A stretch of 64,000 nt of DNA, from contig NZ_JAAIXZ010000014.1 in the NCBI RefSeq assembly GCF_010894435.1, positions 62,001-126,000 of the forward strand, written 5' to 3'. Made by a program: the position numbers and the translations under genes. The notes under the pieces are model-generated. The model saw only the letters and a program-made list of their open reading frames with translations. It did not search any database and had not been told where the DNA came from. Below are positions 1-64,000 of the stretch, piece by piece. This DNA comes from Pyxidicoccus trucidator. Lineage in GTDB: Bacteria > Myxococcota > Myxococcia > Myxococcales > Myxococcaceae. The first letter of the stretch is position 1; each line of letters starts with the position of its first letter.

Positions 1-77
1 TGGTTCAGCGTCTGGAGGTAGCGGTAGAGGCGGGCCACGCGGTCGCGCGCGACACGCAATTTATCTGGGGACGTCAT
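1..77 (-). CDS. Start of an unidentified gene, cut by the left window edge
   Basis: Reading leftward from an ATG at 77, an open frame runs to the window edge. The first residues are MTSPDKLRVARDRVARLYRY, a charged helical N-terminus with regularly spaced arginines. Only 25 codons are visible, so no family can be named. No clear Shine-Dalgarno precedes the ATG. It is transcribed away from the SIR2-like gene at 334. The reading frame, not homology, is the main support. Confidence 0.4.
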   Translation of the reverse strand, partial: MTSPDKLRVARDRVARLYRYLQTLN

Positions 78-333
78 CGGATTGACTTTGAGAATGCCCC
101 TGCCGATCATGATGGCCGGGCGTGGAAGGGTTTCGCATTGTGCCCTTACAGAACCAGGACTGACAACACAGGGTCAGGAAGGCCCCACCGTAGGCCCCCA
201 ATACCGACAGCAGGTAGCGCGTAATACGCTGTGGGGTGCTGCCACTGTATATCATGCAGCGTCAGCGCTCGTCAGCGCGAAGCCTGAGGGCCGTGCGAAG
301 CCCATCCGTCTTATCAGTACTTTCAGGAGAACC

Positions 334-1659
334 ATGGACACGTCCAAATCGAGTGCAGCCGAACTGCCAGCGGGGCTTATCTCCGCCATCCAGGCAGGAA
401 ACTGCATTGCCTTCGTTGGCGCAGGCTTCAGCATCCCAGCAAAGCTGCCGAGCTGGTCTGAACTCCTGAACGACCTTTCCCAGCATGTCGGTGCGGGGCT
501 GCGCAAACACCTGAAACTGCTCCTTGAGAAGAAGGATGGCGGCGCTTCCTTGGAGGAAGCGGCACAGGCTATCGAGGATGAACTCGGCCAGAACAAGCTG
601 GCCAAGCGCCTGAAGGCGCGGCTGACCACCCGCGAGCTTCCGCTGGAGATGGCAGAACGTATACGCCTTCTACAGGGCATCCCTTTTCGCGCAATACTTA
701 CCACGAATTTCGACATGCTGCTCGAAGGCGAGACACCAAGTCCCCCTGCCTACCGAAAGATCATGCGGGCGCCGCGCCCAAGGTGGTGGGACGAGGGATT
801 CTGGGACCAGAAGGCGTGTTTCCCTCCAGTGCTAAAGATCCATGGCGACGTTCGAGATGCGGACACCGTCGTCTTCACCCGACGAGGGTACCGCCAGCGC
901 CTGCACAACGACCCACATTTTACGAGATTTCTGAGCTCTCTATTCACACAGCACACAGTGCTGTACCTCGGTTTTTCCTTCAGCGATGCGTACCTAAATG
1001 AACTGCGCTCTGGAGCGCTCTCGCTGCTCGGGGAAGGTGGCGGAGATAGTCCAATCGCATACGCCATTGCGAACGACATTCCACCTCGCTCATGCCGCCA
1101 CCTCATGCGCCACGAGGGCATCCATGCTCTCTCATACTCGAGCAACGGCCACAAAGACTTCTCAGGCTTTGATGCTCTCCTGCGCGACCTCCATGAAGCG
1201 ACGAACCCCCTCCTCCATTTCGGCCGGCGTCTGAAAGGACGAAGACTTCTCTGGCTCGACAAAGCTCCTGAGAACAACGCTCTGGTCGAGCGGTTCTTCT
1301 TGCAGGCGAAACGAGAGGCTCATTTACCACTCGGCACGCTACAAGTTACGCATGTGCGGAGTGTAGAGAAGGCAATCGCCGCGCTGCGCTCCGAGAAAAT
1401 GAAGAACGAGCAATTCGATCTTGTCATCTCCCACTTCGGGCAAGAGCTTAAAGGCCTGACCGTTGCTGAACGGTTGCTCGAAGCAATGCGACACCAAGAC
1501 CTTCGCAGCCCTGTCCTCATCTTCTCCAAAAATGATGACGCGTCAGAGCGTCGGCGTCGCGCGCTTGCCCTTGGCGCCCATGAATACTGTTGGTCCTTCG
1601 GGGGGCTATTACGAGCAATCGAGCGCGTGCTGGGACCAGGGGTCGAACACGAACCATAG
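334..1659 (+). CDS. SIR2-like domain protein with degenerate C-terminal receiver domain
   Basis: 441 aa. The N-terminal two thirds (about residues 10-270) is a SIR2_2-type NAD-binding fold: GAGFS near residue 29, TTNFD near 123, KIHGD with the catalytic-type His at about 170, then LGFSFSDAYL. After residue 300 comes a receiver-like domain starting RLLWLDKAPENN. It keeps the hydrophobic pattern of a response regulator, but the usual acidic pair reads Asp-Lys and the phospho-acceptor position reads LVISHFG instead of an Asp. Many prokaryotic SIR2-fold proteins deplete NAD in phage defence; that role here is inference. The ATG at 334 follows AGGAGA at good spacing; an in-frame start at 82 would add 84 residues that look non-coding. 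Third codon positions carry more A/T than neighbouring genes, which suggests transfer. Confidence 0.85.
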   Translation: MDTSKSSAAELPAGLISAIQAGNCIAFVGAGFSIPAKLPSWSELLNDLSQHVGAGLRKHLKLLLEKKDGGASLEEAAQAIEDELGQNKLAKRLKARLTTRELPLEMAERIRLLQGIPFRAILTTNFDMLLEGETPSPPAYRKIMRAPRPRWWDEGFWDQKACFPPVLKIHGDVRDADTVVFTRRGYRQRLHNDPHFTRFLSSLFTQHTVLYLGFSFSDAYLNELRSGALSLLGEGGGDSPIAYAIANDIPPRSCRHLMRHEGIHALSYSSNGHKDFSGFDALLRDLHEATNPLLHFGRRLKGRRLLWLDKAPENNALVERFFLQAKREAHLPLGTLQVTHVRSVEKAIAALRSEKMKNEQFDLVISHFGQELKGLTVAERLLEAMRHQDLRSPVLIFSKNDDASERRRRALALGAHEYCWSFGGLLRAIERVLGPGVEHEP

Positions 1660-1961
1660 GTGCGCGGTAGGGACGGCCCTTGATAGGCCGCCCCCACGGA
1701 TCCCAGCAAGCACTGCTAACACACCGAGCTCTTGTCTTGGGTCCTGATGTGGAGTCACTCGATGGGCCAGGGATGCAGAGCCCGTGTGCAAGCGTAGTTG
1801 TCGCCCGGACCACGAGGTCGGAAGAAGCACCCAGGAGCGTGAAGTGCAGAGAGGGCGTCCTGCCTGGGGTTTCTTATCGCCGTGTCCACGGGGGCAATTC
1901 CCGCCGCCACCATCCAACGAAGGCTTCACTTCCCGCGGCCACCGGATCAGGATGAGGGAGG
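1660..1961. other. Intergenic region, no gene seen
   Basis: 302 bases between the SIR2-like gene and the DTW gene. Short open frames here have no start context or recognisable domain. A weak hairpin (CGGCC, 7-nt loop, GGCCG) lies near 1674-1690 just after the SIR2-like stop and may act as its terminator. The promoter of the DTW gene must lie here, but I cannot pick it out. Confidence 0.4.
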
Positions 1962-2534
1962 ATGTCTCACCGCGCCGCCCTCCGACCCCGCTGTCACCGT
2001 TGCAACCTCCCGTCACACCTCTGCCTGTGTGCGGAGATCCCCCGGGTGGAGACGCGCACCCGGTTCCTCCTGCTCCAGCATGTGATGGAGGCCGGGAAGA
2101 AGAGCAACACGGGGCGGGTCGCCGCGCTGGCCCTCGTGAATGGCAGGTTGCTCCTCCACGGAGCACCCACCGAGTCCTACGACACCGCGCTGCTCTCCGA
2201 GCCCGGCACCTGGCTGCTCTTCCCCGATGGCCCGTCCGCGCCGCCGGACGCTCCCGCGCCGAGGCAGGTGGTGGTGCTGGACGGAAGCTGGTCCCAGGCA
2301 CGGCGGATGACCCAACGGCTCCCCGCGCTGCGGGCGCTGCCCCGACTGGTGCTGCCGCCGCCCGAGCCCGGGATGCTCCGGCTCCGCGAGCCCTCGCACC
2401 CGTCAGGGATGTCCACCCTGGATGCGGTCGCCCGCGCGGTGGCGATGCTCGAGGGGCCGGAGGCGGCCGCGCCGCTGGAGCGGCTGGCCGCGCTTCGGGT
2501 GCAGCGAATCGCCGAGTGCGGGACGCTGAACTGA
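1962..2534 (+). CDS. DTW domain protein (probable tRNA-uridine aminocarboxypropyltransferase)
   Basis: 190 aa. An N-terminal zinc-ribbon pattern, CHRCN followed by HLCLC, is typical of the DTW family, whose studied members add a 3-amino-3-carboxypropyl group from SAM to uridine in tRNA. The signature D-x-T-W appears as DGSW in VVVLDGSWSQARRM near residue 106, so Thr is replaced by Ser. A downstream SGMSTLDAVARA segment matches the conserved S-T-x-E/D-A region. The ATG at 1962 follows GAGGGAG. The family call is firm; which tRNA position is modified is not known from sequence. Confidence 0.85.
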   Translation: MSHRAALRPRCHRCNLPSHLCLCAEIPRVETRTRFLLLQHVMEAGKKSNTGRVAALALVNGRLLLHGAPTESYDTALLSEPGTWLLFPDGPSAPPDAPAPRQVVVLDGSWSQARRMTQRLPALRALPRLVLPPPEPGMLRLREPSHPSGMSTLDAVARAVAMLEGPEAAAPLERLAALRVQRIAECGTLN

Positions 2535-2676
2535 GCCTCCCGTCGAGCTGGAGCGCCGCGCCCAGCGAGCTCGCCTCCTCTGCATCCACCGTGTCCCTTC
2601 CATAGGGAAGTCGTCCTCGGCCTCCGGGTGTTTCATCCTCCCGGGCGGAAGGCCCTGCCGAGGTTAGACTTCCCGA

Positions 2677-5136
2677 ATGAACTCCAGCCCATCCAGCCGA
2701 GCGTCCATCGTCGTGGCGGAGCTGGGGCCCACGAACACGGGGAAGACCCACCGTGCCATCGAGCGGATGCTCGAGCACGACACGGGCATGATGGGCCTGC
2801 CGCTGCGCCTGCTTGCTCGCGAGGTGTACGACCGGGTGACCGCTCGGGTGGGCGAGGGGCGGGTGGCCTTGATGACGGGCGAGGAGAAGCGCCTGCCGCC
2901 ACGTCCCGACTATTGGATCTGCACGGTCGAGGCGATGCCGACCGACCATCCTGTCGACTTCCTCGCCGTCGATGAAATCCAGCTCGCCGCCCACCGCGAG
3001 CGCGGGCACGTCTTCACCGACCGGCTGCTCCATGCGCGGGGGCGCAGGGAGACCTGGTTCCTCGGCGCGGACACGATGCGGCCGATGGTCCAGACGCTCA
3101 TCCCCCATGCTTCGGTGAAGCGCGCCAACCGCCTGTCCCAGCTTCGCTACTCCGGGCGCCGCTCCCTGAAGAGCCTTCCCCCGCGCTCGGCCGTGGTCGC
3201 GTTCTCCGCGGACCGCGTGTACGAGCTCGCCGAATCGCTGCGCCGCCTCCGTGGAGGGGTGGCCGTGGTGATGGGAGCGCTCTCCCCGAGGACGCGGAAT
3301 GCCCAGGTGGCGATGTACCAGTCCGGGGAGGTCCAGTACCTCGTGGCCACCGATGCCATTGGCATGGGTCTGAATCTCGACCTCAACCACGTGGCCTTCG
3401 CGGCGCTCTCCAAGTACGACGGCGCTGAGCAGCGAGACCTCTACACGGACGAAATGGCCCAGATCGCGGGCCGCGCGGGGCGCCACCTGAATGACGGGAG
3501 CTTCGGCACCCTGAACACGCTGCCCGAGCTGTCTCCGCGCGTGGTCTCGGCCATCGAGTCACACCGGTTCCCGGCGGTGCGCAGTCTCATCTGGCGCAAT
3601 GCCGCGCTCGACTTCTCCAGCCCGGAGTCTCTGCTGGACTCGCTGTCGCGAGCCCCGGGCCACAACGCCTTCGTCCGGGTGGAGCGGGCGGATGACTTCG
3701 ATGCGCTTCGGGAGCTCTCGCACACTCCCGCCATCCGAGACGTCGCCACCACCCGGCCCATGGTCGAGCTGCTGTGGCAGGTCTGCCAGATTCCGGATTT
3801 CCGCAAGGGGCTCTTCGGTCAGCACGTCTCGCTGTTGCGAGAGACGTTCCTCCAGCTCACCGCGGGGGATGGGAGGCTGGAGCCGGACTGGCTGGCCAGG
3901 CAGGTGTCGCCGCTCGACGATGTCTCCGGAGACATCCACACCCTGATGGATCGGCTGGCCGCCATCCGCATCTGGACGTACATCAGTCATCGCGCGAGCT
4001 GGCTCCACGACGCCGAGCACTGGCAGGAGCGCACCCGCCGCATCGAGGACGCGCTGGGCGACGCCCTGCATGAGCGGCTCGTGGAGCGCTTCGTGCAGCG
4101 GGCCGCCCGGAGGAGTGCCCGCCGGTTCGTGAGAGCCGCCGCACACCCTCCGCCCGGGTCGGACAGCCCCTTCGCCAGGCTGGGGCTGCTGCTGGGTGAG
4201 GTGTCGGGGGCTGACGGCGCCGCGATGACCGAGGAGCAGTTCGTCCAGCGGGTGGTCGATGCGACGCATGACGCCTTCGAGGTGGATGCAACAGGAAGCG
4301 TCTCATTCGAAGGGCAGCCGCTGGCCCGGCTGGTTCGCGGCAAGGACCGGCGCTCACCGCAGCTTGCGCTCGCGGAGCCGGAGGTCTGGACCGGAGGCGC
4401 GCGGCAGCGACTGGAGCGCCGGCTGTTGGCGCTGGCGCGGGACCTCGTCACCGAGGCCATGGGAGGCTTTCCCGCCGAGGCCCTGGCAGGAGCGGGGCGC
4501 TCCGCGGCGACGCGGGGCCTTGCCTACCGTCTGGCCGAGGGGCTGGGAGTGATTTCCCAGGGCGAGGCGCGCGAGCAGTGGCGGCTCCTGGACGATGAGG
4601 CACGGGAGCGCCTGAGGGCGCTGGGCGTCCGTGAGGGACAGCGCTTCCTCTACGTCGCCGAGGCGCTCGCGCCGCACGCGCTCGAGCGGCGATGCATGCT
4701 GACGGCGCTGTTCCAGCAGAGTCCCTCACCCAGGGGCGTTCCACGAGATCCAACGCTCGACGTCGCGGAGCGTGGCGGCCGGAGCGCGCGCGCCTTCGGC
4801 TATGAGGTGCTCGGTCCCGTGGCGTTGCGGATTGACGTCGTCGAGCGGCTCTGTGAAGCGCTGCGCCACCCGCAGGGAGCCCGGCAGGTGCACCTGCTCA
4901 TGCAGGAGCTGGGGCTGGAGAGTGGAGCGCGCGCGCGGGTGCTGCGAGAGCTCGGAGGCCCGTCCGGGGGCGCTCCGTCGAAGCGGCGGCGGCGACGGCG
5001 GGGTGGCAGAGCGCCGGGGACGGCACCTGACAAGAGTGGCGCCCACGGGCCACCGGCTCACGCCGGCGCGCACCCGCAGCCTCGGAGAAGCGGGGCCGGG
5101 GAGGGGCGTACCGGGGGCGGGCCGAAGCCCGATTGA
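2677..5136 (+). CDS. SUV3-like ATP-dependent RNA helicase
   Basis: 819 aa. Superfamily 2 helicase of the SUV3 type, known from mitochondria and alphaproteobacteria and linked there to RNA turnover. Visible motifs: Walker A GPTNTGKT near residue 17, DEIQ at 99-102 (in place of DEAD), LVATDAIGMGLNL in the second RecA domain, and motif VI QIAGRAGR at 262-269. A long helical C-terminal part follows and ends in a basic tail (KRRRRRRGGR) suited to RNA binding. The start ATG lies about 12 nt after a GAGG. It converges with the JmjC gene. The motifs make the helicase call secure; a degradosome-like partner is not visible nearby. Confidence 0.88.
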   Translation: MNSSPSSRASIVVAELGPTNTGKTHRAIERMLEHDTGMMGLPLRLLAREVYDRVTARVGEGRVALMTGEEKRLPPRPDYWICTVEAMPTDHPVDFLAVDEIQLAAHRERGHVFTDRLLHARGRRETWFLGADTMRPMVQTLIPHASVKRANRLSQLRYSGRRSLKSLPPRSAVVAFSADRVYELAESLRRLRGGVAVVMGALSPRTRNAQVAMYQSGEVQYLVATDAIGMGLNLDLNHVAFAALSKYDGAEQRDLYTDEMAQIAGRAGRHLNDGSFGTLNTLPELSPRVVSAIESHRFPAVRSLIWRNAALDFSSPESLLDSLSRAPGHNAFVRVERADDFDALRELSHTPAIRDVATTRPMVELLWQVCQIPDFRKGLFGQHVSLLRETFLQLTAGDGRLEPDWLARQVSPLDDVSGDIHTLMDRLAAIRIWTYISHRASWLHDAEHWQERTRRIEDALGDALHERLVERFVQRAARRSARRFVRAAAHPPPGSDSPFARLGLLLGEVSGADGAAMTEEQFVQRVVDATHDAFEVDATGSVSFEGQPLARLVRGKDRRSPQLALAEPEVWTGGARQRLERRLLALARDLVTEAMGGFPAEALAGAGRSAATRGLAYRLAEGLGVISQGEAREQWRLLDDEARERLRALGVREGQRFLYVAEALAPHALERRCMLTALFQQSPSPRGVPRDPTLDVAERGGRSARAFGYEVLGPVALRIDVVERLCEALRHPQGARQVHLLMQELGLESGARARVLRELGGPSGGAPSKRRRRRRGGRAPGTAPDKSGAHGPPAHAGAHPQPRRSGAGEGRTGGGPKPD

Positions 5137-5150
5137 AGGGGCCTGGGTTG

Positions 5151-5170
5151 GGGCAGGCAAGGCGCTGCCC
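5151..5170. terminator. Hairpin between convergent genes
   Basis: GGGCAG and CTGCCC form a 6-bp stem with an 8-nt loop, in the 42-bp gap between the helicase stop and the JmjC-gene stop. No T-tract follows on either strand, so intrinsic termination is only possible. Confidence 0.3.
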
Positions 5171-5178
5171 TGGAGGAC

Positions 5179-6117
5179 TCAGCTCTCCTCGACGATCTTC
5201 CGGGCCTCCAGCTCCAGGACGTGGGCCTGCAGCTCGTGCAGCAGCTCGGAGAGGCGCGTGCCGCACGCCCCGCTGCGCTCGGGGTCCGGCGAGCCGATGC
5301 CATCGGCGAGCTCGCGCCACCTCACGTCCTTCAGCAGGTGCTGTCGCAGCGCGGCGCTGACCACGTCCGCCCAGGTGGGCTGGCTGTACGTGAAGTTCAG
5401 CGCCAGCGTGTCCTCCGAGGCCTCGGTGGAGTGCCAGTAGCCTCGCGGCACGAAGAGGACCGAGCCGGGCTCGAGCGTGATGACCTCGGCGCCCTCGGGC
5501 ATCTGCTCAGGCAGCTCCTGCTCCAGGTAGCTGGCCAGCTCGGGGGAGGGCGGGCCCATGTTCATCGCCCAGCGGTCCGTGGGGAGGGGCAGCTGCGTGT
5601 TGGGCGCGAGCGTCCAGCGCTTGGTGCCGCGCACCTGCACGACGATGTTCGCGTTCGCGTCGAAGTGGGGGCTGTTGCCGCCACCCGACGGCGAGGCATA
5701 GAAGATGGCTCGTGCGACAGCGTTGCGCGCAAGGCCCAGCTCGAAGGCCAGCATGTGCAGCCACTGCTCGACCAGCGGGAGGAAGCGCTCCGCCGAGTCG
5801 AGGATGAGCGCCATGCCGCTGCGGTACAGCGCCCCGGCGGTCTGCGCTTCCACCCGGATGACACTGTGCTCATCTCGCCGGTCCGGCAGCGCGACCATCA
5901 CCGGGCCGCGGTAGGTGTGCAGCAGCCGCTCGAGGTCATGGAGCTCGGGAAGCTGCGCGAGTTCCCCGAGTCGTTCGAGCGGGCCGTGGCAGACCAGGTG
6001 CCGCCTGGGCCAGTACTCCGCCAGGAACTCGCGGGGCGGGTGCGGCGTGAAGAGCTGTTCGAGGAAGGGATGCTCCGACGACTCCAAAGCCATGCGAGAC
6101 GCTAACACGCGAGCCAA
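5179..6117 (-). CDS. JmjC/cupin-type 2-oxoglutarate-dependent oxygenase
   Basis: 312 aa. A JmjC (cupin_4) oxygenase resembling bacterial ribosomal oxygenases and related hydroxylases. The iron triad can be placed: HFD at 151-153 (His151, Asp153) and His229 in GYWHST. Between them, NIVVQVRGTKRWTL and EPGSVLFVPRG are the usual jelly-roll strands. Substrate unknown; RoxA-like enzymes hydroxylate ribosomal proteins, but this length and N-terminus do not decide it. An alternative start nine codons in is possible. Upstream it diverges from the small membrane protein at 6152. Confidence 0.82.
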   Translation of the reverse strand: MARVLASRMALESSEHPFLEQLFTPHPPREFLAEYWPRRHLVCHGPLERLGELAQLPELHDLERLLHTYRGPVMVALPDRRDEHSVIRVEAQTAGALYRSGMALILDSAERFLPLVEQWLHMLAFELGLARNAVARAIFYASPSGGGNSPHFDANANIVVQVRGTKRWTLAPNTQLPLPTDRWAMNMGPPSPELASYLEQELPEQMPEGAEVITLEPGSVLFVPRGYWHSTEASEDTLALNFTYSQPTWADVVSAALRQHLLKDVRWRELADGIGSPDPERSGACGTRLSELLHELQAHVLELEARKIVEES

Positions 6118-6151
6118 TCAGCGGGCGTAGACTGAAGCGAGCGGAGGGTAG

Positions 6152-6580
6152 GTGGGAACAGCCGTGGGACAGCACCTGGAAGGCGCCCTGTGCGGCCAAC
6201 ACGTGAAGGCCATGGCCGTGGGCGTGTGTGCTCGCTGCGGCACGTTCACCTGCCTGGAGTGCGTGTGCAGCGTGGCGGGCGCGGTGTGGTGCGCGGCGTG
6301 CGCCCGGCGCCCCGTGGAGGCCCGGGAGGACTCGCAGGTGGGCGTGGAGCTGGCGCGGCTGCTCTCCTTGCTCGCGTGGTTCCTCCCACCCCTCGCGCTG
6401 GTGGCGCTCGCGGTGGGGTGGCATCAGCGGCGGCGGCTCCAGCGCGGCGAGCTGGCGTGGTCCGCGGGCTGGCACCTGCGCCAGTCCCTACGCCAGGCCC
6501 TGGTGGTGCTCGCCGTGTGGGGTCTCATCCTCGGCGGCGTCGTCACACTCTTCCTGCTCTCAGGCGGCGCGAGCGACTGA
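6152..6580 (+). CDS. B-box-like zinc-binding small membrane protein
   Basis: 142 aa, GTG start after GGAGGG. The first 55 residues hold Cys/His pairs spaced like a B-box or zinc ribbon: CGQH, then CARCGTFTCLEC and CAAC. Two hydrophobic segments follow, about residues 70-88 and 115-137, so the zinc domain is probably cytoplasmic next to a two-helix membrane part. Such N-terminal zinc modules fused to membrane segments are common in myxobacterial and actinobacterial hypothetical proteins. Its 3' end overlaps the convergent TPR gene by 21 bases. Function unknown. Confidence 0.7.
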   Translation: MGTAVGQHLEGALCGQHVKAMAVGVCARCGTFTCLECVCSVAGAVWCAACARRPVEAREDSQVGVELARLLSLLAWFLPPLALVALAVGWHQRRRLQRGELAWSAGWHLRQSLRQALVVLAVWGLILGGVVTLFLLSGGASD

Positions 6581-7441
6581 GAGTCCCCGGCGCTCCATGA
6601 AGGTGCGCAGCTCCGGCCATTGGGCGGTGAGCGCCTCGAAGTCGCCCGGCCGCACCGGCTGCGCGGCGGCCAGTGCGTCCTGGATGGCCGCCGCGTGGGC
6701 GGACGCATCCTGCGCGTCCAGCGCGAAGGCCTTGAGCAGCTTGAGCCTGCGCACGTCCCGGCCTCCCGACGCATCCGCCTCGGCCCACCGCGCGTCGACA
6801 GTCTTTACCGCCACCGGGTAGTGGCCCTCGCGGCACAGGATTACGACCTCCGGGAGCAGCGCGTACATGGGCGGCGTGTCGCCCAGTCGCTTGCGCCCCT
6901 CCTCCAGCCAGGCCCTCGCGGAGGCCGTGTCGCCCAGGACCGCGCCACACGTGGCGATGAGGTTGGGCATCCACCGGTGCGCGGCGGGTATCCCCCACTT
7001 CAGGTTGCGAGCCCGCTCCGTCGTGCCGAAGAGCTCGAGCGCGCGGCCCGGCTCTCCCAGCGCGAGGATGCACTGTCCCAGCATCGCGACGGAGACCGAG
7101 CGCTGCACTCCATTGGTGCTGCGCCGCGCGGCTTCCTCGAAGCAGCCCGCTGCCTCCCGCTCGTTCCCCGCGCCGTAGAAGGAGATGCCCCGGTTGTAGA
7201 GCGTGGACCACCGGCGGAGCCGCAGGAAGAAGAAGCCGAACAACCCCAGGAACGTCACTGCGGCCAAGGGGATGTAGAAGCCCGGAGTGAGGCGCTCCCG
7301 GAGCGCTTCATTGCCCTGGGAGAAGAGGTTGTAGAAGAACACGAAGAGCACGACCAGGATGACCCACCCGGCGACCTTCTTCAGCGGCGAGGAGGCGAAG
7401 GGCCTGAGGTGGCGCTCCTTCGGAAGTGGCAGCTCGGTCAT
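6560..7441 (-). CDS. Membrane-anchored TPR-like protein
   Basis: 293 aa from ATG 7441, which follows GGAG; a longer frame to 7525 adds 28 residues without signal character. Two hydrophobic segments (VAGWVILVVLFVFFYNLF and YIPLAAVTFLGLFGFFFL) form a helical hairpin near residues 22-70. The rest is helical TPR-like repeats such as RGISFYGAGNEREAAGCFEE and LGQCILALGEPGRALELFG. It probably scaffolds a complex at the inner membrane; no enzymatic motif is present. The last 21 bases overlap the zinc-binding gene on the other strand. Confidence 0.72.
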   Translation of the reverse strand: MTELPLPKERHLRPFASSPLKKVAGWVILVVLFVFFYNLFSQGNEALRERLTPGFYIPLAAVTFLGLFGFFFLRLRRWSTLYNRGISFYGAGNEREAAGCFEEAARRSTNGVQRSVSVAMLGQCILALGEPGRALELFGTTERARNLKWGIPAAHRWMPNLIATCGAVLGDTASARAWLEEGRKRLGDTPPMYALLPEVVILCREGHYPVAVKTVDARWAEADASGGRDVRRLKLLKAFALDAQDASAHAAAIQDALAAAQPVRPGDFEALTAQWPELRTFMERRGLSVARAA

Positions 7442-7571
7442 GCGGCGCTCCGGCAAGGCGGGGACGGCCCTCTCGTAGCGCGTGCGACTCCCTGGAGTCC
7501 AGCCGCACTGCGTGCGTCGAGCCACCCCTCCGCGACAGACGCGGAGGGGCGGTCCGACACGCGGGCGGTGA

Positions 7572-8408
7572 CTACTTCCCGCCGTTCGCCGTCACGTCGG
7601 TGAGCGTCGTCGTCTTGGCGTTGGTCTCGACGAGGATGCGGTCGAAGTTCAGGTAGGGGTAGCTGCCGCCCGGGACGATGTCCTCGGTCAGCACCACCGT
7701 GTCACCCTCGACAGTCTCACCGTCGGCCAGCCCCTGCGTCAGCGCGAAGCTCGCCCGCTGCACCTGCAGGGTCCAGCGGCAGGCGCCGTTCTCGTCCACG
7801 CGGTCGAACGTCCGTCGGCACGGGATGGAGCAGTAGCCGCAGAGGTAGTTGCCCTGCTGGCGGCACTGCTGCATGCACTGGTTGTAGGGCAGGTTCGTGC
7901 AGCCCGGCGAGGTGGTGCCGCCGATGACCGGACCATAGCTGATGAACGCCACCCGGCCGCTCCGCACGTTGCTGACGGAGCCCACGAGCCGGCCGTTGGA
8001 GAACACCTCCGCCGTATAGGTGGACGTCTCCTGCGTGGCCGCCGTGAAGGTCGCCGCGAAGGACGTCCTGCCGCCCTCCGTCGCGATGGTGGCGGTGCTG
8101 GCCGCCGCGCCTTCCGACTCACCCGTGAGCACGGTCTGCTCCACGGCCCGGCCAGAGGGCTCACTGCGGAAGCCCGCGCTCCAGAAGGTGGAGCCCTCGG
8201 TGGAGATGGCCACGCCGTCCCGCTCGGACGCGTCCGGGGATACGACGTGCAGCTCCTTGCCCTCCACGGCGAGCTGCGCGCTGCCCAGGCCGCAGTGCTT
8301 CAGTCCGGAGAAGGTCACGCAGTCCTCCGCGTGGGCCTGCGTGAGCGGGAGGGCGAGGGTGAGCAGGGTGGCGAGGCCCGCGGGGGCCAGACGGTGGAAC
8401 AGACGCAT
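7572..8408 (-). CDS. Secreted hypothetical protein
   Basis: 278 aa from ATG 8408 after GGAG. A signal peptide (MRLFHRLAPAGLATLLTLAL, cleavage after AHA) precedes a protein with a Cys-rich patch, YNQCMQQCRQQGNYLCGYC with further Cys residues beyond, bearing at least eight cysteines within about 40 residues. These would form disulphides outside the cytoplasm. No family recognised. It lies downstream of the di-haem cytochrome on the same strand, separated by 153 bp, so co-transcription is possible but not shown. Confidence 0.7.
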   Translation of the reverse strand: MRLFHRLAPAGLATLLTLALPLTQAHAEDCVTFSGLKHCGLGSAQLAVEGKELHVVSPDASERDGVAISTEGSTFWSAGFRSEPSGRAVEQTVLTGESEGAAASTATIATEGGRTSFAATFTAATQETSTYTAEVFSNGRLVGSVSNVRSGRVAFISYGPVIGGTTSPGCTNLPYNQCMQQCRQQGNYLCGYCSIPCRRTFDRVDENGACRWTLQVQRASFALTQGLADGETVEGDTVVLTEDIVPGGSYPYLNFDRILVETNAKTTTLTDVTANGGK

Positions 8409-8561
8409 GGGGGGAACTCCAGATGCCTCCCGGGGGAAATCCCCGGCGGGCATGCGGCCGCTGTTCATGTGTCGTGCCAGGAATTCCCTGCGCACGGCTC
8501 CGAGGGAGACGAGCCCAGGCGCCAAAAGGTTTGTAGCCAAATCAGTTACACGGCCCGGGCG

Positions 8562-10001
8562 TCAGAGCGACCGCAGGAAGCTCACGAGCGCATCCCGGTC
8601 CGCGCGCTCCAGATGGGTGAAGCGCTCCTGGGCGCCCGCGGCCTCACCGCCGTGCCAGAGGATGGCTTCCTCGAAGCTGCGCGCGCGGCCGTCGTGGAGC
8701 ATCCGCACCTGGCGGTTGACGGCCTCCAGCAGCCCCAGGCCCCACAGCGGAGGTGTCCGCCACTCGGAGCCGGTGGCCTCGGCGTCGGGCCTGCCGTCCG
8801 CGAGGCCCTCGCCCATGTCGTGCAACAGTAAATCGGTATACGGCTGGAGGTCCTGCTGGGACAGCTCCGGCAGGTCGGCCACGTCGCCGGTGCGCAGGGC
8901 TGGGTGGTGGCAGGTGGCGCAGCCCACCTGCTGGAACAGCGCCTGTCCGCGCAGCACCGTGGGGTCTTCCACGTCCCGGCGCGCGGGCACCGCCAGCAGG
9001 CGCAGGTAGAGCGTCACTCCGTCCAGCTGCGCGTCGTCCAGCGCGGGCTTCGCGGAGGGCGCCCGCGAGCGGCAGCGGGGTTGCTTCGCGGTGCAGGTGG
9101 GCTCCGGGTAGAGGGGCGACGTCAGGCCCAGGTCCTCCGAGAAGGCCCGGGCCGTCTGCTGCTTCACCGAGGGCTGGTTGGCCTTCCAGCCAAAGCGCCC
9201 CAGACGCGGCGTGCCCGTGAGTGCGTCCGGGACGCGGTTGGGGCGGCCCGAGACTCCATCCCCGTCGCGGTCATCGGGGTCCGCCAGCGCCAGCAGGGCC
9301 TCGTCGGGAACCGCCTCCAGCAGCCCCAGTCCGAACACGGGCGAGGAGATGCGCGCGGAGCGCTGCGTGTGGGGCGACAGCTTGCCGTAGCCCAGCCGGG
9401 TCAGCCGGACGTCGGGCCTGCGCAGGGCGTAGGCGGTGCCATCCGGGTAGCTGCCAGAGAGCTCCGCATAGGTGACTTCCAGCGCGCCCTCCGCGGGCAC
9501 GCCGGGCACGGCGCGGTCGTTGATCTGGCCTCCGTAGGTCGGCTCGGGCAGGCCCGCCGGGCTCCGGCGGGAAGGCACGCTCAGCCGCACGAGCAGCGGC
9601 GCCTCCGTGCCCAGGTCCGGAAGGGGCCGCCCCCGGCCGTCCTTGAAATGACAGTCATTGCACCGGACCGCGTTCGACAGAGGGCCAGCGAGTCCGCCCG
9701 GCGCCCGGCTCCAGTCCTTCATGAACAGCGCCTTGCCCGCGGCCATCGTCATCCAGCGGCGGGGCTCCATGTTGGCCAGGGCCCGGCCGAAGGCGTTGTG
9801 CGAGGTATCGAAGACGGTCGTCTGTCCCCCTGAGCGTGACGCGGCCGGACGTGGGGCCTTCTCCGGAGGCGGGACGGTCGGTGAGGCCGTGGCCTCCAGG
9901 GCCTGCGCCCCCGGAGTGGACGGAGGCGCGGCGGCCGACAGCAGCAGGCACAGGGCGGCTCCAAGCGACGGCATCCACCAGCGGAATCGGGAAGAGGGCA
10001 T
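8562..10001 (-). CDS. Di-haem oxidoreductase (DUF1111, thiol oxidoreductase-like c-type cytochrome)
   Basis: 479 aa with a signal peptide (hydrophobic stretch about residues 10-27). Two c-type haem sites: CNDCH at 114-118 and CATCH at 361-365, with conserved family segments AAGKALFMKDWS, FGLGLLEAVPDEALLALADP and GRFGWKANQPSVKQQTA between them. DUF1111 proteins are periplasmic di-haem proteins often annotated as thiol oxidoreductases and related to MauG/CCP-type peroxidases; in some bacteria they accompany imelysin iron uptake, which is not seen here. It diverges from the desaturase at 10374 across a region with two palindromes. Confidence 0.85.
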   Translation of the reverse strand: MPSSRFRWWMPSLGAALCLLLSAAAPPSTPGAQALEATASPTVPPPEKAPRPAASRSGGQTTVFDTSHNAFGRALANMEPRRWMTMAAGKALFMKDWSRAPGGLAGPLSNAVRCNDCHFKDGRGRPLPDLGTEAPLLVRLSVPSRRSPAGLPEPTYGGQINDRAVPGVPAEGALEVTYAELSGSYPDGTAYALRRPDVRLTRLGYGKLSPHTQRSARISSPVFGLGLLEAVPDEALLALADPDDRDGDGVSGRPNRVPDALTGTPRLGRFGWKANQPSVKQQTARAFSEDLGLTSPLYPEPTCTAKQPRCRSRAPSAKPALDDAQLDGVTLYLRLLAVPARRDVEDPTVLRGQALFQQVGCATCHHPALRTGDVADLPELSQQDLQPYTDLLLHDMGEGLADGRPDAEATGSEWRTPPLWGLGLLEAVNRQVRMLHDGRARSFEEAILWHGGEAAGAQERFTHLERADRDALVSFLRSL

Positions 10002-10095
10002 GGGTCTGCCACGCGCATTTCATACTGCGTGCCAGGGCCTTGCCCGCGGTGCCACGGGGGTGTCCCCAGGTGCCGCCGCCGACGTCGCGGTGCGT

Positions 10096-10112
10096 GTGAC
10101 ACGGAATGTCAC
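10096..10112. promoter_or_regulatory. Inverted repeat GTGACA-N5-TGTCAC
   Basis: Perfect 6-bp arms with a 5-nt centre (CGGAA), 95 bp upstream of the cytochrome start on the minus strand. The size and symmetry fit an operator for a dimeric regulator. The half-site TGACA/TGTCA is shared with the palindrome at 10304. Confidence 0.4.
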
Positions 10113-10303
10113 GGCCCCCGGGGTCATGTTGCATCCCTGGCTACAAGGCGACTGAAGGCCTCGGCGGGTAGGGCGGGCCCCACTCCAGCTACTCATGCAA
10201 TGCAATGGACGTGGGTCCAGGGTGGAGCGAGCGCAGGGACCGCTGCCTGCCCGGCGCAGGGGGCCGGGCCGACGCCGCCTCGTTCCGCCGGGTGACGCGC
10301 CCA

Positions 10304-10319
10304 TGACATGGCCATGTCA
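10304..10319. promoter_or_regulatory. Perfect 16-bp palindrome TGACATGGCCATGTCA
   Basis: A perfect dyad 55 bp upstream of the desaturase start at 10374. The chance of a 16-bp perfect palindrome at such a place is low, and its outer half-sites repeat those at 10096-10112 with one extra central base. Likely an operator; the regulator is not identifiable. Confidence 0.45.
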
Positions 10320-10373
10320 AAAGCCCGGAGTGTCGTGACTCGCCGTCCCCACACCCCTCGGAGCCCGTCACCC

Positions 10374-11363
10374 ATGGAACGGACCGCCCAGCACGCGGAC
10401 AAGGAACTCCTCGCCCGGACACGTCCCTTCGCCGTCCAGGACACGGCGCGTGCGGGGTGGAACATCGCGGCGACCTTCGGTGCGCTGGTCGCCGCCGTGG
10501 CCATCGCCGCCGCCGCGCCGTGGTGGCCGCTGCGAGTCGTGGGCACCGTTGTCGAGGCGCTCGTCCTCGTCCGCGCGTTCATCCTCTTCCATGACTTCAT
10601 GCATGGCGCACTGCTGCCCGGCTCGCGCGTGACGCGGCTGCTCTTCCACGTCCAGGGCATCCTGACGCTCACGCCCGCGCGCATCTGGAACGACACCCAC
10701 AACCACCATCACGCCAACACCGCGCGCCTCGCCGCGTCCGCCGCGGGCACCTTCACGACCTGGACCACCGACACCTGGCACAAGGCCTCGCGCTGGCAGC
10801 GCCTGGCCTATGTCGTCGAGCGTCATCCGGTGACGTTCCTGACCGGCTACTTCACGGCCTTCCTGCTGAGCCTGTGCGTGGTTCCCTTCCTGCGGAATCC
10901 GCGCCGGTACTGGACGTCGGGGCTCGCGGTGCTCGTGCACGTCGCGCTGTCGGTGGCCGTCTGGAGCCTGTTCGGTCCGGGCGTCTACTTCTCCGCGCTC
11001 CTCGGTCCCCTGGTCGTGGCCTACGCCCTGGGCGTCTATCTCTTCTATTCGCAGCACAACTTCCCGGACGTGGAGATCCGCTCGGAAGAGCGGTGGACGC
11101 ACGCGGGCTCGGCGCTGGAGGCCTCCAGCTACCTGGACTGCGGGCCCGTCCTGGCGTGGTTCACCGGCAACATCGGCTACCACCACGTCCACCACCTGAA
11201 CCCGCGCATCCCGTTCTACCGGCTGCCCGAGGCGATGGCCGCCATCCCGGAGCTGCAAGGGCCCCACGTCACGACGCTGCGCCTGCGCGACATGCTCGCG
11301 TGCCTGCGTCAGAACCTGTGGGATCCGGAGCAGGGGCGGATGGTGCGCTACCCCGGGGCCTGA
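10374..11363 (+). CDS. Membrane fatty acid desaturase
   Basis: 329 aa. Three histidine clusters of the di-iron membrane desaturase/hydroxylase family: HDFMH at 73-77, H-N-HHH at 109-113 and HHVHH at 270-274, with an extra His in SQHNFPD near 228. Hydrophobic segments about residues 33-70, 152-200 and 205-225 fit a four-helix membrane enzyme. It resembles acyl-lipid desaturases (FADS), probably inserting a double bond into membrane acyl chains. The ATG at 10374 follows GGAG at about 12 nt. The palindrome upstream suggests transcriptional control. Confidence 0.85.
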   Translation: MERTAQHADKELLARTRPFAVQDTARAGWNIAATFGALVAAVAIAAAAPWWPLRVVGTVVEALVLVRAFILFHDFMHGALLPGSRVTRLLFHVQGILTLTPARIWNDTHNHHHANTARLAASAAGTFTTWTTDTWHKASRWQRLAYVVERHPVTFLTGYFTAFLLSLCVVPFLRNPRRYWTSGLAVLVHVALSVAVWSLFGPGVYFSALLGPLVVAYALGVYLFYSQHNFPDVEIRSEERWTHAGSALEASSYLDCGPVLAWFTGNIGYHHVHHLNPRIPFYRLPEAMAAIPELQGPHVTTLRLRDMLACLRQNLWDPEQGRMVRYPGA

Positions 11364-11405
11364 GGCTCGCGCGCCGGGGAGCGTCCCGGCTACGCTTCGC
11401 GTGCC

Positions 11406-12164
11406 ATGCGCTTCCGACGGTCCGCTCCCGTACTGTCCGCTGTCTCCGCGCTGCTCCTCGTCGCCTGCGCGCATGACCCTCCGAGCCCCGTCTGCGTTCT
11501 CGTGAGGGACCACAACGAGCAGTGCGCCCAGAAGCTCGCGGAGGGTGACCTGGAGCGCGCGGAGACGTACTGCGACCTGGGCCTGGAGTTCTCTCCCCAG
11601 TCCGCGGACCTGTGGGCCAACAAGGGCCTCATCGCGCTCTACCGGGGCGACACCGCGAAGGCGAAGGAACGCCTCCTCTGGGCGCTCCAGTACAACCCGG
11701 ACCACCGGGAGGCGCAGGTGCACCTGGGCTCCGCCTACCTGGAAGAAGGGGCCTACGCACAGGCGCGGGAGCGCTTCGTTCAGGCCCTGAAGGGCGACCC
11801 GAAGTTCGTCCCCGCGAGGTACGCCCTGGGCCTTGCGCTCGTGAAGCTGGGCAGGCGGGCGGAGGCCCGGACGGAGCTCGACGCCGTGCTGGCCGCCGAC
11901 CCCGGCCATGTCGACGCGCACCACACCCTGGGCATCCTGGACTACGAGGAGGAGAGGCTGGAGGGCGCCTTCCAGCACCTCTCCAGGGTGGCCCAGCTCA
12001 CGCCGGAGGCACCTGTCGTCTGGATGGAGCTGGGCACCGTGCTGATGGCACAGCGCCGCTTCAGTGAGGCGGAAGTGGCCTTCGGCCACTGCGTGCTGCT
12101 GGAGGAGGCGCATGCCGACTGCCGGAAGGGGCTGGCGCGGGCCCGGCACGCGTCCTCCCCGTGA
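11406..12164 (+). CDS. TPR-repeat lipoprotein
   Basis: 252 aa. Lipoprotein signal with lipobox LVAC (Cys21), then about five TPR units (for example LWANKGLIALYRGDTAKAKE and LGSAYLEEGAYAQARERFV). Length and plan resemble myxobacterial TPR lipoproteins that act as pilotins or assembly factors, such as Tgl, but the sequence does not let me call it Tgl. It lies 42 bp after the desaturase on the same strand, so it may share that transcript, and converges with the pirin gene 13 bp further on. Confidence 0.8.
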   Translation: MRFRRSAPVLSAVSALLLVACAHDPPSPVCVLVRDHNEQCAQKLAEGDLERAETYCDLGLEFSPQSADLWANKGLIALYRGDTAKAKERLLWALQYNPDHREAQVHLGSAYLEEGAYAQARERFVQALKGDPKFVPARYALGLALVKLGRRAEARTELDAVLAADPGHVDAHHTLGILDYEEERLEGAFQHLSRVAQLTPEAPVVWMELGTVLMAQRRFSEAEVAFGHCVLLEEAHADCRKGLARARHASSP

Positions 12165-12177
12165 GCGCCGCGCGTCC

Positions 12178-13320
12178 TCAGCTCGGCTTTTCGATGTGGC
12201 CGTCCGCGTGCCGGGCGAAGCGGCCTTCCTCGCGCGGGTGGACGGGGTCGTTGTTCGGCCAGGGCCAGCCGCCGAAGTTCGTGCGCTGGTAGTCGGCGAA
12301 GGCCTGCTGGATTTCCTGCCGTGTGTTCATCACGAACGGGCCGTATTGGACGACGGGCTCGCCAATGGGGCGCCCCTGCAGGAGCAGCAATTCGGCCACG
12401 TCCGCGCCGTTCTCCAGCGCCACATCCACCTCGGCGCGCAATTCGATGCCGTGGGATGACGGAATGGCGCGGCCTGCCACGCGCAGCCCGGAGCCCTGGA
12501 AGTAGTAGAGCATGCGGTGGGTGCCCTTCGCCGCCGCCGGAAGCGTCCACCGGGCGCCGGGCTCCAGCTTGAGGGTCCAGATGGCCACGTCCGCGTCGGC
12601 GCGCGCGGCCCAGGACTTCGGCGGCGGCGGTGGCGCCTTCACGTCGCCCAGGCGGCCGGCGACCACGGTGACTTCGGTGGTGCGTCCCGCCTCGTCCCGT
12701 GCGACGTGCCGGGGGATGACGTGGCTCCAGAGCATGGAGAAGTGCGGCGCCACGAGCTTGTCCGCGCGCGGCAGGTTCAGCCAGATCTGGAACAGCTCGA
12801 CGTGGTTCGGCTTGTCCTTCTGGAGCAGCGGGAACATCTCCGAGTGGTTGATGCCGCTGCCCGCGGTGAGCCACTGCACGTCACCCCCGCCAAAACGCGC
12901 CGCCGCGCCCAGCGAGTCCGAGTGGTCGAGCAGTCCGTTGCGGACGATGGTCACCGTCTCGAAGCCACGGTGCGGGTGCTGGGGAAAGCCGGGCACGACG
13001 GTGCCGTGGTACATGTTCCAGCCGTCCCGCCCGCCGAAGTCCTGGCCCAGCTCGCGCCCCGCCAGCGAGGCGGCCGGCCCCATGCGCTCGTTGCCTGCGG
13101 GATACCGGTCGTCATGGTGCACGCAGAACAGGAACGGGTCTGGCGTCCGCCAGGGCATCCCCAGCGGGTCGACACGGACGATGGCGTCTGGCTGCTTGCT
13201 CTCCTGCTGACTCATCCCTTGCTCCTTCGCTTCCCCGGAACCTCGCGAGCAGCCAGCGGCAGTGGAGACCCCCGCTGCCGCAATCAACTTCAGTGCCGCT
13301 CTCCGGCTCACTTCGTCCAA
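12178..13320 (-). CDS. Pirin family protein, apparently with a Tat/lipoprotein signal
   Basis: 380 aa if it starts at TTG 13320. The N-terminus carries a twin-arginine motif (SRRAALK), a hydrophobic stretch and a lipobox-like TAAGC. Pirin metal ligands are visible: His115 and His117 in QHPHRGFE, His159 and Glu161 in INHSE. A second start, ATG 13215, sits just after AAGGAG, an excellent Shine-Dalgarno, and would give a 345-aa cytoplasmic pirin. Pirins are usually cytosolic; some act as quercetinases. Both starts may be used. It converges with the TPR lipoprotein gene. Confidence 0.82.
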   Translation of the reverse strand: MDEVSRRAALKLIAAAGVSTAAGCSRGSGEAKEQGMSQQESKQPDAIVRVDPLGMPWRTPDPFLFCVHHDDRYPAGNERMGPAASLAGRELGQDFGGRDGWNMYHGTVVPGFPQHPHRGFETVTIVRNGLLDHSDSLGAAARFGGGDVQWLTAGSGINHSEMFPLLQKDKPNHVELFQIWLNLPRADKLVAPHFSMLWSHVIPRHVARDEAGRTTEVTVVAGRLGDVKAPPPPPKSWAARADADVAIWTLKLEPGARWTLPAAAKGTHRMLYYFQGSGLRVAGRAIPSSHGIELRAEVDVALENGADVAELLLLQGRPIGEPVVQYGPFVMNTRQEIQQAFADYQRTNFGGWPWPNNDPVHPREEGRFARHADGHIEKPS

Positions 13321-13403
13321 GGTCCACCTCGCTCGTGCTGCCGGTTGGAGTGATTAATCCTAGCAGCCCTCCCGGGCACTCCTTTCTCAAGGCGGCGCTC
13401 CCG

Positions 13404-14123
13404 CTATCCGAGGGCGCGCACCAGGTCCTCCGCGGCCCGCAGCTCCCCCTGGAGGCGCTCACGCTCCTCGTCGGACAGGGGTATTTGCTGGAGCTCGGCC
13501 TGGAGGGCCCGCGCGCGCTCCACGTCCCCCAGGGCCACCGCCAGCTCGGCCCGGGCCGCGAGCGCTCGAGCGCGTTCGACGGGCGCGGCGGGTTCCTTCC
13601 GCGCGAGCGCCGCGTCGAGGACCTTCGCCGCCGCGGCGTCGTCCGTCTTGAAGTCCCGCAGGCGGGCGGCAGCGGCCAGCGCCTTCGCCATGCGGGACTG
13701 GGGCTCCGTCGCCGGTGGGGCCTTGGCGGCTTCGGACGTGGCGGGCTGCTGCCGCCGGACGAAGATGAGGGAGTTGCCGGACAGGTCGACCAGGGTGAAG
13801 CGGCCCTGGCCCGGCTTCATCCGGGTGAGCCGGGGGATGCCGGACACCGGGAGCTTGCCGCGCGTACGCCGCAGGGCCTCGGCGAAGGTCGCATGCAGGG
13901 ACTCCACCTCGGGCAGCACCACCAGGCACGAGCTGAAGGCCGTCGAGGGCTCCAGGCCCTTGAGGGTGAAGAAGTGCAGCTCGAAGCCCCCTCGGCGCAC
14001 CACCGCGTACGGGTTGGGCGAGGTCTGCTGGTAGGTCACCTCGAAGCCCAGGGCCCGGTAGAACTCCAGCGTCTCGCCCAGCGAGACACAGGGCAGGAGG
14101 GGAATCGTCGACTCGCCACTCAT
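13404..14123 (-). CDS. VOC (glyoxalase/bleomycin-resistance fold) protein with helical tail
   Basis: 239 aa. Residues 1-120 form a vicinal-oxygen-chelate module (ETLEFYRALGFEVTY ... FTLVDLSGNSLIFV) of the binding-protein type. An Ala/Glu-rich helical tail of about 100 residues, with TPR-like character, follows after a linker. Its ATG at 14123 overlaps the stop of the MarR gene (ATGA), so translation is coupled. A MarR plus VOC pair fits binding or sequestration of a small toxic compound; the ligand is not known. The helical tail is unusual for single-domain VOC proteins. Confidence 0.8.
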   Translation of the reverse strand: MSGESTIPLLPCVSLGETLEFYRALGFEVTYQQTSPNPYAVVRRGGFELHFFTLKGLEPSTAFSSCLVVLPEVESLHATFAEALRRTRGKLPVSGIPRLTRMKPGQGRFTLVDLSGNSLIFVRRQQPATSEAAKAPPATEPQSRMAKALAAAARLRDFKTDDAAAAKVLDAALARKEPAAPVERARALAARAELAVALGDVERARALQAELQQIPLSDEERERLQGELRAAEDLVRALG

Positions 14124-14578
14124 CGCGCACCTCCAGCATGCTCTTCCAGTTGCCGCCGCGCCTCGCGCAGCCCGTCCACCGCCGCCCGCAGGGCCCGCGC
14201 GTCCAGCTTCGCGGCGAGCTGGTTGGCCCAGGCCGCCTGGCGCGCCTCGACCTTGCGGAGCGCCTCTCGCCCCCGGTCCGTCAGCGCGATGAGCTTCGCG
14301 CGGCGATGGTGCGGGTTCTCCCGGTACTCGATGAAGCCATCCCGCTCCAGCGCGTCGGCCGTCTGCTGCACGCTCTGACGCGCAAGCCCCATGACGCGGG
14401 CGACATTCGCGACGGGCGCCGGCTCGTGGTCCACCACGCCGAGCACCTGCCAGCGGGCGCTGCTCAGTCCCAGGGACTCCGTCAGGGCGTCGCCCGCCTC
14501 CAGCGCCAGGCCGTTGACGCGGAAGACCTCCACCACCAGCTCCGTGAAGACCTCTCCTGCCGCCGTGAGCTTCGCCAT
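14120..14578 (-). CDS. MarR family transcriptional regulator
   Basis: 152 aa from ATG 14578. Winged helix typical of MarR: ARVMGLARQSVQQTADALER (recognition helix) followed by the wing NPHHRRAKLIALTDRG. First gene of a two-gene unit with the VOC protein. No Shine-Dalgarno precedes the ATG. Instead TTGACA and CATACC with 17-nt spacing would put transcription start at about the ATG, implying a leaderless mRNA, and inverted repeats cover this promoter. A TTG at 14614 would extend the frame but lies inside those repeats, so I reject it. Confidence 0.85.
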   Translation of the reverse strand: MAKLTAAGEVFTELVVEVFRVNGLALEAGDALTESLGLSSARWQVLGVVDHEPAPVANVARVMGLARQSVQQTADALERDGFIEYRENPHHRRAKLIALTDRGREALRKVEARQAAWANQLAAKLDARALRAAVDGLREARRQLEEHAGGAR

Positions 14579-14583
14579 GGGCA

Positions 14584-14614
14584 GTGGTATGTCAATTGGA
14601 CAGGTTCCTGTCAA
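14584..14614 (-). promoter_or_regulatory. MarR promoter and operator (leaderless)
   Basis: On the minus strand, TTGACA (14614-14609), a 17-nt spacer and CATACC (14591-14586) lie 7 nt before the ATG. Two overlapping dyads cover it: GACAGG-TT-CCTGTC (14600-14613 on the plus strand) and TGTC-N5-GACA (14590-14602). The layout predicts autorepression by the MarR dimer. Confidence 0.5.
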
Positions 14615-14695
14615 TCTGAGCGAAGGCCGGGAATTGGCCCGGGCCAGGCGCTCACGCCGCCGCCGGGGCCTCCGGTGCTGGTGGCCGCTCGAGCG

Positions 14696-15598
14696 TCACG
14701 CGCGTGGTACGGACGGGCGGACCGCCTGCTGGAGCAGCCAGTCCACGAAGGTGCGTGCCGCCGGGCGCAGCCGCCGGTGGGCCGGGTACACCACGAAGTA
14801 GCCGGAGCGGGCGGGCAGGGTGGGGCCGGGCAGGCGCACCAGGCTGCCCTCGGCGAGGAACGGCGCGACAATCTGCTCGCGCCCGAGCGCCGCGCCCAGG
14901 CCATGCACCGCGGCCTTCAGCGCGTCGGTGGTCTCGCTGAAGTGGTAGCGCTCTTCCAGTCGCGAGTCGCGCATGCCCGCCGCGCGGAACCAGTCCTGCC
15001 AGCCCTGGCGCGACAAGTCTCCTATCAGCGGCAGCTTCGCGACGTCCGCCGCGTCCCGGAGGTCCTGCAATCCCGCCAGCCGGGGCGAGGCCACCGGGAA
15101 GAGGGTGTCATCCATCAGGTGGTGCGCTGTCAGCCCTGGCCAGTGGCCCTCCCCAAAGCGGATGGCCAGGTCGGGGCCTCCCTCGTCGAAGCGCGTCAGT
15201 GACATCTCCGTGTCGACGTGGATGCGCAGGTGCGGGTGCGCGGTGGTGAACGCCGGCAGGCGCGGCATCAGCCAGGAGTACGTCAGCGAGTGCAGCGTGT
15301 TGACGCGCACGCGGTGGCGCTCATCGCGCGCGGCGCTGAGCCCTCGCAGCACGCCGTCGATGTCGGCCATCGCGCTGCTGGCGGTGTCCGCGAGCTGGCG
15401 CCCCTCCGCCGTCAGCGACACGCCCCGCGCGTGCCGCTGGAAGAGGGCGACGCCGAGCTGCGCCTCCAGCTTGCGCACATGGTGGCTGACCGCGCTGGCG
15501 GTCAGGTGCAGCTCCTCCGCCGCGTGGGCGAAGTTCTGGTGACGGGCGGCGGACTCGAACGCCGCCAGGGCCGGGAGCCATTCCGAGGGTAGGGGCAT
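14696..15598 (-). CDS. LysR family transcriptional regulator
   Basis: 300 aa from ATG 15598. The N-terminal winged HTH is typical (FAHAAEELHLTASAVSHHVR then LFQRHARGVSLTAEG), followed by a periplasmic-binding-like effector domain (VRVNTLHSLTYSWLMPRLPAF), of the GcvA/AmpR-like subgroup. It diverges from the EamA exporter at 15707 across 108 bp, the usual arrangement for a LysR protein and its target. The ligand is unknown. A frame extension to 15673 lacks homologous character. Confidence 0.87.
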   Translation of the reverse strand: MPLPSEWLPALAAFESAARHQNFAHAAEELHLTASAVSHHVRKLEAQLGVALFQRHARGVSLTAEGRQLADTASSAMADIDGVLRGLSAARDERHRVRVNTLHSLTYSWLMPRLPAFTTAHPHLRIHVDTEMSLTRFDEGGPDLAIRFGEGHWPGLTAHHLMDDTLFPVASPRLAGLQDLRDAADVAKLPLIGDLSRQGWQDWFRAAGMRDSRLEERYHFSETTDALKAAVHGLGAALGREQIVAPFLAEGSLVRLPGPTLPARSGYFVVYPAHRRLRPAARTFVDWLLQQAVRPSVPRA

Positions 15599-15706
15599 GG
15601 TGAGCCTCAAATCTAGCTTGTGGCTGGCCGGAAAAACATGCGCTTGTGAGTCAGGACGGCCGGCGACATTCATGGGCGCAGGCAGCAGTCATTTTGGAGT
15701 CTCGCC

Positions 15707-16603
15707 ATGAGCGCATCCACGCTGGTCCGTCCTTCCTCTCCCTCCCTCTCGTTCGCCTGGCAGACGCCGCTCGAGCTGGGGTTGCTGGGCGCCATCTGGG
15801 GCGCGTCCTTCATGTTCATGCGCGTGGCGGCCCCGGATTTTGGCGCGCTGCCCCTGGTGGAGATCCGGCTCGCGCTGGGCGCGCTGGTGCTGCTGCCGTT
15901 CCTGTGGCGCGCGCGGGCGGACTTCCCCCTGAAGGTCTGGCCGAAGCTGGCCCTGATTGGCGCCATCAACTCGGCGGTGCCCTTCGCGCTGTTCGCCTGG
16001 GCCGCTGCGCGGGCGCCGGCCGGCGTGGGCGCCATCACCAACAGCCTGGCGGTGCTGTTCACCGCGCTGGTGGCGTTCCTGTTCTACGGTGAGCGCATTG
16101 GCACGCGGCGGGCGGTCGCGCTGTTCGCGGGCTTCGTCGGCGTGGTGGTGCTGGCCAGTGGCAAGGCCGCGGGGGCGAGCATCGGCCTCGCGGTGGGCGC
16201 GGGCACCACGGCCGCGTTCCTGTACGGCGTCGGTGTGAACATGCTCCGGCGTCACCTCAAGGGGCTGCCTGCCGGCGCGGTCGCCGCGGCCACCCTGTTG
16301 AGCGCGGCGGTGCTGACGCTGCCGTTCGCGGTCGCCTCGTGGCCGACGCGCTCCATCCCCGCGCTGTCCTGGCTGTCGGCGGGGGCGCTCGGTGTCCTCG
16401 GCAGTGGCCTGGCGTATGCCGTGTACTACCGGCTCATCCAGCGTGTCGGCGCGGCGCGCGCCGTCACCGTTACGTACCTCACGCCGCTGTTCGGCGTGGC
16501 GTGGGCCTGGCTCCTGCTGGGCGAGGCGCTGACGCTGCCCATGCTCGTCGCCGGGACGCTGATTCTCGGCAGTGTGGCGCTGAGCCAGCGGCAGCCGGCG
16601 TAG
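15707..16603 (+). CDS. EamA/DMT family exporter
   Basis: 298 aa with ten predicted transmembrane segments in two repeated EamA halves (GLLGAIWGASFMFMRVAAPD in the first; LGVLGSGLAYAVYYRLIQRV in the second). DMT exporters move small metabolites or amino acids out across the inner membrane. Its position divergent from a LysR regulator suggests it is the regulated target. Substrate not determinable. Confidence 0.87.
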   Translation: MSASTLVRPSSPSLSFAWQTPLELGLLGAIWGASFMFMRVAAPDFGALPLVEIRLALGALVLLPFLWRARADFPLKVWPKLALIGAINSAVPFALFAWAAARAPAGVGAITNSLAVLFTALVAFLFYGERIGTRRAVALFAGFVGVVVLASGKAAGASIGLAVGAGTTAAFLYGVGVNMLRRHLKGLPAGAVAAATLLSAAVLTLPFAVASWPTRSIPALSWLSAGALGVLGSGLAYAVYYRLIQRVGAARAVTVTYLTPLFGVAWAWLLLGEALTLPMLVAGTLILGSVALSQRQPA

Positions 16604-16622
16604 TGGGGCGCCGGCCCCGGCA

Positions 16623-16657
16623 CCCGGAGGGGCGGGCCATGGGCCTGGCCCTCCGGG
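16623..16657. terminator. Strong hairpin between convergent genes
   Basis: Nine-bp perfect arms CCCGGAGGG and CCCTCCGGG enclose a GC-rich interior that can also pair, in the 71-bp gap between the EamA stop and the stop of the molybdenum-subunit gene. Likely a bidirectional terminator, though no T-tract is seen. Confidence 0.5.
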
Positions 16658-16674
16658 CGCTGCGTCCCAAGAGG

Positions 16675-18906
16675 CTAGAGCAGCTTGTCGAGGGTGATGG
16701 GCAGGCTCCGGACGCGCTTCCCCGTCGCATGGAACACGGCGTTGGCGATGGCCGCGGCGACACCGACGATGCCAATCTCTCCCAGGCCCTTGGCCCCGAG
16801 CGGGTTGACCACCGTGTCCTCCTCGTCCACGAAGATGACGTCGAGGTCGTGCACGTCCGCGTTCACCGGCACGTGGTACTCGGCGAGGTTGTGGTTGATG
16901 AAGCGGCCGAGCTGCTGGTCGATGGCCGTCTCCTCTTCCAGCGCCATGCCGATGCCCCAGACGATGCCGCCCAGAATCTGACTGCGCGCCGTCTTCGGAT
17001 TGAGGATGCGGCCTCCGGCAATCGCACTGACGACGCGGGTAACGCGCACCGTGCCCAGCTCCTCGTCGACCTTCACCTCGACGAACACCGCGCTGTGCGT
17101 GCTCCGCGTGTACTCCAGTTGCTTGGGGTTCGGCACGGCCAGCGACTTCTCCTCCAGGTGGGTGACGTCACCGTGGCGCAGGGCCTCGACAATGGAGACG
17201 GACTGGGAGCCGTCGGACGTCAGGCGGACGCGGCCCTCCGCGAAGGTCACCTCCTCCAGGCTCGCCTTCGCGAGCGGCGAGCCCTTCGCCTTCCGGGCGA
17301 ACGTGAAGACCTGCTCGCGGAGCTTCTCGCAGACCTCCTTCACCGCCGAGCCCACCGACGACACCGTCCAGGAGCCACCCTCGAGCGGCGCCATGGGCAG
17401 CGAGCTGTCTCCCAGCTTGAACGTCACGGCTTCAATGGGCAGGCCGAGCGTGTCCGCGGCAATCTGCGTCATCACCGTGTAGGTGCCCGTGCCGATGTCG
17501 GACGTGGCGCTGCTGACGGTGAGCCTTCCATCCAGACTCAGGACGGCCTTCGCGCTCGCGGGCTGCTGCATCGCTTCCCAGACTCCGGTGGCCATGCCCC
17601 AGCCGACGAGCTCTCGGCCGTCGCGCATGGAGCGCGGCGCCGGGGTCCTCCGCATCCAGCCGAACCGGTCCGCGCCCTGCTGGTAGCAGGCCCGCAGCTC
17701 CTTGCTCGAATAGGGCTTGTCCTTGTTCTGGTCTCGCTCCGCGTAGTTCTTGAGGCGCAGCGCGATGGGGTCCATGCGCAGCGCATGCGCCAGCTCGTCC
17801 ATGGCGCACTCCAGCGCGTAGACGCCGAGCGCCGCGCCCGGCGCCCGCATGTCCAGGGGCGTGTAGCAGTCCAGCTGGGCAAGCTTGTGGTCAGCCCGGA
17901 CGTTGTCGCAGCGATACAGCATGCTGCCCCAGTTCACGAGGACCTCGACGTAGTCCTCGAAGCGCGAGGTCTCCTGTACGGCCTCGTGGATGAGGGCCTC
18001 GAGCGTGCCGTCTTCCGAGGCCCCGAGCGCCACGCGTTGCAGCGTCGCGGGGCGGTGGCCGAAGGTGAACATCTGCTCGCGCGACAGCGTCACCCGGACC
18101 GAGCGCTTCAGCTCCCGCGCCGCGAGGACGGCGAGGAAGAGCTGGTACTGCGGCCGCAGTCCCGAGCCGAACGCACCTCCGACGAAGGGGGACCTGACGC
18201 GCACCTGCTCCTTCGGCAGGTCGAACACGTTGCAGACATACGCCTGGGTGTTCAGCACGCCCTGGGTCTTGTCGTAGAGGGTGAGCGAGCCATCGTCCTC
18301 GTGGATGACCGTGGACGCGTGGGGCTCCATCGGGTTGTGGTGCTCGACGGGGGACTCGTACTCCACGTCGACCTGGATGGCGGCTTTCTTGTGGGCCTTG
18401 TCCGCATGGCCCCAGGGCTTGGGTGGCGGCTCGTAGCCGCTCTTGGCCTTGCCCGGGGCATACGCCTTTCTGCGCCGGGCGCGCAGGTCCGTCTCGTGCG
18501 CGTCGATAGCGTAGTCGATGCGCACGAGCGAGGCCGCGTGGCGGGCCTGCTCGAAGGTCTCCGCCACCACGAGCGCGACGGGCTGTCCGCTGTAGACAAT
18601 CGTGTCGTCGTAGAGAGGCCGGAACGGTGAGCCATTGGGTGAGTCGTCGTCACGGTACTTGCGGTCGAACCAGGGCAGGCTGGGGCGGTTCTCGTGCGTG
18701 AAGACGCGCAGCACGCCCGGCACGGCGAGCGCCTCGCTCACGTCCAGCTTCTTGATACGCCCCCGGGCGATGGTGCTCGACACCACCTGTCCGTAGAGGA
18801 GCCCGGGGACGTTGAACTCCCCGGCGTACCGGGCCTCGCCCGTCACCTTGGCGCGGCCATCGACGCGGCTGACGGGCCGTCCGAGCTGCGTGGAAGAGGT
18901 CGTCAT
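16675..18906 (-). CDS. paoC: Molybdenum-binding subunit of xanthine/aldehyde oxidoreductase
   Basis: 743 aa, the large Mo-molybdopterin subunit of the xanthine oxidase family, PaoC (YagR)-like. Landmarks: GRAKVTGEARYAGEF at the start, FVGGAFGSGLRPQYQLFLAV, and the base-catalyst glutamate in GAKGLGEIG (Glu710). It is the last gene of a three-gene unit on the minus strand; its ATG overlaps the stop of the FAD-subunit gene (ATGA). The E. coli homologue is a periplasmic aromatic aldehyde oxidase. No PaoD/XdhC-like cofactor-insertion gene is adjacent. Confidence 0.88.
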   Translation of the reverse strand: MTTSSTQLGRPVSRVDGRAKVTGEARYAGEFNVPGLLYGQVVSSTIARGRIKKLDVSEALAVPGVLRVFTHENRPSLPWFDRKYRDDDSPNGSPFRPLYDDTIVYSGQPVALVVAETFEQARHAASLVRIDYAIDAHETDLRARRRKAYAPGKAKSGYEPPPKPWGHADKAHKKAAIQVDVEYESPVEHHNPMEPHASTVIHEDDGSLTLYDKTQGVLNTQAYVCNVFDLPKEQVRVRSPFVGGAFGSGLRPQYQLFLAVLAARELKRSVRVTLSREQMFTFGHRPATLQRVALGASEDGTLEALIHEAVQETSRFEDYVEVLVNWGSMLYRCDNVRADHKLAQLDCYTPLDMRAPGAALGVYALECAMDELAHALRMDPIALRLKNYAERDQNKDKPYSSKELRACYQQGADRFGWMRRTPAPRSMRDGRELVGWGMATGVWEAMQQPASAKAVLSLDGRLTVSSATSDIGTGTYTVMTQIAADTLGLPIEAVTFKLGDSSLPMAPLEGGSWTVSSVGSAVKEVCEKLREQVFTFARKAKGSPLAKASLEEVTFAEGRVRLTSDGSQSVSIVEALRHGDVTHLEEKSLAVPNPKQLEYTRSTHSAVFVEVKVDEELGTVRVTRVVSAIAGGRILNPKTARSQILGGIVWGIGMALEEETAIDQQLGRFINHNLAEYHVPVNADVHDLDVIFVDEEDTVVNPLGAKGLGEIGIVGVAAAIANAVFHATGKRVRSLPITLDKLL

Positions 18907-19898
18907 CGGCGTGCCTCCAGTCCGGCGGCCTGCTCCAGGGCGCGCACGACGGTGCGCTTCGCCAGCTCTATCTTGAAGGTGTTGTGGCCGTGGCCCTTCG
19001 CGTCCCGGACCAGCGCGTCGGCCGCTGTCTGGAAGTGTTCCCGCGTGGCGGGCTTGCCCGTCAGGAGCGCCTCGGCGCCCATGTCCCGCCAGGGTTTGTG
19101 CGCCACGCCGCCGAGCGCCAGCCGGGCCGTCTTGATGCGCCCTCCGTCCACGCTGAGCGCGGCGGCCACCGACACGAGCGCGAAGGCGTAGGAAGCGCGG
19201 TCCCGGACCTTGAGGTAGGAGGAGTGCGCGGCGAAGCCCTCCCGGGGAAGCTCCACGGCGGTGATGAGCTCATCGGGCCGCAGGTTCGTGTCCAGGTGCG
19301 GCGTGTCCCCGGGGAGCCGGTGGAAGTCGGCGAAGGGGATGGCGCGCTCTCCGTCCTTGCCCGTCACGTGGATGACGGCCTCCAGCGCCGCCAACGCCAC
19401 GCACATGTCGGAAGGGTGGGTGGCGATGCACTGCTCGCTCGCCCCGAGGATGGCGTGGATGCGGTTGAACCCTTCCTTCGCGCCACAGCCGGAGCCCGGC
19501 TCGCGTTTGTTGCAGGGCGTGCCGACGTCGTAGAAGTAGTAGCAGCGCGTGCGCTGGAGCAGGTTCCCGCCCGTCGTCGCCATGTTGCGCAGTTGCGCCG
19601 AGGCGCCGGCCAGGATGGCCTTGGAGAGCAGCGGGTAGCGCTGCTCCACCTGTGCGTTCCAGGCCAGGTCCGAGTTGGTGACGAGCGCGCCGATGCGCAG
19701 GCCGCCTGCCGCCGTCTCCTCAATCCGGCTCAGGGGCAGCCGGGTGATGTCGACCAGGTGGCTGGGGCGGGTGACGCCCTCCTTCATCAGGTCGAGGAGG
19801 TTGGTGCCACCTCCGATGAAGCGGGCCGTGGGGCTTCGCGAGACGCCCTCCACGGCGGTGGGAATGTCCGTCGCACGCAGGTAGGAGAAGGGGTTCAT
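18903..19898 (-). CDS. paoB: FAD-binding subunit of aldehyde oxidoreductase (PaoB-like)
   Basis: 331 aa. CO-dehydrogenase-type FAD-binding subunit (FIGGGTNLLDLMKEGV, MATTGGNLLQRTRC). The segment from Cys119 to Cys166 carries cysteines at 119, 129, 138, 157 and 166, matching the extra [4Fe-4S] loop described for PaoB and 4-hydroxybenzoyl-CoA reductase-type subunits. Overlaps both neighbours by ATGA, so the three subunits are translationally coupled. Confidence 0.87.
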   Translation of the reverse strand: MNPFSYLRATDIPTAVEGVSRSPTARFIGGGTNLLDLMKEGVTRPSHLVDITRLPLSRIEETAAGGLRIGALVTNSDLAWNAQVEQRYPLLSKAILAGASAQLRNMATTGGNLLQRTRCYYFYDVGTPCNKREPGSGCGAKEGFNRIHAILGASEQCIATHPSDMCVALAALEAVIHVTGKDGERAIPFADFHRLPGDTPHLDTNLRPDELITAVELPREGFAAHSSYLKVRDRASYAFALVSVAAALSVDGGRIKTARLALGGVAHKPWRDMGAEALLTGKPATREHFQTAADALVRDAKGHGHNTFKIELAKRTVVRALEQAAGLEARR

Positions 19899-20431
19899 TT
19901 GCCGTCCCCCGCCTTGCGCGTCCCCATCGCCTGCTGGATGGCCGCCAGGATGTTGGGGTAGGCGCCACAGCGGCAGAGGTTGCCGCTCATCAGCTCGCGG
20001 ATGTCATCCGCCGTCTTCGCCCGGCCTTCCGACAGCAGCCCCACGGCGGAGCAGATCTGCCCGGGGGTGCAGTAGCCGCACTGGAAGGCGTCCTGCTCGA
20101 CGAAGGCCTCCTGGAGCGGGTGGAGCACGTCGCCCTTCGCGAGGCCCTCGATGGTCGTCACGTCGCGACCGTCCTGCATGAGGGCCAGCGTCAGGCAGGA
20201 GTTGATGCGCCTGCCGTCGACCAGCACGGTGCACGCGCCGCACTGGCCGTGGTCACAGCCCTTCTTCGTTCCCGTCAGGTCCAGCGACTCTCGCAGCAGG
20301 TCCAGCAGGGTGGTCCACGGTGCCACGTCCAGCTGCTTCTCCGCGCCGTTGATGCGGATCGAGAGCCGTTGCTTCGCAGGCTCACCGGAGGGCGGCCCTC
20401 CGGCCTCCGGACTTCTGGTTGACGTCTTCAC
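19895..20431 (-). CDS. paoA: [2Fe-2S] subunit of aldehyde oxidoreductase (PaoA-like)
   Basis: 178 aa from GTG 20431, which follows GGGAGG; an ATG at 20452 and longer frames exist but have weaker context. Plant-ferredoxin-type cluster CDHGQCGACT, then the second, all-helical cluster site with CGYC and CRCG. First gene of the three-gene oxidoreductase unit. E. coli PaoA has a Tat signal; none is visible here, so this enzyme may stay in the cytoplasm unless the longer start is used. Confidence 0.85.
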   Translation of the reverse strand: MKTSTRSPEAGGPPSGEPAKQRLSIRINGAEKQLDVAPWTTLLDLLRESLDLTGTKKGCDHGQCGACTVLVDGRRINSCLTLALMQDGRDVTTIEGLAKGDVLHPLQEAFVEQDAFQCGYCTPGQICSAVGLLSEGRAKTADDIRELMSGNLCRCGAYPNILAAIQQAMGTRKAGDGK

Positions 20432-20829
20432 GCGTGCACCCTCCCGGTCCATCCAAGCAGTGGCCCTGGGAATAGTGCGGGGCGCTGGGACCGGGTACCT
20501 GGGAACGCGCCCACCGTTTCGTTGCGGACCGATAGGACAACCAAGTGGCGGATAGCTCACGGAAAGGGCCCGTGGCACGGGACGGCGTGGAGGCGACGTC
20601 CCTGGCTCCGCGCCGGGTTAGGATTTGAGCGTGCTCTACCTCAAGCTCCCACCCAATCCCGGGAGCCAACCCTTCGGACGCCGGGCCGTCCGGGGACCTG
20701 CCGGGCCTCGCTGCCGGTGTGATTCCGGGAGGAGCGGGACAGGGAAACGCTGAAGTGTGAAACCCGATTCGGGCTCGTGCGTACCAGGAGAGAACCTGCA
20801 CGCGCCGGGCGTGCTCGGAGGCCGAATCC
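20432..20829. promoter_or_regulatory. Divergent region between paoA-like and Msr genes
   Basis: 398 bases. An untracked frame from GTG 20632 encodes 39 residues beginning MLYLKLPPNPGSQPFG, preceded by AGGA at a usable distance, but nothing supports it as a gene. The end (GGAGG then ATG 20830) serves the Msr gene. No clear operator or RNA element was seen. Confidence 0.35.
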
Positions 20830-22011
20830 ATGTCGCCTGCTACCGCCATCCCACCTCCTTTCCGCCGCGCCCCTCCGTCGGCGGCGCACCGGCTCCTTCC
20901 CGTCGTCCTGGCCGCCTTCGCCGTGCTCTCCGCCTGCACCGAGGCGCGTGGCGCGAATCCAGCCGCCACCGCCGGCGCGGCGCTCACCCCGAGGTCCCCC
21001 GTGACGGACACCCGCCGCTACGAGAAGCCCGCCGACGCGGAGCTCCGCCGCACGCTGTCGCCCATGGCGTACAAGGTCACCCAGGAGGACTCCACCGAGC
21101 CCGCCTTCCGCAACGCCTTCTGGGACCACCACGCCGAGGGCCTCTACGTCGACGTCGCCACCGGAGAGCCGCTGTTCTCCTCGCGAGACAAGTTCGACTC
21201 CGGCACCGGTTGGCCCAGCTTCACGCGCCCGGTCGACGGCGCCCGCGTCGTCGAGAAGAAGGACGTCACGCTGGGCATGGTCCGCGTGGAGGTCCGCTCC
21301 AAGGCCGGTGACTCCCACCTGGGCCATGTGTTCGAGGACGGGCCGAAGCCCACGGGCCTGCGCTACTGCATCAACTCGGCGTCGCTGCGCTTCGTCTCCG
21401 TGAATGACCTGGAGAAGGAGGGCTACGGCGCGTGGCTGCCGCACTTCGGCCGCACGGCGGCGGCGAGCGCCCCGGCTCCGAAGTCCGACGCCAGCGGGCC
21501 GAAGTTCGTCGTCCCCGGAGGCACCGCGGAGACGGCGCTGCTGGCGGGCGGCTGCTTCTGGGGAATGGAGGATTTGCTCCGGAAGATTCCGGGCGTCCTC
21601 AGGACGGACGTCGGCTACACGGGCGGGGCCATCAAGAACCCCTCGTACGAAGTCGTGAGCTCGGGGGACACCGGACACGCGGAGTCGGTGCGCGTGGTGT
21701 TCGACCCGAAGGTCCTGACGTACGAGACGCTGCTGGAGAAGTGGTTCTTCCGCATGCACGACCCGACGACGCCCAACCGCCAGGGCAACGACGTGGGCAC
21801 CCAGTACCGCTCCGCCATCTTCTACCTGTCCGACGAGCAGCGGCGCGTGGCCGAGGCGGTGAAGGCGCGCGTCAACGCGGCCGGCAAGTGGAAGCGGCCC
21901 GTCGTCACGGAGATAACCCCGGCCGGCGAGTTCACCCCCGCCGAGGCTTACCACCAGGACTACCTGGTGAAGAACCCGGGCGGGTACACCTGCCACTACC
22001 TGCGTGACTGA
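20830..22011 (+). CDS. msrAB: Exported MsrB-MsrA fusion, methionine sulfoxide reductase
   Basis: 393 aa. A signal with lipobox LSAC (Cys36) suggests an envelope lipoprotein. MsrB comes first (about 60-200), with catalytic Cys180 in RYCINSAS and no zinc CxxC pairs; MsrA follows (about 228-393), with catalytic Cys242 in GGCFWGMED and C-terminal [16 protein letters not shown]. Together they would reduce both R and S methionine sulfoxides in exported proteins. Order B-then-A is the reverse of many PilB/MsrAB fusions. No thioredoxin-like reductant domain is attached, so an external electron donor is needed. Confidence 0.9.
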
Positions 22012-22028
22012 CGGCCCGTCCGCAGGCC

Positions 22029-22850
22029 TCAGCTGATCTTGGCCAGCAGCTGCTGCGCCGCCTGGGGCGGCACGGCGTAGCCAGAGGCGACGAGGAAGTC
22101 CGCGGCGGTGTCAGTCACAGCGTTCTGCACCGCCGTGGCACTCGTCGGCTTGCAGTGCACGCCGATGCCGAGCACGGGCCCGAGCGCGGTGAACTCCGCC
22201 ACGCCGACCGAGGGCGCGGGCGTCTGGAGGACGCCGGGCACCGCCGCCACCATCTCCAGGAGGGCGCGCATCTGCATGCGCACGTCACCACCGTGCAGCA
22301 GCGGCAGCTTCACCACGAGCTTGCGGTGGGGGTGGTGGGTGAAGTTGATGATGTTGTCGCCGAACAGCCGGTTGTTGCCCACGGAGATGCGCAGGTTGTC
22401 CGCCGTGTCGAGCGTGGTGGCGAACAGGCCAATCTCCTGCACCACCCCGGTGATGCCCGCGGCGGAGATTTCATCGCCCACGCGGAAGGGGCGCAGCACG
22501 AGCAGGAAGATGCCCGCAGCGAAGTTGGAGAGCAGGCCCGCCCACGCCGCGCCAATCGCGATGCCCGCCGCCGCCAGCAGCGCGGCGAAGGACGTGGTCT
22601 CCACCCCCATCATCCCCAGGATGCCGAGCAGCAGGAGGATGGTGAGGGAGCCCGCGAAGAGCGACTCGACGTAGCGGATGAGCGTGGAGTCGAGCTGCCG
22701 CTTCTGCAGCGCCAGGTTCAGCACGCGCCGGAAGCCGTTGATGATGGTGCGACCCACGAACCACAACACCAGCGCCCCCATTGCTTTGAGCAGAAAGGGA
22801 AGGGCTTCGGTGAGGGCCAGCGACTTGAGTTGGTTGATGATGGCGTCCAT
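22029..22850 (-). CDS. mscS: Small-conductance mechanosensitive channel (MscS family)
   Basis: 273 aa, close to E. coli MscS length. Three N-terminal membrane helices; the pore helix is glycine/alanine-rich (AAAGIAIGAAWAGLLSNFAA), followed by the signature LVLRPFRVGDEISAAGITG of the beta domain and VGNNRLFGDNIINFTHHPHR. Releases ions under hypo-osmotic shock. It lies 163 bp downstream of the sigma-54 activator gene on the same strand. Confidence 0.9.
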   Translation of the reverse strand: MDAIINQLKSLALTEALPFLLKAMGALVLWFVGRTIINGFRRVLNLALQKRQLDSTLIRYVESLFAGSLTILLLLGILGMMGVETTSFAALLAAAGIAIGAAWAGLLSNFAAGIFLLVLRPFRVGDEISAAGITGVVQEIGLFATTLDTADNLRISVGNNRLFGDNIINFTHHPHRKLVVKLPLLHGGDVRMQMRALLEMVAAVPGVLQTPAPSVGVAEFTALGPVLGIGVHCKPTSATAVQNAVTDTAADFLVASGYAVPPQAAQQLLAKIS

Positions 22851-23013
22851 GCCCGCGTCACTGTGCAGGCGCCGCGCCAGCCCAGTCCCACGCGTAAGTC
22901 CCTGCCGCGGTGGGGCTTCGCGCCCGTCACCCGGCCCGGTGCGCGCCGGGCTGACGCGTCCGGTGGGCCGTCAGCCGGGGCGCTGACACGTCAGGCTCGG
23001 GCTCCGGCGGGCT

Positions 23014-24630
23014 TCAGGTGCTGCCCAGCCCCAGCTCCCGCAGGCGGCGCTGGAGCGCGCGCTTGGAGACCTCCAGGCGTTGCACCATCCGGTCCAGGTC
23101 CCCCTCGCACTCGTGGAAGCAGCGGGTGATTTCCTCCGGGCTCAAGTCCCGCGCGGTGCGCAGCAGGGAGCTCTTGTCGATGAGCACGTAGACGGAGGGA
23201 CGGGGGATGCCCAGCCAGTCCGCGGTGGCCTTGAGGTCCCATGAGCAGGCGCGCAGGGCCTCCAGCAACTCCTGCTCGCTCACCTCGGAGGGCTTGCGCC
23301 GGGCGGCCTTCGCCTCGGGCGCGTCGGGCGCCGAAGGCGTGGCGCCGGAGGGGACGTGGCCGGGGACGGGCAGGGCGTCGGCGTCCAGCGTCTGCTCCAG
23401 GCGCGGGTCGACGCGCAGGTGCGGCAGGCCCCGGCTGCCGATGACGAGCTGCCGGACGACGTTGCGCAGCTGGCGCACGTTGCCGGGCCACGCGTAGCGC
23501 ACCAGCCGCACGGCCAGGGAGGCGGGCACCCACGGCTCCGCGCGCGGGTCCGCGGGCGCCAGCGGCCCGGACTCGCCGGTGACCTCCACCTCCTGGCGGG
23601 CGAAGTGGAGGAAGAGCGGGCCAATGTCCTCGCGGCGCGAGCGCAGCGGCGGCACATGGATTTCGTACCCGGCCAGCCGGTGCAGCAGCGGCGCCTTGAA
23701 GAGCCGCTCTTCGATGCGCGCCTCCAGGTCGGAGTCGGTGGCGGACACCAGACGCACGTCGACGGGCACCGGGGTGTGGCCTCCCACGGGGTAGACCTCG
23801 CCCGTCTCCAGCACGCGCAGCAGCGCGGCCTGCACCTCGGGCGGGGCCTCGCCCACCTCGTCGAGGAAGAGGGTGCCTCCGTGCGCGGCGCGGAAGAAGC
23901 CCTCGCGGTCCTTGGTGGCGCCGGTGTACGCACCTCGCTGCGCGCCGAACAGCTCGGCGGAGACCAGCTCCTTGGCGAGCGCACCCAGGTTGACGCTGAC
24001 GAAGGGGCCGGCGCGGCGGGGCCCGTGGTCATGGATGGCGCGCGCCACCAGCTCCTTGCCCGTGCCCGTCTCACCCCGGATGAGCACGGGGACGTTCAGG
24101 TCCGTCACGCGAGCGATGTTCTCTCGCAGCTGGCGGATGCCCTCGCCCTGTCCGACGATGCCCAGGTCCTTCGTCACGGGCTCGCGGTGCGTCGAGGCCA
24201 GGTGCAGCAGCAGCACCACGCGGTCGGCGAGCACCAGCGGCACGCCCGCGGCCAGCTCCTCGGGGGTGAACTCGCGGACGCCCTGCACGGGCGTGTCCGC
24301 CACCCATACCCGCGTCCCGTTCTCCGGCACCCGCAGCCGCAGGTGGCCGCGCGCTCCCGGCTCGAGGTGGATGGGCGTGCGGCTGATGAACGGGTCTCCC
24401 AGGGCCTCCGTCACCAGTCCGCCCGGCCGGGAGAACTCTGGCGTGTTCCGCGCCAGGGACACCGGCCGGCCGGAGGTGGCCAGCGTGTCCAGCAGCAGCA
24501 GCTCGCCGATGCGCCGTGCCTGCGGGTGGGACATGACTGTCAGCGCCGGCACCACGCGCGGGGCGGGGGTCTCCCGGCCATGCGAGTGCTCCGCGGTCTG
24601 CGACAGGTCGTCGGAGGTCTTCTGCTGCAT
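23014..24630 (-). CDS. FHA-like sigma-54-dependent activator with tandem C-terminal HTHs
   Basis: 538 aa. An FHA-like N-terminal domain (about 45-145; TPIHLEPGARGHLRLRVP) precedes an AAA+ domain with Walker A GETGTGKE (186-193), GAYTGA (233-238, Phe to Tyr in the sigma-54 contact loop) and TLFLDEVGE. The C-terminus has two Fis-like helices: LLEALRACSWDLKATADWLG and ITRCFHECEGDLDRMVQRLE. FHA domains bind phosphothreonine, and such activators often pair with Ser/Thr kinases in myxobacteria; the kinase gene ends 45 bp upstream on the same strand, so I infer that it phosphorylates a partner or this protein. Confidence 0.87.
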   Translation of the reverse strand: MQQKTSDDLSQTAEHSHGRETPAPRVVPALTVMSHPQARRIGELLLLDTLATSGRPVSLARNTPEFSRPGGLVTEALGDPFISRTPIHLEPGARGHLRLRVPENGTRVWVADTPVQGVREFTPEELAAGVPLVLADRVVLLLHLASTHREPVTKDLGIVGQGEGIRQLRENIARVTDLNVPVLIRGETGTGKELVARAIHDHGPRRAGPFVSVNLGALAKELVSAELFGAQRGAYTGATKDREGFFRAAHGGTLFLDEVGEAPPEVQAALLRVLETGEVYPVGGHTPVPVDVRLVSATDSDLEARIEERLFKAPLLHRLAGYEIHVPPLRSRREDIGPLFLHFARQEVEVTGESGPLAPADPRAEPWVPASLAVRLVRYAWPGNVRQLRNVVRQLVIGSRGLPHLRVDPRLEQTLDADALPVPGHVPSGATPSAPDAPEAKAARRKPSEVSEQELLEALRACSWDLKATADWLGIPRPSVYVLIDKSSLLRTARDLSPEEITRCFHECEGDLDRMVQRLEVSKRALQRRLRELGLGST

Positions 24631-24675
24631 GGGAGTGTCCGAGGCGCCGCCTTCGTCAGGAGTGGGGTCCCCGCC

Positions 24676-27663
24676 CTACCGGATCTCAGCCGCGAGGGGG
24701 GAAGAGTGTGACAACAGCCATTTCGAGACCTGGGCGTGCTTCCGCTCCTGGCCAATATTTCCGTAATGGTCGCGGGCCTGGGTGGCCAGGTCCAGGGCGC
24801 GAGCCCGGTCGGTGTTCGCCTCCCAGAGTGCCCGGGCCAGGGCCCACCGGGCCTCGGCGCGGGCGCGGAAGGGGATGTGCGTGAGCGAGCGCTCGAGGAG
24901 CGGCACGGCCAGGGCGGGCTGGTTGCGGGAGAGGTGCAGCTCGCCCAAGCCGAGCAGCGCCTGGGCGAGGAGCCTGGGGGCTGTGGTCTGGAGCTGCTCC
25001 CCGGTGGCCCGGGCCCGCTGGAGGTGCTGGAGGGCTTCGTCCCACCGTCCCAGCCGCACCAGCGTCTGGCCCAGCAGCGCGGACACGTGGGCGGCGTCGG
25101 TGGGGTCGCCGTCCTCCACCTTCTCGTGCAGCGCCAGGGCGAGGGCGAGCTCCTCCCTCGCCCGTGCATCCTGGCCGAGGGCGGCCCGCACCTCGCCGAG
25201 GCTGGTGTGTGAGCTGGCGACGCTGGGGTGCTGCGAGCCCAGCGTCTCCTGCCTCAGCGCGAGCGCGCGCTCATGGTGCGCCAGCGCCGCTTCCAGGTGT
25301 CCCCGGGCGAGCAGGACGTCGCCCAGGTTGGCGAGCGAGGACGCCACCATGGGGTGATCGGGCCCGAGCAGCTTCTGGCGCATGGTGAGGGAGCGCTCGT
25401 ACAGCGCCTGGGCCTGCGCGTACTCGCCCAGCTCCTCGTGGACGATGCCCAGGTTGTTGAGCGTCACGGCGACGGACGGGTGCTCGGCGCCGAACAGCTT
25501 CTGCTTCAGCGCCAGGGTGCGCTCGAAGTGCCCCCGGGCCTCGGCGTACCGCCCCTGGTCCATGAGCACGTTGCCGAGGCTGTTGAGCAGGCTCGTGAGG
25601 TTGACGCTCTCCGGATTCGGAGCCTTCTCCATGAGGGCCAGCGCGCGCTCGTAGTGCCCGAGGGCCAGGGCATGGTCGCCCTTCATCCAGCGCACGTTGC
25701 CCAGCGTCTCCAGCGCCTGGGCGAGCTGCTGCTCGTCACCGAGGCGCTCGGCGGAGGCCATCAGCGGCAGCTCCAGCCACAGCGCTTCCGCGTAGCGGGC
25801 CTGCCGCGCGCCCACCTCGGTGACGAGGAAGCTCCACGCGCGCGCTTCCAGCAAGGCGTCCCGGCCGCGCGCCGCCAGCACCAGCACCTCGCGCAGCAGG
25901 GCCTCGGCGCCCTTGTAGTCGCCGTCGCCGTCCAGGTGCATGGCGTGCCAGAAGAGCGTCTGCCCCTGGGCCGGGGCGTAGCCCAGCGTCGCGAGCCGGG
26001 GCCGCAGCTCCTCGGCGAAGGCCAGGCCTTCCTTGAAGCGGCCGGCGCGGTGGAGCGCCTCCAGCCGGTCCTCCAGGGGCTGGAAGGCCTCGACGCGGGC
26101 CCGCACCGCCGGGTCCTCGGGAGGCGGCACCACGGCGGTGAGCAGGCGCGTGTCCGAGCAGTCACTCAGGAGCGGCAGCGACTGAACGGCCGGCGCCGCC
26201 TTGTCCACCAGCTTCGGGTCCGGCTCGCGCGCGAGTAGCTCCGTGAGCGCGCCGAGCTGGCCGCGCCGCCGCTCCAGGCAGTACTCCCGCAGGGCCGCCA
26301 GCCGCTGGGGCTGCGCCGCGCCGTCCTGCCGCGCCAGCTCACACGCCTCGGTCCGCTGCTTCACCCACTCCTCCGAGTACGCGCTCAGCATCCGCGACAC
26401 GCGCTCGAAGGCGTCCTTCTCCCGCGCCTGCCCCGGGCCGACCATGGCCGTCTCCAGCCGCGCCCGGAGCCGCGCATCCCAGACGCCCGCCAGCCGTTCC
26501 TCCATGCCGACGCAGGCGGAGACCGGGGCCTCCTGGCGCACCCAGCCCCAGATGGCGGCCACGCCCAGCAGGGCCACGCCGCTTGCGAGCGCCCCGGCGC
26601 GCAGCAGCGCCCGCCGCCGCTGCTCCGGGTCGTTCTCCAGCTCCAGCAGCAGCTCGCGCATGGAGCCCGGGCGCTGGAGCGGGTCGGCCTTCAGCCCTCG
26701 CAGGACGGCCCGCGCCACCCAGGCGGGCACCTCGCTCTGCGTTGGAGGGGGGAGGATGCGCTCGTCGAGCCGCGCCTCGAGGATGGCGCCGAAGGTGTCG
26801 CCCGCGAAGGGCCTCGTGCCGTAGAGGGCCTCGTAGAGCGCCACGCAGAAGCCGTACAAGTCACTGCGCGCGTCGACGGCGCGGCCCTGGAGTTGCTCGG
26901 GGGCCATGTAGCGCGGCGTGCCCAGCACCTTGCCGGACTCGGTGAGGGGCTCCAGCCACGTCCGCGGCTGCGAGCGCTCCAGGGGCTCGGGACCCTCGGG
27001 CTCCGAGGTGAGGCCGTGCGCGGCCTGCGCCAGCCCGAAGTCCGTCACCCGGACGCGTCCGTCCGCGCCGACCAGCACGTTGTCCGGCTTGAAGTCGCGG
27101 TGGACGAGCCCCGCCGCATGCGCCGCCGTCAGGCCCCGGCCCGCGTCCAGGAAGGCGCGCAGCACCTCGCGCCACGTGCGGGGCCGCTGCTTGAGCCACT
27201 GCTGCAGCGTCTGCCCCTCCACGTACTCCATGGCGATGAAGACGGAGTCGTCCTCCAGTCGCCCCGAGTCGTAGACGTGCACCACGTTGGGGTGGTTGAG
27301 GCGCGCCATCGCCTGCGCCTCGCGGAGCAGGCGCACCTGGGCGGCGTCGCTGTCGTCGAGGCTCCAGATGGGGCGCAGCAGCTTGACGGCCACGCGCCGG
27401 TTCAGCCGCGCGTCATACGCGGAGAGGACGAGCCCCATGCCGCCGTGCCCCAGCACGTCGAGCACCGTGTAGCGCTCCGCCAACACCCGCCCCGGAGGCG
27501 GCGAGGCGACGGCAGGCCCCGTGCGGATGGAGTCCACCGTCAGTCCCGAGGTCGGCCGCGCGGAGTCCACCCCGCCCGGGGCGGCGGGCCCCAGGGTAAG
27601 CGTCACCTCTGGAATGTCGGAGTCGGGCGCCCCCCCGGGCCGGTGAGGACTCATGTCCGACAC
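24676..27663 (-). CDS. Transmembrane Ser/Thr protein kinase with kinesin-light-chain-type TPRs
   Basis: 995 aa from GTG 27663. The kinase domain spans about 64-345: glycine loop LGHGGMGLV, Lys94, catalytic HRDFKPDN (188-195), DFG 208-210, APEQLQGRAVDARSDLYGF. One membrane helix (about 353-375) separates it from a long extracytoplasmic part with at least four 42-residue TPR units (NNLGIVHEELGEYAQAQALY and similar). It starts 18 bp after the pyruvate carboxylase stop and ends 45 bp before the activator gene, so the three may be co-transcribed. The activating stimulus is unknown. Confidence 0.9.
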   Translation of the reverse strand: MSDMSPHRPGGAPDSDIPEVTLTLGPAAPGGVDSARPTSGLTVDSIRTGPAVASPPPGRVLAERYTVLDVLGHGGMGLVLSAYDARLNRRVAVKLLRPIWSLDDSDAAQVRLLREAQAMARLNHPNVVHVYDSGRLEDDSVFIAMEYVEGQTLQQWLKQRPRTWREVLRAFLDAGRGLTAAHAAGLVHRDFKPDNVLVGADGRVRVTDFGLAQAAHGLTSEPEGPEPLERSQPRTWLEPLTESGKVLGTPRYMAPEQLQGRAVDARSDLYGFCVALYEALYGTRPFAGDTFGAILEARLDERILPPPTQSEVPAWVARAVLRGLKADPLQRPGSMRELLLELENDPEQRRRALLRAGALASGVALLGVAAIWGWVRQEAPVSACVGMEERLAGVWDARLRARLETAMVGPGQAREKDAFERVSRMLSAYSEEWVKQRTEACELARQDGAAQPQRLAALREYCLERRRGQLGALTELLAREPDPKLVDKAAPAVQSLPLLSDCSDTRLLTAVVPPPEDPAVRARVEAFQPLEDRLEALHRAGRFKEGLAFAEELRPRLATLGYAPAQGQTLFWHAMHLDGDGDYKGAEALLREVLVLAARGRDALLEARAWSFLVTEVGARQARYAEALWLELPLMASAERLGDEQQLAQALETLGNVRWMKGDHALALGHYERALALMEKAPNPESVNLTSLLNSLGNVLMDQGRYAEARGHFERTLALKQKLFGAEHPSVAVTLNNLGIVHEELGEYAQAQALYERSLTMRQKLLGPDHPMVASSLANLGDVLLARGHLEAALAHHERALALRQETLGSQHPSVASSHTSLGEVRAALGQDARAREELALALALHEKVEDGDPTDAAHVSALLGQTLVRLGRWDEALQHLQRARATGEQLQTTAPRLLAQALLGLGELHLSRNQPALAVPLLERSLTHIPFRARAEARWALARALWEANTDRARALDLATQARDHYGNIGQERKHAQVSKWLLSHSSPLAAEIR

Positions 27664-27681
27664 TGTACCTCAGATGGAGGG

Positions 27682-30600
27682 CTACTGGAGCACCGCGAGC
27701 AGGTCTCCGCCCTGCACGGCGCCCTTGAGCGTGGGCACCACCTCCGCCACGGTGCCCGCGCGCGGGGCGCGGACCACCGTCTCCATCTTCATCGCCTCCA
27801 GCGTGACGATTGGCGCCCCGGCCTCCACACGCGCGCCCGGCTTGACGTGCAGCGCGATGACGGTGCCCGGCATGCTCGCCGCCACGTGGTTCGGGTTGCC
27901 GCGGTCCGCCTGGCGGCGGGCCTCCACCTTCGCCGCGAGGCTGCGGTCCCTCACCAGCACGGAGCGGTTGTGGCCGTTGAGGGCGAAGTACACGGTGCGG
28001 CAGCCGTCGTCGTCCGGCTCGCCCATCGCCGTCAGGCTGATGACCAGCGTCTTGCCCGGCTCCAGGTCCACCCAGATTTCCTGGCCCACCTCCATGCCGT
28101 AGAAGTAGTTGGGCGTGTCGAGGATGGACACGTCCTCGTACTTCGCCTGGTCGTCCAGGAAGCCGGCCATGACGCGCGGGTAGAGCGCGCTGGAGATGGC
28201 GTCCGCGCGGGTGAGCGGGTGGCCCGCCTTCTGGGACAGCTCGCTCTGGAGCGCGCCAAGGTCCAGCGGCGGCATGCTGGACGAGGGCCGGCCCTCCACG
28301 CGAGGCAGGCCCTTGAGCACCGCGGCGCGCAAGTCCTCGGGGAAGCCGTTGGGCGGCTGGCCCAGCTCGCCGCGGAAGTAGCCCACCACGCTGGAGGGGA
28401 AGTCCAGGCGCGGCGCCTCGGCGATGAGCTTCGCGCGGGTGAGCGCCGCGCTCTCCTCCATGGCCGCGCCGCGCACGGCCAGGTCGTTCTTCAAGAGGAA
28501 GATGGCGAAGTCGCCCACCATCTTCGAGGAGGGCGTCACCTTGGGGATGTCCCCCACCAGCGCATTGACGAGCGCGAAGGCGTCCTTCACGTCGTTCCAC
28601 CGGCCCAGCAGTCCCATCTCCGCCACCTGGGGCCGGAGGTTGGAGTACTGGCCGCCTGGAATCTCGTGGTAGTAGACCTCGCTCGTCGTGCTCTTGAGGC
28701 CGCTCTCGAAGGGGGCGTAGTACTCGCGCACGTCCTCCCAGTAGTTGGCCAGCGGCTGCAGGCGCGCGTTGGCCAGCCCCGTCTCGCGCGGGTGGCCGCG
28801 CAGGGCGCTGACCAGCGCGTTCAGGCTGGGCTGGCTGGTGAGGCCCGCCATGCTGCCCAGCGCCACGTCGACGATGTGCACGCCGTGCTCAATCGCCTCC
28901 AGGTAGCTGGCGATGCCGTTGCCCGCCGTGTCGTGCATGTGCAGGTGGATGGGCAGGCGCGTCACCTCGCGCAGTCGGTCCATCAGCATGGCCGCGGCGC
29001 GCGGGCGCAGCAGGCCCGCCATGTCCTTGATGCACAGGAAGTGGGCGCCCGAGTCCTCGATGCGCTTCGCGAGGTCCGCGTAGTACTCCAGCGTGTACTT
29101 CTTGCGCTTGGGGTTGGCGACGTCGCCCGTGTAGCAGATGGCCACCTCCGCCACCTTGCCCGTCTTGAGCACGCGGCGGATGGACACGTCCATGCTGCCC
29201 AGATCATTGAGGCTGTCGAAGATGCGGAAGACGTCCACGCCCGCCTCGGCCGCCTCGTCGATGAAGCCCTCCACCACGTTGTCCGGGTAGCTGGTGTAGC
29301 CCACGGCGTTGGCGCCGCGCAGGAGCATCTGGAGCAGCAGGTTGGGCGCGGCGGCCTTGAGCGCGCGCAGGCGGGCCCACGGGTCCTCGTTCAGGAAGCG
29401 GTAGGCGGTGTCGAACGTCGCGCCGCCCCAGCTCTCCAGGCTGAAGAGGTCGGACGCGAGGTGCGCGGTGGCCGGCGCCACGCGCAGCACGTCCCGGGTG
29501 CGCATGCGCGTGGCCAGCAGGGACTGGTGCGCGTCGCGCATCGTCGTGTCGGTGAGCAGCACGCGCTTCTGGGCCAGCACCCACTCGGCCAGGCCCCGGG
29601 GGCCCTTCTCCGCGAGAATCTGCGCGGTGCCGCGCGGCACGGGGCCGGGCGGCGTCACCGGCAGGCGTGGCTCCAGGAACTGCGTGGGCTTGAGCCGCTG
29701 GTGCTTCTTGATGGTGGGGTGGCCGTTGACGATGACGTCGCCCAGGTACTGGAGGAGCTTGCTGGCCCTGTCCCGCCGGGGCTCCAGCTGGAACAGCTCC
29801 GGCGTCTCGTCGATGAAGCGCGTGTACGTCTGCCCCTGCTGGAAGGCGGGGTGGCGCAGCACGTTCTCCAGGAAGGGCAGGTTGGTCTTCACGCCGCGGA
29901 TGCGGAACTCGCGCAGCGCGCGCTGGCCCTTCATCACCGCGCCCTGGAACGTCGGCGCGTAGGCGATGACCTTCACCAGCATGGAGTCGTAGTACGGCGA
30001 GATGTGCGCCTGGGTGTAGCCGTTGGAGCCGTCCAGCCGGATGCCGAAGCCGTGGGCCGCGCGCCAGGCGGTGATGACACCGGCGTCGGGCATGAAGTTG
30101 TTGGCCGGGTCCTCGGTGGTGACGCGCAGCTGCACCGCGTAGCCGCGCGGGACGATGGCCTCCTGCGAGGGGATGCCCACCTCGGGCGAGTCCAGCCGGT
30201 AGCCCTCGGCGATGCGAAGCTGGCTCTGCACCAGGTCCACGCCCGTCACCTGCTCGGTGACGGTGTGCTCCACCTGGAGCCGCGCGTTGCACTCGATGAA
30301 GTAGAAGGCGTCGCCGGAGACGAGGAACTCGGCCGTGCCCGCGCTGGAGTAGCGCGCCTCACGCGCCAGCCGCACCGCGGCGTCGCAGATGGAGGCGCGC
30401 AGCGTCGGGGACAGGTTGGGGGCGGGGGCAATCTCGATGACCTTCTGGTGGCGGCGCTGCACGGAGCAGTCGCGCTCGTGCAGGTGCACCAGGTTGCCGT
30501 GCAGGTCGCCCAGCAGCTGCACCTCGATGTGGCGCACCTTCTCCAGGAACTTCTCCAGGAACACCGCCGCCGAGCCGAACGCGCTCTTCGCCTCGGAGCG

Positions 30601-31185
30601 CGCGGAGGCGAGCGCCGACTCCAGCTCCTTCTCCTCGCGCACCACGCGCATGCCCCGGCCGCCGCCGCCGTGCGCCGCCTTCACCAGGATGGGGCCGCCG
30701 TGCTGGGCGAAGAAGGCGCGCGCCTGCTCCAGCACCCGGGCGTCGTCGCCCTCGAGGGTGATGCCCGGCACCACCGGCACGCCCACCTTCTGGGCCAGCT
30801 GCTTGGCGGCCACCTTGTCACCCATGATTCGCACCACCGGCGAGCGCGGGCCGATGAAGCGGATGCCCCGGCGCTCACACGCCTCGGCGAAGTCGGCGTT
30901 CTCCGACAGGAAGCCGTAGCCCGGGTGGATGGCGTCCACGCCGGCCTTCTGGGCCACGTCGAGGATTTCATCGATGCCCAGGTACGCCTCCACGGGGCGC
31001 TTGCCGCGCCCGACGAGGTAGGCCTCATCCGCCTTGTGACGGTGCTCGTGGGTGCGGTCCTCGTCGCTGTAGATGGCGACGGTGCGGATGCCCAGCTCGT
31101 TGCAGGCCCGGAAGACGCGGATGGCAATCTCACCGCGGTTGGCGCACAGCACCTTCTGGATGGGAGTCAGGGCAGGGATGGCCAT
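27682..31185 (-). CDS. pyc: Pyruvate carboxylase
   Basis: 1167 aa, full length for the single-chain enzyme. Order: biotin carboxylase (VLCANRGEIAIRVFRACNEL; HGGGGRGMRVV), carboxyltransferase (LLTDTTMRDAHQSLLATRMR; HLHMHDTAGNGIAS), allosteric linker and biotinyl domain with EAMKMET, biotin on Lys1133. Converts pyruvate and bicarbonate to oxaloacetate, feeding the TCA cycle and gluconeogenesis. ATG 31185 is the best start by homology (MAIPALTPIQKVLCANRGE); an upstream TTG at 31224 would add 13 residues. It diverges from the P450 gene. Confidence 0.96.
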   Translation of the reverse strand: MAIPALTPIQKVLCANRGEIAIRVFRACNELGIRTVAIYSDEDRTHEHRHKADEAYLVGRGKRPVEAYLGIDEILDVAQKAGVDAIHPGYGFLSENADFAEACERRGIRFIGPRSPVVRIMGDKVAAKQLAQKVGVPVVPGITLEGDDARVLEQARAFFAQHGGPILVKAAHGGGGRGMRVVREEKELESALASARSEAKSAFGSAAVFLEKFLEKVRHIEVQLLGDLHGNLVHLHERDCSVQRRHQKVIEIAPAPNLSPTLRASICDAAVRLAREARYSSAGTAEFLVSGDAFYFIECNARLQVEHTVTEQVTGVDLVQSQLRIAEGYRLDSPEVGIPSQEAIVPRGYAVQLRVTTEDPANNFMPDAGVITAWRAAHGFGIRLDGSNGYTQAHISPYYDSMLVKVIAYAPTFQGAVMKGQRALREFRIRGVKTNLPFLENVLRHPAFQQGQTYTRFIDETPELFQLEPRRDRASKLLQYLGDVIVNGHPTIKKHQRLKPTQFLEPRLPVTPPGPVPRGTAQILAEKGPRGLAEWVLAQKRVLLTDTTMRDAHQSLLATRMRTRDVLRVAPATAHLASDLFSLESWGGATFDTAYRFLNEDPWARLRALKAAAPNLLLQMLLRGANAVGYTSYPDNVVEGFIDEAAEAGVDVFRIFDSLNDLGSMDVSIRRVLKTGKVAEVAICYTGDVANPKRKKYTLEYYADLAKRIEDSGAHFLCIKDMAGLLRPRAAAMLMDRLREVTRLPIHLHMHDTAGNGIASYLEAIEHGVHIVDVALGSMAGLTSQPSLNALVSALRGHPRETGLANARLQPLANYWEDVREYYAPFESGLKSTTSEVYYHEIPGGQYSNLRPQVAEMGLLGRWNDVKDAFALVNALVGDIPKVTPSSKMVGDFAIFLLKNDLAVRGAAMEESAALTRAKLIAEAPRLDFPSSVVGYFRGELGQPPNGFPEDLRAAVLKGLPRVEGRPSSSMPPLDLGALQSELSQKAGHPLTRADAISSALYPRVMAGFLDDQAKYEDVSILDTPNYFYGMEVGQEIWVDLEPGKTLVISLTAMGEPDDDGCRTVYFALNGHNRSVLVRDRSLAAKVEARRQADRGNPNHVAASMPGTVIALHVKPGARVEAGAPIVTLEAMKMETVVRAPRAGTVAEVVPTLKGAVQGGDLLAVLQ

Positions 31186-31312
31186 ATCCCGCGCGCTGTA
31201 GTCACTCCCCGAGCCACGGCGCAACCCTTCCCGGGCGGAACGTCGGCTTTACTGCGCTGATACAACACCCCCGGCCTTGACGGCGTGAGGTCCGCAGGTG
31301 GAAATCGGACGC

Positions 31313-32680
31313 ATGGACACCTCAGTGACTGCACCCCCCTTGCGCTCCAACCCGGGGCCGAAGGGACTGCCCCGGCTCGGCATGTTCTTCCCCATGCTCC
31401 GAGAGCCGCTCGCCCTGGCCAACCGGCTCCACGCCGACTACGGGGACTCGGTGGTGTTTCCCATCGCCGGCTTCAAGATGGCCTTCCTGAGGAATCCGGT
31501 GGACGTGAAGCGGGTGCTCATCGACGAGCCCGCCACCTTTCCCAAGCCGCGCATCGTCAACCCCTTCAACGGCAACGGGCTGACGGTGAGCCGCGGCGAC
31601 TTCTGGAAGCGGCAGCGGCACATGGTGCAGCCGCTCTTCAGCAAGGAGAAGGTCAAGCTGTGGGCGGGCATCTTCTCGGACGAGATGCGCAAGGCGGTGG
31701 TGCGCTGGAAGGAGTTCGGCGCGCGCGGCGAGAGCTTCGACATGTACCACGAGGCCGCGCGGATGATGTTCGGGGTGATGTGGCGCACCTGCTTCGATGA
31801 GCAGCCGTCCGAGAAGCACTTCCACGGCATCATGCAGGCGATAGAGATCTTCGGGAAGCGCCCCTCGCCGTACTTCTCCCTGCTGTACTCCGTGGTGCCG
31901 AGGCTCAACCCGATGGGAAAGCGGGTGTACTTCTCGGTGCGGCAGGTCAACGAGTGGATCTACGGGCGGCTGGCGTCCCGGCGCGAGCGGGGGACGCAGG
32001 AGGGAGACATCACCCTGCTGTCCATGCTGGTGGAGGCGCGGGCGCGCGACACGGGCGAGGGGATGAAGGACGTGGAGGTCCGCGACGAAATCGTCAACCT
32101 CTTCGGCGCCAGCTTCGAGATGATCGCCACGTCCATCACCTGGGCGGTCCACGCCTGCACGCAGCACCCGGACGTGGTGCGCAACATCCGCGACGAGGTG
32201 CGGGGGGCGGTGGGGACGGCGGAGCCCACGCTGGAGGACGTGCCGAAGCTTCCGTACACGGCCCGCGTCGTCCAGGAGATCAACCGGCTGTGCCCGCCGG
32301 CCTTCGCCATCCTCCGTGAGGCGAAGGAGACCACCCAGGTCAACGACGTGATGATTCCCGAGCGCTCCAACATCCTGATGTTCCCGTATGCCATCCACCG
32401 GCACCCGGACTACTGGACGTCGCCAGAGACGTTCGACCCGGACCGCTTCCTGCCGGAGCGGATGGCAGGAATGCACAAGTGCGCCTACGTGCCCTTCGGC
32501 GCGGGACAGCGCATCTGCGTGGGCCAGCACATGTCGATGGTGGACACGGTGCTGGCGCTCGCCATGATGTTGCAGCACCTGGACGTGGAGTACGCGAGCC
32601 CCCGCCCGGTGCAGTGGGAGACGAAGCTCACCTTCGTCCCCAAGGGCGGGCTGCCGGTGAAGGTGCGGCCCGTGGCCTGA
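31313..32680 (+). CDS. Cytochrome P450
   Basis: 455 aa from ATG 31313 (a GTG at 31298 adds five residues). Haem loop FGAGQRICVG with Cys402, ExxR as EINR, and an I-helix FGASFEMIATSITWAV that lacks the usual acidic-Thr pair order (Glu-Met-Ile-Ala-Thr), so proton delivery may differ slightly. It resembles the CYP110/CYP4-like class that acts on fatty acids and terpenes. No ferredoxin or reductase partner is adjacent. Convergent with the MFS gene. Confidence 0.92.
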   Translation: MDTSVTAPPLRSNPGPKGLPRLGMFFPMLREPLALANRLHADYGDSVVFPIAGFKMAFLRNPVDVKRVLIDEPATFPKPRIVNPFNGNGLTVSRGDFWKRQRHMVQPLFSKEKVKLWAGIFSDEMRKAVVRWKEFGARGESFDMYHEAARMMFGVMWRTCFDEQPSEKHFHGIMQAIEIFGKRPSPYFSLLYSVVPRLNPMGKRVYFSVRQVNEWIYGRLASRRERGTQEGDITLLSMLVEARARDTGEGMKDVEVRDEIVNLFGASFEMIATSITWAVHACTQHPDVVRNIRDEVRGAVGTAEPTLEDVPKLPYTARVVQEINRLCPPAFAILREAKETTQVNDVMIPERSNILMFPYAIHRHPDYWTSPETFDPDRFLPERMAGMHKCAYVPFGAGQRICVGQHMSMVDTVLALAMMLQHLDVEYASPRPVQWETKLTFVPKGGLPVKVRPVA

Positions 32681-32695
32681 GGCCGCGGCCTCAGG
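32676..32695. terminator. Perfect 20-bp palindrome spanning both stop codons of convergent genes
   Basis: CCTGAGGCCGCGGCCTCAGG contains the TGA of the P450 gene and, on the other strand, the TGA of the MFS gene. As RNA it folds symmetrically in both directions. Probably a shared terminator, although no U-tract follows. Confidence 0.4.
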
Positions 32696-33959
32696 TGCTG
32701 GACTGGGACTGGGGGACGGCCGCCGTGCTACCGGCCGTCTCCTCGTAGTCGAGGTCGCGGTGGAAGGTCTCCTCGATGCGCAGGAGCGCGAGGAGCGCGA
32801 GGCCGAAGCAGAGGCTGCCCACCATCATCGCCGCGTTGGCGACGGTGACGCCCTCCAGGCCCTTGAGCCAGGCGAAGCCACTGGCGGCGAGCGCGGCCGA
32901 GCCACGCACGAAGTTGGGGACCGTCGTCGCCACGGTGCCGCGGATGTTGGTGCCGAACTGCTCGGCCGCCATCGTCACCAGCACCGCCCAGTAGCCCACG
33001 GTGATGCCCATGAAGAAGCTGAGGACGTAGACGCCCGTGCTGGTGAGCCCCGGCGCGAAGCCGTAGACGAGCATCAGCAGGAAGCCGGCGGTGAGGTTGA
33101 GGGCCACCGCGCGCTTGCGGCTCTTGAGCCACTGGCTGAAGACACCCGCGAGCAGGTCGCCGAGCGTCAGGCCGATGGAGCCGTAGAGGATGGCATTGCC
33201 GGCCGTCACCGTGCCCGTCACGCCCAGGCCCGCCGTGAGCTCGGGGGCGAAGGTGAAGAGGATGCCCGTGGTGAAGTAGATGGGCACGCCGATGAGGATG
33301 CAGCAGATGTACTTGAGGAAGCGCCCCCCTTGCAGGATGAGGAAGGGGTTGGCGCGCGCCGGGTCGCTCTTCTTGGAGAACAGCTCGGACTCGGAGACCT
33401 TGAACCGCGCGAACAGCAGCGCGAGGCCCATGACGCCGCCGGTGATGTAGGCCGTCTTCCAGGACAGGTGCTGGCCGACGATGGCCGCGGCGACGATGCC
33501 GAGCATGCCCAGCGTCGCGACGACGGTGGTGCCCAGGCCGCGCTTCTCCTTGGGCAGGGACTCGGCGACCAGCGTAATCGCCGCGCCCAGCTCGCCCGCG
33601 AGGCCCACGCCGCCCAGGAAGCGGCAGACCGCGTAGCTCGTCACGTCCCACGCGAAGGCGTTGGCCAGGTTGGCGAACGAGTACAGGAGGATGGAGCCGA
33701 ACATCACCGACAGGCGCCCGCGCTTGTCCGCGAGCACGCCCCAGAGGAGCCCGCCGACCATCATCCCCACCATCTGCGCGTTGTAGATGAACAGGCCCTT
33801 CTGGAGGATCTCCGCCGGGTCGGTGATGCCGAGGTCGATGAGCGACGCCCGCCGCACCACTCCGAACAGCGTGATGTCGAAGAGGTCGACGAAGTACCCA
33901 AGCCCGGCGACCACGACGGTCAGGTTGAGGACCGAGCGGAGATCTCTCAGGAATTTCAT
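32691..33959 (-). CDS. MFS transporter
   Basis: 422 aa from ATG 33959, about twelve membrane helices. The sugar-porter/metabolite-H+-symporter type motif GVLADKRGRLSVMFGS follows helix 2, and VCRFLGGVGLAGELGAAITL lies in helix 4. This subgroup carries organic anions and sugars across the inner membrane. Substrate undetermined. Its own promoter probably lies in the 166 bp between it and the upstream hybrid kinase gene. Confidence 0.88.
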   Translation of the reverse strand: MKFLRDLRSVLNLTVVVAGLGYFVDLFDITLFGVVRRASLIDLGITDPAEILQKGLFIYNAQMVGMMVGGLLWGVLADKRGRLSVMFGSILLYSFANLANAFAWDVTSYAVCRFLGGVGLAGELGAAITLVAESLPKEKRGLGTTVVATLGMLGIVAAAIVGQHLSWKTAYITGGVMGLALLFARFKVSESELFSKKSDPARANPFLILQGGRFLKYICCILIGVPIYFTTGILFTFAPELTAGLGVTGTVTAGNAILYGSIGLTLGDLLAGVFSQWLKSRKRAVALNLTAGFLLMLVYGFAPGLTSTGVYVLSFFMGITVGYWAVLVTMAAEQFGTNIRGTVATTVPNFVRGSAALAASGFAWLKGLEGVTVANAAMMVGSLCFGLALLALLRIEETFHRDLDYEETAGSTAAVPQSQSST

Positions 33960-34125
33960 GGTCGGAATTAAGGGGTTTTGCGGGCCGGCGGGCAAGTGCC
34001 CCGGCCATTACCCAGCGGGTGGAGCCCCCTTGCATGGGACCGTGAGTTATGAATCACCATTCAGGTTCTGATACGGGCGCCCGGAGGAGGTTTTCCGGAC
34101 CCGTTTTGACGCGCCTTGTCAGTCA

Positions 34126-36711
34126 TCAGGCGCGCGCCACCTTCGCCAGCGCCTGTTCCAGGCGGGGCAGGTCATAGGGCTTCGAGAGCACCACGGCTTC
34201 CGCCAGCGCCTCGCCCCCGCCGCGTAGCACCTCGGGGCCATGTCCGGAGGCGACAATCACCCGCAGCTCGGGTGTCGCCCGGACGGCCCGGACGGCCAGG
34301 TCCACGCCCGACATGCCAGGGAGGCTCACGTCCGTGAACAGGACGTCGACGTGCGCCGAGGCGAGCACTTCCAGGGCCTCCTCCGCGCTCATGACGGCGA
34401 CGACGTCATGCCCCAGGGACTCCAGCAGCTCACTGGCCGGGAGGCGGATCTGCTCGTCGTCCTCCACGAGGAGGATGCGCAGCGCCTTGTGGACCCTGGG
34501 CGCCGCTTCCCCTCCGGGCCGCGCCAGCTTCGCGTGCGCCTCGCGCTCGGCCACGCGCTGCTGGCGGGCCATGAGCAACTGGCGGACCTTCCGGGCCAGG
34601 TACTCCCGCCGATAGGGCTTGCTCAGCAGGTGCACGCCCGGGTCGAGCCGGCCGCCATGGACGATGGCGTTCTCGGTGTAGCCCGAGGTGAACAGCACCT
34701 CCAGGTCCGGCAGCAGCGTCCGGGCATGGCGGGCCAGCTCGGGGCTGCGGACGGGGCCCGGCATCACCACATCGGTGAACAGCAGGTCAATGGGGATGCC
34801 GCTCTGGATGATGGCCAGCGCGCTCTGTCCGTCGGACGCCTTGAGCACGCGGTAGCCCAGCTCCGTGAGCAGCTCCACGGCGGTGGCGCGCACCTCGGCG
34901 TCGTCCTCGACCACCAGCAGCGTCTCTGTGCCGCCCTCGACCTGCTCCGGGACGGGCTCGGAGCGCGGCAGCTCCACCTGGAGCGAGCGGGGGAGGTAGA
35001 TCTTGATGGTCGTCCCGTGCCCCACCTCGCTGTAGATCTTGATGTGGCCGCCGGTCTGCTTGACGAAGCCATACACCATGCTCAGCCCGAGTCCCGTGCC
35101 GCGGCCCTCGGGCTTGGTCGTGAAGAAGGGCTCGAAGGCGCGCTCCATGATTTCGGGAGGCATGCCGCAGCCAGTGTCGGAGATGGCCAGCAGCACGTAC
35201 TGGCCGGCCGCCGCGTCCGGGTGAAGCTGGGCGTAGTGGTCGTCGAGCATGGCGTTGCCGGCCTCAATGGTCAGCCTGCCTTCGCCCTCCATGGCGTCGC
35301 GGGCGTTGATGGCCAGGTTGAGGATGACGTTCTCGAGCTGGTTGGGGTCGGCGAACGTGTTCCAGAGGCCGCCGCCGATGACGGTCTCCAGCTCGATGTC
35401 CTCGCCCAGGGCGCGGCGCAGCAGGTCATCCATGTCGCGGACCAGCCGGCCCAGGTTGATGACGGTGGGGTCCAGCGGCTGCTGCCGCGCGAAGGCGAGC
35501 AGCTGGGAGGCGAGCCTGGCGCCGCGGTCGACGGCGCCCATGGCGGTGGCCACTCGCCGCCGGGCCTGCGCGTTGCCGCCCAGCTCCCGGTCCATGAGCT
35601 GGAGGTTCCCTCCGATGACCTGGAGCAGGTTGTTGAAGTCGTGCGCCACGCCGCCGGTGAGCTTGCCCACCGCTTCCATCTTCTGGGCCTGCCGCAGCGC
35701 GGCCTCTGTCTGGCGCCGCTCGGCCTCGCTGTCCTCCAGCGCCCGGGTGCGCTCGCGGACCAGGTTCTCGAGGTGCTCGCGGTACCCGCGCAGCTCGTCC
35801 TGCGCGCGCTTCTGCTCGGTGATGTCGTGGCCCTGGACGAAGACCCCGGAGATGCTCCCGTCCGGCTCGACCACCGGCTGGTAGACCAGATCGACATAGG
35901 CCTCATCGAGCGGGGCGTCGGGGTTCCGCTGGAGCAGGACCTTCATCCCCTGGCCGACGAAGGCCTTCCCCGTGGTGATGACCCCGTCGAGCAGCTCGAA
36001 GTAGCCCTGGCCCGCCACCTCTGGCAGGGCCTCGCGCACGGGGCGGCCGATGATCTTCCGGTGGCCCACGAGCTGGTAGTAGGCGACGTTGACGAGCTCG
36101 AAGACGTGCTGGCGCCCGCGCAGGAAGCACATGAAGCCGGGGGCCTGCTCGAAGAGCCGCCGGAGGTGGCGGCGCTCCGCGTCCAGCGTCACGTTGGCCT
36201 CCTGGACGAACTGAGCGCGCTGGAAGAGGCCTGCCTCCACCTGCTCCCGTGAGACCACGGCCAGACCTCGCGCCGTCTCCTCGGCCTCCACCGGCGGGGC
36301 CAGCCGGGACCGCTCGGTGACTTCCACGGTGTGCTGGAGGATGAAGGCGACCTCATCCCGGGAGTCGAGGATGGGCGTGTGGGTGGCGCTCCAGTAACGC
36401 TCCCTGAGGACTGTTCCCTCGGGCGTCTCCAGGGGGACGCGGTAGGGAATCAGCGCGAGGCTGTCCGGGGCGCGCCGCTCCAGGACCCGGGCGAAGGAGG
36501 CCCGGAGCAGGAGTGCACTGGCGTTGTTGGGATCGTCCGGATCATTCGGGAAGGCCTCAAGGACGTACCGCCCGACGAGGTCTTCGATTCGGCTCGCCGT
36601 GGCGCGAAGGTAGGCCGGGTTGGCCGCGACGTACCGCAGCTCGCGGTCCAACACCATGTAGGGATTGGGGGAGGCCTCGAAGAGCAGCTTGAAGTCGATG
36701 GTGTCGAGCAT
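34126..36711 (-). CDS. Hybrid sensor histidine kinase with two PAS and two receiver domains
   Basis: 861 aa, no membrane segment, so a soluble sensor. PAS 1 (about 5-130), PAS 2 (about 180-300), HisKA with His357 in GGVAHDFNN, HATPase (EPFFTTKPEGRGTGLGLSMV), then REC 1 (about 613-730, LLVVEDD ... LLFTDVVMPG) and REC 2 (about 745-860, ILLVEDD ... VLFTDVSLPGMSG). Two terminal receivers without an output domain imply phosphotransfer to another protein. Upstream lies the 64-bp repeat array, which may control it. Confidence 0.9.
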   Translation of the reverse strand: MLDTIDFKLLFEASPNPYMVLDRELRYVAANPAYLRATASRIEDLVGRYVLEAFPNDPDDPNNASALLLRASFARVLERRAPDSLALIPYRVPLETPEGTVLRERYWSATHTPILDSRDEVAFILQHTVEVTERSRLAPPVEAEETARGLAVVSREQVEAGLFQRAQFVQEANVTLDAERRHLRRLFEQAPGFMCFLRGRQHVFELVNVAYYQLVGHRKIIGRPVREALPEVAGQGYFELLDGVITTGKAFVGQGMKVLLQRNPDAPLDEAYVDLVYQPVVEPDGSISGVFVQGHDITEQKRAQDELRGYREHLENLVRERTRALEDSEAERRQTEAALRQAQKMEAVGKLTGGVAHDFNNLLQVIGGNLQLMDRELGGNAQARRRVATAMGAVDRGARLASQLLAFARQQPLDPTVINLGRLVRDMDDLLRRALGEDIELETVIGGGLWNTFADPNQLENVILNLAINARDAMEGEGRLTIEAGNAMLDDHYAQLHPDAAAGQYVLLAISDTGCGMPPEIMERAFEPFFTTKPEGRGTGLGLSMVYGFVKQTGGHIKIYSEVGHGTTIKIYLPRSLQVELPRSEPVPEQVEGGTETLLVVEDDAEVRATAVELLTELGYRVLKASDGQSALAIIQSGIPIDLLFTDVVMPGPVRSPELARHARTLLPDLEVLFTSGYTENAIVHGGRLDPGVHLLSKPYRREYLARKVRQLLMARQQRVAEREAHAKLARPGGEAAPRVHKALRILLVEDDEQIRLPASELLESLGHDVVAVMSAEEALEVLASAHVDVLFTDVSLPGMSGVDLAVRAVRATPELRVIVASGHGPEVLRGGGEALAEAVVLSKPYDLPRLEQALAKVARA

Positions 36712-36848
36712 CGCGGTGCGGGCACTCCGGTGTCACTGGGAGCACCGGGCAGAGCGGGGCACCCTCCATAAACCGTGCTGTCGGCGGTTGCGACGCCGAA
36801 GGCCCGGCCCTTGTCCTGAACCGCGCGCGGGTGACGCTCATTCGACAG

Positions 36849-37144
36849 TTCCTACCTGAACAAGGCTTCAGCCATTCTTCCGGAGGGGCGCCAGGCTCGC
36901 CGCGCCGCCTGCGCACGGGGCAGGGAAGCCCATGCCTACATCGTCGGACATCCAGGCAAGGGACGGAACTCACGGCTCCGGGCAGGAAGGGCAATGCCTA
37001 CCTGAACGAACCTTCAGCCAGTTTTCAGGCGCTCGCGGGGCGTGCAGGGAAGGAGGCGTGCCTACCTGAACGAGTCTTCAGCCAGTTTCCAGGCCGCCGT
37101 GCGGGGAGCCGGAAAGGGCCGTGCCTACATGAACGAACCTTCAG
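36849..37144. repeat. Array of ~64-bp units, each with a CTGAA-N6-TTCAG dyad
   Basis: The marker TGCCTAC (TTCCTAC in the first) begins at 36849, 36931, 36995, 37059 and 37122, so steps are 82, 64, 64 and 63. In four units it leads into an inverted repeat: 36856-36871 (centre CAAGGC), 37002-37017 (CGAACC), 37066-37081 (CGAGTC) and 37129-37144 (arm reads ATGAA; CGAACC). The unit at 36931 has lost the dyad. GCAGGGAAGG-like bases precede TGCCTAC in most units. The arms are kept while the centre varies, as expected of a protein-binding site, and the step is near six helical turns. Confidence 0.7.
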
Positions 37145-37245
37145 CCAGTCGCGGACGTGGGCGGGCATGGCCGCGCCCGCGACGGCAGGCTCTCCGCCAT
37201 CCCTTGCAGGCCACTGGGACCGGGCATGGACAGACGTAAATGCAA

Positions 37246-37284
37246 GCAATGACAATCAATATTGTTGATATTGATTGTCATTGC
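37246..37284. repeat. 39-bp AT-rich palindrome, 16-bp perfect arms
   Basis: Left arm GCAATGACAATCAATA, spacer TTGTTGA, right arm TATTGATTGTCATTGC. It is strikingly AT-rich against a GC-rich background. Each arm with its flank matches the classical E. coli Fur box at about 13 of 19 positions by eye. It could be an iron-regulator site or an RNA hairpin ending the oxygenase transcript, whose stop is 62 bp away; no U-tract follows. Confidence 0.65.
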
Positions 37285-37345
37285 CTGTGATTGAGGTTTT
37301 TGGCTGTGTCTGTGTTTCAGTCGCCGGCGGCCCCGCCAGCGAGCA

Positions 37346-38452
37346 CTACGTCCCCGCGCGCTGGCGGTTGAGGCGGTCGTAGTGGCGGTAGCCCAGCTTG
37401 TCGAGCGCGCCCGGGGGCGCGAGGCCGATGTCCACCAGCGTCTTGATGTCGTACGTGCCCGCGAGCACAGGCGGCGCGTAGTTCCGGACCGCGTCGGGCG
37501 TGCGGAACTTCTGCAGGGGGTAGAGCACCGTGCTCGTGTGCACGTGCATGAAGTGCGCGGCGGACTGGCGCTGCCAGCCTGGCACTCCGGGGGCGGTGAT
37601 GACGTGGGGCGTGGCCAGGAAGGTGCCGCCCGTGAGGATCTCCAGCTGCTGGCCCACCTGGGCGACGATGCAGCCCGCGGGCGCGGTGCCGCGCACCATC
37701 TTCCCCTGCGGGTCCTCCGGCGTGGCGCGCGTGCGGAGGTACAGGCCGCTCTTGCTGTCGGGCGCGGGCGCCGGGCGCCGCTCCGGGTCGAGGAACCGGC
37801 CCCCGGGCAGCAGCGTGAGCAGGTTGAAGTCCGTGTGCTCCTCGCCCCAGACGATGTCCGTGTTCACCTGCGCGTCGGTGAGCGGCAGGTACTGGAGCGC
37901 GCGGGTGACGTGGGGGGCGCGCTGGCAGAGGTCCGAGAACACCGTCTCGGGCAGGCCCAGCGCCAGCGCGGAGCCGCGCAGCAGCTTGAGGCCGGCCTCA
38001 TGGAGCGAGCGGCCCAGCTGCATGATGCCTTCCTGGAAGAAGGGCGGCGCGCTCTCGGGCCAGACGTTCTCCGGGTACAGCTCCGGGAACTCCATCGCGG
38101 ACTGCTCGTCGTTGGGGTATGGCGCGACGAAGTAGCACTCCTTGAAGTCCGGCTGGCCGTTGCCCGCGACGGCGACCTCGGTGTTCGGCGGCGTCCAGCC
38201 CCGCTGGTACCAGATGTCGGCGCGGCCGAAGGGCTTCTTCACCTCGGCGGGCTGGGCGATGAACGCGGCGAACGCGTCGTAGTAGCGGTTGAGCGCCTGC
38301 GTGTCGACGCCGTGGTTCTTCAGGTACACGAGGCCGAAGACACCGAACGCCTCGCGGAGCGACGCGGCGGCGCGCTCGACGCGGGCCGGGTCCTCCGACG
38401 CGAGGTCGGCGAGGTCGACAGTGGGGATGTTGAGCGAAGAGGTCTCGGCCAT
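37346..38452 (-). CDS. Isopenicillin-N-synthase-like 2-oxoglutarate/Fe(II) oxygenase
   Basis: 368 aa. N-terminal DIOX_N segment (LNIPTVDLADLA ... GLVYLKNHGVD) and the 2OG-FeII core: His206 and Asp208 in EEHTDFN, His283 in ATPHVI, and Arg295/Ser297 in RQS for the co-substrate. This family includes plant-type hydroxylases, gibberellin and flavonoid enzymes and IPNS; bacterial members often tailor small molecules. No biosynthetic cluster surrounds it. The substrate is unknown. Confidence 0.87.
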   Translation of the reverse strand: MAETSSLNIPTVDLADLASEDPARVERAAASLREAFGVFGLVYLKNHGVDTQALNRYYDAFAAFIAQPAEVKKPFGRADIWYQRGWTPPNTEVAVAGNGQPDFKECYFVAPYPNDEQSAMEFPELYPENVWPESAPPFFQEGIMQLGRSLHEAGLKLLRGSALALGLPETVFSDLCQRAPHVTRALQYLPLTDAQVNTDIVWGEEHTDFNLLTLLPGGRFLDPERRPAPAPDSKSGLYLRTRATPEDPQGKMVRGTAPAGCIVAQVGQQLEILTGGTFLATPHVITAPGVPGWQRQSAAHFMHVHTSTVLYPLQKFRTPDAVRNYAPPVLAGTYDIKTLVDIGLAPPGALDKLGYRHYDRLNRQRAGT

Positions 38453-38643
38453 GGTGGGCCAAGGTGTATCGCTCCTCGGGCCCGAAGGGGAGGGGCTCCG
38501 TGGGGAAGAAGGGGCCTGGACGGGCAGGACCCTGGAAAGAAAGGACAGCCAGGGGGGCGGGCGCCCGACAGGACGTGGGGAGCCTCTATCCTACCCAGGA
38601 GGCTGGCGGAGGGCCCGAGCAGAGCCCACCGCCAGGTGGCGAG

Positions 38644-39411
38644 TCAGTGCTGCTGGAGCCGCGCCAGCTGCGCTTGCAGCTCGGCCACACGCCGCTCGGC
38701 TTCCTCGCGCCGCCGTGTCTCCTCGTCCGCACGGCGCTGGATGCGTTCCACCTCTTCCTGCATCCGCTCCAGCAGCTCCGCCGATTCGAGCACCAGGGAC
38801 TCGCCCGCCCAGAGGCGCAGCTTCTCGTTCACCACCTCCAGCTCCAGCCCCAGCACCTCCGAGGCGAAGCGGCCCTGTCTCGGCGGCATCGGCGTGTACG
38901 TCCGCGCCCTCGAAGTCGCCAGCCGGTACCCGAACAGCTCCTCCCGCGAGCGGTCATAGATGAAGTACTCGGGGATACCGAGGCGGGCGTAGCGCTCCAC
39001 GTTGTACTCGGCGTCCTTCTTCCGGTCGCCGCCGACGTGGACCTCCATGACCCAGTCCAGCCCCTTGCCCTCGTGGCTGACCACCCACTTGCCGCGCATG
39101 TGGGGCTCCGCGTCCAGCACCACCAGCAGGTCGGGCGCGAAGCGCCGCTCACCCGGATAGTAGATGGGCAGCTCCGAGCCGACGTACACCTTGCGCTTCT
39201 TGCGGCCGAAGTAGCCCAGGAGCGCGTCCCGCGTCTCCACCTTCGCGTGGAAGTGGAGGTCGCCCTCCGGCATCGCCAGCTCTTCGTCCGTCACCTCATC
39301 AGGCAGGGACTTCACCACCCTCGCCCGTTCCTCCGGTCCCATCACGTCCCACTCCGCCTGCGTGGGGGCCCGGGGGAAGGCCTCTCCACGTCCGTTCGTG
39401 TGCCGTCCCAT
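38644..39411 (-). CDS. Uma2 family (PD-(D/E)XK-fold) protein with coiled-coil tail
   Basis: 255 aa from ATG 39411. Uma2/DUF820 nuclease-fold core: PIYYPGERRFAPDLLVVLD, then WVMEVHVGGDRKKDAEYN and YARLGIPEYFIYD, with the Asp and Glu-x-His/Lys residues of the active site. The last 60 residues are a charged coiled coil (VERIQRRADEETRRREEAER). Uma2 proteins are numerous in myxobacteria and cyanobacteria and their role is unsettled. Divergent from the symporter at 39677. The longer frame (to 39807) runs antisense to the symporter and is rejected. Confidence 0.82.
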   Translation of the reverse strand: MGRHTNGRGEAFPRAPTQAEWDVMGPEERARVVKSLPDEVTDEELAMPEGDLHFHAKVETRDALLGYFGRKKRKVYVGSELPIYYPGERRFAPDLLVVLDAEPHMRGKWVVSHEGKGLDWVMEVHVGGDRKKDAEYNVERYARLGIPEYFIYDRSREELFGYRLATSRARTYTPMPPRQGRFASEVLGLELEVVNEKLRLWAGESLVLESAELLERMQEEVERIQRRADEETRRREEAERRVAELQAQLARLQQH

Positions 39412-39676
39412 GCCGTGAAGCGTGCTGCGCTCGGCCCGGGCCGTCAATCTCCCCAGGAGCCCTTCAGCAAGTGGCGGGCCGGGCGGCCGGAGCCCGCTCC
39501 ACCCGCGACTTCGCGCTTCTCGGGACTCGGGGCCATCCCGTTCCAGAGGCGGTGTCCCCATCCGTGGACACTTCAAGTCCTCCTCCCGCGAATCCACGGG
39601 AGTCCGGCTTCGCGAACTCCTGCGCGCTTCGGGGCTCTTCGTTATCGTCCGCCGGCCGTCCCCCCGAGGTGCTCCC

Positions 39677-40957
39677 GTGAAGACGCTCTTCTCCGCCTGG
39701 TTCCGCATTCCCTTCTGGCAGCGTGTGCTCGGGGGCTTCGTGCTCGGCGCCCTGGCCGGCTGGCTCGCGGGGCCCGCCGCGGGCCCGTGGTTCCAGCCGC
39801 TGGGCACGCTCTACGTCAACCTCATCAAGATGATCGCCACGCCGCTGGTGTTCTTCGCGGTCATCAACGCGGTGGCCGCGCTGCACGGGCAGAAGAGCGT
39901 GGCCGCGCTGGGCGGAAAGACGTTCCTCTGGTTCGCCATCACCGCGGCGCTCGCCGTGGGCGTGGGGCTGGGCACCGGCACCGTGCTGAAGCCCGGCGTC
40001 GGCGTGGGCCAGCTCCAGCTCGCCGAGTCCTATACGCCGCGCGAGGTTCCGGGCCCCATCCAGGTGCTGCTGGACGTGGTGCCCACCAACCCCTTCGCCG
40101 CGCTGGCCGGAGGGAAGATCCTCCAGGTCATCTTCTTCGCGGGCCTGCTCGGGTTCGCCCTCGTCAAGCTGGGCGCGAAGACTGCTCGCCTGCGCGAGCT
40201 GGTCCGCGAGGCCAGCGACGCGATGATTCAGGTGACGCGCTTCGTGCTGGAGCTGACCCCGCTGGGCACCTTCGGCCTCATCGCCGCGCTCGTGGGCACC
40301 TACGGCTTCGAGCGCCTGCTGCCGCTCGGCCGGCTCGTGTTCGCGCTGTACCTCGCGTGCGCGCTGCACGTCGTCTTCGTCTACGGCGGCCTGCTGCTGG
40401 CGCACGGGCTCAACCCCCTGCGCTTCTTCCGCGGCGCCGCGCCCGGCATGCAGGTGGCCTTCGTCAGCTCGTCCAGCTTCGCGTCGCTGCCGGTGTCCCT
40501 GCGCAGCGTCACGCACAACCTCGGCGTCAACAAGGACTACGCCGCCTTCGCCGTGCCGCTGGGTGCCACCATCAAGATGGACGGCTGCGGCGCCATCTAC
40601 CCGGCCATCGCCTCGCTCTTCGTCGCGCAATACTTCGGCCTGGAGCTGTCCGCGTCCCAGTACTTCATCATCCTCCTCGCCTCGGTGCTGGGCAGCTTCG
40701 GCACCGCGGGCGTGCCCGGCACGGCCGTCGTCATGGCCACCGTGGTGCTCAGCTCCGCCGGCCTGCCGCTGGAGGGGCTGGGCTACCTCCTCGCCATCGA
40801 CCGCGTGCTCGACATGATGCGCACGCTCACCAACGTCACCGGGCAGATGCTGGTGCCCGTGCTGGTGGCCCGCGAGGAGGGACTGCTCGACGAGGCCGTC
40901 TACAACCGCGCCGCCACCAACGTCGGCCTGGAGAAGGACGTGGCCGAGGCGGAGTGA
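39677..40957 (+). CDS. Dicarboxylate/amino acid:cation symporter (DAACS family)
   Basis: 426 aa from GTG 39677 after GAGG. GltP/DctA-type transporter: LGTLYVNLIKMIATPLVFFA early, the serine-rich re-entrant loop FVSSSSFASLPVSLRSV, the KMDGCGAIYPAIASLFVAQY segment and GTAGVPGTAVVMATVVLSS. Takes up glutamate, aspartate or C4-dicarboxylates with Na+ or H+. The usual NMDGT is KMDGC here, a change in the ion/substrate-binding loop, so specificity may differ. Confidence 0.9.
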   Translation: MKTLFSAWFRIPFWQRVLGGFVLGALAGWLAGPAAGPWFQPLGTLYVNLIKMIATPLVFFAVINAVAALHGQKSVAALGGKTFLWFAITAALAVGVGLGTGTVLKPGVGVGQLQLAESYTPREVPGPIQVLLDVVPTNPFAALAGGKILQVIFFAGLLGFALVKLGAKTARLRELVREASDAMIQVTRFVLELTPLGTFGLIAALVGTYGFERLLPLGRLVFALYLACALHVVFVYGGLLLAHGLNPLRFFRGAAPGMQVAFVSSSSFASLPVSLRSVTHNLGVNKDYAAFAVPLGATIKMDGCGAIYPAIASLFVAQYFGLELSASQYFIILLASVLGSFGTAGVPGTAVVMATVVLSSAGLPLEGLGYLLAIDRVLDMMRTLTNVTGQMLVPVLVAREEGLLDEAVYNRAATNVGLEKDVAEAE

Positions 40958-41081
40958 CACGAGGCCGGCCCGCCCGGGCCGGGACATGGCGGGAGAGGGG
41001 CCGGCTGACTGGCTGGCGGCCTTTCCCCGCACCCGAGGGGTGCCCAGCTTGAACCTGCTGGCTCCAACCCCGGGGAAACCG

Positions 41082-42875
41082 ATGAGCGCCACCGTCGCCG
41101 ACTACCTCCTCTATCGCCTCGGGCAGTGGGGCGTGCGCCGCATCTACGGCTACCCGGGCGACGGCATCAACGGCATCCTCGGGGCGCTCGGGCGCAACAC
41201 GGAGCTCCAGTTCGTCCAGTCGCGCCACGAGGAGATGTCCGCCTTCATGGCCTGCGCCCACGCCAAGTTCACCGGCGAGCCGGGCGTGTGCCTCGCCACC
41301 TCCGGCCCGGGTGCCATCCACCTGCTCAACGGCCTCTACGACGCGAAGCTGGACCACCAGCCGGTGGTGGCCATCGTCGGGCAGCAGTCGAGCATGTCGC
41401 TGGGCGGCCACTACCAGCAGGAGGTGGACCTGGCGTCCCTCTTCAAGGACGTGGCCAGCGAGTACGTCACCATGGTGACCCACCCCTCCGCCGTGCGCCA
41501 CGCGGTGGACCGGGCCATGCGCATCGCCCGGTACGAGCGCACCGTGACGTGCGTCATCCTCCCCAACGACGTCCAGGAGCAGCCGTACCAGAAGCCGGAG
41601 CGCGCGCACGGCACGCTGCACTCCAGCGTGGGCTACAGCGTGCCCCGCGTCCTGCCCCAGGACGCCGACCTGCGCCGCGCGGCGGACGTCCTCAACGCGG
41701 GCAAGAAGGTGGCCATGCTGGTGGGCGCCGGGGCCATGAACGCCGCCGACGAGGTGGTGCAGGTGGCGGACCTGCTGGGCGCGGGCGTGGCCAAGGCGCT
41801 GCTGGGCAAGGCGGTGCTGCCGGATGAGCTGCCCTTCGTCACCGGCACCATCGGCCTGCTGGGCACGAAGCCCAGCTGGGACTTGATGTCTGACTGCGAC
41901 ACGCTGCTGATGGTGGGCACCAGCTTCCCGTACTCGGAGTTCCTCCCCAAGGAGGGGCAGGCGCGGGGCGTGCAGATCGACATCGACGGCCGGATGCTCG
42001 CCATCCGCTACCCCATGGAGGTGCCGCTGGTGGGGGACAGCCGCGAGACGCTCCGCGCGCTGCTGCCGCTGCTCCAGCGCAAGCAGGACCGGGGCTGGCG
42101 CGACACGGTGGAGAAGGGCGTGCGCCAGTGGTGGAAGCAGGCCGAGGCGCTGGCCATGAGCGCCGCCGACCCCGTCAGCCCCCGCCGCGTGTTCTGGGAG
42201 CTGTCCCCCCGGATTCCGGACGAGGCCATCCTCACGGCGGACTCGGGCTCGGGGACCATCTGGTACGCGCAGAACATCAAGGTGCGGAAGGGGATGATGG
42301 CGTCGCTGTCCGGCAACCTCGCCACCATGGGCTGCGGCGTGCCGTACGCCATCGGCGCGAAGTTCGCCTTCCCGCACCGGCCCGTCATCGCCATGGTGGG
42401 GGACGGCGCCATGCAGATGAACGGCAACAGCGAGCTCATCACCGTGGCGAAGTACTGGAAGGAGTGGAAGGACCCGCGCTTCATCGTCCTGGTCCTCAAC
42501 AACCGGGACCTGAACATGGTGACGTGGGAGCAGCGCATCCTGGCCGGAGACCCGAAGCTGCCTGCCACGCAGGACCTGCCGGACTTCCCGTACGCGCGCT
42601 ACGCGGAGTCGCTGGGCCTCAAGGGCATCCGCGTGGACCGGCCGGAGGCGCTCGGCCGCGCCTGGGAAGAGGCGCTGAGCGCGGACAGGCCGGTGGTGTT
42701 CGAGGCCTATGTCGACCCGAACGTGCCGCCGCTCCCGCCGCACATCACCCTCGACCAGGCGAAGAACTACACCCAGGCCCTGCTCAAGGGCGACGTGGAC
42801 TCGGGCGGCATCATCAAGCAGTCCATCAAGGGCATGGTGGAGCAGCTCCTGCCGCACAAGGGCGACAAGTCGTAG
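41082..42875 (+). CDS. Thiamine-diphosphate-dependent enzyme (pyruvate oxidase-like)
   Basis: 597 aa from ATG 41082. Three-domain TPP enzyme: N-terminal pyrimidine-binding (YGYPGDGINGILGALGRN, catalytic Glu in SRHEEMSAFMA), central FAD/NAD-like domain, and C-terminal PP-binding with VGDGAMQMNGNSELITVAKY. Closest in style to PoxB, acetolactate synthase and related enzymes; whether it uses FAD or a quinone cannot be told. It follows the dicarboxylate symporter on the same strand by 124 bp and ends in a C-terminal helix that could touch the membrane, as in PoxB. Confidence 0.87.
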   Translation: MSATVADYLLYRLGQWGVRRIYGYPGDGINGILGALGRNTELQFVQSRHEEMSAFMACAHAKFTGEPGVCLATSGPGAIHLLNGLYDAKLDHQPVVAIVGQQSSMSLGGHYQQEVDLASLFKDVASEYVTMVTHPSAVRHAVDRAMRIARYERTVTCVILPNDVQEQPYQKPERAHGTLHSSVGYSVPRVLPQDADLRRAADVLNAGKKVAMLVGAGAMNAADEVVQVADLLGAGVAKALLGKAVLPDELPFVTGTIGLLGTKPSWDLMSDCDTLLMVGTSFPYSEFLPKEGQARGVQIDIDGRMLAIRYPMEVPLVGDSRETLRALLPLLQRKQDRGWRDTVEKGVRQWWKQAEALAMSAADPVSPRRVFWELSPRIPDEAILTADSGSGTIWYAQNIKVRKGMMASLSGNLATMGCGVPYAIGAKFAFPHRPVIAMVGDGAMQMNGNSELITVAKYWKEWKDPRFIVLVLNNRDLNMVTWEQRILAGDPKLPATQDLPDFPYARYAESLGLKGIRVDRPEALGRAWEEALSADRPVVFEAYVDPNVPPLPPHITLDQAKNYTQALLKGDVDSGGIIKQSIKGMVEQLLPHKGDKS

Positions 42876-42909
42876 CGGGCAGGCACGCCGTGGCGGACGG
42901 AAGGCGCGG

Positions 42910-43599
42910 CTACTTCGCCTTCAGCTCGTACTCGCCACCCGGGTAGACGAACGAGTCGCGGGGCGCGTACCAGCACCACGCCTCCACCTTCTGCAGCGGG
43001 CTGGCCGGCCGCAGCGCGTACACCGGGTGGTCCGGCGCCAGGAAGTCCAGGGACTGGAGCTCGAAGCCGGCGGCAATGTCACCGACGTAGGGGTAGTTGC
43101 CCGCCATCAGCTTGTTCTTCACCTGTGTCACGTACATGAGCTGACCGCGCGCCACCGAGGCCACCTGCTGGCCCACCCGCGCCACGGCGCGGATGATGGG
43201 GATGCCGTCCACGCGAGTCACCGCCACCAGCCGGCCGTCCTCCAGGTCCAGCGTCGTGGTGCCCGCAGAGGCGGGGACGCCGCGCTCGCTCACGTAGTCG
43301 CGCACCGTCTGCGACGAGTTGAGGTAGTGCGTGAAGAAGCGGCCCGGTGTCACGCCGTCCGGCGCCGTGTGGTCCGCGAGGTCCAGGCCCAGGTACGTCA
43401 GCGAGTACGCGCCGAAGCCCGACGTCTGGTCCGCCGAGTCCACCACGTACTGGTTCATGTAGATGGCGCGGTTGGCCGCGGGCGACAGCCCCCTGGGCAG
43501 CAGCGCGGCGGCGGCCCTGCGGTCGGCGGGAATCCAGCTCGAATAGAGCATGCGGCTGTTGAGGACGAGCTGCGGCGCGGCGAGGGTACTGGTGGACAT
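42910..43599 (-). CDS. Acetoacetate decarboxylase-like protein
   Basis: 229 aa. The acetoacetate decarboxylase (ADC) beta-barrel type is suggested by AAALLPRGLSPAANRAIYMN, ARVGQQVASVARGQLMYVTQ and HPVYALRPASPLQKVEAWCW. A lysine in QVKNKLMAG is a possible Schiff-base residue but cannot be assigned with certainty. Many ADC-fold proteins act on other keto acids or only bind ligands. Convergent with the TPP enzyme gene, 34 bp apart. Confidence 0.65.
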   Translation of the reverse strand: MSTSTLAAPQLVLNSRMLYSSWIPADRRAAAALLPRGLSPAANRAIYMNQYVVDSADQTSGFGAYSLTYLGLDLADHTAPDGVTPGRFFTHYLNSSQTVRDYVSERGVPASAGTTTLDLEDGRLVAVTRVDGIPIIRAVARVGQQVASVARGQLMYVTQVKNKLMAGNYPYVGDIAAGFELQSLDFLAPDHPVYALRPASPLQKVEAWCWYAPRDSFVYPGGEYELKAK

Positions 43600-43738
43600 G
43601 ATGGCTCCTGGACGGGTGAGCTCTCTTCAATTCATTCGGAGCCAGCCACGCGGTCTGGTTGTCGTCCATCGTCCCGCCGGGCCGCCGCGTCCTGGTGCGG
43701 TGCGGCGGCGACGCTCTCGCACACCGCCGCTCCACGAG

Positions 43739-46645
43739 TCACAGCGCGCGGTTGAGGGTGACGGGGGTGGCGCGTCCCTCGCGGAGGATGAGGAGCGTGG
43801 CCGGACTGCCCGGCGCGCCCAGCTCACGGTGGCGGGCCTCGCCCGGGTCGTGCACGGAGGCCCCGTCGATGGCCTTCACCACGTCACCCAGGCGCAGTGA
43901 CGCGGCCGGGCCTCCCTCCGCCAGCCAGCTCACGGTGACGTCGTCCCCGCTCATCGCGAAGTGGAGCCCCAGGCGCCCAGGCTCCACCCGGGCCGGACCC
44001 ATGCGCCAGTCGCCCAGGTCCTCCGCCTTGCCGGACGTGAGTGTCACCTGCCGGTCCGCGAGCTGCCCACCGCGGCCCCACGCAATGACACGGTGCGGAC
44101 CCGGCGCGAGGTCCTCCACCCGGAAGCGCCCATCCGCGCCCACCTGCGGCGAGAAGACTCCGTCCACGTCCACGAAGCCGCCCGCGAGGGGCGCACCTGA
44201 GGCGTCGACCAGCCGGCCGGAGAGGCTGCCTCCCGCCTCGACGACGAGGTCCACCTGGGCGGTGGCGCCAGCGGTGACGGTGGCCTCCGCCTTCCCGGCG
44301 CGGCCGTCCGGCAGCGTGGCGGTGAGGGCCACCCGTCCCGCCACCATGTCCTCGACGACGAAGCGGTCTCCCGCGAAGTCCAGCTCCTGCCGGGTGAGGA
44401 AGTCGTCGTCGCTCCGGAGGGCGGTGGCCACCAGCCGGAAGCCCTCGACGGCGCGGCCTCCTCCCGAGCGGACGGTGCCCGTCAGGCGTCCTCCTGCCGT
44501 GAGCTGGAGGGTGACGGCCGTGCGCGTCGACGGCACCGAGGGCAGGTCTCCCCGGCGTCCGCCGTTGGTGGCCCAGAAGTGCACCGCGGGCCCGCCGATG
44601 GAGTCCGCCACCATCGTCACCTGTCCGGAGGCGTCGGTGACGTCCTCCAGGAGCACCTCGTACTTGCCGGGCTCGCTGCCCATCACCGTGGCGCCGACGC
44701 TGGGCGCGCCGTTGGGTTCGAGCACCGTGACGACGATGGGCTTGCTCGGCTCGCTCACCTCCAAATCCACGCGCTTCGAGCCTCCGGCCTCCAGCTCCAC
44801 GACCTTCTCCTGGTCGCTATTCTGGCTGGCGGAGTCCGCCATCCAGGCGGTGAGCGTGTAGCGGCCCGCGCGTACTCGCATCGACCAGGCGCCGTCGGGA
44901 GTGGCCGCGACCTTCACGGCCTCGGTGTAGGGGGCGCCCGCCCGCAGGGCGGAGACGGTGACGGGCTTCGGGGGCACCCGGCCTCCCCGGAGCCGGACGG
45001 TGCCTTCGAGCAGGCCCTCCCCGGTGAGCTGGAGGCGGACGCGGCTCGTCTCTCCCGGGAGGACCTTCACTGGCTCGCGGACATGCGTCTCGCTGCCGGG
45101 GCGGCGGGCCGCGACATACACCTCTCCCGGGGGCATCCCTTCGAGGACGAAGCCGCCCTGCGCATCCGTCACCGTGACGAGCGCGCCCTCCAGCGGCGCC
45201 ATGCGCCAGCGCGTCTCCGGGGTGACCTGGATGCCCGCCAGGGGCTTCGCGTCCCCGTCCACCACCGTGCCCTCGATGCGACCGTGCGCGGACAGCTCGG
45301 CAAGCAGGTCGAAACGCTGGCCGTCCAGCACGCTCACTCCGCTCCGCATCAGTGTCTTGAAGCCCCGGGCCCGCACCGTCACCGAGTACAGCCCCGGCGC
45401 GAGCGCTCCCGCTTCGAACCGTCCGTCCGCTCCGGAGACGGCGCTGGCGACCTCGGCCTGGGTGTCGTCCAGGCTGAAGGTGAGGGCGCCCGGGGTGATG
45501 GAGATGTTCGCACCGCCGATGGGCTCACCCGAGCCCTTGCGCCGCACGAGGCCTGTGAGTGAGGCCGCTGCCCCCAGGCGGATGCGGACGTCGCGGGCCG
45601 TCATTCCCGCACCCACCACGACTCGCGACGGTGCCGCGCCCGTCAGCGCTCCCTGGCTCGCGGAGACCTGGTACACGCCGGGGGAAACGTCGAGCGAGAA
45701 GCCTCCGCCCTCGCTGGTGTCGGTCTGCACGGCGTCTCCCGTGCCGGAGGCGACCACCCGTGCCCCGAGGGCCGGCTCTCCGTCGGGCAGCTCCACGAAC
45801 CCCTCGAGGAAGGCCGAGCCCTCCAGCTCGACGGTGAGCCCGGAGGAGGGCACGTGCACACGCCCGAGCCGCTTCGGCGCGCGCCCCGGCGCCCGGGCGT
45901 CCAGCTGGTACTCGCCCGGCGCCAGTCCCTGGAAGCGGAAGTCGCCGCGGCCGTCACTGGTGGTGGCGTGCTGCTCCTCCTCCGGCATCGACGCCCCCAT
46001 CCACAGCGCGGTGGGCTGCACGACGTCATGGCGGGACGAGCGCGGCGTCAACGTGAGCTCCACCAGCGGTACGGGGGTCCGCGAGCCCCGCTCCACGGTG
46101 GCGCCTTCGAGAAGGACTCCCGCGTCGAGCATGAGCCGCACCGAAGTCAGGGCTTCGCCTCGGGGCCGGGTGACGTGGGCTCGCGCGATGGCGAGGCCGT
46201 CCGCCCGGGCGGTGACGAGGTAGTGCCCCGGTCTCGCGGGGAGCACGACGACTCCCGCCGCATCGGTGACGCCGGTGCCCGCCACGAACCAGTCGGGCCG
46301 TCCCGCGCGGGAAGCAACGAGCTCCCGGAGGTAGAGCGTCACCCGCGCTCCCGCCCGTGGCCCCGAGGCGGTGAGCACCTCGGTGCGAAGGGTGCCTTCC
46401 TCCTCGCGCATCGGCTCCGCGATGCGCGGGGTTCCGTCTTTCGCGAGGTCGCCGGGCGTCGCGCCACGCTGCGCATCGCCGCCTGCGTCGTTCTGGAGAG
46501 CGGGGCTCCGAGGCGCCGACGTCGAGGCCGTCTGGGCGGGCCCGGGTGACGCCGGGCCGCCGCTGTCCGTGCCGCCAGCCCACCAGAGCCCGAGGCCAGC
46601 GAGGACCGCCACCACAGCCACCAGAGCGAGTGTCTTCCGTCTCAT
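43739..46645 (-). CDS. Large carboxypeptidase-regulatory-like surface protein with C-terminal PDZ
   Basis: 968 aa from ATG 46645. One N-terminal membrane anchor (MRRKTLALVAVVAVLAGLGL), then a chain of about eight beta-sandwich repeats of the carboxypeptidase-regulatory/Cna-B kind, each with signatures like GDFRFQGLAPGEYQLDARAP and GGFVLEGMPPGEVYVAARRP. Near the C-terminus a PDZ-like domain (GLHFAMSGDDVTVSWLAEGG, LRLGDVVKAIDGASV) follows. Such proteins are exported and abundant in myxobacteria; the PDZ end suggests it binds a protein partner. It diverges from the winged-helix regulator at 46795 and shares its upstream repeats. Confidence 0.85.
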   Translation of the reverse strand: MRRKTLALVAVVAVLAGLGLWWAGGTDSGGPASPGPAQTASTSAPRSPALQNDAGGDAQRGATPGDLAKDGTPRIAEPMREEEGTLRTEVLTASGPRAGARVTLYLRELVASRAGRPDWFVAGTGVTDAAGVVVLPARPGHYLVTARADGLAIARAHVTRPRGEALTSVRLMLDAGVLLEGATVERGSRTPVPLVELTLTPRSSRHDVVQPTALWMGASMPEEEQHATTSDGRGDFRFQGLAPGEYQLDARAPGRAPKRLGRVHVPSSGLTVELEGSAFLEGFVELPDGEPALGARVVASGTGDAVQTDTSEGGGFSLDVSPGVYQVSASQGALTGAAPSRVVVGAGMTARDVRIRLGAAASLTGLVRRKGSGEPIGGANISITPGALTFSLDDTQAEVASAVSGADGRFEAGALAPGLYSVTVRARGFKTLMRSGVSVLDGQRFDLLAELSAHGRIEGTVVDGDAKPLAGIQVTPETRWRMAPLEGALVTVTDAQGGFVLEGMPPGEVYVAARRPGSETHVREPVKVLPGETSRVRLQLTGEGLLEGTVRLRGGRVPPKPVTVSALRAGAPYTEAVKVAATPDGAWSMRVRAGRYTLTAWMADSASQNSDQEKVVELEAGGSKRVDLEVSEPSKPIVVTVLEPNGAPSVGATVMGSEPGKYEVLLEDVTDASGQVTMVADSIGGPAVHFWATNGGRRGDLPSVPSTRTAVTLQLTAGGRLTGTVRSGGGRAVEGFRLVATALRSDDDFLTRQELDFAGDRFVVEDMVAGRVALTATLPDGRAGKAEATVTAGATAQVDLVVEAGGSLSGRLVDASGAPLAGGFVDVDGVFSPQVGADGRFRVEDLAPGPHRVIAWGRGGQLADRQVTLTSGKAEDLGDWRMGPARVEPGRLGLHFAMSGDDVTVSWLAEGGPAASLRLGDVVKAIDGASVHDPGEARHRELGAPGSPATLLILREGRATPVTLNRAL

Positions 46646-46719
46646 TCCAGCTCCCGAAGCCAACCGTCATCGGATGGCGCGTAGGACAGCAGGCCGGTTG
46701 CTCCGGATCCAGCCCACCC

Positions 46720-46787
46720 CCGACAAAGTCCGTGGCCCACCGACAAACTTTCTTTGTCTTGACCAAGGAAGTTTGTCGGCGTTAGAA
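46720..46787 (+). promoter_or_regulatory. Leaderless promoter of the winged-helix regulator with CCGACAAA operators
   Basis: CCGACAAAGT at 46720-46729, CCGACAAACTT at 46740-46750 and its exact inverse AAGTTTGTCGG at 46769-46779. Between the inverted pair sits TTGACC (46759-46764), then 17 nt and TTAGAA (46782-46787). The ATG is 7 nt further, so transcription should start at it. The operator arms flank and overlap the -35 and spacer, as for autorepression, and the sites also lie upstream of the divergent surface-protein gene. Confidence 0.6.
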
Positions 46788-46794
46788 GTCGGGC

Positions 46795-47373
46795 ATGGCG
46801 AAGGACAGCAGCGCGGCGAAGGCCCGGCCCATGCGGGCGCGCATCCTGGAGCGGCTCGCGACGCCCACCACGGCGGCGGCGCTCTCGCGCGAGCTGGACA
46901 CGTCGCGGCAGAAGGTGGGCTACCACCTGCGCGAGCTGGAGCAGCAGGGCCTGGTCGAGCTGGTCGAGGAGCGCCGCAAGGGCAACGTGGTGGAGCGGCT
47001 GGTGAAGGCCAGCTCGCGCGCGTACCTCGTGTCCGCCGAGGCGCTGGCCTCGCTGGCCCCGGACCCCGCCGCCGCGGTGGACCGCTTCTCGTCGGCCTAC
47101 CTCATCGCCGTCGCGGCCCGGAGCGTGAGGGAGGTGGCCACCCTGCGAGAGCGCGCGCAGCAGGCGGGCAAGACGCTGCCGACCTTCTCCCTCCAGGCCG
47201 ACGTGCGCTTCGCCAACGCGAAGGCACGACATGCCTTCGCCGAGGAGCTGGCGGACACCGTCGGCCGCCTCGTCGCCCGCTACCACGATGAAAGAGTCGA
47301 GGGAGGGCGCCACTACCGCCTCTTCCTCGGCGTCCACCCCGCAGCCGCCCCCGAGAAGGAGAGCCCCGAGTGA
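46795..47373 (+). CDS. Winged-helix (ArsR-like) transcriptional regulator
   Basis: 192 aa. Short N-terminus then a winged helix: ARILERLATPTTAAALSREL, recognition helix DTSRQKVGYHLRELEQQGLV and wing EERRKGNVVERLVKA. The C-terminal 100 residues are helical and may bind a ligand. No metal-binding Cys pattern is present, so it is not a classical metal sensor. No Shine-Dalgarno is seen; the promoter layout predicts a leaderless mRNA. It overlaps the next gene by GTGA and leads the run that ends with the PAP2/isoprenoid synthase fusion. Confidence 0.85.
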   Translation: MAKDSSAAKARPMRARILERLATPTTAAALSRELDTSRQKVGYHLRELEQQGLVELVEERRKGNVVERLVKASSRAYLVSAEALASLAPDPAAAVDRFSSAYLIAVAARSVREVATLRERAQQAGKTLPTFSLQADVRFANAKARHAFAEELADTVGRLVARYHDERVEGGRHYRLFLGVHPAAAPEKESPE

Positions 47374-48146
47374 GCCAGGAGAAGACGCGCAGTCTCGAGA
47401 AGCAGGTGAAGATCAAGGCCCCTCGCGACGCCGTCTGGCGCGCGATTACCGAGGCCGACCAGATTGTCCGCTGGTTCGCGCTCGACGCGAAGGTGAAGCC
47501 GGGCGTCGGCGGCTTCGTGTGGCTGAGCTGGCCGGGCATGGCGGGCGAGGAGCGCATCGACGTCTGGGAGCAGGGGACGCACTTCCGGACGAGCAACCCC
47601 GCCCGGCCTCAAGTCGCCACCGACTGGTACGTGGAAGGCGAGGGCGGTGAGACGACGCTCCGGCTCGTGCACTCCGGCTTTGGCGAGGGCGCGGACTGGG
47701 ATGCCGAGTACGACTCGCTGGACCGCGGCTGGTCCGTGTTCTTCCAGAACCTCAAGCACATGCTGGAGCGGCATCCGGGCGCTCCCGGGCAGCAGGTGAT
47801 GGTGCCCGTGCCAGTGGGGAACGTCGGACTGGAACAGGCGTGGCAGTGCCTGCTGGGGCCGGGCGTGCTCGGCCTGGAGCGCACCGGCGAGCGGACCTTC
47901 AAGGCCCGCTCCGTCACGGGCGAGGCGCTGGAAGGGGAGGTGGACCTGTGGATGCCGCCTCGTGCGCTCGGCATCACCGTGAAGAACTGGAACGACGCGC
48001 GCTTCACCGTGGACATCAACGGGTGCGACGGCGAGGTGCGGGTCTGGGTCTGCCTGCTCACCTGGGGGCTGGATGCTCCCGCCGTCGAGGCGCTCCGCTC
48101 CCGGTGGCAGCCCGCGCTGGAAGGAATGTTCCGTCCCGCGGCGTGA
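47370..48146 (+). CDS. SRPBCC (AHSA1-like) protein
   Basis: 258 aa, GTG start overlapping the regulator stop (GTGA). The N-terminal half is an AHSA1/START-like SRPBCC fold (VKIKAPRDAVWRAITEADQI ... FQNLKHMLERHP) able to hold a hydrophobic ligand. The second half (about 145-258) looks like a second, degenerate copy ending in LRSRWQPALEGMF. An ArsR-type regulator coupled to an SRPBCC protein is a common pair; here it precedes lipid-modifying enzymes by 66 bp, which fits a role in ligand binding or transfer. Confidence 0.82.
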   Translation: MSQEKTRSLEKQVKIKAPRDAVWRAITEADQIVRWFALDAKVKPGVGGFVWLSWPGMAGEERIDVWEQGTHFRTSNPARPQVATDWYVEGEGGETTLRLVHSGFGEGADWDAEYDSLDRGWSVFFQNLKHMLERHPGAPGQQVMVPVPVGNVGLEQAWQCLLGPGVLGLERTGERTFKARSVTGEALEGEVDLWMPPRALGITVKNWNDARFTVDINGCDGEVRVWVCLLTWGLDAPAVEALRSRWQPALEGMFRPAA

Positions 48147-48212
48147 GCGCGCGCTGACAGACAGTCACGGTGTGGGTGGCCACCGGAGGGCCCCGTCCGA
48201 TAGCCTCTCCGC

Positions 48213-49184
48213 ATGGCGGTGAATGTCGTGGCGTGGGCGGATCCGGTCCGTCAACCCGAGCTGGGACGGCTCCGGGCGTGGCACCTCGTGTGCCCGTCCG
48301 AGTCGCTCCGGCGCGGGCAGGTGATGGGCTGGAGTCTCGGCGGGCGGGAGCTGGTCCTCTTCCGGGGACAGGGCGGCGGCGTGCATGCGCTGTCCGCCCA
48401 CTGCGCCCACATGGGCACCCACCTCGCGGGCGGCACCGTGGTGGGGGACTGCCTCCGCTGCCCGCTGCACCACTGGCGCTTCGACGGCAGCGGCGCCTGT
48501 CAGGCCGACGTGGGCGCCAGGTCCGGGCAGCGGCCGTTCCCCGTGGTGGAGCGCTTTGGCGCCATCCTCGTCTTCAACGGGCCGGTGGTCCTCTGTCCAC
48601 CGCCGGAGCTCGGCGCCGCGGACCTGATGTGGCGTGCCGGGCCCGCCGTCACCGTGCGCTGTGACTGGCTGCCCGTCCTGGCCAACTCCTTCGACATCGA
48701 GCACCTGCGCACCGTGCACCACCGCGAGCTGCGGGAGGCTCCGGTGGTGGAGCGGCCGGACCCGTTCACCCTGCGCCTGCGCTACACCTCGCGCGTCACC
48801 GGCTCCGGGCCGAGTGACTGGCTGATGAAGACGCTGTCCGGCAACCGCATCGGCGTCACCATTACGCTGCACGGCGGGACGCTCCTCTCCGTGGAGAGCG
48901 ACCTGGGACGGACGCGGAGCGCCCTGGTCGCCGGCTTCCGTAAGACGCCCGAGGGCCTGTCCGTGCGGCTGGCCTTCGCCGCGCGCCGGGGACGGGTTCC
49001 GGGGATGGACAGGCTGTCGCTCGCGGTGTCCCGGTGGCTCTTCACGTCCTTCCTGCGGCGGGACTTGTCCGTGCTCCATGACATGCGCTTCAACGCGGTC
49101 GGCGCCGCGGAGGACCCCGTCCTGAAGCAGTTGTTGGACTTCACCGCCAGCCTGCCCGAGGACCGCGATGACGAGCGAGGGTAG
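48213..49184 (+). CDS. Rieske non-haem iron oxygenase
   Basis: 323 aa. Rieske [2Fe-2S] ligands Cys64/His66 in CAHMGTH and Cys83/His86 in CPLHHW. The mononuclear iron site is visible as NSFDIEHLRTVHHREL (His164, His169). The size and single-chain plan match oxygenases acting on sterols and polycyclic lipids (KshA, cholesterol 7-desaturase/DAF-36, SdmA type) more than classical ring dioxygenases; this is inference. No reductase is adjacent. Its 3' end overlaps the desaturase by 17 bases, so the two are probably translated together. Confidence 0.88.
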   Translation: MAVNVVAWADPVRQPELGRLRAWHLVCPSESLRRGQVMGWSLGGRELVLFRGQGGGVHALSAHCAHMGTHLAGGTVVGDCLRCPLHHWRFDGSGACQADVGARSGQRPFPVVERFGAILVFNGPVVLCPPPELGAADLMWRAGPAVTVRCDWLPVLANSFDIEHLRTVHHRELREAPVVERPDPFTLRLRYTSRVTGSGPSDWLMKTLSGNRIGVTITLHGGTLLSVESDLGRTRSALVAGFRKTPEGLSVRLAFAARRGRVPGMDRLSLAVSRWLFTSFLRRDLSVLHDMRFNAVGAAEDPVLKQLLDFTASLPEDRDDERG

Positions 49185-50088
49185 GGACACGTCCATCCCC
49201 GCCACCCTCAACGTCGTGCTCCTGGCCTCCGCGCTCACCGTGGGCGCCGGGTGCCTGTGGCTGGCCTCGCACGCGGACACGTGGGCCGTGCGGCTGCTGG
49301 CGGCCGTGGGGTTCTCCTTCGTGAACAACACCGTGTTCTCGCTGCTCCACGAGGCGACGCACGGGGTGCTCCACCCATCGCGCCGGGTGAATGACGGGCT
49401 CGGGCGCGTGGCGGCGGCGCTGTTTCCGACGTCCTTCACCATGCAGCGGGCCTTCCACCTCAACCACCACCGCCACAACCGGACGCGGCTGGAGCAGTTC
49501 GACTACTTCCGGCCCGGGGACAACCGCTTCCTGAAGCGCGCGCAGTGGTACTCCATCCTCAGCGGCCTCTACTGGCTCTTCGTGCCGGTGGGCGCGGTGG
49601 CCTTCGCGCTCGTTCCGGGGTTGCTGCATCGGCTGCGCGGCACCGGCACCCGCTATGGCGAGCAGACCGGCGCGGACGCGTACCTGGGCCGTCTGGAGGA
49701 TGCGCCTGGCGCCGCCATCCGCTGGGAGGTGCTGCTGGCGGTGGCAGTGCAGGCCGGGCTCATGGTGGCGCTGGACCTGTCCGTGACGGGGTGGGCGCTG
49801 TGCTACGCGGCCTTCGCGGTCAACTGGAGCGGGCTCCAGTACGCGGACCATGCGTGGTCTCCGCTGCACGTCCGAGATGGGGCGTGGGACTTGCGGGTGG
49901 CCGCGCCCGTGCGGTGGCTGTTCCTCAACTACCACTACCACCGCGCGCACCACCGGCATCCCCATGTGCCGTGGCTGCACCTGGAGCGCTACGTGGATTC
50001 GAGTGTGCCCCGTCCGTCGTACCTTCGCGTCTGGCTGTCCATGTGGCGCGGGCCCCGGCCGCTGCCCGTCACGGTGGAGGAGCCATGA
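49168..50088 (+). CDS. Membrane di-iron desaturase/hydroxylase
   Basis: 306 aa. Histidine boxes HEATH (61-65), HLNHHRH (97-103) and HYHRAHH (256-262), plus a His in YADHAW near 228. At least four membrane helices. The pattern fits fatty acid desaturases and the related carotenoid ketolase/hydroxylase group. Starts inside the Rieske gene and ends in ATGA shared with the micro-ORF at 50085. Together with the isoprenoid-synthase-like fusion downstream, a terpenoid or polyprenyl substrate is as likely as a fatty acid. Confidence 0.87.
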   Translation: MTSEGRDTSIPATLNVVLLASALTVGAGCLWLASHADTWAVRLLAAVGFSFVNNTVFSLLHEATHGVLHPSRRVNDGLGRVAAALFPTSFTMQRAFHLNHHRHNRTRLEQFDYFRPGDNRFLKRAQWYSILSGLYWLFVPVGAVAFALVPGLLHRLRGTGTRYGEQTGADAYLGRLEDAPGAAIRWEVLLAVAVQAGLMVALDLSVTGWALCYAAFAVNWSGLQYADHAWSPLHVRDGAWDLRVAAPVRWLFLNYHYHRAHHRHPHVPWLHLERYVDSSVPRPSYLRVWLSMWRGPRPLPVTVEEP

Positions 50089-50156
50089 GCCAGCGCTCAG
50101 TGCTGTTCGGTCTGCCCCAGCGCAGGCCGCTTCCCGCTTCGGTGGAAACACGATGA
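50085..50156 (+). CDS. 23-residue micro-ORF resembling the N-terminus of the next gene
   Basis: ATG at 50085 overlaps the desaturase stop (ATGA), and its TGA overlaps the next gene's ATG at 50153 (ATGA). The peptide begins MSQRSVLFGLPQRR; the next protein begins MSPRPALFGLPRRE, identical at 9 of the first 14 positions, and the DNA is similar too. It may be a coupling peptide, or the remnant of a duplicated 5' end left after deletion. Both flanking overlaps are intact, which argues that its translation matters. Confidence 0.55.
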   Translation: MSQRSVLFGLPQRRPLPASVETR

Positions 50157-51670
50157 GCCCGCGCCCCGCCTTGTTCGGCCTGCCCCGCCGGGAGGAGCTG
50201 GTCCTCACCGGCTCGCTCACCGTGGGCTTCGCGCTGTTCTTCCTCGCCGTGTACGGCGGCGCGAGCTGGGTGACGGGCTTCTATTCCGGCGGCCTCCGCG
50301 TGGAGCTGCCGTTCGAGCGGCACATCCCGTTCGTCCCCGCGTGGGCGGCGGTCTACGTGAGCATGGACGTGCTGCTGCTGCTGTCGCTGCTCGTCTTCCG
50401 CACGTGGCGGGACATGGTGCCCTTCGCGCTCGCGCTGTGCGTGGAGACGGTGGTGGGCGCGGTGGGCTTCCTGGTGCTGCCCGTGGAGGTCGCCTGGCCC
50501 GCTCGCGTCGTGCACGGCGGCTGGGCCGAGGTCTTCTTCCTGGCCGACACGATGAACCTGGAGCGCAACTACCTGCCGTCGCTCCACGTGGCCTTCGCGT
50601 GCACCGCCGCGCTGGCATATGCGGAGCGCTCGGGCTGGCTGGCGCGGACGGTGTTCGGGCTGTGGGCGGCGGGCATCGCCGCGTCCACGCTGCTCATCCA
50701 CGAGCACCACCTGGTGGACGTGGTGGCGGGCGCGCTATTGGCCTGGTGGACGTGGCGGCTCGTCGCGCCCCGGGCCCGCCGTGAGGACTTCTTGAATGCG
50801 CTCCACGTGGAGGCGCTCTGTGCCCGGGAGCTGTTCCGCTTCTCCCGGCGGCACCTGCGCTACGCGCTGATTGCCCTGGCGCTCTATCGCTACTCGCTGG
50901 GCCGGTGGTGGCGCGCCGCGCGGGTGGCCCGGGTGGGGTTCTGCTTCCTCCAGCTCGTGGACGACGTGCTGGACGGAGACCGGCGCATCGAGGGCGAGCC
51001 GCTCGACTGGGTGGACGCGCTCCTGGTGGAGCTGGAGACGGGGCGCGCGCAGGACACCGGGACGGCGGCCACGCTGGGACGGGTGCTGCTGGCCAGTCTG
51101 GAAGACCGGGAGGCGCGGGGGCACGTCTTCCAGCTCATGCGCACCATGCGCGCGGACCGGGAGCGGGTGCTCGGGCGGCGGTGGCTCGGCGCCGAGGCGC
51201 TCCGTGCGCAGCACCGGGACACGTTCCGGCTCTCCGTGGACCTGATGCTGCACGTGGCCGGGGCGGGAGTGCGTGCCTCGGATGCTCCGGCGCTCATCGA
51301 CGCGTTCGGCTGGTGCTCCAGCCTGCGAGACCTGCGCGAGGACCTGGCGCAGGGGCTCTACAACGTGCCGGCCGAGGTGGCGGAGGAGGTGAGGACCGAG
51401 GGGGCGGACCCTTCGGACTGCGACGCGCTGCTCGCGTCGGCCGCCGGGCGCGCGTGGGTGGTGGGGGAGTACGCCCGTGCTCGCACGCTGTTGGATTGCT
51501 GCTCGGTGGAGCTGGCCGCCCTCGAAGGGCGCGCCGGGGTGCCACTGCTGCGGCTGTTTCACCGCTCCATCGAGAGCTTCTGGGCGAAGCGGCTCCCCCG
51601 CCGCATGCCCTTCCTTCGCGACGCGGCCCGGCTCAGGCCGTGGCCTTCCGGCGCCGCGTCCGGCCGATGA
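50153..51670 (+). CDS. Fusion of PAP2/AUR1-like lipid phosphatase and squalene/phytoene-synthase-like domain
   Basis: 505 aa. Residues about 15-205 form a multi-helix PAP2_3 domain with LPSLHVAFA (His145) and HEHHLVDVVAGALLA (His186, Asp189), the catalytic pattern of AUR1-type phosphotransferases and lipid phosphate phosphatases. Residues about 215-485 resemble head-to-head isoprenoid synthases: first Asp motif LVDDVLDGD (270-275) and second SLRDLREDLAQGLYNVP (390-406), like the RDxxED motif of squalene/phytoene synthases. Inferred job: join or bind prenyl diphosphates and remove phosphate in one chain at the membrane. Its 3' end overlaps the convergent SnoaL-like gene by 38 bases. Confidence 0.8.
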   Translation: MSPRPALFGLPRREELVLTGSLTVGFALFFLAVYGGASWVTGFYSGGLRVELPFERHIPFVPAWAAVYVSMDVLLLLSLLVFRTWRDMVPFALALCVETVVGAVGFLVLPVEVAWPARVVHGGWAEVFFLADTMNLERNYLPSLHVAFACTAALAYAERSGWLARTVFGLWAAGIAASTLLIHEHHLVDVVAGALLAWWTWRLVAPRARREDFLNALHVEALCARELFRFSRRHLRYALIALALYRYSLGRWWRAARVARVGFCFLQLVDDVLDGDRRIEGEPLDWVDALLVELETGRAQDTGTAATLGRVLLASLEDREARGHVFQLMRTMRADRERVLGRRWLGAEALRAQHRDTFRLSVDLMLHVAGAGVRASDAPALIDAFGWCSSLRDLREDLAQGLYNVPAEVAEEVRTEGADPSDCDALLASAAGRAWVVGEYARARTLLDCCSVELAALEGRAGVPLLRLFHRSIESFWAKRLPRRMPFLRDAARLRPWPSGAASGR

Positions 51671-52256
51671 CGAAGCCGGCGAGGAGCGCGCCAATCGCAA
51701 CGATGGAGAGCAGCCCCGCCCCGTAGTTCTTCATCTTCGAGAGCAGCGGGTTGTCGAACACGTTGGTGGAGTAGTGGAAGGCGGCGATGAGCCAGCGGTC
51801 GCCCTCGCGCACCATGGTGCACGTCCACCGGCTGTCGATGACGATGTCCGTGCCGTCCGTGAGCACGTAGTGGTCCTTGGACGAGCCCCGGGCGATGCCG
51901 GTGTTGCCGTAGAGGCGGGTGAGGTCATCCACCTCGAACTTCGCGGTGACCTTCTCCACCACGCGGTTCGGCCCGCGCATCATCTCGTCGTAGTAGGCGC
52001 GGATGGCCTCCTTGCCCACGCGCACGTCGTTGTTCATGGTGGTGAAGACGACGTCCGGGTGCAGGTGCGTCAGCATCCGGTCCACGTCCTGCTTGTTGAG
52101 CGCGTCCTCCATGTCCTGCTTGAGGGCTCGCAGTGCGATGTGCGTGGCCTCCACGTCCGGAGGCGCGCCACCGGGCGCGGCGGCCTCCTGGGCCAGGACG
52201 GGCGCCGAGAGGAACGAGAGCAGCAACGCCACCACACAGCCGAGGGTCCGCGTCAT
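51633..52256 (-). CDS. Exported SnoaL-like (DUF4440) protein with C-terminal membrane anchor
   Basis: 207 aa from ATG 52256; upstream frame to 52508 is not homologous. Signal peptide (MTRTLGCVVALLLSFLSAPV, cleavage after LAQ), an NTF2-like domain (IALRALKQDMEDALNKQDVD ... HPDVVFTTMNNDVRVGKEAI ... WTCTMVREGDRWLIAAFHYS) and a final hydrophobic helix (LLSIVAIGALLAGFVIG) before RTRRRK. So the domain faces the periplasm with an inner-membrane anchor. NTF2-like proteins bind or isomerise small molecules; the ligand is unknown. The anchor is unusual for DUF4440. Confidence 0.8.
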   Translation of the reverse strand: MTRTLGCVVALLLSFLSAPVLAQEAAAPGGAPPDVEATHIALRALKQDMEDALNKQDVDRMLTHLHPDVVFTTMNNDVRVGKEAIRAYYDEMMRGPNRVVEKVTAKFEVDDLTRLYGNTGIARGSSKDHYVLTDGTDIVIDSRWTCTMVREGDRWLIAAFHYSTNVFDNPLLSKMKNYGAGLLSIVAIGALLAGFVIGRTRRRKATA

Positions 52257-52437
52257 GAAGGCTCCGGAAGAAGGCAGGGCTGCCCGGCAGGCAGGTCCGC
52301 ACGCGTTATGGCACACCTGCGTCAGCGTGCTCACCTGAAGGAGTCGGGTTCGCGCAGTCACGCCGGGAGCCCGGCGCGTATGCTGCGCCCACGGACGGTC
52401 GCCAGGCCTCGCCGGACACCGCACCCCGGAGCGCCCC

Positions 52438-55407
<2,970 letters not shown>

Positions 55408-55492
55408 TGCGGCCGGGATCGCTCCCGGCGGATGGCACTCGGGGGCAGGTGAGAGTACACCGGTAGCGGGTGTTCCTGCCCTGGGGGGATGG

Positions 55493-57160
55493 ATGAGCCA
55501 TTTCGCACAGATGTCCAAGGCGGATTTGGTTCGCGCCCTTGAGAAGCTGGAGCCGGTGCGGGTCGCTCGGGACGCGCTGACCGCCACGGTGCAGGAGCTG
55601 CAACGCCACCAGATAGAGCTGGAGATGCAGAACCGCGCGCTGCGTGAAGCCCAGCAGGCGCTGGAGCAGTCCCACCACCGCTACGTGGACCTCTATGACT
55701 TCGCCCCCGTGGCGTATCTCACCCTGGACGCGCGGGCCTGCATCCAGGAGCTGAACCTCACGGCGGCGGCGATGTTGGAGCGGGAGCGCCCCCAGCTCCT
55801 GGGCCAGCCCTTCACGCCCTTCGTCGAGGGGGCGGACTCGGCCCGGTTCCTCCAGCACGTGCGCCACTGCGCGGTGGAGGGGAAGGTGGGGAGCCTGGAG
55901 GTGAGGCTGCGCCTCGCGGGGAGCCGGGCGGAGGTCCGGCTGCACACCGCGCCCTTTCCGAGCGGAGCGCCGCAAGGCGGCCAGGTGTGCCGGGTGGCCC
56001 TGGTCGACCTCACCGAGCTGCGCGAAGCGCAGTCCCGGCTGGAGCTCGCCGAGCGGCTGGCGTCGCTGGGCACGCTGGCGGCAGGGGTGGCGCACGAGCT
56101 GAACAACCCCCTGGCCTTCATTGGCCAGTGCCTGGAGCTGGCCCGCCTCCGGATGGGGGAGCGCACCGCCGGGGCCGTGGAGAAGGAGGTCCAGGAGCTG
56201 CTGGTGGACGCGGCCGTGGGCACCGAGCAGCTGCGCTCCATCGTCCGCGACCTGCACACCTTCGCCCGCGCGGAGGAGGAACGTCAGGAGCGGGTGGACG
56301 TGCGCGAGGTGCTGGGGCGCTCCGTCCGGATGGCCCAGGGGGAGATCCGCCATCGCGCGAGGCTCGTTCGGGACGAGACGGAGGTGTCGCGGGTGCTGGC
56401 CAACGAGGGCCGGCTGGGGCAGGTGTTCCTCAACCTGCTGGTGAACGCGGCGCGTGCGATTCCTGTGGGAAATGCGAGTCAGCATGAGATTCGCGTCGTC
56501 ATCCGGGATGAGCCGGGCTCGGTGGTGGTGGAGGTGCGCGACACCGGCCAGGGCATTCCGCCGGAGCGGCTGGAGCGCATCTTCGACCCCTTCTTCACCA
56601 CCCGGCCGGAGGGCCAGGGGTTGGGGCTGGGGCTCAGCATCAGCCACAGCCTGGTGACGCGCATGGGCGGTGAACTCACGGTGGAGAGCGAGCCGGGACT
56701 CGGCAGCCTCTTCCGCGTCCGGCTGCCGGCGGCGCCCGCCGTGTCCGGCCCGCCTGCCCAGCTGCCTTCACCCCGCCTCCCGAAGCGGCCCACCCGGAGG
56801 GGACGCATCCTCATCGTGGATGATGAGCCGAAGCTGGTCCTGACGCTGGGGATGCTGCTGGAGGAGGAGCATGACGTGACGCGCTCCCTGAAGGCCCGCG
56901 AGGCCCTGGAGTGCATCCAGGCGGGGCCTCCGTTCGATGTCATCCTCTGTGACTTGATGATGCCGGAGATGACCGGCGAGCAGCTCTTCGAGGCCGTGTC
57001 CGTCGCGGTTCCCGAGCAGGCACTCAGGATGGTCTTCATGACGGGCGGGGCCTTCACGGACGGGGCCCAGCGCTTCCTGGAGCAGGTGAAGAACCCGCGG
57101 CTCATCAAGCCCTTCCGCGTGGACGAGCTGGAGGCGGTGCTCGCGCGGGTGATGGGTTGA
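55493..57160 (+). CDS. PAS sensor histidine kinase with C-terminal receiver
   Basis: 555 aa from ATG 55493, soluble. An N-terminal coiled coil (ELQRHQIELEMQNRALREAQ) is typical of proteins that partner CheB-CheR-PAS sensors; PAS about 63-180; HisKA His201 in AGVAHELNN; HATPase with DTGQGIPPERLERIFDPFFT; receiver about 435-555 (ILIVDDEPKLV, acceptor Asp in VILCDLMMPEM). It lies 85 bp after the CheB-CheR gene and likely forms one signalling unit with it. Confidence 0.9.
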   Translation: MSHFAQMSKADLVRALEKLEPVRVARDALTATVQELQRHQIELEMQNRALREAQQALEQSHHRYVDLYDFAPVAYLTLDARACIQELNLTAAAMLERERPQLLGQPFTPFVEGADSARFLQHVRHCAVEGKVGSLEVRLRLAGSRAEVRLHTAPFPSGAPQGGQVCRVALVDLTELREAQSRLELAERLASLGTLAAGVAHELNNPLAFIGQCLELARLRMGERTAGAVEKEVQELLVDAAVGTEQLRSIVRDLHTFARAEEERQERVDVREVLGRSVRMAQGEIRHRARLVRDETEVSRVLANEGRLGQVFLNLLVNAARAIPVGNASQHEIRVVIRDEPGSVVVEVRDTGQGIPPERLERIFDPFFTTRPEGQGLGLGLSISHSLVTRMGGELTVESEPGLGSLFRVRLPAAPAVSGPPAQLPSPRLPKRPTRRGRILIVDDEPKLVLTLGMLLEEEHDVTRSLKAREALECIQAGPPFDVILCDLMMPEMTGEQLFEAVSVAVPEQALRMVFMTGGAFTDGAQRFLEQVKNPRLIKPFRVDELEAVLARVMG

Positions 57161-57161
57161 G

Positions 57162-58835
57162 TCACGAGGTCGGGAGGGCCTTCCCGTCGCGGGCCCGCAG
57201 CGCGTCCGCGAGGCGGACCGTGTCCTTCACGGGATCCCATGTGCCCAGGGCCCAGGGCAACACCTCGTCCAGGATGGCCTGCCGGAGCTCCCTCGTCGCC
57301 TGGTGGGGCTGGAGCGGCGTGGGGGACTCCTGGCTTCCGCCCAGGGCCCAGGTGATGACGGACTCGCGGCTGAGCGCGCGGCTCGCGGCGTAGACGCACG
57401 AGGCGAGAGCGCCTCCCTCGCTCTCCTCGAGCAGCGCTTGCTGGGAGGAGGCGGGCTCCTCCGAAGGGAGGCAGAGGGTGGCGTACGTCACCGACCAGGC
57501 CGCGGAGAAGGCGTCCGGCGAGGACATCTGACTGGGAATGATGTTCCCGTGATGCCGGGCGCTCCGGACGTGGTCCTCGGAGGGCTGACATACCCACCGG
57601 TCCATCGCCATGACGGCCCGCCGGGCCCCGTCGTTGCTCGGCTGCTGGTATTCCCACAGCCCCAGCACCCGGCGCGCGGCGGCCAGGGCGACACGAACGG
57701 TCAGCTCGGGGCCGAGCTCCCGCAGCCCCGCGGCCCAGTGCGCGACGCTCTTCGCCGGGGCCTCGGAGGGCTCCCGGGGTGGCGGCAGCGCTCGTAGCAG
57801 CGCCGTGACGCGTGGGTCCTGGACCTGCCCCGGGGCGAGGGCTGGCGCACGGCGGCGGAGCACGTCGCGGGCGATGTCGTCGATGGCCGCGTCCACGTAG
57901 GGGGCCAGAAGGGAGAGGGCCGTCAGCTCGAGGAGCCCTGGAATGGCGGGCAGGCCCCGCACGCCCAGCCGGCCGAGGGTGAGCAGCGCACGCAGCCCCT
58001 CCTCGCGCCGACTCAGCAATACGAAGAAGGCGTCCCGCTGTCCCAGGCGCGCATCCTCGGGTCGGTTCTCCGCCGCCTTCCGGGCCAGCTCCAGCAGCAG
58101 GGGAATGGCTCGCACCGGCTCCAGCGTCGCGAGGATTCGCAGCGCTTCGAGGCGGTTGGCGTCGTCCAGGATGGACTGCTCCTCCAGGGCCGTGACGACC
58201 TCCGCGTCACCCGGGAAGCGGCCCAGCAACTGGAGGGCATTGCGGCGCGCGTGCGGGTCGGAGTCCTCCAGCCGCGTCAGTGCCACGCTCCGCACGACGT
58301 CGGGCAGGGGGCCGTCGACCACCGCCAGCGCCTGCGCGGCCAGGCTCCTTAGCCGCGCGTCATGCTTGTCCTGGAGGCAGGGGAGGAGAGCGCGGAGGGC
58401 GGCGGCGGTGGCGCGGGGGCGCATCCGGATGAGCACCGTGAGCGCCATCCACCGCACGCGCGCGCTCGGCAGGCGCAGCGCCTCCAGGAGAGCGGGGACC
58501 GCGCACGTGGGCAGGGGCTCGAGACGTCCGAGCGTCTCGATGCACTGCGCGCGGACGCTCGCGTCCGCCTTCGGCGGGACGTCCAGCCTCGGCGTCCGCA
58601 GCGTGTCCACGAGCGCCGGCACCGCCCCCAGCCCGGCTTCGAGCACGCGCCCCACGGCTTCGCTGGAGTCGAACCACCGCGCGCGCACCTGGGCGAAGTC
58701 GGCAATCCACTCGCGCACCGTCCTGCCCTCCATCCGGAAGCCCGAGTGCACCAGGGCGGCATCCAGGCGTCGGAGGGAGGCGAGGTCGTCCGGCCGGGCC
58801 CCGCGCCGTGTCTCTTCGAGGTCGTCGTCGCGCAT
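57162..58835 (-). CDS. HEAT-repeat protein
   Basis: 557 aa, no signal peptide or membrane segment. The first 350 residues are about eight HEAT-like helical pairs (VPALLEALRLPSARVRWMAL, LRSLAAQALAVVDGPLPDVV, ARRNALQLLGRFPGDAEVVT). The last 200 residues, from EPSEAPAKSVAHWAAGLREL on, are unlike HEAT and of unknown fold. Probably a protein-binding scaffold. One base separates its stop from that of the convergent histidine kinase gene. It diverges from the patatin gene. Confidence 0.8.
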   Translation of the reverse strand: MRDDDLEETRRGARPDDLASLRRLDAALVHSGFRMEGRTVREWIADFAQVRARWFDSSEAVGRVLEAGLGAVPALVDTLRTPRLDVPPKADASVRAQCIETLGRLEPLPTCAVPALLEALRLPSARVRWMALTVLIRMRPRATAAALRALLPCLQDKHDARLRSLAAQALAVVDGPLPDVVRSVALTRLEDSDPHARRNALQLLGRFPGDAEVVTALEEQSILDDANRLEALRILATLEPVRAIPLLLELARKAAENRPEDARLGQRDAFFVLLSRREEGLRALLTLGRLGVRGLPAIPGLLELTALSLLAPYVDAAIDDIARDVLRRRAPALAPGQVQDPRVTALLRALPPPREPSEAPAKSVAHWAAGLRELGPELTVRVALAAARRVLGLWEYQQPSNDGARRAVMAMDRWVCQPSEDHVRSARHHGNIIPSQMSSPDAFSAAWSVTYATLCLPSEEPASSQQALLEESEGGALASCVYAASRALSRESVITWALGGSQESPTPLQPHQATRELRQAILDEVLPWALGTWDPVKDTVRLADALRARDGKALPTS

Positions 58836-59013
58836 GAGGGGCCACCTCCCGAGGGCAGGGACGTCCGCTGGAGTTCGTTCTGACTCCGGAGCATCGCATC
58901 ACCGGACGCGAGGGAGGGAGCGATGGTTCGGGGTGGACACACGAAGGCGCCCGGAGGCAATTCCCGCGTCGCGCCCATGCACCTATCCCTGTCGTCCTTC
59001 TCTGAGGTGTGCC

Positions 59014-59964
59014 ATGGCCATGACGGACCGTCCCGCAACGCTCGTGCTCTCCGGTGGTGGCGCCAAGGGTTCCTTCCAGGTGGGCGCGGAGCGCGTCCTG
59101 CGCGAGGTCCACGGCTTCCGTTGGGAGCGCGTCTTCGGTGTCTCCGTGGGAGCGCTCAACGCCTCGCTCCTGGCACAGCAGGCGTACCGGGAACTGAACG
59201 ACATCTGGCTGAACATCCGCGAGGCCGACGTGTACCGGAAGTTCGCCTGGCCCGTCATCGCGCTCCGGCTGGGCCTGCTCCGCAAGCTCGGGCTGTATGA
59301 CGGCACGCCGCTGCGGGACTTCATCCAGCGGAAGGTCGCTGGACGCCCGTTCGTCGTTCCCGCCCATGTGGGCCGGGTGTCCCTGGTGTCCGGCCAGTAC
59401 GAGCTGGTGCCCAGCGACTCGAAGGACTTCCTGGAGGCCGTGTGGCACAGCGCCACCATGCCCATCATCTGGGAGCCCATCGGCCCCAACGCCATCGTCG
59501 ACGGCGGGCTGCGCAACAACACCCCGCTGGGAGACGCGCTGGAGTTCGGACCGACGGAAATCGTGGTCATCGCCTGTGCCTCGCCGAAGCTGGAGGCGGC
59601 GAAGCCCCCGGTCAACCTCCTGGATGTGGTCAAGCGCGGGCTCGTCGACATCACCCTCAACGAAATCCTCCTCAACGACGTGGAGGCCTTCGTCCGCATC
59701 AACGACATCGTCCGGCAGGCGTACGACGAGGGCCTGACGTTGCGGAGGCCGGACGGCGTGCCCTACCGCTACTGCCGCATCACCGTCATCGAGCCGGCGA
59801 AGCCCCTGGGGGACACGCTCGACTTCTCGCCGGAGATGGTCCGCATGCGCATGCGGCATGGCGAGGAGATGGCCCGCTCCGCCATGCGGCCCACAGGTGT
59901 GGGCCCGGGCGAGGTCATGCCGCCGCAGGTGGGGCCCTTCGCGGTGCCCCCGCTCCACGCGTAG
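59014..59964 (+). CDS. Patatin-like phospholipase
   Basis: 316 aa from ATG 59014 after GAGG. Oxyanion loop SGGGAKG (13-19), nucleophile Ser44 in GVSVG, and the dyad Asp163 in VDGG, so the Ser-Asp dyad is complete. No signal peptide: a cytoplasmic or injected/exported lipase acting on membrane acyl esters. No secretion-system gene is adjacent. Its strand-opposite frame is the run-on of the TetR gene. Confidence 0.88.
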   Translation: MAMTDRPATLVLSGGGAKGSFQVGAERVLREVHGFRWERVFGVSVGALNASLLAQQAYRELNDIWLNIREADVYRKFAWPVIALRLGLLRKLGLYDGTPLRDFIQRKVAGRPFVVPAHVGRVSLVSGQYELVPSDSKDFLEAVWHSATMPIIWEPIGPNAIVDGGLRNNTPLGDALEFGPTEIVVIACASPKLEAAKPPVNLLDVVKRGLVDITLNEILLNDVEAFVRINDIVRQAYDEGLTLRRPDGVPYRYCRITVIEPAKPLGDTLDFSPEMVRMRMRHGEEMARSAMRPTGVGPGEVMPPQVGPFAVPPLHA

Positions 59965-60135
59965 GCGCGCCTTCACCGCTGGGGAAGCGACGAGGGCGGG
60001 CGCTCCATCCCCCGGCGTCCCGGTGGAGGGCTCATTCAGCAGAGCAGGCGTGAGGGTTGCCGCGAGGCCACCGGGCGTTCCGGGTGAGGGCTCCTTCGCA
60101 CCTGGAGAGGGCGTGCCAGGATCTCGGGGGCCAGA

Positions 60136-60765
60136 GTCTTCTGAGCGGACCAGGGCGCGCCAGAGCGCATTGATTGATGTGAGCACTTCCGCTTCGCCGA
60201 CCTGCGCTCCCTGCCACGCCGCGCGCGCCAGTTCCAACAGCGTGCCCCACACCAGCCCCTCTCCCATCCGGGTGCAGCCCGGCGTCAGCACTCCCTCACG
60301 CTCGCCTTTCTCCAACACCTCGCGCACCAACGCGCGGGTGGCTCCTCCGTTCGACTGTGGCAGGAGGGCGCCCGGAATCCGGGGACCGGGGGCAGGGGTG
60401 GACCGCGGCCCATACTCATGCGCATGCCAGTGCAGGAAGGTGAAGCTGAAGAGGTCCGGGTGCCGTAGTGCCCACCCGGCCAATTCCCACCAGAAGGCGT
60501 AGAAGGCCCGGCCGAAGTCCACGCCCGGTTGCACATGCTTCATGAAGAAGGCGACGTCGGCCTGGTAGCTCAGCTCCCTCTCGGCGTAGTCGCGCACCGC
60601 CAGCGACAGGCCCTGCTTGCTGCCGTAGTGCCGGTACAGCGTGCCCACCGAGAAACGCATGGCCCGCGCCAACTCGCAGGCCTGCACGTTGTCGTACCCC
60701 CGCCGCGCCAGCAGCGCCGCCGCCGCGTACATGGCCTCGGCGTGCATCATCTCCAGAACCCACAT
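60136..60765 (-). CDS. TetR family regulator, 3' end uncertain
   Basis: The TetR-homologous part is about 210 aa from ATG 60765, which follows a purine-rich GAGGGGGACGGGGG. HTH: ALLARRGYDNVQACELARAM then FSVGTLYRHYGSKQGL. A helical ligand domain runs to about residue 207. The frame then has no stop until 58360: a Pro/Gly tail with EPSPGTPGG and EPSTGTPGD repeats, then codons antisense to the patatin and HEAT genes. Both other frames end near 60032. A frameshift or a lost stop is likely; the coordinates given end where TetR similarity fades. Confidence 0.7.
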
Positions 60766-60801
60766 CCCCCGTCCCCCTCGCGCCCCGGGTGGCTGCTGGC
60801 T

Positions 60802-60820
60802 GGAAGGAACAACTCCTTCC
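60802..60820. promoter_or_regulatory. Operator-like dyad GGAAGGAACAACTCCTTCC
   Basis: GGAAGGA and TCCTTCC arms around ACAAC, 37 bp upstream of the TetR start. It shares the GGAAGGAAC half with the dyad 28 bp further upstream, so both probably bind the TetR protein itself. Confidence 0.5.
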
Positions 60821-60847
60821 CCCTCCCGCCCCCGGGCGGCTGCCGGC

Positions 60848-60867
60848 CGGAATGAACGTTCCTTCCG
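60848..60867. promoter_or_regulatory. Operator-like palindrome CGGAATGAACGTTCCTTCCG
   Basis: A 20-bp dyad with a single mismatched pair and a perfect GAACGTTC core, 83 bp upstream of the TetR start. Typical size for a TetR operator and matched by a second copy at 60802. Confidence 0.55.
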
Positions 60868-61184
60868 CCAGCATCTGTCTACCGGGCGGGTCTGACATGG
60901 GGCGCAACTCGGCCGCCCCTGATTCAGGCACTGCGCGCGTAGACCCGGGACGTCACGCCAAATGCGCCGCGCGGGCGCCCTCCAGGGTCGTCACTTCCGA
61001 AGGACGCTGGAGGGACGGCGGGAGATACCCTCCAGGGCCCGGGCGACCACCGAGGGCTCCAGGTGCAGGCTTCGCGGCATTTGCATGTGGCGCGGATACG
61101 CGGAGGCCGCATGTGGGAAAGGGCGGTCTCGCCTGGGATGTTCTCCGGCACGCTGCGCTTCCACCAAAGGCCCGTGTCGCACCG

Positions 61185-61979
61185 TCAGGGCGCGAAGTCG
61201 AAGTGGGCCGCGACGGGGCAGTGGTCCGAGTCCCCCGCGTCCAGCACCCGTGCTCCGGACAGGTTGAGCCCTCGTCCCAGGATGTGGTCGATCTCCATGA
61301 ACCTGAAGGCCAGCGCGGGTCGCGCGGGCCACGTCGGTCCGCAGCTCGCGTCCGGTCCGTCGCAGGCATGGGCGAAGCCCGCGGAGGCGAAGGACTTCAT
61401 CGCGGCGTCCCCTCGCTCCTCATTCATGTCCCCGAGCAGCAGCAGCGGCATCTTCTCCTTCGCATAGCGGTCCACGAGCGCCCGGGCCTGCTTGTCTCGC
61501 AGGCTCGCGTTCTTCGGGAGGGACTCCAGCAGGCCGTCATCCTTGTGGTGCCTCGCGCCCGGTGCCATCAGATGGACGCAGACCACTTTGAGCCGACGCC
61601 CGTTCACGAGCACCTCCGCTTCCATGGCAGGCATGCGGTGCGGCCGCTGCCGGAAGACCTCCGTGCGCAGCAGCCGGTGCCGGGTGGCGATTCCCACGCC
61701 CCAGGTCCCAGTGCGAGGGACGAAGCGTCGCTGGCGGTACTCCTTGCCCAGTCGTCGCTCGAAGGCCCAGGCGAAGCGGGGCGTCAGCTCGCGCAGACAG
61801 AGGACATCTGGCTTCGCCGCTTCGATGACGTCCACGGACTTCTCCACGCCTTCGAATGAGGAGTCGTAGAGCACGTTGTACGTCATGGCCTTGAAGGGCG
61901 GCGGCCCCGATGCGGTCTGCCGGATCCCGCTCCCACAGGCGGCGAGGAACAGGAGCACCGCGATACGTTGGATGCGCAT
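61185..61979 (-). CDS. Endonuclease/exonuclease/phosphatase family lipoprotein
   Basis: 264 aa from ATG 61979. Lipoprotein signal with lipobox LAAC (Cys15). EEP fold motifs in order: YNVLYDSSF, Glu in CLRELTPRFAWAF, HLMAPGARHHKD, GDMNEERGD and the final SDHCPVAAH. This metal-dependent fold includes nucleases, sphingomyelinases and phosphoinositide phosphatases. Being an exported lipoprotein it may act on extracellular DNA or lipids. A neutral ceramidase gene lies upstream on the same strand, which makes a lipid substrate worth considering. Confidence 0.85.
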   Translation of the reverse strand: MRIQRIAVLLFLAACGSGIRQTASGPPPFKAMTYNVLYDSSFEGVEKSVDVIEAAKPDVLCLRELTPRFAWAFERRLGKEYRQRRFVPRTGTWGVGIATRHRLLRTEVFRQRPHRMPAMEAEVLVNGRRLKVVCVHLMAPGARHHKDDGLLESLPKNASLRDKQARALVDRYAKEKMPLLLLGDMNEERGDAAMKSFASAGFAHACDGPDASCGPTWPARPALAFRFMEIDHILGRGLNLSGARVLDAGDSDHCPVAAHFDFAP

Positions 61980-62310
61980 GGCCCGGACTGCCTGCAAGGT
62001 CAGGACCCGGAGGTGGCACGGCTTCGTTCATGAGTGGAGGCGCTGTGCCGAGGACTCCGGTCATGTACCGCCCTGCACGCTGATGAGTCCGCGAACCGTA
62101 CGTGAGGGACGCGACGTGCTGGCGGCACGAGTCGTACATCGTCTCTTGCGTCCATGTGGCAGCAGTCCGTGGTCCTCGGGACGCGAGGTGTGGCCGGTGG
62201 AACGCGGTGCAAGCACGAGCCATGTTGAGCTTCGCCGCGCACCGACAGGGCCACTGCGTGGGAGCGATGGCTTGCGTGGCCGGGAGAGGTGGGCCGGCCA
62301 ACGTATGCCG
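61980..62310. other. Intergenic region, nothing recognised
   Basis: 331 bases between the ceramidase stop and the lipoprotein start, both on the minus strand. No domain-bearing frame, clear hairpin or operator was found. The lipoprotein promoter presumably lies here. Confidence 0.4.
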
Positions 62311-64000
62311 TCACCGCGTGGCGGCTGTTGCCGGCGCTGCGGGAGAGGGCTCTACCTCCGACACGGCCTGCGCGCGGGCGGCGCCGGGCGGGCAGCGGTC
62401 AGCGACGGACTCCGTGACGGAGAACTCACGCGACATGCCGCTGTAGGGGCGCGGAGCATCGTCCGGGCGCGGGCGCCAATCGCCATCATGGCGGATGCGG
62501 TACGTGCCCGGACGCGTGTCCTCGGGAATGTCCCACTCCACCGTCACCTGCGAGCACGCGCCGCGAGGAGGGCAGGGGTAGCTCTTCCAGCGGTACTTCG
62601 TCTCCCAGTCCCAGTCGTACGCCACCGGCACCCAGTTCCCGTCCTCCTGCCGGCGCTGCACCTCCAGATAGGAGCGCTGCGTGCGCAGGTCATTGCGCGG
62701 GTAGCCTCCCCAGAAGGTGACGCGCGCCGTGCCACAGCGCGGGTAGGTGCCCTCCACGTCCCGGCCGGAGACGACGGCGCCGAAGGTGATGTTGCCGAAG
62801 CGAGGATCTCCCCGTGGCACCTCGTCGTACGTATGGGACAGCCGGGTCTCCTTCACGAGGCCGCTGGGGGACTTCGGCTTCGGTCCCTTCGGCACCTCCG
62901 CTCCCGAGGCGAGCGCCTCCGCCAGCTTCGCCGTCTCCTGCTGCACCGCCGCGAGCTGCCACGGGCCGAAGTGGGTGGAGGCCCCTTCGTAGTCCTGCTT
63001 CGCGTACTCCTGGCGCGTCGTGAGGTAGCCCGAGTACGCGTTGGACAGCCCGGCGATGACGACATGCTCCACGCCCACCGGCGCCAGCCGCTCGCGCACC
63101 GTCTCGCGCAGCCGCCGGCCCGCCATGGTGGTCATCTCGAAGGGCACGGCCACCAGCACCAGGTTGCCCAGCCGCACCAGCTGCACCGGCAGCACGTTGG
63201 GGCTCATGATGGGGCACATGTCCCCGGGCTTCAGCACCACCGGCTTCTCCGCCTGACACGGGTCGTTGTCCACGCCGCAGAAGAAGCCCGCCAGCGGGTC
63301 GCCACAGCGCACGCCCTCTTTGCCCACGCCCCGGCCGTCCTCCGTGCCCGCGAGCATGGAGATGCCCAGCGCCGCCTTGCACGTCCGGCGCTCCTGACCG
63401 TCCGCCCACTCGGGCGCCACCTTCACATCGTCCATCTTCACGTACGTGTGCCGGTAGTCCACGCCACCCGTGAGCGGCCGCGCGCTCGCGGTGTCCTCGA
63501 AGAGGCGCCACGCGAGGTCGAACTGCCGGCGGCCGGCTTCGACGGTGGCGGAAAGGTCCCCCTCGCCCCGGCCCCCTCCACCGCCGTAGATGTTGGGCGT
63601 CACATCGCCCTCGTTGCTCTGGGCGAAGGCGGCCACGAAGGTCTTCGGCGAGCCGTAGTCCGTGTCCTGGCGCTTCTCGAAGAGATAGGACGCATAGCCC
63701 TTGTTGTCGCCGCTGATGAGCGTGTTGCGGTTGCTCATGGACGTGGCGTGCACCGCGAACCAGCTGAGCATCCCCACGGGGGACATCGGCCCCGGCTCCG
63801 GGGATGCGGAGGACTCCAGCCGCAGCAGCGTCATGGCCGTGTCCACGTCCCCCGAGTACCGCGCGCGCTCCTCCCGGGGGTTGAGGCCATACGCGCCCGC
63901 GGAGCGGTTGCCGCTCGCTCCGGGCAGTTCACCCGTCGCCAGGAGGATGCGCCCGGGGGCGACGTTGTCGTGGGCCCGGACGATGGACTGGAAGATGCCC
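62311..64000 (-). CDS. Neutral/alkaline non-lysosomal ceramidase, 5' end beyond the window
   Basis: At least 563 codons; the frame stays open to the right edge, where NRSAGAYGLNPREERARYSG matches the conserved ceramidase segment, so GTG 63846 is not the true start. The catalytic region reads WFAVHATSMSNRNTLISGDN, with the nucleophile serine in TSMS. C-terminal Ig-like domain ends near WDIPEDTRPGTYRIRHDGDW. Hydrolyses ceramide to sphingosine and fatty acid; usually exported. The N-terminal signal is not visible. Myxobacteria make sphingolipids, so self or prey lipids are both possible substrates. Confidence 0.9.
   Translation of the reverse strand, partial: GIFQSIVRAHDNVAPGRILLATGELPGASGNRSAGAYGLNPREERARYSGDVDTAMTLLRLESSASPEPGPMSPVGMLSWFAVHATSMSNRNTLISGDNKGYASYLFEKRQDTDYGSPKTFVAAFAQSNEGDVTPNIYGGGGGRGEGDLSATVEAGRRQFDLAWRLFEDTASARPLTGGVDYRHTYVKMDDVKVAPEWADGQERRTCKAALGISMLAGTEDGRGVGKEGVRCGDPLAGFFCGVDNDPCQAEKPVVLKPGDMCPIMSPNVLPVQLVRLGNLVLVAVPFEMTTMAGRRLRETVRERLAPVGVEHVVIAGLSNAYSGYLTTRQEYAKQDYEGASTHFGPWQLAAVQQETAKLAEALASGAEVPKGPKPKSPSGLVKETRLSHTYDEVPRGDPRFGNITFGAVVSGRDVEGTYPRCGTARVTFWGGYPRNDLRTQRSYLEVQRRQEDGNWVPVAYDWDWETKYRWKSYPCPPRGACSQVTVEWDIPEDTRPGTYRIRHDGDWRPRPDDAPRPYSGMSREFSVTESVADRCPPGAARAQAVSEVEPSPAAPATAATR

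Follow-up and report, generated by a model that had tools for sequence, protein, structure and literature searches.

We report that the Rieske oxygenase, desaturase and PAP2::synthase fusion genes in a 64,000-nucleotide stretch of the Pyxidicoccus trucidator genome (NZ_JAAIXZ010000014.1:62001-126000; hereafter the window) constitute a conserved cassette, with a convergent gene for an NTF2-like protein as its fourth member. Our preferred reading, to which we assign a probability of roughly 60%, is that the cassette is a self-contained small pathway for an oxidised isoprenoid lipid, with a near-leaderless promoter of its own and the convergently encoded NTF2-like membrane protein, and that the adjoining ArsR-SRPBCC gene pair is separate. 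What had been a vaguely drawn lipid operon thus becomes a four-gene unit with defined borders.

The positions of the features are given in Table 1. An earlier note on this DNA had described six plus-strand open reading frames, all of which were confirmed together with their junctions: GTGA overlap of the regulator and SRPBCC genes (47370-47373), a 66-bp gap before the Rieske gene (48147-48212), a 17-bp overlap of the Rieske and desaturase genes (49168-49184), and ATGA overlaps on either side of the micro-ORF (50085-50088 and 50153-50156). Pfam searches also backed the families assigned to the regulator, the SRPBCC protein, the Rieske oxygenase, the desaturase and the PAP2 half of the fusion. 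The gene set was incomplete, since the convergent NTF2-like partner had been overlooked.

Table 1. Features of the cassette and of the neighbouring unit (window coordinates)
Feature	Position	Strand	Size	Family match	Remark
ArsR/HTH_20-type regulator gene	46795-47373	+		HTH_20 4.4e-13 (Pfam)	neighbouring unit, outside the conserved cassette
AHSA1/SRPBCC protein gene	47370-48146	+		PF08327 2.9e-9	neighbouring unit
Rieske non-haem iron oxygenase gene	48213-49184	+	323 aa	PF00355 1.1e-19	
Di-iron membrane desaturase/hydroxylase gene (fatty-acid-desaturase family)	49168-50088	+	306 aa	PF00487 9.6e-27	
Micro-ORF	50085-50156	+	23 aa		apparent decayed partial duplication of the fusion gene 5' end; not a conserved part
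PAP2::synthase fusion gene	50153-51670	+	505 aa	PF14378 3.3e-8 (PAP2_3)	PAP2_3 membrane phosphatase, residues ~1-210; predicted squalene/phytoene-synthase-like class I domain, residues 212-488
NTF2/SnoaL-like protein gene	51633-52256	-	207 aa	DUF4440 2.5e-12, SnoaL_2 1.3e-9	
-10-like element TAGCCT	48201-48206	+	6 nt		6 nt before the Rieske ATG
Putative operator palindrome CCGACAAACTT-N18-AAGTTTGTCGG	46740-46779				overlaps the putative ArsR gene promoter TTGACC-N17-TTAGAA; neighbouring unit

Gene content, gene order, co-occurrence and catalytic motifs were observed directly. Of 145 genomes compared within the order, 36 carry the fusion, and these belong to only four Myxococcaceae genera (the count includes a copy in two BLAST pieces in G105 and a synthase half alone in G074). 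A scan of 84,980 species with two peptide patterns, which may miss distant relatives, returned Myxococcaceae-type loci only, apart from a record labelled as Comamonas sp. KCTC 72670 (L052, BNCN01000004.1); this record carries the myxobacterial cassette and is probably mislabelled. The Rieske, desaturase and fusion genes are directly consecutive in all examined loci except L049 (n=20), and since their order is kept at 62-93% identity in other genomes the grouping exceeds chance. Their upstream neighbour changes with clade (20 loci; four genera), and a comparison of neighbouring gene families, which likewise differ by clade, gave no further pathway gene common to the 20 loci besides the NTF2-like gene. 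Carriers of the cassette, among them genomes named Myxococcus xanthus and Corallococcus, represent tractable hosts.

The borders are marked by a natural empty site in genome G098 (locus L125), where window positions 42908-48151 and 57222-59964 align on either side of a 615-bp stretch. Homology to the window ends five bases past the SRPBCC stop codon; the ArsR-SRPBCC pair is intact, whereas the site lacks the cassette together with its NTF2-like gene and the CheB/CheR-type and histidine-kinase genes that follow the latter (window 52438-57160). L031 and L048 have these CheB/CheR-type and histidine-kinase genes; in L032 and L033 they were not detected next to the cassette. At L049 a deletion took the desaturase gene and the PAP2 part, such that the desaturase start codon is now joined to the synthase domain. 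The result is an intact stand-alone SQS-like ORF (L049:8134-9045) with all synthase motifs kept, and the synthase half can therefore exist without the PAP2 half.

The NTF2-like gene is convergent with the fusion gene, the two overlapping by 38 bp. A close homologue was found in all 36 cassette genomes and in none of the 60 other genomes of the family, and it accompanies the cassette even when several kb distant; moreover, the four proteins are correlated in their evolutionary distances (r 0.82-0.90), both observations being due in part to shared ancestry. The NTF2-like protein has a predicted signal peptide, a C-terminal transmembrane helix and a basic tail, the last of which suggests that the NTF2 domain is non-cytoplasmic. 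The active site of PAP2 phosphatases usually lies on the non-cytoplasmic side, and because the two would thus face the same side of the membrane, the NTF2-like domain and the PAP2 active site may act together there.

An AlphaFold model of the fusion based on 26 homologues (mean pLDDT 80; synthase half ~90) shows the PAP2 helices and, after them, an entirely helical domain. The structural matches listed all concerned the synthase half, for which the best match of residues 212-488 was HpnC (Z 17.2, rmsd 3.6, 244 aligned), followed by LvqB4 (Z 16.9), CqsB4 (Z 16.7) and CrtM (Z 16.2); CrtM and human SQS matched with Z 15-16. The predicted fold is accordingly that of a class I isoprenoid synthase of the SQS type. 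Both Asp-rich motifs, DDxxD (D270, D271, D274) and RDLxED (R392, D393, E396, D397), are invariant in the 26 fusion homologues. In the PAP2 half, which matches PF14378 in 26/26 homologues, the PSLH (142-145) and H185xxxD189 (HxxxD) motifs are invariant, i.e. both the C2 and C3 His motifs are present. In sequence the synthase half is less conventional: the window protein has no Pfam match in this half (PF00494 included), SQS_PSY (PF00494) matches 8 of 17 homologous domains with a best value of 2.6e-5, the match of the synthase profile to CrtB is modest (59% probability), and neither the fusion nor the synthase profile retrieved anything relevant in sequence searches of the PDB. Taken together, the model indicates a domain with a squalene/phytoene-synthase fold but a divergent sequence.

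We do not class this half as a CrtB-type phytoene synthase. The Arg of Arg-x-x-DD and the Asn of Asn-x-x-RD, invariant in myxobacterial CrtB-type proteins (R30 and N175 of A3), are Gln267 and Ser389 in the fusion, and its chemistry may therefore differ from that of CrtB. The fusion shares with PF00494 enzymes (HpnC, CrtM, CrtB) the fold and the DDxxD and RDxxxD motifs and differs from them in these two replacements, in its divergent sequence and in the PAP2 domain in front. CqsB4 and LvqB4, which we take to be SQS-like enzymes acting as carbazole prenyltransferases, have the same fold and provide a precedent for SQS-like folds as prenyltransferases, whereas they are stand-alone enzymes of carbazole clusters with no PAP2 half. 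No paper describing a PAP2::SQS-like fusion was found in literature searches that included PAP2 with phytoene synthase and presqualene. We tentatively put forward, as a proposal with the odds against it, that the fusion represents a new kind of bifunctional membrane enzyme: a single polypeptide would make a prenyl product in the cytosol and dephosphorylate it (e.g. to a presqualene-alcohol, a prephytoene-alcohol or a prenylated adduct), and so supply a class of oxidised isoprenoid lipids unique to Myxococcaceae and handled by the exported NTF2-like protein. If true, this would be an unusual coupling of chain formation to dephosphorylation.

The metal-binding motifs of the two oxidative enzymes are conserved. 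For the Rieske oxygenase, whose profile is closest to KshA (3-ketosteroid 9alpha-hydroxylase; 2.3e-21), the cluster ligands C64/H66/C83/H86 (CxH...CxxH) and the mononuclear site D161/H164/H169 (D-x2-H-x4-H) with D284 are invariant in 21 loci; a single-sequence structure model was uninformative (pLDDT 33.5). For the desaturase, weakly similar to CrtW/CrtR and with no match in a profile search against the PDB, the three His boxes H61xxxH65, H97xxH100H101 and H258xxH261H262 are invariant in 20 loci.

On the basis of the SQS fold, the SQS_PSY matches, the invariant Asp motifs, the Rieske oxygenase closest to KshA and the weak CrtW/CrtR likeness of the desaturase, we infer the substrate, reaction order, product and topology as follows. 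The cytosolic C-terminal domain of the fusion would ionise a prenyl diphosphate via the DDxxD/RDxxED metal sites and then either couple two chains head-to-head (presqualene-/prephytoene-type) or prenylate an acceptor. The membrane PAP2 half would strip the remaining (di)phosphate, yielding a prenol-type lipid that the desaturase and Rieske enzymes would hydroxylate or desaturate, and the NTF2-like domain, predicted to be exported and anchored, would bind or further convert the product at the membrane. The earlier suggestion of a pathway that builds, dephosphorylates and oxidises a terpenoid or polyprenyl lipid hence remains the most suitable interpretation of the three core genes, while its repressor control and its six genes are not supported.

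Related modules elsewhere bear on the nature of the substrate. Paralogous desaturases (42-46%) adjoin PAP2 genes in many Myxococcaceae, including the window genome (C4:471-473 kb), and in G133 and G136 the two are fused; these natural fusions (L086:8595-10145 and L087:9016-10617; 516 and 533 aa) are distinct from the PAP2::SQS fusion. As in the window, the PAP2_3 (~29-33%) and desaturase (~35-46%) parts of such pairs and fusions (G110, G133, G136 and others) are homologous and adjacent or fused, but they have no SQS-like domain and no directly adjoining Rieske gene. Plasmids of Burkholderia and Citrobacter carry clustered GH3, GNAT, PAP2 and desaturase genes with no SQS-like domain, the Burkholderia cluster also having a Rieske gene and the Citrobacter cluster five radical-SAM genes and an NTF2-like gene. 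The NTF2-like homologue on the Citrobacter plasmid (profile E 1.1e-24) overlaps the PAP2 gene near a desaturase 41% identical to that of the window. That PAP2, desaturase and NTF2-like genes come together again in unrelated bacteria suggests a lipid-tailoring module of broader distribution. Since the Burkholderia and Citrobacter clusters are devoid of it, the SQS-like half looks like a special addition of the present cassette relative to the wider PAP2-desaturase family.

The main rival reading draws on the same clusters. In these distant clusters the PAP2 and desaturase genes accompany GH3 and GNAT genes and an SQS-like domain is missing, so lipids other than isoprenoids may have been the substrates on which the two enzymes evolved, which counts against the isoprenoid reading; the cassette would then modify an acyl-amine, a sphingoid or a fatty alcohol phosphate, with the SQS-like domain having lost its prenyl chemistry and serving lipid binding or assembly. 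In keeping with this, the window genome has GNAT, GH3 and Rieske genes at a distance of ~23 kb from its paralogous PAP2-desaturase pair, and the synthase half is divergent, with the CrtB-invariant Arg and Asn replaced. However, the fusion homologues show no change at any acidic metal-binding residue of the two Asp-rich motifs, and the stand-alone copy at L049 also keeps them, unlike a catalytically dead domain; we therefore consider this rival rather unlikely, though the strongest of the alternatives. As a separate observation, genes of the GH3-type, GNAT, Rieske, desaturase and PAP2 families are repeatedly grouped in Myxococcaceae and on the Burkholderia and Citrobacter plasmids (L132/L133, L134/L135, L136, L092, L127, L129; L132/L133 being contig C4:442-473 kb of the window genome). 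The grouping looks like an undescribed family of lipid or natural-product clusters, and no paper on the five together was found in our literature search.

Less probable still is that the cassette is an accessory set for carotenoids or hopanoids, in which the desaturase and Rieske oxygenase modify pigments or membrane triterpenoids that are already present and the fusion only supplies or drains prenyl diphosphate. The weak CrtW/CrtR likeness of the desaturase and a regular SQS_PSY (CrtB-type) gene elsewhere in the window genome would agree with such a role, but many relatives have a CrtB-type gene and no cassette, and the varying neighbourhoods of the 20 loci, with only the NTF2-like gene in common, also speak against it.

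The earlier note knew of no described pathway with this set, and our searches likewise gave none with the exact set. The nearest published logic is that of the gromomycin cluster of Streptomyces sp. Je 1-332, in which one triterpenoid pathway combines Rieske oxygenases and a PAP2 phosphatase with class I prenyl synthase/transferase-type proteins and a proposed cyclase (PMC12105684); as in the cassette, genes for Rieske, PAP2 and class I prenyl enzymes share one locus. A P450, a reductase and a separate polyprenyl synthase are further members of that cluster, whose Rieske proteins number three, while no di-iron desaturase, PAP2::SQS fusion or NTF2-like gene is listed for it (PMC12105684). The cassette, with one Rieske gene and without polyprenyl synthase, P450 and reductase genes, does not match a gromomycin-type pathway.

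Upstream of the Rieske gene, a TAnnnT element begins 12-14 nt ahead of the ATG in 21/21 loci, i.e. with 6-8 nt between element and ATG, against a chance of ~2.4% per locus in shuffled upstream sequences (the related genomes are not independent). The element is conserved although the upstream genes differ and the rest of the upstream sequence diverges between clades; a plain sigma-70 scan gave no promoter at the scan threshold. We infer promoter activity for TAGCCT, as a putative leaderless-type promoter of the cassette, and therefore an independent transcription unit starting at the Rieske gene. With the order kept behind differing upstream genes and the empty site at L125, this element is why we regard the cassette as self-contained.

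A close SRPBCC homologue was found in only 6 of 96 genomes of the family, one of them cassette-free, and the ArsR-SRPBCC pair lies upstream of the cassette only in the closest relatives of the window (L031, L032, L033 and L048). The pair occurs without the cassette in G098 (L125; SRPBCC 86%), and 31 genomes have the cassette but not the pair. The palindrome and the ArsR promoter are conserved in 6/6 inspected genomes with the pair (the window, the four relatives and cassette-free L125); the palindrome is present at the ArsR promoter and was not seen in the Rieske upstream sequences. As judged from sequence, the pair is a separate unit with its own putative operator-promoter, and it is probably autoregulated. 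A six-gene operon under ArsR control, as had been proposed, in which a hydrophobic ligand sensed by the repressor would relieve repression of all the pathway genes, is very improbable: in the window and its four closest relatives the genes lie on one strand with a short gap, which would permit read-through from the ArsR promoter, but pair and cassette occur without each other, the cassette has its own promoter-like element and the palindrome sits at the regulator's own promoter. Nor was a conserved six-gene order found across the compared genomes. The earlier note had named loss of gene order in close relatives as evidence against its proposal; order is lost for the regulator, SRPBCC and micro-ORF, the adjacency of the cassette to the first two being local to one clade and the last a duplication remnant, and it is kept for the Rieske, desaturase and fusion genes.

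The micro-ORF, for which family searches gave no match, was ruled out as a small-protein gene, being a remnant that is not conserved. It aligns without gaps to the start of the fusion gene (50153-50186) over 34 bases, 27 of which are identical (starts MSQRSVLFGLPQRR and MSPRPALFGLPRRE, respectively), and its sequence identifies it as a decayed partial duplication that preserves stop-start coupling. The desaturase and fusion genes overlap directly, with no micro-ORF, in L031 and L033, and it is also absent in L034 and L037, while L032 and L048 have remnants that differ from that of the window.

Follow-up and report, generated by a model that had tools for sequence, protein, structure and literature searches.

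In the genome of Pyxidicoccus trucidator, an open reading frame of only 23 codons (the micro-ORF) is wedged between a gene of the fatty acid desaturase family and a gene for a fusion protein, and its first residues copy those of the fusion protein. How such a frame arose, whether its peptide matters, and whether ribosomes use it on their way to the fusion gene are the questions addressed here. The initial annotation of this junction proposed either a duplicated 5' end that survived as a coupling peptide or the scar of a deleted paralogue. "The window" denotes the whole 64,000-nt stretch of DNA that was analysed.

Genomes, simulations and scans

The fusion protein was matched in 48 of 96 family genomes (P. 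trucidator included), at 67% identity or higher in 36 and weakly in the other 12. Junctions were counted in 35 of the 36 close matches, again including P. trucidator; genome G033, in which the match covers the C-terminal part only and the fetched stretch shows no desaturase, was left out. A scan of genome contigs returned 15 loci, one close Pyxidicoccus record (L039) among them, which contributed no new close relative, and these stand outside the junction count. For locus L009 the start was taken to be a GTG located one codon before the ATG.

Duplications were simulated in three single-copy relatives by copying, in turn, each possible unit of 40-100 nt that spans the ATGA (4087 units per relative). 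Additionally, 462,094 bases of the P. trucidator genome were crudely scanned for micro-ORFs of 10-60 codons lying between long GC3-rich ORFs with NTGA on each side.

The desaturase/fusion-gene junction

On re-reading the sequence, the coordinates, the length and both ATGA overlaps given for the micro-ORF in the initial annotation proved exact (Table 1). The micro-ORF ATG overlaps the desaturase TGA and its own TGA overlaps the fusion-gene ATG, so the 4-nt stop/start overlap that defines an ATGA-type coupled pair is present at both ends. A Pfam search with the micro-ORF peptide gave no match, and neither a tRNA gene nor a sigma-70-type promoter match was found at the site. The C-terminal part of the fusion protein (50783-51670) matched no Pfam family and had no convincing solved-structure match by sequence; its acidic motifs are, we presume, reminiscent of squalene/phytoene synthases. 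At least this domain has a close relative in 36 of the 96 family genomes.

Table 1 Features of the junction and its neighbourhood (window coordinates)
Feature	Position	Strand	Remarks
AHSA1-like protein gene	47370-48146		Upstream neighbour
Rieske-domain oxygenase-like gene	48213-49184	+	Pfam Rieske, E 1.1e-19; 17-nt overlap with desaturase start
Desaturase-family (fatty acid) gene	49168-50088	+	306 aa; TGA inside first ATGA; Pfam FA_desaturase, E 9.6e-27
Copy 1 of 68-nt tandem duplication	50057-50124	+	True desaturase tail, strong Shine-Dalgarno (SD), ATGA, micro-ORF head
Strong SD GGAGGAG, 5' of micro-ORF	50076-50082	+	From sequence; duplex energy -8.7 kcal/mol
Micro-ORF	50085-50156	+	23 codons, MSQRSVLFGLPQRRPLPASVETR and stop
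Copy 2 of 68-nt tandem duplication	50125-50192	+	Desaturase-like micro-ORF tail, weakened SD, ATGA, true fusion head
Decayed SD copy GGAAACA, 5' of fusion gene	50144-50150	+	From sequence; -5.1 kcal/mol
Fusion gene	50153-51670	+	505 aa; PAP2-like phosphatase domain (Pfam PAP2_3, E 3.3e-8) plus C-terminal domain

Tandem duplication of the junction

A direct-repeat search paired 50052-50118 with 50120-50186 (67 nt each, spacing 68, 73% identity). Laid out as two adjacent 68-nt units, the copies agree at 48 of 68 positions and differ at 20, and the self-alignment score at the junction was 27.4, against a maximum of 16.4 among 300 Markov sequences. Two adjacent direct copies thus span the ends of both genes, and the single-copy state is found in relatives, where genome G054 and the outgroup genomes have a direct overlap with no insert. 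The micro-ORF originated by tandem duplication of the whole desaturase/fusion junction. The 68-nt pair is absent from the Tandem Repeats Finder output, and three other window sites (two repeats inside proteins and one other) exceed the junction in self-match score.

The reported N-terminal likeness was upheld, 9 of the first 14 residues being those of the fusion protein and the underlying DNA repeat being far beyond chance. Beyond what had been reported, the micro-ORF end RPLPASVETR copies the desaturase end RPLPVTVEEP. By its sequence the micro-ORF is a chimera, with a front copied from the fusion-gene N-terminus and a back copied from the desaturase C-terminus. The proposed duplication consequently stands, while its restriction to a 5' end does not, since the complete stop/start junction was copied. 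The 68-nt duplication took in the last ~9 desaturase codons, the SD, the ATGA and the first ~13 codons of the fusion gene; as 68 is 2 mod 3, the frame opened by the copied fusion start continues through the copy of the desaturase end to a stop within the second ATGA. The duplicated unit was possibly 71 nt originally rather than 68; a 71-nt unit is suggested for G069 by repeat lags of 69, 68 and 71 in that genome.

Overlap chain in related genomes

An unbroken chain of stop/start overlaps leads from the desaturase to the fusion gene in all 35 genomes examined. Coupling is direct in 33 of them and runs through a micro-ORF in the other two, P. trucidator and G064; the overlap at the fusion start is NTGA throughout, with GTGA or TTGA in some. 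The G064 micro-ORF (MSGCPMRAASLPAAMEER and stop) has 18 codons with ATGA on each side and a middle unlike that of the window, and lies downstream of a desaturase that is 15 aa longer. The G064 junction (L035:1790-2010) also holds a repeat at a 53-nt lag that is 80% identical. In G069 the start codon of the copy has become ACG and a 1-nt insertion fuses the frames, and the desaturase there has gained 23 aa and ends in the same final ATGA. G079 has a small tandem repeat within the desaturase tail.

Overlap coupling is conserved and the micro-ORF peptide is not. Alignment of the junction in relatives, the check suggested in the initial annotation, therefore bears out the chain into the fusion gene and not the peptide. 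Frameshifts or stops in close relatives had been named there as evidence against the micro-ORF, and with regard to the peptide this was partly what was found (ATG to ACG plus an inserted nucleotide in G069, the stretch absent from G054).

Proposed passage of ribosomes to the fusion gene

The best reading of these data, to which we give a probability of roughly 0.65, is that the 68-nt duplication made the micro-ORF and that the micro-ORF now acts as a ribosome relay. The duplication is read directly from the two copies; the micro-ORF is putatively translated and the fusion gene putatively dependent on that translation. Ribosomes finishing the desaturase would re-initiate at 50085 by using the strong ancestral SD, read 23 meaningless codons, terminate at 50154-50156 and start anew on the fusion gene. 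The ancestral coupling would in this way be preserved over the inserted 68 nt, whatever the amino acid sequence.

In published reporter work (PMC10666635), spacings of ~20 nt nearly abolish re-initiation in E. coli and H. volcanii, and the last 15 nt of the upstream gene are enough for coupling. On these two values, one would expect coupling to suffer if 64 nt were left untranslated and to be regained through a 23-codon ORF. Counting against the relay, some E. coli constructs were coupled over longer gaps (PMC12548453). Longer-gap and SD results vary (PMC12548453).

The fusion SD in the window ranks second from the bottom in strength among the 35 (L009, at -1.5, is weaker, and that value is affected by the start chosen), while the four closest relatives (G054, G069, G064 and G079) all have -8.7. 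The window value is also near the -5.8 of many more distant relatives. The fusion start is predicted to be less folded (-34.5) than in G054 and G069 (-47.0 each), which counts against the relay; a retained weak SD together with a less folded start would make independent initiation of the fusion gene possible.

Such initiation, on the gene's own residual SD (-5.1) or by ribosomes crossing the gap, is what would be expected if the micro-ORF were an inert, unselected by-product of the duplication. This we regard as unlikely, although it deserves more weight than any of the alternatives considered below. An open ORF requires no selection, codon-level constraint is absent, and this micro-ORF occurs in one genome, G064 having a different one. 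It is harder to reconcile with a chain that is unbroken in 35 of 35 genomes, even in two relatives with indel-reshaped inserts, and with a fusion SD that has weakened while the micro-ORF SD stays strong.

Double overlaps without selection

From the retention of exact overlaps, the initial annotation had suggested selection, a suggestion that the simulations do not sustain. Units of 2 mod 3 yielded a micro-ORF ending in a second overlap in 1322/1330, 1322/1330 and 1324/1330 cases for the three relatives, so one third of duplication lengths give both exact overlaps automatically. With units of 0 mod 3 the direct coupling survived, and with units of 1 mod 3 it was almost always lost. Because some coupling was thus retained in about two thirds of random duplications, the reading frame is weak evidence of selection, and the argument from the 2 mod 3 unit length was weakened to that extent. 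The frame was still open after 18 random substitutions in 64-75% of simulations run without selection, so an open micro-ORF is no evidence of selection, and the argument from the open frame was discarded.

The single-copy relative G054 carries a perfect 8-nt direct repeat whose lag of 62 is likewise 2 mod 3, and a repeat of this kind could predispose the junction to duplication lengths of 2 mod 3. In the crude scan, nine micro-ORFs had NTGA on both sides (four of them ATGA/ATGA), some of these being false ORFs. A double overlap is therefore not rare in itself in this genome. Only the junction micro-ORF has a direct repeat, with a score of 27.4, while the other eight score no more than 10.0.

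The peptide and other origins

Compared with G054, the micro-ORF head differs nonsynonymously in 5 codons and synonymously in 2; for the true fusion head the counts are 2 and 5. The third-position excess in the micro-ORF was not significant (8/18 against G054, P 0.22; P 0.18 against G079 and 0.07 against G075). Judged on these codon comparisons, the peptide bears no sign of selection or codon-level constraint. That it is a functional micropeptide is very improbable: the frame is open and its SD strong, yet the amino acid sequence is not conserved in relatives as that of a functional small protein would be. Besides the codon pattern, the G069 counterpart has lost its start, the G064 middle differs, none is present in G054 and 31 other genomes, and Pfam offers no family.

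Descent from a full-length fusion-gene paralogue that was later deleted was suggested by the likeness in 9 of 14 N-terminal residues, and we now give it hardly any credence. The back half reproduces the desaturase end and keeps register with the 68-nt repeat, which refutes this origin; only one match to the fusion protein exists in the genome, and no second copy of its gene was found at the site in the stretches fetched around orthologues. The micro-ORF was accordingly rejected as a pseudogene remnant, which should consist of paralogue sequence alone and have its paralogue elsewhere or in related genomes. An assembly or sequencing artefact is the least credible explanation, for although the assembly is a draft in 136 contigs, the copies differ at 20 of 68 positions, unexpected for a mis-join of one sequence, and G064 and G069, whose assemblies have 1 and 2 contigs, carry expanded junctions too.

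History of the duplication

A tree of four genes (AHSA1-like, Rieske, desaturase and fusion) placed the window genome outside ((G054,G069),G064), with G079 next (support 100). The parts of the four-gene tree gave the same grouping with support of 60-100 (60 for the desaturase alone). One ancestral duplication followed by loss in G054 is the simplest story, and separate events are also allowed. A single duplication is favoured by the clade that the species with expanded junctions form, with G054 nested inside, and by divergence: 20 of 68 sites differ between the window copies, as compared with 12 of 68 between the real ends and those of G054. Against it, or neutral, are the clean loss required in G054 and five sites that both window copies share against G054. 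The G064 spacer did not significantly match any of four copied heads (P 0.07, 0.22, 0.66 and 0.11, uncorrected for four tries).

More tentatively, and with somewhat less than even confidence, the junction may be a hinge that duplicates repeatedly in the Pyxidicoccus-like clade. Tandem copying of a stop/start overlap would yield a translated relay micro-ORF in a single step. The micro-ORF would be kept in the window genome and G064, absorbed as an enzyme tail in G069 and G064, or removed in G054, always under selection for ribosome flow into the fusion gene. If true, this would be a simple route by which translated small ORFs and protein tails could arise within operons.

Comparison with known systems

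As described by Huber et al. (2019, PMC6728339; 2023, PMC10666635), ATGA termination-reinitiation coupling shares the 4-nt stop/start overlap with this junction. Here two such overlaps stand in series with a 23-codon ORF between them, all from one duplicated overlap. Short upstream "nonsense" ORFs, according to Cao et al. (2025, PMC13255528), likewise encode a peptide without function and stop beside the target start; they boost translation of the target gene, it is thought by delivering ribosomes. Those are synthetic and carry a strong ribosome binding site inside, beside the stop codon, whereas the present ORF is natural, in an operon, with a strong SD 5' of it and a decayed internal SD. The minigene upstream of txe in axe-txe (PMC8708949) is also a tiny ORF just before a start codon and raises translation in cis; unlike the window micro-ORF, it has two codons and duplicates no neighbour. 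No description of a junction duplication was found in the literature on coupling and overlaps, judged mostly by titles and the openings of abstracts.

The micro-ORF has an ordinary origin and a plausible, putative relay role within known translational coupling. It shows clearly how a doubly coupled micro-ORF, its peptide unselected, arises at once when a 4-nt gene overlap is duplicated, and is a caution that exact overlaps at both ends are not proof of a functional small protein. The relay, if true, would be a natural analogue of short-ORF designs for translation control, and a route to new enzyme tails.

Other repeats in the window

At 25200-25704, on the minus strand, a protein contains 126-nt (42-aa) repeats, which we take to resemble tetratricopeptide repeats. 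A 21-nt coding repeat (NEELqsTNEELetTKEEL.., coiled-coil-like) lies at 54512-54675 in a large plus-strand ORF (52438-55407). A tandem, non-coding-looking repeat with a unit beginning TGCCTACCTGAACGAACCTTCAGCCAGTTT occupies 36995-37117, with similar text just after, and consists of two 59-nt copies (80% identity, lag 64) plus a shorter third start.

Follow-up and report, generated by a model that had tools for sequence, protein, structure and literature searches.

What could a bacterium gain from a single protein that carries both a membrane phosphatase and an isoprenoid synthase? Such a protein appears to be encoded in the 64,000 nucleotides that we analysed (hereafter the window) from the 12.7 Mb genome of Pyxidicoccus trucidator. 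Its gene runs on the forward strand from 50153 to 51670, with an ATG start and a TGA stop, and specifies 505 residues, in which a PAP2_3-type predicted membrane phosphatase is followed by a putative class I isoprenoid synthase resembling the squalene/phytoene synthase (SQS/PSY) group. The motifs read in the initial annotation, PSLHVA (residues 142-147), HHLVD (185-189), DDVLD (270-274) and RDLREDL (392-398), are all found at these positions. In an alignment of 32 distinct homologues of 70-85% identity, P142, S143, H145, H185, D189, D270, D271 and D274 are invariant, as are R392, D393, E396 and D397 in the synthase half. In pairwise comparisons with the two nearest relatives, the PAP2 half has a dN/dS of 0.25-0.28 and the synthase half one of 0.34-0.35. 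Conservation and these ratios together rule out a chance ORF or a frame error. The gene is real and well conserved, and its architecture is unusual.

The 5' end of the gene has a remnant copy at 50085..50156 on the same strand. This partial tandem copy is an ORF of 23 codons that encodes MSQRSVLFGLPQRRPLPASVETR; it begins at the start position of the relatives' genes, and its stop spans the ATG in use. Extra sequence is also present at the junction between the fusion gene and the preceding desaturase gene in two relatives (G128 and G123). The fusion protein of G123 (L058 7205-8782) moreover has an insertion of approximately 20 residues separating its two Asp-rich motifs.

The N-terminal half is a PAP2_3-type predicted membrane phosphatase, as judged from profiles, motifs and a structural model. 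The PAP2 domain, with six predicted membrane helices, spans residues 12-211 (50186..50785, forward strand) according to Pfam and the model of this half. The window protein scores 34.0 bits with PAP2_3 (PF14378), passing the Pfam gathering cut-off of 27, and 29.7 bits with Pfam PAP2 (cut-off 27.2); seven homologues score 33-42 bits with PAP2_3. When used as a query against plasmids, the fusion finds matches to its PAP2 domain only. The model, built for residues 1-211 alone with 24 relatives (pLDDT 84), fits sphingomyelin synthase-related protein (SMSr) best (Z 15.6, rmsd 4.2 over 187 residues), followed by inositol phosphorylceramide (IPC) synthase (Z 14.2), LpxE (Z 13.8, rmsd 3.2 over 150 residues) and PgpB (Z 12.8, rmsd 3.4 over 160 residues). 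Motif C2, PSLH (residues 142-145; 50576..50587, forward strand), is invariant in the 32 homologues, and motif C3, HEHHLVD (residues 183-189; 50699..50719, forward strand), keeps H185 and D189. In the same set, R118 of motif C1, all four residues of C2 (P142-S143-L144-H145), S178, and H185 and D189 of C3 are invariant, and P142, S143, H145, S178, H185 and D189 remain so across a wider set of 25 aligned PAP2 proteins. The fusion thus shares the PAP2 fold, the PSxH and HxxxD residues and the invariant C1 Arg with PAP2_3, Aur1, SMSr and PgpB enzymes; it differs from them by the His-Glu that replaces the usual Lys-Gln ahead of the catalytic His throughout the fusion family, and by its C-terminal synthase domain. 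As for substrates, structure entry 8bm3 is described as a PgpB crystal with farnesyl pyrophosphate, and going by that entry PAP2 enzymes bind prenyl diphosphates.

The C-terminal half has no Pfam match in the window protein, SQS_PSY (PF00494) staying below its gathering cut-off of 26 bits. Six of 15 homologues match this profile at E values up to 10, the best at 5.8e-5, and one homologue inspected in detail scores 20.2 bits, again below the cut-off of 26. The NCBIfam equivalogs for HpnC, HpnD, CrtB and squalene synthase give no match to the window protein up to E 1, while the phylum's proteins of HpnC, HpnD and squalene-synthase type match these models strongly. Searches of solved structures by sequence, with the whole protein or with a C-terminal profile, return chance matches only. 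Using hhalign, the synthase profile matches the phylum's phytoene-synthase-type proteins with an E value of 3.8e-6 and a probability of 87%; the genome itself has one other SQS_PSY protein, which is of this type.

The motifs of this half fit the same group. The first Asp-rich motif, DDVLD (residues 270-274; 50960..50974, forward strand), is invariant, and the second, RDLRED (residues 392-397; 51326..51343, forward strand), has invariant residues and leads into GLYNVP, where G401, N404 and P406 are invariant in the 32 homologues. Both motifs align with the two Asp motifs of CrtB/HpnD-type proteins, RDLRED falling on RDVREDLERGRVYLP in the phytoene-synthase-type protein of the same genome. Both metal- and diphosphate-binding motifs are intact, and a prenyl diphosphate is a likely substrate, as had been supposed. 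The initial annotation had also cautioned that the first motif resembles that of chain-elongating prenyl synthases. This caveat is largely settled, as the second motif, RDLREDLAQGLYNVP, is of the SQS/PSY type and SQS/PSY structures top the fold list; a chain-elongating trans-prenyl synthase is ruled out by RDLREDL standing in place of DDxxD.

Structure prediction places the synthase domain, residues 212-490 (50786..51622, forward strand), within the class I isoprenoid synthases. The full-length model has a pLDDT of 80.6 overall, and above 80 throughout residues 191-490. Foldseek with the full-length model gives nothing below E 0.001, and the fold matches of residues 212-490 were obtained with VIA-align after Foldseek. 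HpnC (4hd1) comes first (Z 17.6, rmsd 4.0 over 251 residues, 21% identity), followed by LvqB4 (Z 17.5), CqsB4 (Z 17.3), and then CrtM-type and human squalene synthases. All of the top 24 rows are structures of the SQS/PSY group or carbazole transferases; outside these, the class I enzymes begin with abietadiene synthase (Z 15.3). Helical bundles easily reach middling Z values; those of the synthase half exceed the alignment tool's warning level of about 13. The ranking of the fold matches is in agreement with the sequence profiles and with the type to which the second motif belongs. We assign the C-terminal half to the class I isoprenoid synthases by fold, with the SQS/PSY group as its nearest kin, a remote relation that is predicted from model and sequence. 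The combination first proposed for this chain, a PAP2/Aur1-like half and an SQS/PSY-like half, is thus supported by profile, motifs and predicted fold alike.

Resemblance to the SQS/PSY group need not extend to its chemistry. Like HpnC, HpnD, CrtM, CrtB and squalene synthase, the domain has an all-helical class I fold of approximately 250 residues (Z 15.4-17.6), a DDxxD-type first motif and a second motif of the form RDxxED...G...P. In contrast to them, it lacks the YxxxVAG and QxxN signatures and a Pfam match, sits on a long branch and is fused to PAP2. We compared the signatures with the phylum's own sequences of HpnC, HpnD, CrtB and squalene-synthase type, five of which were verified with NCBIfam. 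The positions aligned with YxxxVAG read H-R-D-T-F-R-L: the Tyr falls on a position that varies, being H354 in the window protein and Q or L in others, and VAG on F-R-L. The QxxN ahead of the second motif aligns with G-W-C-S, and here it is W387, C388 and S389 that do not vary. A maximum-likelihood tree unites the family in one clade (support 100/100) that lies outside the HpnC, HpnD, CrtB and SQS groups; its stem is 3.5 changes per column long. The separate clade, its long stem and the changed signatures indicate a distinct, divergent subfamily that is not classifiable as phytoene or squalene synthase, although it may use the same kind of substrate.

The initial annotation had favoured a true head-to-head synthase, which would make presqualene or prephytoene diphosphate for the PAP2 domain to release as a cyclopropyl alcohol. 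HpnC, the closest solved fold, is indeed a squalene synthase, and the phytoene-synthase-type profile match (hhalign E 3.8e-6) and the two preserved Asp motifs point in the same direction. However, conservation is lacking at the Tyr and VAG positions and at the Gln/Asn pair, the clade stands apart from all four groups at the end of its long stem, and release of the product would be at odds with active sites predicted on opposite membrane faces (see below). We therefore regard this chemistry as unlikely. Altered pocket motifs would suit a changed second substrate, which brings to mind prenyl transfer to a non-prenyl acceptor, in which case the phosphorylated lipid handled by the PAP2 domain would be a leftover or a separate one. 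NzsG and CqsB4 keep their Asp motifs and yet put a dimethylallyl group onto carbazole (PMC7466098). As divergent SQS/PSY relatives with both Asp motifs, NzsG, CqsB4 and LvqB4 resemble the fusion, and LvqB4 and CqsB4 are practically tied with HpnC in fold. They differ from it in that they share 16% identity with it, belong to carbazole gene clusters and are not described as PAP2 fusions. With this low identity to the carbazole enzymes, and no acceptor-scaffold gene noticed in the conserved neighbourhood, a transferase of this kind is equally doubtful.

The predicted topology bears on how the two halves might cooperate. The N-tail, the loop between TM2 and TM3 and the stretch after TM6 are net positive, and both loops bearing PAP2 active-site residues have a net negative charge. 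By the positive-inside rule, the PAP2 site would face the periplasm and the C-terminal domain would be cytosolic, which places the two active sites on opposite faces of the membrane; PgpB is oriented likewise (PMC7413402). A continuous reaction would then need a flipped intermediate. The predicted topology thus argues against simple direct channelling of a prenyl diphosphate into the phosphatase, as had been envisaged in the initial annotation.

The operon, which had escaped the initial annotation, is the best functional clue for the fusion. Its first gene (48213..49184, forward strand) codes for a Rieske non-haem iron oxygenase of 323 residues (PF00355, 70.6 bits), whose best solved relative is the oxygenase of 3-ketosteroid 9alpha-hydroxylase (E 1.9e-14, over the Rieske domain). 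The second gene (49168..50088, forward strand) codes for a membrane di-iron enzyme of the FA_desaturase family of 306 residues (PF00487, 94.8 bits), in whose sequence the His boxes HEATH, HLNHH and HRAHH can be read; among NCBIfam models it gives weak matches to carotenoid ketolase and hydroxylase. The Rieske and desaturase genes overlap by 17 bases, and in a near relative (L001) the fusion gene starts with ATGA directly behind the desaturase gene. This overlap and this junction make co-transcription and translational coupling of the three genes probable. The order Rieske, desaturase, fusion is fixed in every fusion-bearing locus, 45 loci having been examined at first, some of them duplicates of the same place. 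Just upstream (46795-48146) are genes whose sequences read as an ArsR-like regulator and an SRPBCC-like protein; they are present in the closest relatives (L001, L058 and L059) and absent from the other loci examined. At the other end, a SnoaL/DUF4440-type gene on the opposite strand (51633-52508, reverse strand) overlaps the 3' end of the fusion gene, and this type of gene is a frequent neighbour of the fusion in relatives.

Using the C-terminal profile, we found the synthase domain in 36 of the 195 genomes of the phylum, distributed over four genera, and fused to PAP2 in 35. The close form of the Rieske protein is present in the same 36 genomes and that of the desaturase in 35 of these. Except for one deletion form (G092), the profile detects no stand-alone or otherwise fused relative of the domain in the 195 genomes. 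A contig scan, whose reach is limited to close relatives, returned myxobacterial loci, from relatives named Pyxidicoccus, Myxococcus, Archangium and Corallococcus, and one record titled Comamonas sp. KCTC 72670 (L003). The latter carries the myxobacterial operon at 75% identity and its score equals that of G126, a genome of the window's own genus; its title looks wrong.

The exception shows which parts of the operon can be lost. In G092, a synthase-only ORF of 302 residues (L057 10634-11539) lies directly behind the Rieske gene. Its start corresponds in position to that of the desaturase gene in relatives; both this gene and the PAP2 half are gone, and the SnoaL-type neighbour gene is in its usual position. 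In the tree, this synthase groups with a fused relative from the same genus (support 99/97), and the stand-alone form thus arose by deletion. Its motifs are intact, and dN/dS against the window is 0.43, with 0.45 for the fused G094 form. As the Rieske enzyme and the synthase both survive in G092 without PAP2 and desaturase, their genes seem to be the core of the operon, which suggests that PAP2 and desaturase are dispensable. Alternatively, the gene for the stand-alone synthase may itself be starting to decay.

Many genomes of the family have a second PAP2-desaturase pair, whose desaturase is 34-46% identical to that of the window. In G151 and G154, the paralogous PAP2 and desaturase are fused in one protein (516 and 533 residues; L150 6595-8831 and L151 5770-8117), followed by an HlyIII-family gene. 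A stand-alone synthase of the fusion's family was sought at the paralogous loci and not found. Pairs without a synthase imply that PAP2 and this type of desaturase constitute a module of their own, to which, from the gene content, the window operon adds a synthase and a Rieske enzyme; the PAP2 and desaturase genes may serve a more general lipid metabolism. One could even imagine a sphingolipid-type module, in which ceramide-like lipids are the substrates of an Aur1/SMSr-like PAP2 and of the desaturase, with the synthase domain as an accessory of minor or regulatory importance. The best fits of the PAP2 half, to SMSr and IPC synthases, and the HlyIII-family genes beside the paralogous pair in two genomes are in line with this idea, which we nevertheless consider highly improbable, as no aligned homologue departs from the metal-motif residues of the synthase and the synthase outlives the loss of PAP2 and desaturase in G092. 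In another genome, G139, the PAP2-desaturase pair adjoins, at a contig end, the C-terminal part of a Terpene_syn_C_2 protein (L149 2-640); used as a query, this fragment has no copy at the other paralogous loci. Together with the next place of class I cyclases in the fold list, represented by abietadiene synthase, this neighbour might suggest that the synthase half is a class I terpene cyclase, or a simple enzyme that ionises GGPP or a prenyl diphosphate of another chain length, with PAP2 and the oxygenases as tailoring enzymes. This is improbable too: the second motif is of the SQS/PSY type rather than NSE/DTE, HpnC, CrtM and CqsB4 outrank all cyclases in fold, and the terpene-synthase neighbour occurs in one genome only.

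Our preferred reading, to which sequence and models lend about even chances, is that a synthase or transferase step that uses a prenyl diphosphate, a dephosphorylation and two oxidations yield an oxygenated isoprenoid lipid or specialised metabolite. The cytosolic C-terminal domain would use Mg2+ coordinated by DDVLD and RDLRED to bind an allylic prenyl diphosphate and would then ionise it, and the resulting cation would undergo condensation, transfer or cyclisation, not necessarily of the classic head-to-head kind. At the outer face of the inner membrane, the PAP2 domain would hydrolyse the phosphate or diphosphate of a related lipid to the alcohol, and the desaturase-family enzyme and the Rieske oxygenase would oxidise the lipid. 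The oxygenated product would be made in Myxococcus, Corallococcus, Archangium and near relatives. We infer the substrate class, the order of the steps and the topology of this pathway.

Parts of this scheme have parallels elsewhere. The gromomycin cluster of Streptomyces brings together, in a single isoprenoid pathway, a PAP2 protein, Rieske oxygenases and a prenyltransferase resembling terpene synthases (PMC12105684), but these are separate proteins, accompanied by an additional cyclase and a P450, in another phylum. The HAD-like terpene cyclases AacA and AstC join a domain that forms terpenes to a phosphatase within a single chain and couple cyclisation with dephosphorylation (PMC13244436). 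They combine a class II (drimane) cyclase with a HAD-like phosphatase, unlike the fusion, to which they have no family relation. Synthase-phosphatase fusions are known in the form of class II drimane cyclases with HAD domains. In the literature searched, which covered few subscription journals, we found no description of an SQS/PSY-fold domain fused to a membrane PAP2 phosphatase, or of this operon in Myxococcus.

As the synthase half of the window protein matches neither Pfam nor NCBIfam models, the operon may escape searches based on such profiles. It is tempting to speculate that an SQS/PSY-fold subfamily with non-head-to-head chemistry and PAP2, desaturase and Rieske partners makes an undescribed class of myxobacterial isoprenoid lipids, a possibility that we put forward tentatively. 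The operon looks like an uncharacterised pathway to an isoprenoid compound, and it occurs in many culturable strains of Myxococcus, Corallococcus and Archangium.
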